DNA from: an uncultured Celeribacter sp.
Lineage (GTDB): Bacteria > Pseudomonadota > Alphaproteobacteria > Rhodobacterales > Rhodobacteraceae
Direction: 5' to 3'
NCBI GenBank assembly: GCA_938008015.1
Contig: CALLMA010000137.1
Location: 1-34,013, forward strand
Length of the DNA: 34,013 nucleotides
Part shown: positions 1 to 34,013 of the stretch, piece by piece
How positions within the stretch are numbered: position 1 is the stretch's first letter
How the letters are laid out: each line of letters starts with the position of its first letter
Program-made: the position numbers and the translations under genes
Notes under the pieces: generated by a model
What the model saw: only the letters and a program-made list of their open reading frames with translations
What the model was told of the DNA's origin: nothing
The model's database searches: none

Positions 1-655
1 TCGCCTTGAGAGTATGAACTGGAGGGGTATCTAAGGCATTGCGATCGTAAGAAATAAAGCTGGCCTTTGCCTCGTCATAATGGGGCACATGCTTGAGGTT
101 TTCACGTATCTTTGGGTCTAAATAGTGCCACATTGGGTCTGTGAAGTCGCAAGATGTGATCCCTAAAGGGCGGTCGGGGCAAAGGCGGGATAATTCAATC
201 ACTGTATGAGGGTTGAACGACATAAGCGCCGCATCGCCATGATAATCCTTCAAGCTGGCCGCGATTGAGGCTTCTAATGGGCCAATATTTTTGCCCATTT
301 GTCCGTCTTGATCTTTTACTTCGATAAGAAGGGGAACGCGCCCATCGACAAGTCGCACAACGTCTTCAAGTGTAGGAATGCCTATTTCGCCCGTCGTGAA
401 CTGCAATTTTTGCAGCTGATCTTTATCGTATTGTGAGATCACGCCTGTGCCATTTGTTAAGCGCGACAGACTGTAATCATGGAAAACCATGGCTGTGCCA
501 CATCGGCTGATTTGAATGTCAATTTCAATGCCGTAGTTTTGCGCGATGGCTGCTTCAATGGCGCTTAAATTATTTTCAGCCATCTGATCATTCCCATCGT
601 GGAGTGCACGATGGGCTAGGGGGCGGTTTAAAAAGCTATGAGGCAGTGTCGCCAT
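1..655 (-). CDS. glycerophosphodiester phosphodiesterase family protein (3' end cut by window edge)
   Basis: This enzyme family hydrolyses glycerophosphodiesters to glycerol 3-phosphate and an alcohol. Reading the minus strand from the ATG at 655 gives about 218 residues before the left edge. The N-terminus carries the family motif: His15-Arg16 in an A-H-R-A-L-H-D stretch, Glu27-Asn28, then Glu44 and Asp46 in E-I-D-I-Q, and His59-Asp60 in V-F-H-D. These are the expected metal and catalytic positions of the TIM-barrel GDPD fold. A later E-V-K-D motif also fits. No signal peptide is visible, so a cytoplasmic UgpQ-like form is likelier than periplasmic GlpQ. The start codon overlaps the RidA stop (TAATG), implying translational coupling. 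The ATG at 581-583 would lose the His-Arg motif, so it was not chosen. The C-terminus lies outside the window. Confidence 0.88.
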   Translation of the reverse strand, partial: MATLPHSFLNRPLAHRALHDGNDQMAENNLSAIEAAIAQNYGIEIDIQISRCGTAMVFHDYSLSRLTNGTGVISQYDKDQLQKLQFTTGEIGIPTLEDVVRLVDGRVPLLIEVKDQDGQMGKNIGPLEASIAASLKDYHGDAALMSFNPHTVIELSRLCPDRPLGITSCDFTDPMWHYLDPKIRENLKHVPHYDEAKASFISYDRNALDTPPVHTLKA

Positions 656-1119
656 TATGCAAGCTCGAAAATTGCCTCGATTTCAACCGCAACGCCGAGC
701 GGAAGAGATCCCGCAGACACTGCTGAGCGTGCGTGCCGGCCCTCTTCGCCTAAAGCGGCAACCATCAAATCGGAGGCGCCATTGATCACTTTTGGCTGGT
801 CCGTGAAATCTGGTGTGGAATTGACAAAGCCGACAAGCTTTACCAAGCTTTTGATTTTTGAAAAATCGCCATTCACGGCTGCATTTGCTTGCGCGAGGAG
901 GGCGAGCGCGCAAGTCTGCGCGGCTGCGACACCTTCTTCGACAGTGAGTTCTTGGCCAATCTTACCGGTGATAAGGCCTGCCTCATTTGAAGAAATCTGA
1001 CCTGAAATGAAAATTTGATTGCCAGAAATTTTAAAAGGAACATAATTTGCAGCTGGCGTAGGCGCTGCAGGCAAAGAGTGGCCGAGTTCCTTTAATTTGG
1101 CAGAAATATCTTGAAGCAT
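655..1119 (-). CDS. RidA/YjgF (Rid) family protein
   Basis: A 154-residue Rid-family protein. Archetypal RidA hydrolyses reactive enamine/imine intermediates, such as 2-aminoacrylate, to keto acids in the cytosol. The C-terminal half has the family pattern G-R-H-A-R-S-A-V followed by L-P-L-G-V-A-V-E-I-E-A. This includes the Arg that binds the substrate carboxylate and the Glu near the catalytic water. An N-terminal Y-V-P-F-K-I-S-G-N-Q-I-F-I-S-G-Q segment is also typical. The length matches the roughly 150-residue subgroup rather than the 128-residue RidA archetype, so the exact substrate is uncertain. An AAGGA ribosome binding site lies 7 bases before the ATG. It sits 16 bp after the HlyD gene and overlaps the GDPD start by one base, so it is the third gene of a four-gene operon. 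Confidence 0.88.
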   Translation of the reverse strand: MLQDISAKLKELGHSLPAAPTPAANYVPFKISGNQIFISGQISSNEAGLITGKIGQELTVEEGVAAAQTCALALLAQANAAVNGDFSKIKSLVKLVGFVNSTPDFTDQPKVINGASDLMVAALGEEGRHARSAVSAGSLPLGVAVEIEAIFELA

Positions 1120-1135
1120 ATTTTTTCCTTTATCA

Positions 1136-2443
1136 TTAATTTTCGCGAAAGGCGCGGATGAAATAATCTCTAAGCGGACGGGTCAAATATGCAATAGCAG
1201 ATCTTTCTCCCGTAGATAAAAATGCCTCAACTGGCATGCCTGGAATGAGAGAGGCGCCCTCAGGCAAGCGTTGTCTTTGATCCTCTGGTAATTCAATTGT
1301 GGCAAGATAATAGCCTTCTCCCGTTATCTCATCAACAAAGGCATCTGCGGATGTGCGCAAGAGGTTGCCATCAAGTTCTGGCGTTGTCCTTTGATCAAAA
1401 GTTGTAAAACGCAATCGCACAGGCTGCCCTGGATAAACTTGATCAATGTGCACGGGATTAACGCGCGCAGAGATTATGAGTGGTCTATCTTGCGGAATAA
1501 TGAATAAAACAGGCTCTGCAGGCGAGATCACAGCGCCTTCTCCAAAGACGGATAAGTCATAAATGATGCCTGCAACGGGCGCTCGAATTTCAAGGCGATT
1601 TCGGCGCGCGAATAGGCCAGAGCGCTGTTCTTTTAGGCGGGCGAGATTTGCCGCAGTTTCGCGCAGCTCTGCAATCGCAGCCTCGCGACGATCTGTCGAG
1701 ATTTTTAATATGGCGAGTTCGGCTTCAGATTTTCTCACTTCTGCTTGGGCGATTTCAGAGGCAATGCGCCCGATATCTGCTGTTATGCTGATCACTTCTC
1801 GTTGCAATTCTGTGACGAGGCGTTGCTGAGTAAGCCCGCGTTGGAGGAGTTGATCTTGATTTTCTAAATCCGCTTGTAAGCTTGCTAATTGATCGCCAGA
1901 AGCTTTGCGCTGAATTTCTAGCCCCTTAATTTGCTCTGAAATTTGAGCGCGTTGCTTGGTAAGTTGTTCAATTTCTGCGCTGGCAGTTTTCTTGCGTGCG
2001 AAAAATAAGTTCTCCTGCCCTGCAACAATGCGGGCGGTTTGCGCATGAGATAGAGCTTTTTCGTGGAGTTCTGGGTCAAATGCGATTTGCGCTTGTCCAT
2101 CTCGTTCCGCCGAAAGGCGGGCATGGCGGGCGAGCAGTTCGAAATACTGCGTGTCTAAGACGGCAATTTCATTCGCCAAATCTGTTTCTGAGAGGGATAA
2201 AAGTAATTCATCAGCTTCAACCGCATCCCCTTCAAGCACATGAACAGAGGCCACTTCGCCACCGTCTCTATGAGCCACGACTTGTCGGTTGAGTTGGACT
2301 TGGACTTGCCCTGAGGCAACGACGGCGCCATCAATGCGTGTGAAATAAGACCACCCACCAAAGCCACATATTAAAACGGCCACAAAAAGAAGTGCAAAGC
2401 GCACGAGCCGAGATGCTGGCCAAGTTTGTTCAGGAGTTTGCAT
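1136..2443 (-). CDS. type I secretion membrane fusion protein, HlyD family
   Basis: A 435-residue periplasmic adaptor of a type I secretion system. It would link the inner-membrane ABC exporter to a TolC-type outer-membrane channel. One transmembrane segment lies near residues 13-30. A biotinyl/lipoyl-like half motif (G-Q-V-Q-V-Q-L-N-R-Q-V-V-A-H-R-D-G-G-E-V) follows at about 43-65. A long Gln/Glu/Leu-rich coiled coil spans about 90-270. A second lipoyl-like stretch (L-E-I-R-A-P-V-A-G-I-I-Y-D-L) lies near 285, followed by a beta-barrel C-terminal region. Length and architecture match the PrtE/HlyD group. Its start overlaps the stop of the ABC gene (TAATG at 2441-2445). No TolC gene is present in the window, so the outer-membrane partner must be elsewhere. 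Confidence 0.93.
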   Translation of the reverse strand: MQTPEQTWPASRLVRFALLFVAVLICGFGGWSYFTRIDGAVVASGQVQVQLNRQVVAHRDGGEVASVHVLEGDAVEADELLLSLSETDLANEIAVLDTQYFELLARHARLSAERDGQAQIAFDPELHEKALSHAQTARIVAGQENLFFARKKTASAEIEQLTKQRAQISEQIKGLEIQRKASGDQLASLQADLENQDQLLQRGLTQQRLVTELQREVISITADIGRIASEIAQAEVRKSEAELAILKISTDRREAAIAELRETAANLARLKEQRSGLFARRNRLEIRAPVAGIIYDLSVFGEGAVISPAEPVLFIIPQDRPLIISARVNPVHIDQVYPGQPVRLRFTTFDQRTTPELDGNLLRTSADAFVDEITGEGYYLATIELPEDQRQRLPEGASLIPGMPVEAFLSTGERSAIAYLTRPLRDYFIRAFREN

Positions 2444-4212
2444 TATTTTTTCTCCCCTTGCGGATTTGCGCTATTTGTTTGTGGACCTCGGATGATGTCG
2501 TTTGAATTTTTTACAACTTCTTTTAACACCGCATCACGTGGCCCGAAGGCGCGCGCAATGCCCTTTTCAAGGACAAGTAATTTATCACATTCTTGGATGG
2601 CGGAAGGACGATGGGCCATGATCATTATAGCGCCGCCTTCATCTTTATGGCGTCTTATGGCTGCGTTGAGGGCCATAGAACCCGCATTATCTAAGTTGGA
2701 GTTTGGTTCGTCCAAAATGACGAGAGCGGGATTGCCAAAGAAGGCGCGTGCCAAGCCGATGCGCTGCAATTGCCCCCCTGAGAGGATGGAGCCTGTTGCT
2801 GAGATCATTGTGTCATACCCCTTTGGAAGAGATAAGATCATCTCATGCGCATCCGCCTTTTTGGCGGCAGCAACGACGGCTTCTGCATTAGGTTGAAGCG
2901 CAAGTTTGGCGATATTTTCGGCGATTGTGCCGTCAAAAATAGGGACTTGTTGCGGAAGATAGCCGATATATTGACCGAGCGCTTCTGGCATGTATTGATC
3001 AAGGGTCGCACCATCAAGGCGGATACTGCCGCCTGCAGCGGGCCACACATGAGTGAGCGCACGTGCAAGCGTTGATTTTCCAGAGCCAGATGGCCCGATC
3101 ACGCCTAAAGCTTCGCCTGGTTCAATATTAAACGAAATGGCTTTTAACGAAGCTTGTTTCTCTCTTGGTGGAGCAACGGTAAGTTGCGTGACTGCGATTT
3201 TCGCTTTTGGAACTGGAAGCTCTGTACGGTTTTGGCGTGCGGGATTGAGGCCCAATAGCTCAGCGAGTTCTCCCCAAGCTGTTTGTGCCATTTGAACGAG
3301 GTTCCATTGGTTGATTAATATGTCGACTGGTTGGATTGCGCGGCCGAAAAGAATGGAACTGGCGATCATTGCGCCCGGGCTTAATTCGCGCTGCAACACA
3401 AGCCATGCCCCTAGGGCTAAAAGCGCAGATTGCAGCAAGAGGCGCAATGCTTTTGAGCTTGCTGTGAAGTTTTGCGCCATATCATCGCTTTGCACGGTAT
3501 GTTCCAAAGCTTTATGGCGGAGCTGAAGCCAACGCGAATATGCGGGCATTTGCATGCCGAGAGCTTTGAGGGATTCGGCAGAGCTTGTCAGCCTACTCGC
3601 CATTTGTGAAGCATGTGTATCCATGCTTTGCGCGGCGGATTGCATGGGCTTCGTGATCTTGCGATTTAAGAGCGCCAAGCCAACTAAGGTAGCACCGCCT
3701 GATAGGGCGAGGATGCCGAGGTAGGGGTGGAAAATGGCAATGCCGAGCAAGAATAGCGGCGTAAAGGGCAAATCATAGAGCGCGCTAAAGGCGGGAGAGC
3801 TAAAGAATCGCCTTATTTGCGAAAGTTGGTCTAATGCTTTTGAGCGTGCATGTGGCCGCTCTTCTTTGGCGGCTTGTGATATGGCCGCTTCAAACACACG
3901 CGGCTCTAAGCTTGTTTGAAAACGCGCTGCAATTCGGGAAAGAATTTTTGATCTGGAGATGTCTAAAAGCCCCATCATGAGGTATAAGAAGACAACAATC
4001 GAGAAAAGGGCAACAAGGGTTGCTTCCGACCCAGAGCCAAGCACGCGGTCATAGACTTGTAGCATGAAAAGAGGGCCTGTGAGCATGAGGAGGTTGATGC
4101 AAACGGAAAGGATGCCGATGATCCAAAAGAGAGGGCGGGATTTTGTGCGCGCGGCGCGCAGCTCGCCTTTACCTCTAGCTAAAATCTCGGTTTGGCTACT
4201 TCCTGAAATCAT
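2443..4212 (-). CDS. type I secretion system permease/ATPase (PrtD-like ABC exporter)
   Basis: A 589-residue fused ABC exporter. The first roughly 320 residues hold the transmembrane domain, with hydrophobic segments near 28-52, 62-85, 145-180 and 255-275. The C-terminal nucleotide-binding domain has Walker A G-P-S-G-S-G-K-S-T at about 371-379, the Q-loop in Y-L-P-Q-Q, signature L-S-G-G-Q at about 474-478, Walker B A-L-V-I-L-D-E-P near 495-502, and the H-loop in A-H-R. There is no N-terminal C39 peptidase domain, so substrates would be exported without leader cleavage, as with RTX-type C-terminal signals (family knowledge). It heads the operon with HlyD, RidA and GDPD. No glycine-rich RTX substrate gene is nearby, so the cargo is unknown. 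Confidence 0.94.
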   Translation of the reverse strand: MISGSSQTEILARGKGELRAARTKSRPLFWIIGILSVCINLLMLTGPLFMLQVYDRVLGSGSEATLVALFSIVVFLYLMMGLLDISRSKILSRIAARFQTSLEPRVFEAAISQAAKEERPHARSKALDQLSQIRRFFSSPAFSALYDLPFTPLFLLGIAIFHPYLGILALSGGATLVGLALLNRKITKPMQSAAQSMDTHASQMASRLTSSAESLKALGMQMPAYSRWLQLRHKALEHTVQSDDMAQNFTASSKALRLLLQSALLALGAWLVLQRELSPGAMIASSILFGRAIQPVDILINQWNLVQMAQTAWGELAELLGLNPARQNRTELPVPKAKIAVTQLTVAPPREKQASLKAISFNIEPGEALGVIGPSGSGKSTLARALTHVWPAAGGSIRLDGATLDQYMPEALGQYIGYLPQQVPIFDGTIAENIAKLALQPNAEAVVAAAKKADAHEMILSLPKGYDTMISATGSILSGGQLQRIGLARAFFGNPALVILDEPNSNLDNAGSMALNAAIRRHKDEGGAIMIMAHRPSAIQECDKLLVLEKGIARAFGPRDAVLKEVVKNSNDIIRGPQTNSANPQGEKK

Positions 4213-4256
4213 TGATGTGCTCTAACTTCTATTAATTATGATCTTTGTTAAACTGA

Positions 4257-4285
4257 ATTCTTTTCAATAAATGTGTTGAAAGAAT
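4257..4285. promoter_or_regulatory. imperfect inverted repeat in the T1SS/mlaA divergent region
   Basis: The left arm ATTCTTTTCAA (4257-4267) and right arm TTGAAAGAAT (4276-4285) are complementary over 10 bp with one bulged T; the loop is 8 bases. It lies midway between the divergent ABC exporter start (4212) and the mlaA promoter candidate (4308-4316). An operator for a regulator of either gene is possible, but nothing in the sequence identifies one. Confidence 0.35.
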
Positions 4286-4307
4286 GTCACAGTCTAGGCT
4301 TTGTTGG

Positions 4308-4316
4308 TGGTATAAT
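4308..4316 (+). promoter_or_regulatory. extended -10 promoter candidate for mlaA
   Basis: TGG followed by TATAAT (4311-4316) forms a perfect extended -10 (TGnTATAAT). No good -35 lies at 17 bp, which is tolerated in extended -10 promoters. The predicted transcript would begin near 4323, about 54 bases before the mlaA ATG. Confidence 0.5.
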
Positions 4317-4376
4317 GCTGGGAATGGTTTATATGGTGCTTATGTGAAAAATCTATTATGAAATATATGATGCCTA

Positions 4377-5141
4377 ATGAATAAAACCACAAGAAAATAT
4401 TTGTTTGCAATTATTTCCACCAGTTTTCTGCTCGGATGCGCAGGCCCTGGAGATAATACTGGCGTGCGAGACCCTTATGAAGAAACAAATAGGCGCACGC
4501 ATGAATTCAACGTCGCGGTTGATAAGGCTGTATTGAAGCCAGTATCCAATGCTTATGGGACAGTTGTTCCTTCGCCAGTTCGATCTGGGCTTTCTAATGT
4601 TGCTGATACGCTTTCAATACCTGGCGCAGTTGTGAATGACATTTTGCAACTGAGCCTTATTGATGCGGCGCATAACACGGCGCGCTTTGCGCTCAATGCG
4701 ACCGTTGGTGTTGCAGGTTTGTTTGATGTTGCAACAAAAATTGGGCTTGAAGAGCGCGATGCTGATTTTGGTGAAACGTTGGCGCGCTGGGGTGTGACTG
4801 AAGGGAATTATATGGTCTTGCCGCTATATGGGGCGACGACTGAGAGAGATGGGCTCGGCATGATCGTTGATTGGGTGATTGATCCAGTCGGTCAGCTTGT
4901 TGATATACCTGAATCCTATGCCGTATCTGCTGCTAAAGCGACCGATCTCGTGAATACGCGCTATGAATTTTCTGGCATCATTGATGATGTTCTCTATGAG
5001 AGCGCTGATGGATATTCCCAGCTTCGGCTTTCTGCTTTGGATCGTCGTCGTTTTGCCTTGGCTCAATCAGGAGCCATTTCGCAGAGTGCTGAGAGCACTC
5101 AAGATGAAGATTTCGATCTATATGAGGATTTCTATGAATAA
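4377..5141 (+). CDS. mlaA: MlaA (VacJ) family outer-membrane lipoprotein
   Basis: A 254-residue lipoprotein of the Mla pathway, which removes mislocalised phospholipids from the outer leaflet of the outer membrane. The N-terminus is a lipoprotein signal ending at L-L-G-Cys21. Ala follows the Cys rather than Asp, which agrees with outer-membrane sorting. The family motif D-P-Y-E-E-T-N-R-R-T-H-E-F-N follows at about 32-45. Other typical segments are the S-P-V-R-S-G-L-S-N region, N-A-T-V-G-V-A-G-L-F-D-V-A, and D-F-G-E-T-L-A-R-W-G-V near 125-140. The acidic C-terminal tail is unremarkable. No clear Shine-Dalgarno precedes the ATG; an eight-codon frame (4358-4384) overlaps the start and might couple to it, but this is weak. 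It overlaps mlaC by 8 bases. Confidence 0.94.
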   Translation: MNKTTRKYLFAIISTSFLLGCAGPGDNTGVRDPYEETNRRTHEFNVAVDKAVLKPVSNAYGTVVPSPVRSGLSNVADTLSIPGAVVNDILQLSLIDAAHNTARFALNATVGVAGLFDVATKIGLEERDADFGETLARWGVTEGNYMVLPLYGATTERDGLGMIVDWVIDPVGQLVDIPESYAVSAAKATDLVNTRYEFSGIIDDVLYESADGYSQLRLSALDRRRFALAQSGAISQSAESTQDEDFDLYEDFYE

Positions 5142-5730
5142 CCATCACTCTCATCGCCGCGCTTTCCTAGCAGGTATTTTAGGGGTCTCTGCCAGCATGG
5201 CGTTTGTTCCGAATATGGCAGCGGCATTTGCGGCTTCTGATGCGGAAAAACTGATTTCCAATGCGGTTCGTGATATCAATGCGATTATCAATTCTGGAAA
5301 ATCTAAGAATGTGATCATTAAGGATTTTGGCAAAATCTTAGATAAATACGCAGATGTGAATGCCATCGGGCGTTCTGTTCTTGGGCCTCCAGCGCGCTCA
5401 GCGTCTCGTTCTGATTTGAATGCCTTTACGAAAGCCTTCAAAGGCTATTTGACGCAAAAATACGGTTCTCGGTTTAACGAATTTGTTGGGGCGCGTATTG
5501 TAGTGGCATCTGTTTCAAATCGGGGATCGATCTATGAGGTTCGATCCACGGCCCATTTGAAAGGCCAATCATCATTAGAGATCGCCTTTATTGTGCATCA
5601 AAAATCTGAGAAGTTTATTGACCTTCAAATCGAAGGGATCTCGCTTTTAAAATCCGAGAGAGCAGAAATTGGGGCTTTGCTTGATAAAGCAGGTGGATCG
5701 ATTTCAAAGCTTGCGAAAACGATCAATTAA
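5134..5730 (+). CDS. mlaC: MlaC/Ttg2D family periplasmic phospholipid-binding protein
   Basis: A 198-residue ABC substrate-binding protein of the MlaC/Ttg2D family. It ferries phospholipid between MlaA and the inner-membrane MlaFEDB complex. The chosen ATG at 5134 has GAGGA five bases upstream (5124-5128) and gives a clean signal peptide; the frame stays open further upstream inside mlaA. The signal contains His7-Arg8-Arg9-Ala-Phe-Leu, close to the twin-arginine consensus, then a hydrophobic stretch and a likely cleavage site after A-F-A33. The mature part has the family features I-L-D-K-Y-A-D-V-N-A-I-G-R and a Y-L-T-Q-K-Y-G-S-R-F region. The inner-membrane genes mlaF, mlaE and mlaD are not in this window, so the pathway is split. 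Confidence 0.88.
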   Translation: MNNHHSHRRAFLAGILGVSASMAFVPNMAAAFAASDAEKLISNAVRDINAIINSGKSKNVIIKDFGKILDKYADVNAIGRSVLGPPARSASRSDLNAFTKAFKGYLTQKYGSRFNEFVGARIVVASVSNRGSIYEVRSTAHLKGQSSLEIAFIVHQKSEKFIDLQIEGISLLKSERAEIGALLDKAGGSISKLAKTIN

Positions 5731-5756
5731 AATTTGATCTCACAGAAGCAAAATTT

Positions 5757-5788
5757 AAAACCGCGCTATCGTGCATAGCGCGGTTTTT
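5757..5788. terminator. bidirectional Rho-independent terminator between mlaC and ubiG
   Basis: A perfect 13-bp stem (AAAACCGCGCTAT 5757-5769; complementary arm 5775-5787) encloses a CGTGC loop and is flanked by A and T runs. It lies between the convergent stops of mlaC (5730) and ubiG (5795) and can serve both. Confidence 0.92.
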
Positions 5789-5794
5789 ATTTAT

Positions 5795-6535
5795 CTATTT
5801 TATAGATGTCGTGACGTAATTCACAGATAGATCTTTAGCAGAAATGGACCAGCTCCACAAAATAGGATTGAAAACGAATCCTTTTCTGTCGACAGGGCGT
5901 AAGTCTGAATTTTCAATGAATGTATAAAGTTCGTCAGGCGTAATAAATTTAGACCATTCATGCGTGCCCTTTGGCAGCCATCTCATGATAACTTCTGCGC
6001 CAATGATCGCCATCATGTAGCTTTTCTTATTGCGATTGATTGTTGAAGCGATCATCATGCCGCCGTCTTTGAGAAGGGTGTGGCACGCATTGAGATAAGT
6101 TTGAGGGTTGGCGACATGCTCGATCACCTCCATATTCAACACAATGTCGAATTTTTCTCCTGAGGCGGCAAGATCTTCGGCGGTTGTGTGCCGGTAATCT
6201 ATTTCCAACCCGGCTTGTTCGGCGTGGAGTTTGGCGACGGGGAGATTGCCCGCGGCAGCATCGGCCCCAACGACAGTCGCCCCAAGGCGCGCCATTGGTT
6301 CGCACAGCAACCCCCCGCCGCAGCCGATATCTAGGATGCGCAGGCCTTTGAAGGGGGCAGGTGCTTTTAAATCGCGATCGTATTCAGCCGCGATTTGAGA
6401 TGTGATATAGTCCAGCCGGCAAGGGTTTAGCATATGCAGCGGCTTGAATTTTCCATTTGGGTCCCACCATTCCGCGGCCATAGCTTCAAACTTTGCCACC
6501 TCATTTTTGTCGATTGTTCCTTGAGTGGTTTGCAT
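5795..6535 (-). CDS. ubiG: bifunctional 2-polyprenyl-6-hydroxyphenol methylase / demethylubiquinol 3-O-methyltransferase UbiG
   Basis: A 246-residue SAM-dependent methyltransferase that carries out both O-methylations of ubiquinone synthesis at the membrane face. SAM-binding motif I ([12 protein letters not shown]) is at about 66-77, preceded by the UbiG-typical N-terminus [35 protein letters not shown] (motif II region) and the basic T-I-N-R-N segment follow. The ATG at 6535 was chosen because AAGGA lies eight bases upstream and the protein begins just before the conserved region. The open frame extends 27 codons further, but that part is not family-like. The gene is divergent from the proline iminopeptidase gene and shares an 82-bp promoter region with it. 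Confidence 0.95.
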
Positions 6536-6617
6536 GATGGGCTTCCTTATGCTCAATTGTTGGCGAGTCGCGCGCGGTTTTGCGCGAAGAGTGTGTTTCG
6601 CTATGTATAGGATCATT

Positions 6618-7589
6618 ATGGATAAATTAGCAGCCCCCCAAAAGCCCTTTGAGCAACTTTATCCACCCATTTCGCCATATTCTATGTTGTTGCTTGATGT
6701 TGGCGATGGGCATGAAATCTATATTGAGCAAAGTGGCGATCCTAATGGGGAGCCTGTTGTCGTCTTTCATGGGGGGCCTGGAGGGGGCTCAAGCCCATTT
6801 ATGCGCCGCTTTTTTGATCCGCAGCACTATCGCATTATCCTTTTCGACCAACGCGGTTGCGGCCACTCCAAGCCCTTTTCTTGTGTGGAGCGCAATACAA
6901 CATGGGATTTAGTGCGTGATATAGAAAAGATACGAGATTTTTTGGGTATTGATCGCTGGATTGTGTTCGGTGGGAGCTGGGGGGCGACATTAGGGCTGAT
7001 CTATGCTCAAGCATATCCTCAAATTGTCTCCGCGCTTGTCTTGCGTGGGGTGTTTTTAGGCAGAGAAGAAGAGCTTGAGTGGTTCTATGGTGGGGGTGCA
7101 GGTCGTTTTTGGCCTGAGCTCTGGCAAGAATTTTCAGAAGCTATTCCAAAAAACGAGCGGCATGATTTGATTTCGGCCTATCACGCAAGGCTCTTTTGTG
7201 GCGATAAGACGACAGAAGTAGAATATGCGCAATTGTGGTATGGCTGGGAAAATGCCTTGGCAAGTATAGAAACGGTTGGACGTCTGGGCGCGCCGAACTC
7301 TGAACAAGCGCATGCTTTTGCTCGCTTAGAAGCGCATTATTTTAAAAACCGCCTCTTCTTGTCGGCGGAGCAAGAAATTTTAAAAAATATGCATAAGATT
7401 CAGCATATAAAGGGTGTTGTTGTGCAAGGGAGATATGATCTCATTTGCCCCCCAAAATCTGCCTATGACTTGGTAAGCGCTTGGGATGACGGGCGGCTGA
7501 TTATGGTAGGGAAGGCAGGGCATGCTGTTTCTGAACGTGCAATTGCGCAGGCGCTGGTGGCGCAAATGGATGATCTCAAGAGAGGGTGA
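6618..7589 (+). CDS. pip: proline iminopeptidase (S33 family)
   Basis: A 323-residue alpha/beta-hydrolase that removes N-terminal proline from peptides in the cytosol. The oxyanion-hole motif H-G-G-P-G-G-G is near residue 50. The nucleophile elbow G-G-Ser120-W-G, Asp274 in G-R-Y-D-L-I-C-P-P, and His302 in A-G-H-A form the catalytic triad at the expected spacings. D-Q-R-G-C-G-H-S, diagnostic for prolyl iminopeptidases, follows the oxyanion loop. The ATG at 6618 is preferred: AGGA lies five bases upstream and the protein then starts like the family ([12 protein letters not shown]). Upstream in-frame ATGs would add 31 unlike residues running into ubiG. The length matches the usual 310-325. Confidence 0.94.
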
Positions 7590-7660
7590 AGGGGATGTCA
7601 TCGTCTTTGTGGGGCTGGTTGGCATGATCACTTTATATTCTTGCGCAAAACGCGATGGGG

Positions 7661-7689
7661 TTGTGTTTTGTGAAATAAGAATGTATAAG
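7661..7689 (+). promoter_or_regulatory. weak sigma70-like promoter candidate for a short RNA
   Basis: TTGTGT (7661-7666), a 17-base spacer and TATAAG (7684-7689) resemble a -35/-10 pair; the -35 is poor. Transcription would start near 7696 and meet the terminator at 7743-7765. Confidence 0.3.
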
Positions 7690-7695
7690 CTTTTT

Positions 7696-7765
7696 AACAG
7701 CGGCGCTTTTGAAAGTTTCAAAGGTTCCACCGGAACATGACAACGGGCTGCAGGCCCGTTTTTTT
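7696..7765 (+). ncRNA. possible small RNA ending at a Rho-independent terminator
   Basis: The 258-bp gap between pip and rimP holds no convincing gene. Its right part could encode a roughly 70-base RNA with three small hairpins: one around 7707-7722 (CTTT/AAAG arms), one with arms GTTCC (7724-7728) and GGAAC (7732-7736), and the terminator stem at 7743-7759. A promoter candidate sits just upstream. It may instead simply be the 3' untranslated region of pip. A 38-codon frame (7624-7740) ends just before the terminator but has no ribosome binding site and no recognisable content. Confidence 0.3.
7743..7765 (+). terminator. Rho-independent terminator upstream of rimP
   Basis: Arms ACGGGC (7743-7748) and GCCCGT (7754-7759) enclose TGCAG and are followed by seven T residues. 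It ends transcription of pip or of a small RNA, and separates these from the rimP operon. Confidence 0.85.
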
Positions 7766-7847
7766 ATGCTTTAAATCATGGGTATAAAAAGAGAGATTTG
7801 GCCTTGCTTATTGATAGTCGAGGCGTAAAGAGAAGGTAGAATGGGAT

Positions 7848-8447
7848 ATGTCTGAGCTGATTGCAAAGACGGCGATCGATCAAAGAATGGCTGAGATCAT
7901 CACGCCAGTTATCGAAGGAATGGGCTTTGAGCTTGTCCGTGTTAGACTTATGTCTTCGGCGAAATCAAAGACGCTGCAGATTATGGCAGAGCGCCCTCAA
8001 GGCGGGGTCGAAGTCGATGAATGTGCAGAAATTTCAACCGCAGTTTCGGCTGTGCTTGATGTGGAAGATCCGATCGAGGATGAATACACGCTTGAAGTCT
8101 CAAGCCCTGGTATTGATCGCCCCTTAACGCGCTTAAAAGACTTTGCGACATTTGAAGGTTATGAAGTCAAAATTGAGACGACTGAAATGATTGATGGTCA
8201 GCGTCGCTTTAAAGGTGTATTAGCGGGCATTGAAGAGAATGACGTCTTGCTGACGATGGATAATCAAGGCGAAGAAATCACAATCGGGCTGAATTTTGAC
8301 TGGCTGTCAGATGCAAAGCTCGTTTTGACCGATGAGTTAATCAAAGAAATGCTGCGTCAGCGGAAAGCCTCTGGCGCAATTGATGAAACTCAATTAGATG
8401 AAACAATAAATTTAGACCAAGCCGAGTCCGACTCGGTCGATAAATAA
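7848..8447 (+). CDS. rimP: ribosome maturation factor RimP
   Basis: A 199-residue factor needed for 30S subunit maturation. It has the two-domain RimP pattern. The N-terminal alpha/beta domain contains [15 protein letters not shown], a central [20 protein letters not shown], and the hallmark [14 protein letters not shown] near residues 81-94. An SH3-like C-terminal domain follows, with an acidic tail usual for alphaproteobacteria. It is first in the rimP-nusA-ylxR-infB operon, 16 bp before nusA. The ATG at 7848 puts the family motif at the normal place; a GAAGG is present but rather far upstream. Confidence 0.95.
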
Positions 8448-8463
8448 GAGGGGACTTCAGTCA

Positions 8464-10080
8464 ATGGCAATTACCTCCGCCAATCAGTTAGAGCTTTTGC
8501 AGACAGCCGAAGCTGTAGCTCGTGAGAAAATGATCGACCCATCTCTTGTGATCGAGGCGATGGAAGAATCTTTGGCGCGTGCTGCGAAGTCGCGCTACGG
8601 TTCTGAAATGGATATTCGCGTTTCAATCGATCGCAAGACAGGCCGTGCGACATTTATGCGCATTCGTACTGTGGTCGCTGATGAAGAGCTTGAGAATTAT
8701 CAAGCTGAATTAACAGTTGAACAAGCGAAACAATATATTGCTGATCCTGAAGTGGGCAGTGAAATTAAAGATGAGGTTCCTCCTGTGGAGCTTGGTCGTA
8801 TCGCTGCGCAATCTGCTAAGCAGGTTATTTTGCAAAAAGTGCGCGAAGCTGAGCGTGATCGTCAGTATGATGAATTCAAAGATCGCGCGAATACGATTAT
8901 CAATGGTGTTGTGAAACGCGAAGAATATGGCAATGTGATTGTTGATATTGGTCGCGGTGAAGGCATTTTGCGCCGTAATGAGAAAATCGGCCGTGAATCT
9001 TATCGCCCGAATGATCGCATCCGCTGCTATATCAAAGATGTACGCCGTGAAGCACGTGGGCCACAGGTCTTCTTGTCGCGGACTGCACCTGAATTTATGG
9101 CAGAGCTTTTCAAAATGGAAGTGCCTGAAATTTATGAAGGCGTGATTGAGATCAAAGCTGTTTCTCGTGATCCAGGTTCTCGTGCGAAAATCGCTGTTAT
9201 TTCATATGATAACTCGATTGATCCAGTGGGCGCTTGTGTGGGTATGCGTGGTTCTCGTGTGCAAGCTGTTGTGAATGAGCTTCAGGGTGAGAAAGTGGAT
9301 ATTATTCCTTGGAATGAAGATGCACCAACTTTCCTCGTGAACGCATTGCAGCCTGCGGAAGTTTCCAAAGTTGTTCTCGACGATGATGCGGGTAAAATCG
9401 AAGTGGTTGTACCAGATGAGCAGCTGTCACTTGCGATTGGTCGCCGTGGTCAAAACGTGCGTCTTGCCTCTCAATTGACAAGCCTCGATATCGATATCAT
9501 GACTGAGAGTGAAGAGTCTGAGCGTCGCCAAGCTGAATTTGCAGCGCGCACACAGCTCTTCATTGATAACCTTGATCTCGATGAGTTCTTTGCGCAATTG
9601 TTGGTTTCTGAAGGGTTCACGAATCTTGAAGAAGTTGCTTATGTTGAGCTTGATGAGCTTCTGGTCATTGACGGTGTGGATGAAGCGACTGCAGGTGAAT
9701 TACAAGCGCGTGCGCGTGATGTGCTTGAAGCAGCGAATACCAAAGCGATTGAAAATGCCCGTGCCCTTGGTGCAGACGATAGCCTCTTCGATTTTGATGG
9801 CTTGACGCCTCAAATGGTTGAAGCTTTAGCGGAAGATGGTGTGAAAACACTTGAAGACTTCGCGACATGTGCTGATTGGGAACTTGCTGGCGGTTGGACT
9901 GTCGTTGATGGCGAGCGCGTGAAAGATGATGGTCTCTTAGAGAAATTTGCTGTGTCTTTGGAAGATGCACAAGCCTTCGTCATGACGGCGCGTATCCAGC
10001 TTGGTTGGGTTGATCCAGCTGATCTTGCAAGTGAAGACGAGCAAGAAGCGGATGCTGATGCCAGCGAAGAACAAGCATAA
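8464..10080 (+). CDS. nusA: transcription termination/antitermination factor NusA
   Basis: A 538-residue RNA polymerase-binding protein that modulates pausing, termination and antitermination. The N-terminal polymerase-binding domain spans about 1-130. The S1 domain (V-V-K-R-E-E-Y-G-N-V-I-V-D-I-G-R-G-E-G) follows at 135-200. KH1/KH2 domains are at about 200-350 and include D-P-V-G-A-C-V-G-M-R-G-S-R-V and L-A-I-G-R-R-G-Q-N-V-R-L-A. The C-terminal part holds helix-hairpin-helix-type repeats (F-A-Q-L-L-V-S-E-G-F and L-A-E-D-G-V-K-T-L-E-D) and an acidic tail, as usual in alphaproteobacteria. The predicted SD is AGAGGGGA just before the ATG. It is in operon with rimP upstream and ylxR downstream. 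Confidence 0.97.
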   Translation: MAITSANQLELLQTAEAVAREKMIDPSLVIEAMEESLARAAKSRYGSEMDIRVSIDRKTGRATFMRIRTVVADEELENYQAELTVEQAKQYIADPEVGSEIKDEVPPVELGRIAAQSAKQVILQKVREAERDRQYDEFKDRANTIINGVVKREEYGNVIVDIGRGEGILRRNEKIGRESYRPNDRIRCYIKDVRREARGPQVFLSRTAPEFMAELFKMEVPEIYEGVIEIKAVSRDPGSRAKIAVISYDNSIDPVGACVGMRGSRVQAVVNELQGEKVDIIPWNEDAPTFLVNALQPAEVSKVVLDDDAGKIEVVVPDEQLSLAIGRRGQNVRLASQLTSLDIDIMTESEESERRQAEFAARTQLFIDNLDLDEFFAQLLVSEGFTNLEEVAYVELDELLVIDGVDEATAGELQARARDVLEAANTKAIENARALGADDSLFDFDGLTPQMVEALAEDGVKTLEDFATCADWELAGGWTVVDGERVKDDGLLEKFAVSLEDAQAFVMTARIQLGWVDPADLASEDEQEADADASEEQA

Positions 10081-10104
10081 CATTTTGGAGTGTGAAAGAA
10101 ATCA

Positions 10105-10737
10105 ATGAGTCGCGGTGGATTAAATAAGAAAACAGATGAGGCAATGCGCAGATGCATTGTAACGCGCGAGGCTGAGCCACGCAGTGGGCTCATTCGTTTT
10201 GTCATCGCGCCTGATGGGCTACTTGTTCCAGACTTGGCAGAGAAATTGCCAGGTCGTGGAATTTGGGTGAGTTCTACGCGGTCTGCTATTGAGGAAGCTT
10301 TGTCGAAAAAGCTTTTTGCAAAAGCGGCACGTGAGCAGATCGTCATTCCGGATGATTTAGTAGATCTTCTTGAAAAAGGTCTCGCTAAACGCGTGGTCCA
10401 TTTGATCTCTTTAGGGCGAAAAGCTGGTGATGCTGTTTGCGGATTTGAGAAAGTAAAAGGTTGGCTCGCGGATGGGCATGCAAAAGTGCTTTTGCAAGCC
10501 AGCGACGGGTCAGAGCGTGGAAAAGGTAAACTTTGGACACCAGAAGGAGGGCGATGGTTTGGCCATTTAACCTCAGGTGAATTAGGTTTGGCTTTTGGAC
10601 GTGAAACTGTGATACATGGCGCATTAACTGGAAGAGGTTTGGCATCTCGCATTATTGCGGATGCCACAAGATTGCAGGGAATGCGAAACGAAGACGGTGG
10701 AGAACGCTCCACTGGGAAGGGTAAGACGACGAAATGA
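10105..10737 (+). CDS. YlxR-type RNA-binding protein fused to an L7Ae-like domain
   Basis: A 210-residue protein with two modules. The first is a DUF448/YlxR domain (about 10-90) carrying [17 protein letters not shown] and the G-R-G-I-W-V loop. The second is a C-terminal L7Ae/YlxQ-like domain (about 95-190) containing [19 protein letters not shown] and a segment resembling the kink-turn-binding fold. In Firmicutes YlxR and YlxQ are separate genes; alphaproteobacteria commonly fuse them between nusA and infB, as here. The precise role is not firmly settled; RNA or nucleoid binding and control of translation or transcription genes have been proposed for relatives. Its stop overlaps the infB start (ATGA). 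Confidence 0.9.
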
Positions 10738-13283
10738 GCGACAATGATGGCAAAAAAACCCTAGGCATTCGGGGTGGAGCGGGTTCTGTTAAGCAGAGCT
10801 TTTCGCATGGACGAACAAAGAGTGTCGTAGTCGAGACAAAGCGCAAGCGAGTTGTTGTCCCGAAACCAAGCGCTGCAAAATCAGCGGCTACTGGCGGCGG
10901 CGCTAAAAAGTATCAAGGCGGTTCAAAAGCTGCTGGATCTAAGCGCCCAGGCGGCATTTCTGATGCTGAAATGGAACGCCGTATGAAGGCGCTTCAGGCT
11001 GCGAAAGCAGCAGAAGCGGCTGATAATGAGCGTCGTGCAGCTGAAGAAAAAGAGCGTGAAGAAGAGCGTAAGCGTCGTCGTGCTGAAATCGAAGAAAAAG
11101 CGCGCCTTGAAAAAGAACGCGAAGAGGCGCTTGTTGCTAAAAAAGAAGAAGCAGAGCGCAAAAAGCTTGCTGAAATAGAAGCAAAGAAAAAGGCTGACAA
11201 GCCAAAACCTGCTCCTAAGAAGGTAAAACCTGCTGCTGAAAATGACGATCCAGCTGCCGCTCAAGCAGCGCTTCAAAAGCAACAGCAAGATCGCCCAACA
11301 CGTTCGGCACAAGCGACACCTCGCAAGACGGATCGCGAACAAGAAAACCGCAATTCACGTGGCAAAGGTGGTGGCGATAGCCGTCGCTCTGGTAAGTTGA
11401 CCTTGAATCAAGCGCTCTCTGGTGGTGAAGGCGGACGTCAGCGTTCTGTTGCAGCTATGAAGCGTAAGCAAGAACGTCTGCGTCAAAAGGCGATGGGCGA
11501 AGATCAATCGCGCGAAAAAATTGTACGTGATGTTCAAGTGCCTGAAATGATCGTTGTTTCAGAGCTTGCAAACCGTATGGCGGAGCGCGTTGCAGATGTT
11601 GTGAAATCACTCATGAAAATGGGTATGATGGTCACGCAAAACCAATCTATTGATGCCGATACTGCTGAGCTGATTATCGAAGAATTTGGTCATAAAATTC
11701 TACGTGTATCTGATTCTGATGTTGAAGATGTGATCCAGACGATTGAGGATGATCCGAAGTCTCTTAAAGGGCGTCCGCCAGTCATCACGATCATGGGCCA
11801 CGTTGACCACGGTAAAACATCCTTGCTGGATGCGATTCGTAAGACATCTGTAACAACAGGTGAAGCGGGCGGTATCACGCAGCACATTGGTGCGTATCAG
11901 GTTAAAACTGATTCTGGGGCTGTCTTGTCTTTCTTAGATACGCCGGGTCACGCCGCTTTCACATCCATGCGTTCGCGTGGTGCTCAAGTGACGGATATCG
12001 TGATCTTGGTTGTTGCTGCTGACGATAGTGTCATGCCGCAAACAATCGAGGCGATTTCGCATGCGAAAGCCGCGGAAGTGCCAATGATCGTTGCGATCAA
12101 CAAATGTGATAAACCAGATGCAGATATCAACAAAGTGCGCGCTGAATTGCTTCAGCATGAAGTGATTGTTGAAGCCATGTCTGGCGACGTTCAAGATGTT
12201 GAAGTTTCAGCGAAAACAGGCGCTGGCCTTGATGAACTTCTTGAGGCGATTGCGCTTCAAGCAGAAATTCTTGAACTGAAGGCGAATCATGATCGTGTTG
12301 CTGAAGGCGCTGTGATTGAAGCTCAGCTCGATGTGGGCCGCGGTCCAGTCGCAACTGTGCTTGTTCAAAACGGGACGCTTAAAACGGGTGATATTTTTGT
12401 TGTTGGCGAGCAGTCGGGCAAGGTTCGCGCACTCATCAATGATAAAGGCGAGCGCGTGAAAGAAGCAGGGCCTTCTGTTCCTGTTGAGGTTCTTGGTCTG
12501 AATGGGACGCCAGAAGCGGGTGATGTGCTGAATGTTGTTGAAACAGAAGCGCAAGCGCGTGAAATCGCGGAATATCGTTTGCAAGCTGCAAAAGATAAAC
12601 GTGCAGCTGCTGGTGCTGCGACGACATTGGATCAGCTCTTAGCAAAAGCGAAAGCCGACCAAGATGTTGTTGAGCTTCCAATTTTGATGAAAGCAGATGT
12701 GCAAGGTTCGGCTGAAGCGATTATTCAAGCGGTTGAGAAAATCGGCAATGATGAAGTTCGCGTGCGCGTTCTGCACAGTGGCGTTGGTGCGATTACTGAA
12801 ACGGATGTTGGTCTTGCTGAAGCATCAGGTGCTCCAGTCATCGGCTTTAACGTTCGTGCGAATGCATCCGCGCGCAATTCTGCAAACCAAAAAGGCGTTG
12901 AGCTTCGTTACTACTCGGTCATTTATGATCTTGTGAATGATGTGAAAGCGGCGGCCTCTGGTCTCCTTTCTGCTGAAGTTCGTGAGAAATTCATCGGTTA
13001 CTCTGAAATCCGCGAAGTCTTCAAGGTTTCTAATGTGGGTAAAGTTGCAGGTTGCTTGGTCACCGAAGGCGTTGCACGTCGTTCTGCTGGTGTGCGCTTG
13101 CTGCGTGACAACGTTGTGATCCACGAAGGAACTTTGAAAACACTCAAGCGCTTTAAAGATGAAGTGAAAGAAGTGATTTCAGGCCAAGAATGCGGCATGG
13201 CGTTCGAAAAATATGATGATATCCGTCCTGGTGATGTTATCGAGATTTTTGAACGTGAAGAGATTGCACGTCAGCTCGACTAA
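10734..13283 (+). CDS. infB: translation initiation factor IF-2
   Basis: An 849-residue GTPase that brings fMet-tRNA to the 30S P site and promotes subunit joining. A long, charged, low-complexity N-terminal extension (about 1-260) is rich in Lys, Glu, Arg and Ala. The conserved IF2_N segment follows. The G domain shows G1 G-H-V-D-H-G-K-T-S at about 354-362, G3 D-T-P-G-H near 402, and G4 N-K-C-D near 456. Domains II to IV complete the protein, including the fMet-tRNA-binding C-terminal region with E-C-G-M-A-F. It is the last gene of the operon, followed directly by a strong terminator. The usual next genes rbfA and truB are not present. Confidence 0.97.
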
Positions 13284-13305
13284 GAGTTCATCACAAAATG
13301 AATTG

Positions 13306-13345
13306 AATTGCCCGCAAAGACTTTATCTTTCGCGGGCAATTTTTT
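13306..13345 (+). terminator. Rho-independent terminator after infB
   Basis: A 10-bp perfect stem (AATTGCCCGC 13306-13315; GCGGGCAATT 13332-13341) is extended by a weaker inner AAAG/CTTT pairing and followed by a run of T. It closes the rimP-infB operon. Confidence 0.92.
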
Positions 13346-13643
13346 ACCCAAACTCTTGAAGGCTGGCCTCGGTTTGGGAAAAATCAAATGGCGTGGGACG
13401 GTTTTAAGTGGTCTTATATTTTGCTGTGAGGAATAATTCTTCTAACTTTGTGTAATATTAGGCTTGAAAAACACCCTCAAAAAAAGTCATAAACAGGCCA
13501 AATCTTGCTGCTATGCTTTCATTTTGTTTTGATTTATTAAGGTAATGTGAAACGCGAATTTGTATAGTTGGTAAGAAGCAAGGGTTTTGGATGCGTTTGG
13601 CCGCATTTCTAAAGCTCAGCCACGAATTGAATGGGAAAATCAT
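13346..13643. other. non-coding gap between infB and coxB
   Basis: Beyond the infB terminator this stretch of about 300 bp is A+T-rich and holds no convincing gene. The coxB frame is open back to 13587, but those codons are not family-like. The coxB promoter presumably lies here; I could not pick a reliable -35/-10 pair. Confidence 0.5.
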
Positions 13644-14552
13644 ATGTTTTCTAAGTCCAAATTTTTTAGCCTTTTGGCACCTGCTTTGAGCTTGTTCGGA
13701 GCAAAAGCAGCTTTTGCGCAAAGCGCTTCTGATGAAATAGTAGGCGCGCCAGTCGATGGTGCAATTGGTTTTCAACCTGCTGTCACTGAATTGATGCAAG
13801 AGATCGTATGGCTTAACGGCTTTCTAACGATCCTTTGCTTTGTGATCGTTGCTTTCGTTGCAGCCCTTATGCTTTGGGTTATCATCCGCCATAATGCGAA
13901 AGCGAATAAAACACCTGCAACATTCTCTCACAACACGCCAATCGAAATTGCTTGGACATTGATCCCGATTCTAATTCTCGTTGTGATTGGCGCTTTCTCT
14001 CTACCAGTGCTCTGGAAGCAGCAAGAAATTCCTGATGGCGATGTTTATATCAAAGTGACAGGATACCAGTGGTATTGGGGTTATGAATATGTGGATGAAG
14101 GTTTCGCCTTCGATAGCTATATGATCGGTCAGCCTGCAACTGGTGGTAACTATATGCTAACAGAAGAAACTGAGCAGCAGCTTGTTGATGCAGGTTATTC
14201 AAGAGATGAATGGCTTTTGGCGACAGATACTCAGATTGTTGTGCCTGTAAATAAAACTATCGTTATGGGTGTCACAGGTGCTGATGTGATCCATTCTTGG
14301 ACAATCCCAGCCTTTGGCGTGAAGCAAGATGCGGTTCCAGGTCGTGTTGCAGAGCTTTGGTTCAAAGCTGAGCGTGAAGGCATTTACTTTGGCCAGTGTT
14401 CAGAGCTTTGCGGCAAGGATCACGCATATATGCCGATTACTGTGAAAGTCGTCAGCCAAGAAGAGTATGATGCTTGGTTGCTAGAAGCAAAAGAAGATTA
14501 TGCTTCTGTTGAAGTAGCACCTGCAGCAGTTCAAATCGCACTCGCTAACTAA
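13644..14552 (+). CDS. coxB: cytochrome c oxidase subunit II
   Basis: A 302-residue subunit carrying the CuA centre, which accepts electrons from cytochrome c on the periplasmic side. A signal peptide (about 1-26, ending A-F-A) is followed by two transmembrane helices near 50-75 and 95-115. The cupredoxin domain has the aromatic Y-Q-W-Y-W-G-Y stretch and CuA ligands His217 (V-I-H-S-W), Cys252, Cys256, His260 and Met263 in C-S-E-L-C-G-K-D-H-A-Y-M. All ligands are present. The start at 13644 was chosen for the signal peptide. A roughly 30-residue insert around Tyr-Met-Leu-Thr-Glu-Glu-Thr lies in the cupredoxin domain, as in other alphaproteobacteria. Subunit I normally follows directly, but here only 105 bp containing a hairpin separates it from ctaB. 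Confidence 0.96.
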   Translation: MFSKSKFFSLLAPALSLFGAKAAFAQSASDEIVGAPVDGAIGFQPAVTELMQEIVWLNGFLTILCFVIVAFVAALMLWVIIRHNAKANKTPATFSHNTPIEIAWTLIPILILVVIGAFSLPVLWKQQEIPDGDVYIKVTGYQWYWGYEYVDEGFAFDSYMIGQPATGGNYMLTEETEQQLVDAGYSRDEWLLATDTQIVVPVNKTIVMGVTGADVIHSWTIPAFGVKQDAVPGRVAELWFKAEREGIYFGQCSELCGKDHAYMPITVKVVSQEEYDAWLLEAKEDYASVEVAPAAVQIALAN

Positions 14553-14587
14553 GCGATAAAAACTGTCAAAAATTGATAACCATATTC

Positions 14588-14617
14588 AAAATAGGGAGTG
14601 ATTAAGCTCCCTATTTT
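14588..14617 (+). terminator. terminator-like hairpin between coxB and ctaB
   Basis: A perfect 11-bp inverted repeat (AAAATAGGGAG 14588-14598; CTCCCTATTTT 14607-14617) with an 8-base loop. The stem ends in four T but has no further T run. It lies where coxA would be expected, so coxB may be transcribed apart from ctaB. Confidence 0.75.
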
Positions 14618-14657
14618 CTGTATAAAGCATGCAGATTAAATAGACCTGTAAAGTACT

Positions 14658-15605
14658 ATGACTGATATATCCCAGATTGATGAACCAAAAGAAGCTGAGT
14701 TTAGCGATTATGTGAGCTTGTTAAAGCCTCGAGTGATGTCGCTTGTTGTCTTTACGGCTTTTGTCGGAGTTGTCGTTGCTCCTGGTGGCCTTGCAGGGCC
14801 AATTCATCCCTTCATTGCCTTCTTTGCAGTGTTATGCATTGCAATTGGTGGCGGCGCATCGGGTGCTTTGAATATGTGGTATGATGCGGATATTGATCGA
14901 ATCATGAAGCGCACAAAGGGCCGCCCCATTCCAACAGGAAAAGTCACGGCTGGTGAAGCATTATATGTTGGTTTGGCGCTTTCTTTCTTCTCTGTGATGA
15001 TGCTTGGTTTGGCGACGAACTGGCTCGCAGCCGGCCTGTTGGCCTTTACGATCTTCTTCTATGCGGTGATTTATACCATGTGGTTGAAGCGTTCGACGCC
15101 ACAAAATATCGTCATCGGTGGCGCTGCTGGGGCCTTTCCTCCAATGATTGGATGGGCTGCTGTAACGGGAGATGTGACGCTCACGTCAACGTTACTTTTC
15201 TTGTTGATTTTTATGTGGACGCCGCCGCATTTTTGGGCTTTGGCTTTATTCATGAATTCTGATTATGATGCAGCGAAAGTGCCAATGCTTACAGTCACAC
15301 ATGGAAAACGAACCACGCGTGTTCACATCCTTGTTTATACAGCTGTTTTAGCTCTTACAGCGCTTTGGGTCGCCTTCACGCCAATCGCGGGTTGGGCTTA
15401 TCTCATCGTGGCTGTCGTGCTGAATATATGGTTCATGCTTGGAGCCGTTCAGATCATTCGCCGCGACGAATCAGAAGCTGAAGCAGATGATTATGCTGTC
15501 GAAAGACGTTTTTTCAAATTATCGCTTTTGTACCTTTTTGCGCATTTCTTAGCGCTTCTTGTCGATAAAATACTGATAATATTCGGAATTGGAGGACCTC
15601 TGTAA
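14658..15605 (+). CDS. ctaB: haem O synthase (protohaem IX farnesyltransferase)
   Basis: A 315-residue UbiA-family integral membrane prenyltransferase. It adds a farnesyl group to haem B, giving haem O, the precursor of haem A used in aa3 oxidases. The prenyl-diphosphate/Mg motif N-M-W-Y-D-A-D-I-D-R-I-M-K-R-T-K-G-R-P begins near Asn72. A second conserved region, Y-T-M-W-L-K-R-S-T-P-Q-N-I-V-I-G-G-A-A-G-A-F-P-P, is at about 140-162. Eight to nine hydrophobic segments cover the rest. Length is normal. Its stop overlaps the start of the next small gene (TAATG at 15603-15607). The haem A synthase gene (ctaA) is not in the window. Confidence 0.96.
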   Translation: MTDISQIDEPKEAEFSDYVSLLKPRVMSLVVFTAFVGVVVAPGGLAGPIHPFIAFFAVLCIAIGGGASGALNMWYDADIDRIMKRTKGRPIPTGKVTAGEALYVGLALSFFSVMMLGLATNWLAAGLLAFTIFFYAVIYTMWLKRSTPQNIVIGGAAGAFPPMIGWAAVTGDVTLTSTLLFLLIFMWTPPHFWALALFMNSDYDAAKVPMLTVTHGKRTTRVHILVYTAVLALTALWVAFTPIAGWAYLIVAVVLNIWFMLGAVQIIRRDESEAEADDYAVERRFFKLSLLYLFAHFLALLVDKILIIFGIGGPL

Positions 15606-15841
15606 TGGCTATAACGCAACTCTCGGAACGCCACGAAACGCGCAAATCGCGCAATGTTGGTTTGGGTTTTTGTCTTGGTGGTTTTGTCGTGATGGTGCTT
15701 GTGCTGTCTATGATTAAAATTGCAGTTGAAATTCCAGCGCAACGTGCGGCGCAAGCAGAGCAGCGCGCTTTGGAAGCACAATCATCTTCAGGTAAGTTTA
15801 CACCTGCGCCGCGTATTCCTCCAAAAGAAGAGGTCAGATGA
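15605..15841 (+). CDS. small single-span membrane protein, CoxF-like
   Basis: A 78-residue protein with one transmembrane helix (about 20-42), a short basic N-terminus, and a C-terminal part rich in Gln, Ala and Glu ending in a Pro-rich tail. It sits between ctaB and ctaG with a one-base overlap on the ctaB side and four bases on the ctaG side. This is the place where many alphaproteobacteria have a small gene annotated CoxF. I recognise it by position, size and topology rather than by any catalytic motif; a role in oxidase assembly is inference. Confidence 0.75.
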   Translation: MAITQLSERHETRKSRNVGLGFCLGGFVVMVLVLSMIKIAVEIPAQRAAQAEQRALEAQSSSGKFTPAPRIPPKEEVR

Positions 15842-16398
15842 TGAAAAGCTTAAGAGCCAAATTCGCGGCGCTTTCGCCAACACAAAAAACAGTTGTTCAG
15901 CTGAGTAGCGTTGTATTAACTATGGGCGCTTTAGCATGGGCTTCGGTCCCGTTTTATACATGGTTTTGCAGAGTCACAGGATTCGGTGGAACACCAAGTG
16001 TCTCCACAGATGGATCTGATATTATCCTTGATGAGACTGTCACAGTCCGTTTTTTAGCGTCAAAAGACGCTGGCATGCCTTGGGAATTCAAGCCGGTTGA
16101 AAATAAAATGGACCTGCGCATCGGCGAAACAGGGCTTGCCTTTTATGAAGCGTATAATCCGACAGATCGTCCTATCGCTGGCAGTGCATCCTTCAATGTT
16201 GCCCCCTATGAAGCAGGCGGGTATTTCACGAAGATCGATTGCTTTTGCTTTGAAGAGCAAGTTTTGCAGCCAGGCGAACGCGTTTTAATGCCCGTCACCT
16301 TCTATGTTGATCCTGAGATTCGCGATGACATTGATTCTAAGCATGTAAATCGTATCACTTTAGGTTATACTTTTCATGAAATAGATTTGCCTTCATAA
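15838..16398 (+). CDS. ctaG: cytochrome c oxidase assembly protein CtaG (Cox11 family)
   Basis: A 186-residue Cox11-type copper chaperone. It delivers copper to the CuB site of subunit I from the periplasmic face. One N-terminal transmembrane helix (about 19-40, followed by V-P-F-Y-T-W-F-C-R-V-T-G-F-G-G-T) anchors an immunoglobulin-like domain. The copper motif K-I-D-C-F-C-F-E-E-Q is near residues 132-141 with both Cys present. L-Q-P-G-E-R-V-L-M-P-V-T-F-Y-V-D-P completes the signature. Two adjacent ATG codons (15838, 15841) are possible starts; the second has the better spacing from GAGG. It needs CoxA as target, which is not in this window. Confidence 0.95.
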   Translation: MMKSLRAKFAALSPTQKTVVQLSSVVLTMGALAWASVPFYTWFCRVTGFGGTPSVSTDGSDIILDETVTVRFLASKDAGMPWEFKPVENKMDLRIGETGLAFYEAYNPTDRPIAGSASFNVAPYEAGGYFTKIDCFCFEEQVLQPGERVLMPVTFYVDPEIRDDIDSKHVNRITLGYTFHEIDLPS

Positions 16399-16415
16399 TT
16401 TGATTAAAAACCAGA

Positions 16416-16444
16416 TTGGCAAAATCTTTAAACTAGATTATGTA
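16416..16444 (+). promoter_or_regulatory. weak promoter candidate for coxC
   Basis: TTGGCA (16416-16421), a 17-base spacer and TATGTA (16439-16444) lie in the 125-bp gap before coxC. A small hairpin (GATTTT 16469-16474; AAAATC 16481-16486) follows. The -10 is a poor match. Confidence 0.25.
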
Positions 16445-16523
16445 GCATAAATATAAACGCGATTGACTGATTTTGAGAGTAAAATCGCTAAGAAACAACA
16501 CAACCCGTAGGGAAATAGCTTCC

Positions 16524-17327
16524 ATGGCGCACGTAAAGAACCACGATTATCATATCCTACCGCCTTCATTGAAACCTCTTCTCAGCAGCATTGCAGCTTT
16601 TATTATGCTTTATGGCGCTGTGATGTGGATGGCAAAAGGCACTCCATTCATTTTCTTAATCGGGCTGGCTGGTGTTCTCTTTATGATGTGGACTTGGTGG
16701 GCTGAAGCGATCAAAGAAAGCAACATGGGCGATCATACGCCAGTTGTGCGCATTGGTCTGCGGTACGGCGTGATCATGTTCATCATGTCGGAAGTTATGT
16801 TCTTCGTGGCATGGTTCTGGGCCTTTTTCAAAACGACCATGTACCCAATGCATGAATATGCTGGCACTGAATATCAAGAGCCTTCAATCCATGCGATTGA
16901 TGCTTTCCACTTGCCTTTGATGAATACACTCTTGTTGCTCATCTCTGGTTGTTTTGTGACATGGGCACACCACGCACTTGTACATGGCAATATTAGAAAA
17001 GACATTGTTGCCGGTCTTGCGGGTGGTGTTCTCTTCGGTGTCGTATTTACATTATTTCAAGCTTACGAATATTATGAGCTGCTTGTACATGAAGGCTATA
17101 CATTCGGTGGCGATGTGTTCTTCGGCACATTCTTCATGGCAACAGGTTTCCATGGTTTCCACGTTCTTATCGGAACAATCTTTTTGCTTATCTGCCTTTT
17201 CCGTGCACGAGCAGGCGCTTTCACACCTGAGCAGCATGTTGGGTTTGAAGCAGCGGCATGGTACTGGCACTTCGTAGATGTTGTTTGGCTTTTCTTATTT
17301 GTTGCTGTCTACATCTGGGGGCAATAA
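16524..17327 (+). CDS. coxC: cytochrome c oxidase subunit III
   Basis: A 267-residue integral membrane subunit with about seven hydrophobic helices. It stabilises subunit I and has a role in proton uptake in aa3 oxidases. Family marks are the N-terminal [35 protein letters not shown], the W-A-H-H-A-L segment, [13 protein letters not shown], and the C-terminal [11 protein letters not shown]. The ATG at 16524 places the family N-terminus at residue 1; the open frame upstream (from 16473) adds 17 unlike residues. A terminator follows, so SURF1 is probably in a separate unit. Confidence 0.96.
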
Positions 17328-17374
17328 GCTCAGATCAAGCACTGATTGAATATCAGTACTCATGACAATAATAG

Positions 17375-17400
17375 AAAGGCGCTTCTTTGAGCGCCTTTTT
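17375..17400 (+). terminator. Rho-independent terminator after coxC
   Basis: Arms AAAGGCGCT (17375-17383) and AGCGCCTTT (17390-17398) with loop TCTTTG and a T run. A smaller ACTGAT/ATCAGT hairpin (17341-17357) precedes it. Confidence 0.88.
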
Positions 17401-17426
17401 GTATGACTAACGAATGAAAGTTTATT

Positions 17427-18116
17427 ATGGATCGTCGTTTTTGGCTCAGCGTCATCATCGCAGTTCTTGGACTGGTCATCTTGCTGAAATTAGGGTTTTG
17501 GCAATTATCGCGTATTCCGGAAAAAGAGACTGAAATACAAAAGATTGAAGCTTTTTTCGAGCAAGAACCTATCGAATTGCCTATGGTACCAGACTCTGAA
17601 AGCCAAGAATATCTGCCTGTCGTTGTGCGTGGTGAGATACTTGATGGTGAGATCAATGTCTTGGTGTCCACGCGCTCTCAGGGCGCAGGGTTCCGGATCA
17701 TCGCGCCATTTAGGCTTGAGGATGGAAGAGACGTGCTTCTCGATCGAGGCTTCATTCGCTCAGAGGATAAAGATAAGAAGCGCAATCTTGGGGCGGGTGA
17801 GGTGATTGGCAATTTGCATTGGCCCGATGAACGCGGCCCTTCCATTCCTGATGATGATATCGCGCTCAATGAATGGTATGCCCGCGATGTGGGCAAGATG
17901 GCCAAACATTTAGGCACTGAACCGATTTTAATCGTCGCAAAAACGACGACATCCGATCAAATTTTACCGCTGCCAGTGAGCAGTGATAATATACCCAATA
18001 ATCATCTCGCATATGCAATTCAGTGGTTTTTATTTGCTGGGATATGGTTTGGGATGACAAGCGTGCTGCTGTGGCGTATTAGGAGCGCGAATAGACAGAA
18101 AAGTGACGAAAAATGA
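17427..18116 (+). CDS. SURF1 family cytochrome oxidase biogenesis protein
   Basis: A 229-residue SURF1/Shy1 homologue, involved in haem A insertion into subunit I. It has the family topology: an N-terminal helix (about 5-23), a periplasmic domain, and a C-terminal helix (about 197-217). The start of the family, L-G-F-W-Q-L-S-R-I-P-E-K, is present, as is the end signature N-N-H-L-A-Y-A-I-Q-W-F-L-F-A. The central region has V-L-L-D-R-G-F-I-R, also typical. Its stop overlaps thrC (ATGA), so an oxidase assembly factor is coupled to threonine synthase. This is a recurring arrangement in this bacterial group. Confidence 0.93.
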   Translation: MDRRFWLSVIIAVLGLVILLKLGFWQLSRIPEKETEIQKIEAFFEQEPIELPMVPDSESQEYLPVVVRGEILDGEINVLVSTRSQGAGFRIIAPFRLEDGRDVLLDRGFIRSEDKDKKRNLGAGEVIGNLHWPDERGPSIPDDDIALNEWYARDVGKMAKHLGTEPILIVAKTTTSDQILPLPVSSDNIPNNHLAYAIQWFLFAGIWFGMTSVLLWRIRSANRQKSDEK

Positions 18117-19495
18117 AATATATTTCAACACGTGGCCAAGCGCCTGAACTCTCTTTTGAAGAAGCAATGCTCACAGGCCTTGCCTCAGATGGCGGCCTTT
18201 ATGTGCCTGAGACGATCCCAACGCTCACGCATGAAGAAATTGCGAGCTTAAATGGCCTTTCATATGAAGATATTGCCTTTAAAATAATGAAGCCTTTCAT
18301 TGGCGAGGCTTTCACCGATGATGAGTTCAAAGGCATTATCAAAAAAGCTTATGCGAATTTTGGCCATATTGCCCGCGCTCCTATGGTGCAAATTGGGGAT
18401 AATCATTTCCTGCTTGAGTTGTTTCATGGTCCAACACTTGCCTTCAAAGATTTCGCGATGCAGCTTATTGGGCAGCTTTTCCAAGCGTCTCTTTCGCGCT
18501 CTGGTAAACGTGTGACGATTGTTGGTGCCACATCTGGAGATACAGGATCAGCGGCTATTGAAGCTTTCAAAGGCTTGAATAATGTGGATGTATTTATCCT
18601 TTTCCCTCATGGGCGCGTCTCGGATGTGCAGCGTCGTCAGATGAGTACACCAAGTGAATCCAATGTTCATGCGCTAGCTGTACAAGGTGATTTTGATGAT
18701 TGCCAAGGCGCATTGAAAGATATGTTTGCAGATATTGAATTCCGTGATCATGTGAAACTCGCAGCGGTGAACTCAATCAACTGGGCACGCGTCTTGGCGC
18801 AGGTTGTATATTACTTCTCATCTGCTGTTGCGCTTGGCGCTCCTAATCGCAAAGTCTCATTTACAGTGCCTACAGGCAATTTTGGTGATATTTTTGCTGG
18901 TTATATTGCCAAAAAAATGGGTCTGCCGATTGATCGCCTTGTGATCGCGACCAATCAAAACGACATTTTGCACCGTACCATGGCGACAGGCGCCTATACG
19001 AAACAAGGGGTTGTGCCTTCAATTTCGCCATCGATGGATATCCAGATTTCATCCAATTTCGAACGGGCGCTATTTGATGCTTATGGGCGAGATGGGTCTG
19101 TGATATCTGATTTGATGGCTGATTTGAAATCGGGCGAATTCAAAGTATCCGATGAAGCTATGCAGGCGTTAAATACGCATTTCTCTTCTGGGCGCGCGAG
19201 CGAAGAAGAAACATCTCAAACAATCGCTGCATATTATGAGAAGACGGGTGAAGTTCTTTGTCCGCATTCTGCGATTGGTGTGAAAGTTGCGGATGAAAAT
19301 ATTCAAGAGACTGTTATGGTGACTTTGGCCACAGCTCACCCAGCCAAATTCCCTGCAGCTGTGCAAGAGGCCTGTGGTATCCATCCTGATTTGCCGGCAC
19401 GCATGAGCGATCTCTTTGATCGTGAGGAGCGCTTTTCGGTTGTTGCAAATGACTTAGAAGGCTTGAAATCCCTTATCAAGGAGCGTTTGGCGTGA
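18113..19495 (+). CDS. thrC: threonine synthase
   Basis: A 460-residue PLP enzyme converting O-phosphohomoserine to threonine. The N-terminus Y-I-S-T-R-G and D-G-G-L-Y-V-P-E are family marks. The PLP lysine lies in G-P-T-L-A-F-K-D-F-A (Lys112). A-T-S-G-D-T-G-S-A-A, the phosphate-binding Ser/Thr-Gly cluster, and P-T-G-N-F-G-D-I-F-A-G-Y follow. The length matches the longer, fungal/proteobacterial type II synthases. It overlaps SURF1 upstream (ATGA) and the M16 peptidase downstream (GTGA). Confidence 0.97.
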   Translation: MKYISTRGQAPELSFEEAMLTGLASDGGLYVPETIPTLTHEEIASLNGLSYEDIAFKIMKPFIGEAFTDDEFKGIIKKAYANFGHIARAPMVQIGDNHFLLELFHGPTLAFKDFAMQLIGQLFQASLSRSGKRVTIVGATSGDTGSAAIEAFKGLNNVDVFILFPHGRVSDVQRRQMSTPSESNVHALAVQGDFDDCQGALKDMFADIEFRDHVKLAAVNSINWARVLAQVVYYFSSAVALGAPNRKVSFTVPTGNFGDIFAGYIAKKMGLPIDRLVIATNQNDILHRTMATGAYTKQGVVPSISPSMDIQISSNFERALFDAYGRDGSVISDLMADLKSGEFKVSDEAMQALNTHFSSGRASEEETSQTIAAYYEKTGEVLCPHSAIGVKVADENIQETVMVTLATAHPAKFPAAVQEACGIHPDLPARMSDLFDREERFSVVANDLEGLKSLIKERLA

Positions 19496-20751
19496 GCGTA
19501 AAATTACATACACTATCAAACGGCTTTCGCATTGTCACAGAACGTCAAGATACGCTTGAAAGCGCTGCAATTGGCGTTTGGATTATGGCGGGGGCGCGTC
19601 ATGAGCGTGTTGAACAAAATGGCATCGCGCATTTTCTTGAGCATATGGCGTTTAAGGGGACTGAAAAGCGCAGCTCTTTAGAAATCGCTCAAGCTCTTGA
19701 GAATGTTGGCGGTTATCTGAATGCTTATACATCGCGAGAAGCAACGGCATATTATGCGCGTGTCTTGAAAGAAGATGTGTCTCTAGCCTTGGATGTTTTG
19801 GGGGATATTGTCTTAAATCCTGTCTTTGATCCAAAAGAGATTGAAACAGAGCGGGGTGTGATTTTATCTGAAATCGGACAAGCGCAAGATACGCCTGATG
19901 ATGTGATTTTTGATTGGCTGCAAGAAGTTAGCTATCCAGAGCAAGCTTTGGGGCGTACAATTTTAGGGCCGGCTGAGCGTGTGAAATCCTTCTCGCGAGA
20001 AGATCTTTCTGGCTTTGTAAAAGAGCAGTATAGCCCAGATCGCATGGTGCTTTCTGCAGCTGGTAATATTGATCATGATCAACTCATCAAAGAAGCTGAA
20101 GCGCTCTTTGGTCACTTGAAGCCAAGCGGCGAGAGAATTGTTGAGCCTGCTCAATTTAAAGGCGGTGAATACCGCAAGGTCAAAGATCTTGAACAAGCGC
20201 ATTTTGCATTGTCTTTTGAAGGGCCGGGATACCGCGACGAGGATATCTACATTGCCCAAACCGCGACAACGGCTCTGGGTGGCGGCATGTCATCGCGCCT
20301 TTTCCAAGAGATTAGGGAAAAGCATGGGCTGTGTTATACGATCTATGCGCAATCTGTGGCCTATGGCGATGCGGGGACGACAACGATTTATGCCGGTACA
20401 TCTGGCGATGATATTGCGGCGCTATCAGAATTAACATTTGATGAAATCGCCCGTTCTGCGGATCTGATGCAAAAGGCTGAAGTTGACCGTGCTAGAGCTC
20501 AAATCAAAGCGGGTATGTTGATGGGGCTTGAAAGCCCGTCTTCGCGTGCTGAGCGCAATGCGCGCATGATTGGTATTTGGGGGCGTGTGCCGGATCTTTC
20601 TGAGACTGTTGGCAAAATCGATGCTGTCAGCCTAGAAAACGTGCAAAACTTCCTCTCTCATCTGCAGCAAGCGAAAGTATCCCTTGCGCTTTATGGCCCT
20701 GTGAAAGAGGCGCCTGAGCTCGCAGCGCTGCAAGCAAGATTGTCTGCTTAA
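19492..20751 (+). CDS. M16 family zinc metallopeptidase (mitochondrial processing peptidase-like)
   Basis: A 419-residue pitrilysin-superfamily peptidase. The inverted zinc motif H-F-L-E-H is at His47-Glu50-His51, in the sequence A-H-F-L-E-H-M-A-F-K-G-T. A downstream acidic ligand region (E-T-E-R-G-V-I-L-S-E-I) sits near residues 112-122. The C-terminal half has the second fold with G-P-G-Y and G-G-G-M-S-S-R-L-F-Q-E-I-R-E-K-H-G-L-C-Y. The family is the bacterial relative of the beta subunit of mitochondrial processing peptidase. No signal peptide is visible, suggesting a cytoplasmic role. It begins with GTG inside the thrC stop. The natural substrate is not established. Confidence 0.94.
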   Translation: MSVKLHTLSNGFRIVTERQDTLESAAIGVWIMAGARHERVEQNGIAHFLEHMAFKGTEKRSSLEIAQALENVGGYLNAYTSREATAYYARVLKEDVSLALDVLGDIVLNPVFDPKEIETERGVILSEIGQAQDTPDDVIFDWLQEVSYPEQALGRTILGPAERVKSFSREDLSGFVKEQYSPDRMVLSAAGNIDHDQLIKEAEALFGHLKPSGERIVEPAQFKGGEYRKVKDLEQAHFALSFEGPGYRDEDIYIAQTATTALGGGMSSRLFQEIREKHGLCYTIYAQSVAYGDAGTTTIYAGTSGDDIAALSELTFDEIARSADLMQKAEVDRARAQIKAGMLMGLESPSSRAERNARMIGIWGRVPDLSETVGKIDAVSLENVQNFLSHLQQAKVSLALYGPVKEAPELAALQARLSA

Positions 20752-21335
20752 TGATTTGGTCTTCTGCGAAAATTTTAATTGAGACAGAACGCATGCAATT
20801 GCGCTTGCCTGAAAGCTCAGATTTTCGTCAGTGGACGGATCTACGAACACAAAGCATAGGCTTCTTGCAACAATGGGAGCCTATGTGGGCAGAAGATTAT
20901 AAATCTCGAAAAGCTTTTAAAGATAGAGTCTCTGCCGCGAAACTTTCCGTAAAACGCGATTCAGCGCTGCCCTTATTTCTTATAAGGCGCCATGATCAGG
21001 CCGTTATTGGGGGGCTGACGCTTGATAATATTCATCGAGGCCCTTCGCAATCGGCAACCTTAGGATATTGGATCGGAGCGCCTTTTGCGCGCCAAGGCTA
21101 TATGTTTGAGGCCTTGAGGGCTGCATCGCATTTCGCCTTCGTACAGATGGATATCAGTCGATTAGAAGCGGCTTGCTTGCCCGAAAATACGCCGTCTCGA
21201 GGTGTGCTTGAAAAGGCTGGATTTAAATATGAGGGTGTCGCACAGTCTTATTTGCAAATCAACGGCCGCTGGCGAAGCCATGTGCTTTATGCATTATTGC
21301 GCGGCGATCGGCGCGGGCGCACAGATATAAGATAA
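20751..21335 (+). CDS. GNAT family N-acetyltransferase (RimJ/RimL type)
   Basis: A 194-residue acetyltransferase of the RimJ/RimL-type group, which acetylates ribosomal or other protein N-termini. Family marks are I-E-T-E-R-M-Q-L-R-L-P near the start, I-G-G-L-T-L-D-N-I and A-T-L-G-Y-W-I-G-A-P-F-A-R-Q-G-Y-M-F-E-A-L-R-A (acetyl-CoA pyrophosphate-binding region, about 95-125). R-L-E-A-A-C-L-P-E-N-T-P-S-R-G-V-L-E-K-A-G-F completes the fold. The start codon overlaps the peptidase stop (TAATG). Members at this position are commonly annotated as ribosomal-protein-alanine acetyltransferases, but the substrate cannot be read from the sequence. Confidence 0.9.
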   Translation: MIWSSAKILIETERMQLRLPESSDFRQWTDLRTQSIGFLQQWEPMWAEDYKSRKAFKDRVSAAKLSVKRDSALPLFLIRRHDQAVIGGLTLDNIHRGPSQSATLGYWIGAPFARQGYMFEALRAASHFAFVQMDISRLEAACLPENTPSRGVLEKAGFKYEGVAQSYLQINGRWRSHVLYALLRGDRRGRTDIR

Positions 21336-21368
21336 AATTATGTGCCGCACATTTTAGGGGGAGGGCGC

Positions 21369-21902
21369 ATGCAGGAATGGATCGTGCTTTTGAAAGCGAT
21401 TAACGTCTCAGGAACGGGCAAATTGCCTATGGCAGCTTTGAGGGATATTTTATCGCAACATGGTTTCGAAGATGTGAGAACCTACATCCAATCTGGCAAT
21501 ATCATTTTGAAAACGGCCTTAAGTGCGGATCGTGTGACAAAAATCATTGCAGATATTCTTCGTGATTCATTTGAGTTGGAGCGTGTTCCTTTGCTGCTCA
21601 GGCCAAAAGATCTGCGAGAAGCGATCTTGTGTAACCCGTTTCAAGACGATGATATTGAGCCTAAAAATATACATATTATCTTTTCAAATGAGGTGCTTTC
21701 ATTTGATAGCATTTCGTTTCAACAATACTGCCTAGCTGGTGAGCGCGCAGAATTGATTAATAATTTTTTCTATCTGCATGCACCCAATGGAGCAGGGCGT
21801 TCGAAAGCAATGCGTGCTTATGATAGATATTTTAATGCCCAGCATTTGACCGCAAGAAATTTGAATTCTTGCCAAAAAATTCTTGCCCTTTGTGAGGTAT
21901 AA
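21369..21902 (+). CDS. DUF1697 family protein
   Basis: A 177-residue protein of the DUF1697 family, whose biochemical role is unknown. It shows the family N-terminus W-I-V-L-L-K-A-I-N-V-S-G-T-G-K-L-P-M, the Y-I-Q-S-G-N-I-I-L segment near residues 44-52, and a C-terminal R-S-K-A-M-R-A-Y-D-R-Y. The ATG at 21369 has GGAGG four bases upstream; a GTG nine codons earlier is possible but lies before this site. It starts 33 bp after the GNAT gene and ends two bases before the FAD-oxidase gene, so all are likely in one transcript. No signal peptide or membrane segment is visible. Confidence 0.85.
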   Translation: MQEWIVLLKAINVSGTGKLPMAALRDILSQHGFEDVRTYIQSGNIILKTALSADRVTKIIADILRDSFELERVPLLLRPKDLREAILCNPFQDDDIEPKNIHIIFSNEVLSFDSISFQQYCLAGERAELINNFFYLHAPNGAGRSKAMRAYDRYFNAQHLTARNLNSCQKILALCEV

Positions 21903-21904
21903 TC

Positions 21905-23329
21905 ATGCTCAATTCCTTTAATGATGATTTTTATAATATGTTAAAGGGGCATGTTTGTGAGAAATCGCTGCGCGCTGTTAAGGCGGGTGAATTGGATGAT
22001 CCAAGGGGGCGGTTTGTTGGGAAAGGTTATGTTGTGGCTTGCCCTAAAGATACGAAAGAAGTGTCTGCAATTGTCAAACTGTGTCATGAGGCGGATGTGG
22101 GGATTGTGCCTTTAGCAGGCTCTACAGGCCTTGTACTTGGGCAAGTGGCGCATGAGGGGCCGATCCCTTTGATCGTATCGCTTGAGCGGATGAACCGCAT
22201 TGAAGGTGTTTATCCGTCTGAAAATGTTATGATTGCACAAGCAGGTGCCATTCTTGCCAATCTGCATGAGGCAGCCATAGCTGAAAATAGGCTCTTCCCG
22301 CTTTCTCTTGCCTCAGAGGGCTCTTGTCAAATTGGCGGTAATTTGGCGACCAATGCGGGCGGGCTTAATGTGCTGCGCTATGGTAATGCGCGAGATTTAT
22401 GTTTGGGGATTGAGGCTGTTTTGCCCGATGGTTCGATTTTTAATGGCTTAAAGCGCCTTCGCAAAGATAATACGGGCTATGACATTCGCAATTTGCTCAT
22501 TGGATCTGAAGGCAGCCTTGGTATTATCACTGCGGCTAGTTTGCGACTTTTCCCACAGATTACCTCTCAGGCGGTTGCTTTTTTGCAAGTGCCTTCGCCA
22601 AAAGCCGCGCTTGAGTTGCTAGAATTGGCGCGTGATTATGTTGGAGAAGCAATTTCGGCTTTTGAACTGATTTCAGGAATGAGTTTCAAGTTTCTTCAAG
22701 AAACAATGCCGGATTTAAAGCCGCCCTTTCGGAAAGCGCCTGCTTGGTCTGTCTTGATTGATACTGGTTTTTGTGCGTCTGGTGATGATAGCCAAATTGC
22801 ACAAGCGCGACTTTTAAAGATTTTTGAGCGCGCTTTGGAGTTGGGGTTGGTAAAGGATGGGGTGCTCGCGCAGTCGCGGGCGCAGCAAGATGAGTTTTGG
22901 AGGCTCAGGGAGAGCATCCCACAGGCCAATAAACGCATCGGCTCCATTAGCTCACATGATGTTTCCATCCCGCTCTCTTCTTTGCCTGATTTTATTTCTC
23001 AGGGGATACAAGAGATTGGAAAGCTAGGTGATATGCGCGTGAATTGTTTCGGGCATTTGGGAGATGGGAATTTGCATTATAATGTTTTTCCAGCCATGGG
23101 AAAAGACCGCAAAGACTACAATCCACTGAGATCAAAGGTAAAAGAGGTGATCCACGATTTGGTCGATCGTTATGAAGGCTCAATATCGGCGGAGCACGGT
23201 GTGGGGCGTTTGAAAGTTGATGATCTCGAGAAATACTCTGATCCGAGCAAAATCAAGGCGATGCGGATGATTAAGAACGCTTTAGATCCCAAAGGAATTA
23301 TGAACCCCGGCGCCGTGTTGAAACTATAG
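21905..23329 (+). CDS. FAD-binding oxidase/dehydrogenase (GlcD / D-2-hydroxyacid type)
   Basis: A 474-residue VAO/PCMH-family flavoprotein, likely oxidising a D-2-hydroxy acid such as D-lactate, glycolate or D-2-hydroxyglutarate. The FAD-binding PP-loop region P-L-A-G-S-T-G-L-V-L-G is at about residues 74-84. N-A-G-G-L-N-V-L-R-Y-G-N and I-G-S-E-G-S-L-G-I-I-T complete the FAD domain. The C-terminal catalytic domain has G-H-L-G-D-G-N-L-H-Y-N near 380 and S-A-E-H-G-V-G-R-L-K near 427, both conserved in the D-2-hydroxyglutarate/glycolate dehydrogenase group. The exact substrate is open. It is convergent with pgeF, the two stop codons lying within the palindrome CTATAG (23324-23329). Confidence 0.9.
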   Translation: MLNSFNDDFYNMLKGHVCEKSLRAVKAGELDDPRGRFVGKGYVVACPKDTKEVSAIVKLCHEADVGIVPLAGSTGLVLGQVAHEGPIPLIVSLERMNRIEGVYPSENVMIAQAGAILANLHEAAIAENRLFPLSLASEGSCQIGGNLATNAGGLNVLRYGNARDLCLGIEAVLPDGSIFNGLKRLRKDNTGYDIRNLLIGSEGSLGIITAASLRLFPQITSQAVAFLQVPSPKAALELLELARDYVGEAISAFELISGMSFKFLQETMPDLKPPFRKAPAWSVLIDTGFCASGDDSQIAQARLLKIFERALELGLVKDGVLAQSRAQQDEFWRLRESIPQANKRIGSISSHDVSIPLSSLPDFISQGIQEIGKLGDMRVNCFGHLGDGNLHYNVFPAMGKDRKDYNPLRSKVKEVIHDLVDRYEGSISAEHGVGRLKVDDLEKYSDPSKIKAMRMIKNALDPKGIMNPGAVLKL

Positions 23330-24082
23330 TCTGATGGCGGAAATTAAACGCCCGTAATCCGCTTCTTTTTGATGCACAGAGCGTCGATAGGAATAAAATA
23401 ATTCTGGATTTGAATACGTACAATGCCCACTCCACTGCGGGTTCTCAATGCCCGCGGCTTTGAGCTTGTGCAAGCCATATGACGGCAGGTCGAATTGATA
23501 GTGATTTTCTTTCCCAGCGGTAAAAAAGACTTTTGAGTTTGGCTCCGCTTTGACGATGTTTTCGTAAAAATCCGCGCCGACTTCATAAGCTTTTTGTGAA
23601 ATGCATGGGCCGATGCATGCAGAGATGTTTTCGCGTTTTGCGCCGATTGCGACCATGGCGGCAACAGTATTTTCAATAACGCCGGTCAATGCGCCTTTCC
23701 ATCCGGCATGTGCGGCGCCAATGACGCCCGCTTGAGGGTCAGCAAATAAGATGGGCTGACAATCGGCTGTCAGAATGAAAATGGCGGTGCCTTCTGTCGC
23801 GCTGACAATGCCATCGGCTTTGGCAGAGCTTTGATCGAGAAGATCATTTGCGCACACGACATCCGCGGAATGAATTTGATGACAGCCTATTAACTTGTCA
23901 CCCGCAACACCCAAGGCTTGGGCCACACGTCCGCGATTGATATCAATCACTTGTTTTTGATCACTCGATCCAGCACCACAATTTAGCCCTGAGAATATCC
24001 CCGTCGAAGCGCCGCCTTTACGCGTGAAAAAACCATGCTTTATGCCCTGTAAATTTTCAGACGTAATGATTTCTAGGGCCAT
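23324..24082 (-). CDS. pgeF: laccase-domain purine nucleoside phosphorylase / peptidoglycan editing factor PgeF (YfiH family)
   Basis: A 252-residue YfiH/DUF152-type protein. The metal ligands of the family are present: His in I-G-C-H-Q-I-H-S-A-D-V, Cys in T-A-D-C-Q-P-I, and His in G-A-A-H-A-G-W-K-G. The N-terminal H-G-F-F-T-R-K-G-G-A-S-T-G-I-F motif and C-terminal S-G-H-C-T-Y-S-N-P-E-L-F-Y-S-Y-R-R end are also typical. Relatives act on purine nucleosides and, in E. coli, correct aberrant amino acids in peptidoglycan precursors. Which activity applies here cannot be read from the sequence. It is single and convergent with the FAD oxidase gene, without a terminator between. Confidence 0.92.
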   Translation of the reverse strand: MALEIITSENLQGIKHGFFTRKGGASTGIFSGLNCGAGSSDQKQVIDINRGRVAQALGVAGDKLIGCHQIHSADVVCANDLLDQSSAKADGIVSATEGTAIFILTADCQPILFADPQAGVIGAAHAGWKGALTGVIENTVAAMVAIGAKRENISACIGPCISQKAYEVGADFYENIVKAEPNSKVFFTAGKENHYQFDLPSYGLHKLKAAGIENPQWSGHCTYSNPELFYSYRRSVHQKEADYGRLISAIRL

Positions 24083-24298
24083 GTCATTTCCTGTTTTTGA
24101 GCGCGTGTCTTACATTAGAAATTTCAGGAATTTTAAGAGAGGTCAAGAAACTTTGAATTTCTGTATCATTATAGTGCCAGAAATGAGAGAAAATGAAAGA
24201 GAGTGCTGTGAAATGGCGGCTTTCTTTTGATGGAAGAAGAAGCATACTTCCCATGTAAGCATTTTTCATATATGCGGTGCATATCTTATATAGCGCTT
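24083..24298. other. non-coding gap between pgeF and the pnp leader
   Basis: About 215 bp with no convincing gene. It separates the divergent pgeF and pnp genes and should hold both promoters. A weak plus-strand pair, TTTTCA (24263-24268) and TATATA (24287-24292, spacing 18), would start transcription near 24299, exactly where the hairpin leader begins. rpsO, which normally precedes pnp, is not here. Confidence 0.4.
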
Positions 24299-24390
24299 TG
24301 TTCTCGGCGTTGTTTTAAAGGTGGAGAGAACAGCGGCAATAGGGCCGCATATACAAAGGGAGATCTAGGAGGGCCTAGATATATACTCCC
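24299..24390 (+). promoter_or_regulatory. three-hairpin structured leader of pnp
   Basis: Three consecutive stem-loops precede the pnp start. First, TGTTCTC (24299-24305) with GAGAACA (24326-24332), loop 20. Second, GCGGC (24333-24337) with GCCGC (24344-24348), loop 6. Third, ATCTAGG (24363-24369) with CCTAGAT (24374-24380), lengthened by GGGAG/CTCCC (24358-24362, 24386-24390) around a five-base bulge. The third ends just before the AAGGA ribosome binding site (24393-24397). In E. coli a pnp leader hairpin is cut by RNase III and then used by PNPase to repress itself; a similar role is plausible here by analogy. Confidence 0.65.
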
Positions 24391-24405
24391 ATAAGGATAC
24401 GTTTG

Positions 24406-26541
24406 ATGTTTAACGAAACAAAAAAATCAATTGAGTGGGGCGAAGAAACACTCACACTAGAAACTGGTAAAGTTGCCCGCCAAGCTGATGGCACTGTCAT
24501 TGCGACGCTCGGCGAAACGTCGGTTATGGCGAATGTGACTTTTGCTAAAGAGCAAAAACCAGGTCAAGATTTCTTCCCTCTTACTGTACATTACCAAGAG
24601 AAATATTATGCGGCTGGGAAAATCCCTGGCGGATTTTTTAAGCGCGAAGCGCGCCCATCAGAAAAAGAGACATTGACGGCGCGTTTGATCGACCGCCCGA
24701 TCCGCCCGCTTTTCGTTCCTGGCTTTAAAAATGAAGTTTTGGTTATGTGTACTGTTTTGTCGCATGACTTGGTGAATGATCCTGATGTGGTTGCATTGAT
24801 TGCGGCTTCTGCTGCGCTGACACTTTCTGGTGCGCCATTCATGGGCCCAGTTGCTGCGGCGCGCGTTGGTTTTGAAGATGGTGAATATATCTTGAACCCA
24901 ACTGTTGATGACATGGATCAACTTCGCAACAACCCTGATCAAAAACTTGATCTTGTTGTCGCAGGCACGAAAGATGCTGTGATGATGGTTGAATCTGAAG
25001 CGTATGAGCTTACAGAAGAGCAAATGCTTGGTGCGGTTAACTTCGCCCATGAGCAAATCCAGCCTGTGATTGATCTCATCATTGATCTTGCGGAAGATTG
25101 TGCAAATGAGCCATTTGAATTCAATGCACCTGATTACTCTGATCTTTATGAAACAGTGCGCGCGGCTGGCGAAGAGCAGATGAAAGCGGCTTATGCGATC
25201 TTGGATAAGCAAGAACGCGTTGCGGCTGTAAATGCTGCAAAAGAAGCGATTAAAGCGACACTCAGCGAAGAGCAGTTGGAAGATGGAAATCTTAATTCAG
25301 CGCTGAAAAAGCTTGAATCAACAATCCTTCGTTCAACAGTTGTTAAAGAAGGCAAGCGCATCGATGGCCGCGCTCTTGATCAAGTGCGTGCGATTGAATG
25401 TGAAACTGGTTTCTTGCCACGTACACACGGCTCAGCGCTTTTCACACGCGGTGAAACGCAAGGCCTTGTTGTGACAACACTTGGCACAGGCGATGATGAG
25501 CAGATCGTTGATGCTCTTCATGGCAACCACCGTTCAAACTTCATGCTGCATTATAACTTCCCTCCATATTCAGTTGGTGAAGTTGGCCGTGTTGGTTCAC
25601 CTGGTCGTCGTGAAATTGGCCATGGTAAATTGGCTTGGCGTGCGTTGCAGGCGGTTCTCCCTGCGGCAACTGACTTCCCTTATACAGTTCGTGTTGTTTC
25701 TGAGATCACGGAATCAAATGGTTCGTCTTCAATGGCGTCTGTTTGTGGTGGCTCCCTTTCAATGATGAACGCTGGTGTTCCACTCAAATCAGCTGTTGCT
25801 GGTGTGGCAATGGGCCTTGTTCTTGAAGATGATGGCGATTTCGCTGTTCTTACAGATATCTTGGGCGATGAAGATCACCTAGGTGATATGGACTTTAAAG
25901 TTGCTGGTACTGAAAACGGCATCACATCTTTGCAGATGGATATTAAAGTTCAAGGCATCACGCCAGCGATCATGCAAAAGGCTCTTGCGCAAGCAAAAGA
26001 AGGCCGTATGCATATTCTTGGTGAGATGAATAAAGCGCTTTCTGGTGCGTCTGAATTCTCAGCACATGCGCCACGCATTGAAACTATGACAATTCCTGCG
26101 GATAAAATTCGCGAAGTGATTGGTTCTGGTGGTAAAGTGATCCGTGAGATCGTTGAAACTTCAGGTGCAAAAGTTGATATCAACGATGATGGTGTGATCA
26201 AGATTGCTTCTGCTGATGGCGAGTCTATCAAAAAAGCATATGACATGATTTACTCTATCGTTGCTGAGCCAGAAGCAGGCGCGATTTACAAAGGTAAAGT
26301 TGTGAAGCTTGTTGATTTCGGTGCTTTCGTAAACTTCTTCGGAAAGCGCGATGGTCTTGTGCATGTGTCACAAATTGAAAACCGTCGTATCAATCACCCA
26401 AGCGATGTGATGAAAGAGGGCCAAGAGGTCTTCGTTAAGTTGCTTGGCTTTGATGACCGTGGCAAAGTTCGCCTTGGTATGAAAATGGTTGATCAAGAAA
26501 CAGGCGAAGAGATTGCTCAAGAGCCAAAAGAAGAAAATTAA
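24406..26541 (+). CDS. pnp: polyribonucleotide nucleotidyltransferase (PNPase)
   Basis: A 711-residue 3'-5' phosphorolytic exoribonuclease, a degradosome component in many bacteria. Two RNase PH domains cover about 1-215 and 310-540, separated by the all-alpha linker. The first has [22 protein letters not shown]. The second contains R-I-D-G-R and [11 protein letters not shown], then [15 protein letters not shown] with the catalytic Asp cluster. The KH domain (V-I-G-S-G-G-K) is near 568 and the S1 domain ([14 protein letters not shown]) near 630. The ATG at 24406 has AAGGA eight bases upstream; an in-frame TTG directly before it is not needed. rpsO, usually adjacent, is missing. Confidence 0.97.
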
Positions 26542-26561
26542 TTTCAATAGATTTTGATTTG

Positions 26562-26588
26562 AAAGGCCTTGCGATTTGCGAGGCCTTT
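26562..26588 (+). terminator. Rho-independent terminator after pnp
   Basis: Arms AAAGGCCTTGC (26562-26572) and GCGAGGCCTTT (26578-26588) with one T-G wobble, a GATTT loop and a T run. Confidence 0.9.
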
Positions 26589-26626
26589 TTCTTTTTATAG
26601 GGGGCTGGCATCGGCGTTTATGCGTG

Positions 26627-26642
26627 ATCGTAAATTTACGAT
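26627..26642. promoter_or_regulatory. 16-bp perfect palindrome upstream of mscL
   Basis: ATCGTAAATTTACGAT equals its own reverse complement. It lies 97 bp before the mscL start, after the pnp terminator, in a non-coding gap. Such a gapless dyad is typical of a dimeric regulator site; the regulator is unknown. Confidence 0.5.
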
Positions 26643-26665
26643 ATTCCCCCTACTTCAATTGAAAT

Positions 26666-26685
26666 ATTGACGTTAAATTGACGTT
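26666..26685 (+). repeat. tandem direct repeat of ATTGACGTT before mscL
   Basis: ATTGACGTT occurs at 26666-26674 and again at 26677-26685, an 11-base period (about one helical turn). Each contains a TTGACG that could be a -35 element, but no good -10 lies at 17 bp; TATTCT (26694-26699) is 21 bases from the first and 10 from the second. Confidence 0.55.
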
Positions 26686-26738
26686 GTATTCACTATTCTT
26701 TGATTGATAAGAGAAAAATAGCATAGAAAGGGTCATTC

Positions 26739-27173
26739 ATGCTTAAAGAGTTTAAAGATTTTATTGCCAAGGGTAATGTCATGGACATGGCTGTTGGTAT
26801 TATCGTTGGTGCTGCGTTTACCGCGATTGTAAAAGCGATGGTTGCGGATTTGATTAATCCGGTTATTGGCATTTTCACAGGCGGCTTAGATTTCACAAAC
26901 CGCTTTATCGTGATTGCTGGAGAAGTTGCTGCAGGGACATCTTTGGAAGCCGCGCGTGAAGCGGGCGTTTCAGTCTTCGCTTACGGTTCATTCATCATGG
27001 CTGTCATCAATTTCTTGATCATTGCCTTCGTTGTTTTCATGCTTGTTCGTTATGTGAATAAGGTCAAAGAAGCAGCCGAAAAGAAAGAGGCAGAAGAAGT
27101 GAAAGAAGAAGCGCCAGCTGGCCCTTCAGAGCTTGATGTGCTTCTTGAAATCCGCGATTCTTTGAAGAAGTAA
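26739..27173 (+). CDS. mscL: large-conductance mechanosensitive channel MscL
   Basis: A 144-residue channel that opens under membrane tension to release solutes during hypo-osmotic shock. The N-terminal [27 protein letters not shown] family signature is followed by TM1 (about 18-40). A short periplasmic loop follows with G-G-L-D-F. TM2 (about 84-105) has [17 protein letters not shown]. The C-terminal cytoplasmic helix is charged, with the usual final L-L-x-E-I-R-D-S-L. Length is normal. It is a single gene framed by terminators on both sides. Confidence 0.96.
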
Positions 27174-27196
27174 GATTGCTTGACGTATTAAAAATG

Positions 27197-27230
27197 AAGC
27201 CCCGCGAAAATGGTATTTCGTGGGGCTTTT
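27197..27230. terminator. bidirectional terminator between mscL and galE
   Basis: A 13-bp stem (AAGCCCCGCGAAA 27197-27209; TTTCGTGGGGCTT 27216-27228) with one G-T wobble and a six-base loop. It separates the convergent mscL and galE genes; A-rich sequence on the left would serve galE. Confidence 0.88.
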
Positions 27231-27233
27231 ATA

Positions 27234-28241
27234 TTAGTTTGATGACATTTTATATCTTTGCCAGCGCCATGTGGTCTCACACATGTTCTCAAGGTTTCGC
27301 TCAGATTCCCATTGCAAAAGGGCTTTAGCTTTATCGACCTTCGCTTCCATTTTTGCGACATCTCCGGATCGGCGAGGCTTGATTTTATAAGGAAGTGGTT
27401 TTCCGACCGTTTTTTCAAATGCCTTTAAGAATTCCATAACGGTTATGGAGGTTCCTGTGCCGATATTGATCGCATCGCACCCTGTTTGGCTTGTCGCATA
27501 GTTGATAGCAGCCAAATGCGCGGCAGCAAGATCGACGACATGAACATAGTCGCGTTCTCCTGTGCCATCGCGCGTCTCATAATCGTCGCCAAGCACTTGG
27601 AGGTGCGGCAAGACGCCGCTTGCGACTTGAGCAATGTAAGGCACTAAATTATTGGGTATTCCGCTTGGATCTTCCCCGATCAAGGCGGAGTCGTCTGCGC
27701 CCACAGGATTGAAATAGCGCAATAAAATAGCACTCGCTTGTGGGTTGGAGATGGTCCAATCTTCGATTATTTTTTCAACGAAGAATTTTGTGCGCCCATA
27801 AGGGCTTTCAGGCGAAAGGGGATGCTCTTCATCATAGGGAAGGTATTTAGGAGTGCCATACACCGTTGCAGATGAAGAGAACACAATATTATGGCAACCA
27901 TGAGTTTCCATCGCGGTGAGCAACTCAAGCGTGCCAGTGACGTTGTTTTGATAGTAATCGAGGGGCTTCTCGACAGATTCTCCAACAGCTTTAAGACCAG
28001 CAAAATGTATAACGGCATCAGGGCGATGTTCTGCGAAGGTTTTATTGAGCAGATCCCGCTCTAATAGGTCGCCTTTGATGGAGGGAAAGTCTTTGCTTGT
28101 CAGCAGCTTAACCTGGTCCAATACTTGGGGTTTGCTATTTGCAAAACTGTCATAGACTATAACTTCATGACCGGCCCTTAAAAGCTGAACCAATGTATGC
28201 GAGCCAATAAAACCAGCGCCGCCTGTCACTAAAATTTTCAT
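27234..28241 (-). CDS. galE: UDP-glucose 4-epimerase
   Basis: A 335-residue SDR-family epimerase that interconverts UDP-glucose and UDP-galactose for the Leloir pathway and surface polysaccharides. The NAD-binding T-G-G-A-G-F-I-G-S is at 6-14. The catalytic Ser123/Ser124-Ala-Thr-Val-Tyr, Tyr148 and Lys152 (S-P-Y-G-R-T-K) are in place. R-Y-F-N-P-V-G-A-D and the C-terminal K-P-R-R-S-G-D-V-A follow. Length fits GalE. No other sugar-nucleotide gene lies beside it. The AGG before the ATG (TAGGTTAATTT spacing) is a weak ribosome binding site. Confidence 0.95.
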   Translation of the reverse strand: MKILVTGGAGFIGSHTLVQLLRAGHEVIVYDSFANSKPQVLDQVKLLTSKDFPSIKGDLLERDLLNKTFAEHRPDAVIHFAGLKAVGESVEKPLDYYQNNVTGTLELLTAMETHGCHNIVFSSSATVYGTPKYLPYDEEHPLSPESPYGRTKFFVEKIIEDWTISNPQASAILLRYFNPVGADDSALIGEDPSGIPNNLVPYIAQVASGVLPHLQVLGDDYETRDGTGERDYVHVVDLAAAHLAAINYATSQTGCDAINIGTGTSITVMEFLKAFEKTVGKPLPYKIKPRRSGDVAKMEAKVDKAKALLQWESERNLENMCETTWRWQRYKMSSN

Positions 28242-28352
28242 AAATTAACCTATCTTGAAATCTTATGCTGTTACTAAGGTTCTTTATATTGCGTCCTCTA
28301 TGAGAATGGAAACGCTAAAATCTCCAAGTGTTTTCGCGGGTTTTCTTGTGGT

Positions 28353-28397
28353 TTGATACTGCGATGTTTGAGCCGTAAGATTGGGCCTTAGGGCTCA
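28353..28397 (+). promoter_or_regulatory. promoter candidate overlapping a hairpin upstream of tdk
   Basis: TTGATA (28353-28358), a 17-base spacer and TAAGAT (28376-28381) look like a sigma70 promoter. A stem-loop overlaps the -10: TGAGCC-G-TAAG (28369-28379) pairs with CTTA-G-GGCTCA (28387-28397) through one G/G mismatch. The dyad could be an operator covering the promoter. Confidence 0.35.
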
Positions 28398-28489
28398 GCG
28401 CAGGGTTGGTATTTTAGGCTGGAATCTTGAGGCTTGATTGGGATAATAAGTGCAGATGCTCTTAGCTCAATTGAAGGTGTGTGGCGACA

Positions 28490-29077
28490 ATGGCGAAATT
28501 ATATTTTCATTATTCGACGATGAATGCAGGTAAATCCACTTTGCTGTTGCAGGCTTCACATAATTACCATGAAAGAGGGATGGAAAGTTATTTGCTTACA
28601 GCACGCCTTGATACGCGGGCAGGAAAAGGCAAAATTGCATCGCGGATTGGAATTGGGCAAGAAGCGGATACATTTGAGACATGTGATGATCTTTTTGCGA
28701 AGATTAATGAGCAGCTGCAACACCGTAAGCTTGCTTGCGTTTTTATCGATGAAGCGCAGTTTTTGACGAAAGAGCAAGTCTGGCAATTGGCGCGGGTTGT
28801 TGATGATCTTAAAGTGCCAATCATGTGCTACGGCTTGCGCTTAGACTTTCAAGGCAATCTCTTTGAAGGGTCTGCTGCTTTATTGGCTTTAAGTGATGAA
28901 ATGCGCGAAGTGCGCACAATTTGCCATTGTGGAAAAAAAGCGACGATGGTGGTTCGTATGAATGAGGCAGGGCAGGCTTTAACCGAAGGCGCTCAAGTCG
29001 AAATTGGGGGGAACGAACGCTATGTCTCTCTCTGTCGCCGCCACTGGCGTGAGGCGACTGGAGATGTAGTGCTCTAG
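28490..29077 (+). CDS. tdk: thymidine kinase
   Basis: A 195-residue type II thymidine kinase of the pyrimidine salvage pathway, ATP + thymidine to dTMP. The P-loop S-T-M-N-A-G-K-S-T is at 9-17. I-D-E-A-Q-F-L (catalytic Glu region) follows near 87. The lasso region has Y-G-L-R-L-D-F-Q-G-N-L-F. The zinc site is C-H-C-G with a later C-R-R-H, all expected ligands being present. The ATG at 28490 matches the family start (A-K-L-Y-F-H-Y); the GTG at 28481 is better placed for the GAAGG motif at 28473-28477, so a start three codons earlier is possible. Its stop overlaps the csaA stop on the other strand within CTAG (29074-29077). Confidence 0.95.
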   Translation: MAKLYFHYSTMNAGKSTLLLQASHNYHERGMESYLLTARLDTRAGKGKIASRIGIGQEADTFETCDDLFAKINEQLQHRKLACVFIDEAQFLTKEQVWQLARVVDDLKVPIMCYGLRLDFQGNLFEGSAALLALSDEMREVRTICHCGKKATMVVRMNEAGQALTEGAQVEIGGNERYVSLCRRHWREATGDVVL

Positions 29078-29412
29078 CACATGCGCTTTCCATTAGGAAC
29101 GCGATGATCAGGACGCGCAAGGACGATTGCCCCTTCGGCATCTTCATACCCTAAGACAAGTATTTCTGACATAAATGGCCCGATTTGGCGTGGTGGAAAA
29201 TTGACAACAGCCATAACCTGAGTGCCGATGAGGCTTTCTGGTGTATAGTGGACTGTGATTTGTGCGGAAGATTTTTTCTCTCCGATCTCATCACCCAAAT
29301 CCACCCAGAGTTTTATTGCTGGTTTGCGTGCTTCTGGAAATGCTTCCGCATGAACGATTGTACCCGCTCTAATATCAACATTGAGAAATTCATCGAAGCT
29401 AATCTGGTTCAT
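29074..29412 (-). CDS. csaA: CsaA-like tRNA-binding domain protein
   Basis: A 112-residue protein consisting of one oligonucleotide-binding domain of the tRNA-binding type. It has V-D-I-R-A-G-T-I-V-H-A-E, the family start, then K-L-W-V-D-L-G, A-Q-I-T-V-H-Y, V-N-F-P-P-R-Q-I-G-P-F-M-S-E-I-L-V-L-G, and the C-terminal P-N-G-K-R. Length and motifs match CsaA, reported as a chaperone-like tRNA-binding protein in Bacillus. The biological role here is not known. The start overlaps the proC stop (ATGA), implying coupling, and the gene is the last of a ybjN-proC-csaA transcript. It is convergent with tdk. Confidence 0.92.
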   Translation of the reverse strand: MNQISFDEFLNVDIRAGTIVHAEAFPEARKPAIKLWVDLGDEIGEKKSSAQITVHYTPESLIGTQVMAVVNFPPRQIGPFMSEILVLGYEDAEGAIVLARPDHRVPNGKRMC

Positions 29413-30215
29413 TTTGAGAGTTCCTCTGAGCGTGTCTTGGCAGCATTGATCGCGCGAGGGAGAAGGGCAGGGAAGCCATTTTCTGGGTCCATCAAAACTT
29501 TGAGCGCAGCCTCCGTTGTTCCGCCTGGCGATGTGACATTGACGCGCAATTGGCTTGGTGTTTCAAGGGATTGACACGCAAGTTCGCCTGAACCTGCGAC
29601 CGTGACTTTCGCGAGTTCCATAGATAAACCTTCTGGAAGGCCGGCGCTAACGCCGGCTTGCGCGAGCGTTTCGATCATATGGAAAACGTAAGCAGGGCCT
29701 GAGCCTGAAAGGGCGGTGACAGCATCCATTTGGCTTTCATCATTTAAGAGAGCGACTTTGCCAACGGCTTCCAGAAGCTTTTGGGCCATATTGATCTGTG
29801 CGCTGGATGCTTTTGAATTGGCCACCATCGCCGTAATGCCTTTGCTGATTGCGGCAGGCGTGTTGGGCATCGCGCGAATGATGGGAGTGTTTTCTCCGAG
29901 CATTTCTTCATATGTGCGAATAGAAATTCCTGCGGCGACAGAGACGAAGACTGTGTCTTTATTCCCCAAAGCTTGAAGCTTGGGCAAGGCATCCGCCATC
30001 ATTTGCGGTTTGACTGCAATGAGAACAAGGGCAGGATTCGCAGGGATCTCTGTATTAATTGATACACCAGATTTTTGCAAAAAAGAGGAAGGATAAGGGT
30101 CTATAACAGTGACATCTTCTGCTTGAAGCCCGCCTGCGAGCCAACCATCAAGCATCGCACTGCCCATTTTTCCGCACCCCAGTAAAACAAGCCCGTGTCC
30201 TTTTATCTCATTCAT
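29409..30215 (-). CDS. proC: pyrroline-5-carboxylate reductase
   Basis: A 268-residue NAD(P)H enzyme catalysing the last step of proline synthesis. The dinucleotide-binding G-C-G-K-M-G-S-A-M is at about 14-22. A-V-K-P-Q, R-A-M-P-N-T-P-A-A-I and the C-terminal A-L-S-G-S-G-P-A-Y-V-F, followed by V-T-S-P-G-G-T-T-E-A-A-L, are ProC signatures. Length is normal. It lies 21 bp after ybjN and overlaps csaA by four bases. Confidence 0.96.
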   Translation of the reverse strand: MNEIKGHGLVLLGCGKMGSAMLDGWLAGGLQAEDVTVIDPYPSSFLQKSGVSINTEIPANPALVLIAVKPQMMADALPKLQALGNKDTVFVSVAAGISIRTYEEMLGENTPIIRAMPNTPAAISKGITAMVANSKASSAQINMAQKLLEAVGKVALLNDESQMDAVTALSGSGPAYVFHMIETLAQAGVSAGLPEGLSMELAKVTVAGSGELACQSLETPSQLRVNVTSPGGTTEAALKVLMDPENGFPALLPRAINAAKTRSEELSK

Positions 30216-30236
30216 TTTTAGATTGTTCCTTAATCT

Positions 30237-30737
30237 TTAGGCACGCCCATATGTTTTTTTTATCGTGGCCTTTAATGCATTTTCTGGCTCTTCTTCAGCC
30301 CACGCTACCAATTGAAAAGCAGGAAAATAATTTTCTGACGCTGTGATAGCTGTTTCAATTAGGCGTGTGGTTTGTTTAAGATCAATAATGTTATCCGCGG
30401 ACATAAACAAGCCGTAGCGATAAACGATGAGACGCTGGTCTTCCCAATAGGTGAAAGCACCTGCCCATTGTTGATCATTCGCGTGATTGAGAATTTCATA
30501 TATCTGCGGCAATCGCTCTGAGGGCGTTTCCATTTCAAATGTGCAGATAAGTTGAAGCATTTCTTCTGATGTCGACCAAGCGATAGTGATGGCGTAATTG
30601 CGCCAACGGCCTTCAATAGATAGAGAAATTTGATCATCTGTGATGCGATCAAACTTCCATTTTTGCTGATGTGCGAGGCTTTCGCACAAATCAATTGGAT
30701 GTATTTCTGAATTAAAATTTTGTTCTAACGGGGACAT
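30237..30737 (-). CDS. YbjN domain-containing protein
   Basis: A 166-residue protein with a YbjN-type fold, related to bacterial type III secretion chaperone-like proteins; function unknown. It shows the family features D-L-C-E-S-L-A near the start, then I-S-L-S-I-E-G-R-W-R-N-Y-A-I-T-I-A-W, L-I-C-T-F-E-M-E, and the N-H-A-N-D-Q-Q-W-A-G-A-F region. The gene is transcribed just ahead of proC, a pairing often seen in alphaproteobacteria. A GAGG lies nine bases before the ATG. It is acidic, with no signal peptide or membrane segment, and likely cytoplasmic. Confidence 0.85.
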   Translation of the reverse strand: MSPLEQNFNSEIHPIDLCESLAHQQKWKFDRITDDQISLSIEGRWRNYAITIAWSTSEEMLQLICTFEMETPSERLPQIYEILNHANDQQWAGAFTYWEDQRLIVYRYGLFMSADNIIDLKQTTRLIETAITASENYFPAFQLVAWAEEEPENALKATIKKTYGRA

Positions 30738-30903
30738 TAATCGTTACCTCACCACACCTATGTTTACGCTTTGTACACACTTAGAGTCGTGAGTCAATTT
30801 CTATAAAGATGGCTCACCGCTTTTAGTGCATAAGTCTACTTATTGATGTATTTAAAAATGCTATACCACATATAGTGGCACTCATTTTGTGAGTCTGTAA
30901 AGA

Positions 30904-30939
30904 AAAAAGCGCTCATCAAAATTTCAATGAGCGCTTTTT
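30904..30939. terminator. bidirectional terminator-like hairpin between apt and ybjN
   Basis: A 13-bp stem (AAAAAGCGCTCAT 30904-30916; ATGAGCGCTTTTT 30927-30939) with a ten-base loop, flanked by A and T runs. It lies in the 260-bp gap between the tandem genes apt and ybjN, downstream of apt, and can terminate apt transcription. Confidence 0.85.
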
Positions 30940-30997
30940 CACCAATTCTTAATACTTATCCACATTCGGTCTTCAAAAATGCTCTTGCGTGCTGATT

Positions 30998-31534
30998 TTA
31001 ACCGCCCTCAAATTCGCACAGCGCGTGGATATCAACGCCAAGTTTTTCTAAGCGCTCTCTGCCGCCCAATTCGGGCAAATCTATGATAAAGGCGCAGCCA
31101 ACGATCTCTCCCTCTAGGCGCTCAATAAGCTTGATGCCGGCTTCGGCCGTCCCGCCCGTTGCTAATAGATCGTCTACGATCAGGACTTTTTCACCTTTTT
31201 TGATGGCGTCATCATGAATTTCGACAACAGCTTCACCATATTCCAATTGATATTCTTCTGAAATAACCGGCCCTGGGAGTTTGCCTTTTTTGCGAACAGG
31301 TACAAAGCCTTTGCCAAGTTGGTGCGCGATGGCGCCCCCCATGATAAACCCACGGGCTTCCAAGCCAACAATTTTATCAATTTGTTGCCCCACATAGGGC
31401 GCGAGGAGCTGATCAATGCATAGTCTCATGCCTCTTGGATCGGCGAATAACGTTGTTACATCGCGAAACATAATGCCTTCATGGGGAAAATCGACAATAG
31501 TTCGGATGTAGTCTTTGACGGTTTTCTCAGCCAT
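30998..31534 (-). CDS. apt: adenine phosphoribosyltransferase
   Basis: A 178-residue purine salvage enzyme that converts adenine and PRPP to AMP. The N-terminal [21 protein letters not shown] is the family start. [14 protein letters not shown] follows, and the PRPP-binding loop [14 protein letters not shown] is at about 117-130. Length is normal. It stands 68 bp after the DUF218 gene, in the same direction, so may share its transcript. Confidence 0.95.
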
Positions 31535-31602
31535 GTTGGATCTCTTTTCTTGATTTATGAATCTCTACGTTTGTTAGCATAAGGGCAAAAATATCTACAA
31601 GC

Positions 31603-32193
31603 TTAATCGGATTGTTCAGGATAAAGACGCAAAAGAATCGACCAACTTAAGGCGGCTTCTCGAATATAGCGTGCGGTTCGGATGCGTAGTTTTTGCCCAA
31701 TTGAGCTTTGAGCTCGTGTTGGGCTGTCTGCGATCAGATATTGTTTTTCAAATTCATAAGGAGCGCAGTGCAACGCGATGCGCGGAAGATGGAATTTTTG
31801 ACTAATAAAAATGACGGAGCGCCCATTGCCGATTGCATTTTCGTGGATGCAGCTGTCGGGTGTGCGAATGGCTTGTATGTCCATTTCAATGATTTGCTCA
31901 GGAATGCCTTGAGAAATCAGATATCGACGCATTGTGCCAGCCGCGCTTTTAGCGTTTGATACTATGATTTTTTCAATCTTACGGTTCTCATAAAGATATA
32001 TAGCAGCATCTAAGCGTTCTGCGTGGAGCGGGCTAATTTGATCATTTCGCACAATGGCGCCAAAAATCAATGCGGCCTCAGAGGACGCAACCTCACTTGG
32101 CATAAGCAGGGGGGTTGTATATCTCAAATACAACCAAGGCCCCCAAAAGAGCAGCAGGGTGATTAGGAAAGATTTCAAAATTTTTCTAGCCAT
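31603..32193 (-). CDS. DUF218 / YdcF-SanA-like membrane protein
   Basis: A 196-residue protein with a DUF218 (YdcF/ElyC/SanA-type) domain. An N-terminal transmembrane helix (about 7-25) would anchor it, with the domain on the periplasmic side. Family segments are A-L-I-F-G-A-I-V-R-N, then A-E-R-L-D-A-A-I-Y-L-Y, I-I-V-S-N-A-K-S-A-A-G-T, L-I-S-Q-G-I-P-E-Q-I-I-E-M-D near 95-105, and S-V-I-F-I-S-Q-K-F-H-L-P-R. SanA-like proteins affect envelope permeability and antibiotic tolerance; function here is unproven. It is divergent from pabB. Confidence 0.87.
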   Translation of the reverse strand: MARKILKSFLITLLLFWGPWLYLRYTTPLLMPSEVASSEAALIFGAIVRNDQISPLHAERLDAAIYLYENRKIEKIIVSNAKSAAGTMRRYLISQGIPEQIIEMDIQAIRTPDSCIHENAIGNGRSVIFISQKFHLPRIALHCAPYEFEKQYLIADSPTRAQSSIGQKLRIRTARYIREAALSWSILLRLYPEQSD

Positions 32194-32340
32194 GAATGCC
32201 TGCCTATGACGTTTGACTTTAAAAGATTATTTTCTTGTATGTTATGTCATTAACTTAAAAAAGCATATTGGGTAATCTGTTTTGTATTATAAATCTTAGT
32301 TGTAAAATCATAGCTGATCGCGGAAAACGGCTGAAAGCAT

Positions 32341-33528
32341 ATGAAGAGAGGCTTTGGGATGTATGTTGAGTTAGATCGTGGCTTTGTCCCTGATGCAATG
32401 AGGGCTGATTTTGAAGAGGGTTTCCTTTTTCAAAAGCCACTTGATGTCATTCGTGCCTATCATTTGAGCGATGTTGAGAAGGCGTTTGAGCGCATAGAGG
32501 CGGCGCAGCGCGCGGGGCATTGGTTGGCTGGATCATTCTCATATGAGTTTGGGCATGTGTTCGAGCCCGTTTTACATAAAATTTTGCCTGAAAACCCTCA
32601 AACACCCCTCCTTGAATTGGGTGTTTATGATATGCCTCATCAAAAAGGCGAAAAAGCCGCTCGAAAAGACACTCAGGAATGGGATGTCGGCTTAGAGACG
32701 CAAATTGGATTTGAGACATACAAAGAGAAGTTTAATCAGCTTCAAGCCTACATTGCTCAAGGTGACATTTATCAAGCGAATTTAACATTCCCTATATCGG
32801 CGATGTTAAAGGGCTCACCAAAAGAATATTACGACGCATTGGCATATTATCAGCCTGTCTTATACGGGGCGTATGTTGAACGGCTAGATGGATCTGCGAT
32901 CCTTTCACGATCACCTGAACTATTTTTCGAAATCACAGACGGGCATAAAATCGAAGTGCGCCCTATGAAAGGGACGGCAAAGAGAGATGCCGATTTCCAA
33001 AAAGACCGCGCGGCTAAAGATTGGCTGGCAATGTCGCATAAAAACCAAGCTGAAAACCTAATGATCGTTGATTTGCTGCGAAATGATCTATCTCGCATTT
33101 CAGAAATTGGCAGTGTGACAACGTCAAAACTCTTTGAAATAGAGAGTTATAAAACTGTTCATCAAATGACGTCAACAATTCAAGCGCAGCTCAAAAAACA
33201 TGTGCAGTTGCGCGATATCCTGAGAGGGCTCTTTCCTTGTGGTTCGATTACAGGGGCGCCTAAAATTAGAGCTATGGAAGTCATTCATGAATTGGAGATG
33301 AGGGAGAGAGGGGTTTATTGCGGATCGATTGGCTGGTTGGCGCCAAATGGGCGCGCTTGTTTTAATGTTGCCATTCGGACCATTGAGTTGGATGCAGAGG
33401 GAGAGGGGGCGCTATCTGTCGGCGGGGGTATTGTTTTTGATAGTCAGGCACGAGATGAATTTGAGGAAGCCCTTTTGAAAGCGCAATTTGCGCTCGGCTC
33501 TCGCATGGATGGATGTAAAATATTATGA
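32341..33528 (+). CDS. pabB: aminodeoxychorismate synthase component I
   Basis: A 395-residue chorismate-utilising enzyme, making 4-amino-4-deoxychorismate for folate synthesis. The C-terminal domain shows I-L-S-R-S-P-E-L-F-F, the R-P-M-K-G-T active-site motif with its Lys, then E-N-L-M-I-V-D-L-L-R-N-D-L, F-P-C-G-S-I-T-G-A-P-K, and G-G-G-I-V-F-D-S near the end, as in PabB. No glutaminase domain is fused, so PabA must be separate. An alternative start at 32359 has AGAGG about eight bases upstream, and may be the true one; the 32341 ATG has a poor site. It overlaps pabC by four bases (ATGA). Confidence 0.93.
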   Translation: MKRGFGMYVELDRGFVPDAMRADFEEGFLFQKPLDVIRAYHLSDVEKAFERIEAAQRAGHWLAGSFSYEFGHVFEPVLHKILPENPQTPLLELGVYDMPHQKGEKAARKDTQEWDVGLETQIGFETYKEKFNQLQAYIAQGDIYQANLTFPISAMLKGSPKEYYDALAYYQPVLYGAYVERLDGSAILSRSPELFFEITDGHKIEVRPMKGTAKRDADFQKDRAAKDWLAMSHKNQAENLMIVDLLRNDLSRISEIGSVTTSKLFEIESYKTVHQMTSTIQAQLKKHVQLRDILRGLFPCGSITGAPKIRAMEVIHELEMRERGVYCGSIGWLAPNGRACFNVAIRTIELDAEGEGALSVGGGIVFDSQARDEFEEALLKAQFALGSRMDGCKIL

Positions 33529-34013
33529 GTTTTGAAGAAGGCTTTCATCTCATTGAAACGCTGAGGTATAATGGAAAATCAGGCTTTATCCGCCTGCAGC
33601 TCCATATCGCGCGTTTGGGCAAAACGGCCCAAGAACTTGGTATCAAATGGGACCAGAAATCTTTGGTCGAGAGACTGCAAGCCCTTGCAAATCAATCAAA
33701 AAAAGAAGATAGGCGCGTGCGCATCGCCCTATATCCTGACGGAGAAATGCAAATCCAAAGCTGGGCCCTTGCCTCACAACCAAGGCATTTTTATGTATCG
33801 ATAAGCACTCAAAGGTTAAATTCAAGCGACCCTTGGTTGCGCTTAAAAACATCCAAAAGATACCTTTATGATCAAGCTAGAGCGGATCTGCCGAGCAATA
33901 TTGATGAAATCTTATTTCTCAATGAGAAAAATGAATTATGTGAAGGCAGCATCACTAATATTTTTGTAGAAAAAAACGGAATGCTTTTAACGCCTCCTCT
34001 GGAATGTGGCTTG
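33525..34013 (+). CDS. pabC: aminodeoxychorismate lyase / class IV aminotransferase (3' end cut by window edge)
   Basis: Reading from the ATG at 33525 gives an open frame to the window end (163 codons). It begins F-E-E-G-F-H-L-I-E-T-L-R-Y and contains the PLP-binding lysine region K-T-S-K-R-Y-L-Y-D-Q-A-R, then L-F-L-N-E-K-N-E-L-C-E-G-S-I-T-N-I-F-V. These are marks of the class IV PLP fold (4-amino-4-deoxychorismate lyase or branched-chain/D-amino acid aminotransferase). Coupling to pabB by ATGA points to the lyase, which gives p-aminobenzoate. The C-terminus is outside the window. Confidence 0.9.
   Translation, partial: MSFEEGFHLIETLRYNGKSGFIRLQLHIARLGKTAQELGIKWDQKSLVERLQALANQSKKEDRRVRIALYPDGEMQIQSWALASQPRHFYVSISTQRLNSSDPWLRLKTSKRYLYDQARADLPSNIDEILFLNEKNELCEGSITNIFVEKNGMLLTPPLECGL

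Follow-up and report, generated by a model that had tools for sequence, protein, structure and literature searches.

The window, by which we mean the whole 34,013-nucleotide stretch of an uncultured Celeribacter sp. contig that was analyzed, carries a cluster of cytochrome c oxidase genes in the order infB, coxB-ctaB-orf-ctaG-coxC-surf1, followed by two genes that, from their sequences, we take to be thrC and that of an M16 peptidase. On the forward strand, the subunit II gene coxB (ctaC; positions 13644 to 14552) encodes 302 amino acids from the ATG at 13644, with a TTG at 13587 also open, and scored 190.6 bits against TIGR02866 (cutoff, 147.7), with additional matches to PF00116 and PF02790. 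On the same strand follow an intergenic gap (14553 to 14657); ctaB, the heme O synthase gene (14658 to 15605; TIGR01473, 338.6 bits; cutoff, 210.3); a small open reading frame (ORF) of 78 amino acids (15605 to 15841); ctaG, coding for a Cox11-type copper chaperone (15838 to 16398; NF003465, 212.2 bits; cutoff, 162); coxC (ctaE), the subunit III gene (16524 to 17327; PF00510, 260.9 bits); and surf1 (17427 to 18116; PF02104, 124.7 bits). The subunit II gene thus directly precedes ctaB, with ctaG, subunit III, and surf1 behind, which is the ctaCBGE-type order of Rhodobacterales, while the canonical coxB-coxA-ctaB arrangement is not found. An earlier note on this DNA had correctly named these neighbors (CoxB, heme O synthase CtaB, CtaG/Cox11, COX3, and SURF1), and its description of the junction also held: between the coxB stop at 14552 and the ctaB start at 14658 there are 105 bp that contain a perfect 11-bp hairpin, no coxA, and no space for one. 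The 78-amino-acid ORF can be called CoxF-like only by its place in the cluster, because it had no Pfam match and its single NCBIfam hit (NF050115, 19.3 bits) fell far below the cutoff of 60; tblastn (E ≤ 1e-6) gave matches to it in 12 of the 19 genus mates but in 0 of 17 other genomes of the family. Searching the genome with positions 14400 to 14800 for a second copy or remnant returned this DNA alone, and Rfam at gathering thresholds gave nothing across the window.

The missing subunit was found outside the window. COX1 (PF00115) matched the genome once, at positions 17750 to 19165 of another contig (C65), as an intact open frame of 568 amino acids (506 bits) that was 86 to 90% identical to the coxA of 19 genus mates, its NCBIfam TIGR02891 score of 668.2 bits being marginally below the cutoff of 670.75. 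COX2 also had a single match in the whole genome, the coxB of the window; hence, C65 is without coxB, and the genome encodes each of subunits I, II, and III, at two places. Loss of subunit I was considered and rejected, given the intact coxA on C65. The contig ends 269 bp past the coxA stop, and in this last stretch (L003:11359-11627) there is a terminator-like hairpin with a T-rich tail 3' of the gene. The short DNA beyond coxA gave no convincing reading frame, and, as a guess, it could represent the end of a mobile element.

We examined how the two genes are placed in related genomes. COX1 and COX2 searches covered 61 genomes, our own included, and 57 of the 61 matched each query. In 36 other genomes of the family, we examined stretches of 12 to 14 kb around coxB and of 5 to 13 kb around coxA. 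In all 36, coxB adjoined ctaB, the coxB stretch gave no match to coxA, and none of the 36 coxA stretches had a match to coxB. The gene order of the window cluster recurred in every family relative examined. A further 80 loci were taken as the best 80 of at least 585 candidates by ctaB similarity (8 of them short, 3.7 to 9.6 kb); the two sets overlap, with at least one genome in both (L093, G008). Counting both (36 plus the best 80 of at least 585), coxB adjoined ctaB in 116 of 116 family loci, again with no coxA match in the stretches examined; three Paracoccus loci (L115, L119, and L134) are among those in which coxB adjoins ctaB. The ctaB genes of the best 80 of at least 585 loci were 63 to 73% identical to that of the window, and mainly titled Rhodobacteraceae or Rhodobacterales, or Pacificibacter, Pseudooceanicola, and Roseovarius (three genera that we take to belong to Rhodobacterales), with a few broader titles; these loci place the window within Rhodobacterales. 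One locus titled Enemella evansiae (L136), presumably an actinobacterial name, carries the same coxB-ctaB junction as one of the family genomes (G021) and is apparently mislabeled.

Single-contig genomes, in which the distance can be read directly, had the two genes far apart, at 3,383,820 and 3,094,791 in G005, for example, and at 790,694 and 2,606,776 in G017. Along similar lines, we scored the distance between the genes in an order-wide sample of 149 genomes, 148 of which matched each query, counting COX1 matches at E ≤ 1e-130 irrespective of oxidase type. Both genes were present in 145 genomes among the matches listed (our own, G025, and G029 included), and in 0 of the 145 were they within 10 kb of each other, again among the matches listed. 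On the same basis, 58 carried both genes on one contig, with the nearest pair 15.9 kb apart, and 87 carried them on different contigs, where contig breaks could hide linkage. Every member of this sample fell in the same one family, and the result applies to that family.

Outside the family, the pattern was the reverse. Among 24 genomes that represent other families of the class, four (G038, G053, G057, and G059) matched neither COX1 nor COX2 at the threshold. Of the 20 examined, one (G039) was left out of the linkage count because its coxB lies at the edge of a contig and its stretch contains no coxA. In all 19 loci holding both genes, coxA was linked to coxB within about 1 kb. It followed coxB with no cox gene between in 18 of them (coxC intervenes in L190), and ctaB lay downstream of coxA in 15, not being found on the stretch in the other four (among them L177, whose stretch stops where the contig does). 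The simplest reading of these distributions would be one separation of coxA at or before the base of the family, a single ancestral event that could account for the arrangement in all its members.

Together, these results indicate that the window almost certainly holds the split aa3 cytochrome c oxidase locus that is ordinary in Rhodobacterales, with coxA a separate gene elsewhere in the genome. That coxA had instead stood in the gap and was dropped or misplaced by metagenome assembly, as the earlier note had proposed, might seem plausible in a draft that is broken into 137 contigs, is 85.7% complete, and whose coxA lies less than 0.3 kb from a contig end, but we rejected it as extremely improbable because the same junction occurs in all 116 family loci (36 plus the best 80 of at least 585), from independent assemblies, some of them single contig, and the distance from coxB to the ctaB match in 19 congeners (100 to 188 nt) brackets the 105 bp found here. 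We give just as little credence to a recent departure of coxA in this lineage alone that left a scar, for although coxA is near coxB in 19 of 19 loci from other families of the class, it is absent from the site in 36 of 36 family genomes and within 10 kb of coxB in 0 of 145 genomes among the matches listed. The earlier note was right in effect that coxA had moved elsewhere, as the single match on C65 bears out. Its rule of a coxB-coxA-ctaB order describes most of the other families sampled and fails in the window's own family, where coxA was unlinked throughout the sample, the very outcome that the note had named as speaking against its reading. The absence of coxA from the junction, which it had thought striking, is common to every family relative examined.

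Close counterparts of this arrangement exist. Cao et al. (1992) reportedly described a coxII/coxIII operon in Rhodobacter sphaeroides, likewise a member of Rhodobacterales; the operon takes its name from subunits II and III and includes assembly genes. For Paracoccus denitrificans, passages of PMC5249081 and PMC9145763 give a cta locus of ctaC-ctaB-ctaG-ctaE together with surf1c, the subunit I genes ctaDI and ctaDII being separate from it; the former also lists a strain that lacks ctaCBGE, as well as strains in which ctaDI or ctaDII was deleted separately. The organization is thus in print for P. denitrificans; the arrangement is already known in kind and is not an anomaly. The two differ in that one subunit I gene was found here, compared to two in P. 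denitrificans, and in that the cluster here lies next to infB. In the scheme of Degli Esposti, the relevant portions of PMC4013037 and PMC6431628 present COX operon subtype b as the type that Rhodobacterales usually have and as widespread in alphaproteobacteria; it has the same genes as here, except that its ctaB normally lies between COX1 and ctaG, while the window cluster is without COX1. The textbook split cta organization of Paracoccus extends across the family relatives sampled, and a family-wide arrangement of this kind should not be read as loss. Subunits II and III are encoded in one cluster with CtaB, CtaG, and Surf1, and subunit I is encoded by the separate coxA; the products of both loci would come together in the membrane in the usual way and presumably form a functional enzyme.

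What really differs from the congeners is the left border of the cluster. In the window, infB lies directly upstream of coxB, with an intervening stretch at 13284 to 13643. However, coxB had no match in the 6.6 to 7.3 kb downstream of infB in the 18 genus mates examined (18/18), and infB had none in all 116 coxB loci taken together, the upstream room measured in 36 of them being at least 5.4 kb each. Two congener loci were read gene by gene: in one (L193), a Nudix gene and argJ come after infB, with secA at a greater distance, and in the other (L021), a divergent tldD lies upstream of coxB. In our own genome, argJ is on another contig (C57), and tldD was not found in the assembly (86% complete), although an empty search by itself says little. 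Because the infB and coxB blocks are apart in genus mates, the border represents either a lineage rearrangement or a wrong (chimeric) join. The GC content is similar on both sides (infB, 49%; coxB, 45%; ctaB, 47%; coxB-ctaB gap, 38%) and does not decide between the two.

We then considered the hairpin in the coxB-ctaB gap (14588 to 14617, forward strand; perfect 11-bp stem ending in TTTT, 8-nt loop), which is a candidate attenuator or 3'-end-protecting structure. A stem of 11 bp was reached in 1 of 3,000 dinucleotide shuffles of the gap, and the RNA fold of the gap had a z score of −3.9. The hairpin is not unique, because perfect stems of at least 9 bp (loop of 3 to 12 nt) occur at five places in the window, this one among them. 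A second hairpin, of 9 bp, lies between coxC and surf1 (17375 to 17398, forward strand) and has a T-rich tail once the outer A-T pairs are trimmed. Among the papers listed in a literature search, no title concerned a coxB-ctaB hairpin, which is not proof of absence. In the puf operon, as presented in part of PMC6238624, an intercistronic hairpin stabilizes the upstream message; the term "cox" is absent from the main text of that paper.

In order to put the hairpin into perspective, we looked for perfect stems of at least 7 bp within 90 nt past the stop codon of each gene, counting identical sequences once and leaving out loci that lacked the gene, offered fewer than 90 nt, or had an uncertain stop. 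Among distinct family sequences, such stems followed the structural genes often (coxB, 57/114; coxC, 87/107; coxA, 26/36) and the other genes rarely (ctaB, 0/113; ctaG, 0/108; surf1, 6/105; thrC, 2/103; M16 peptidase, 7/101). With 100 shuffles each, stems at P ≤ 0.05 numbered 51 of 114 for coxB, 75 of 107 for coxC, and 24 of 36 for coxA, and a 40-shuffle run gave 50, 81, and 24, respectively. The tails following the stems differed among genes, being T-poor in 52 of 57 cases after coxB (T-rich in 2) and T-rich in 60 of 87 after coxC and in 19 of 26 after coxA.

One possible explanation, to which we give somewhat less than an even chance, is that the hairpin is an intercistronic mRNA-stabilizing or partly terminating element that favors subunit II over the assembly factors, as in the Rhodobacter puf operon. 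It would then tune the amount of coxB message that is retained compared to that of ctaB and the genes behind it. A puf-type element would lie between two genes of one transcript; here, the hairpin is present in the sequence, and coxB and ctaB may share a transcript. The frequency of stems after coxB, coxC, and coxA, their rarity after ctaB, ctaG, surf1, thrC, and the M16 peptidase gene, and the low number of coxB stems in the outgroup (2/20) are consistent with it. However, the regions after assembly genes are not matched controls, because they are often short gaps or coding. In a better-matched control, consisting of other same-strand gaps of 60 to 200 nt in the examined loci, stems were found in 13 of 85, compared to 2 of 11 for coxB, 5 of 10 for coxC, and 2 of 6 for coxA in the set with called ORFs, which weakens the pattern. 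A stem of at least 7 bp between coxB and ctaB was present in just 11 of the 36 family-genome loci, the sequences are related and not independent, and outgroup loci also had stems after coxA (6/18) and coxC (3/13), besides ctaB (1/15) and ctaG (2/13).

It is rather unlikely that the hairpin is a full terminator, leaving coxB monocistronic and ctaB onward a separate transcription unit. With its outer A-T pairs trimmed off, the hairpin of the window is followed by 6 T's in 8 nt, so that it looks more terminator-like than those of most relatives. Against this, a terminator scan of positions 13200 to 19600 predicted 8 sites (7.0 expected in shuffles) without this hairpin among them, and a promoter scan gave no promoter-like site inside the coxB-ctaB gap, both being weak tests; moreover, the T-poor tails in 52 of the 57 relatives with a stem of at least 7 bp after coxB are unlike those after coxC and coxA.

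A broader scenario, which we consider improbable, is that after coxA left the operon in the family ancestor, stem-loops came to follow each of coxB, coxC, and coxA, while the assembly genes stayed without them; differential 3'-end protection or attenuation of mRNA would then set the stoichiometry of subunits to assembly factors in a puf-like manner. We regard the resemblance of the stem-loops after structural genes to puf-type segmental control of mRNA as a lead only; if it were to hold up, the pattern could be used to examine how the ratio of oxidase subunits to their assembly factors is maintained.

Two further observations concern the genome as a whole. The assembly amounts to 2.0 Mb, compared to 3.1 to 5.0 Mb in 19 congeners, and one heme-copper oxidase subunit I gene was found in it, while the 19 genus mates have 2 to 6 matches. 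The single subunit I gene may reflect either the incompleteness of the assembly or genome reduction.
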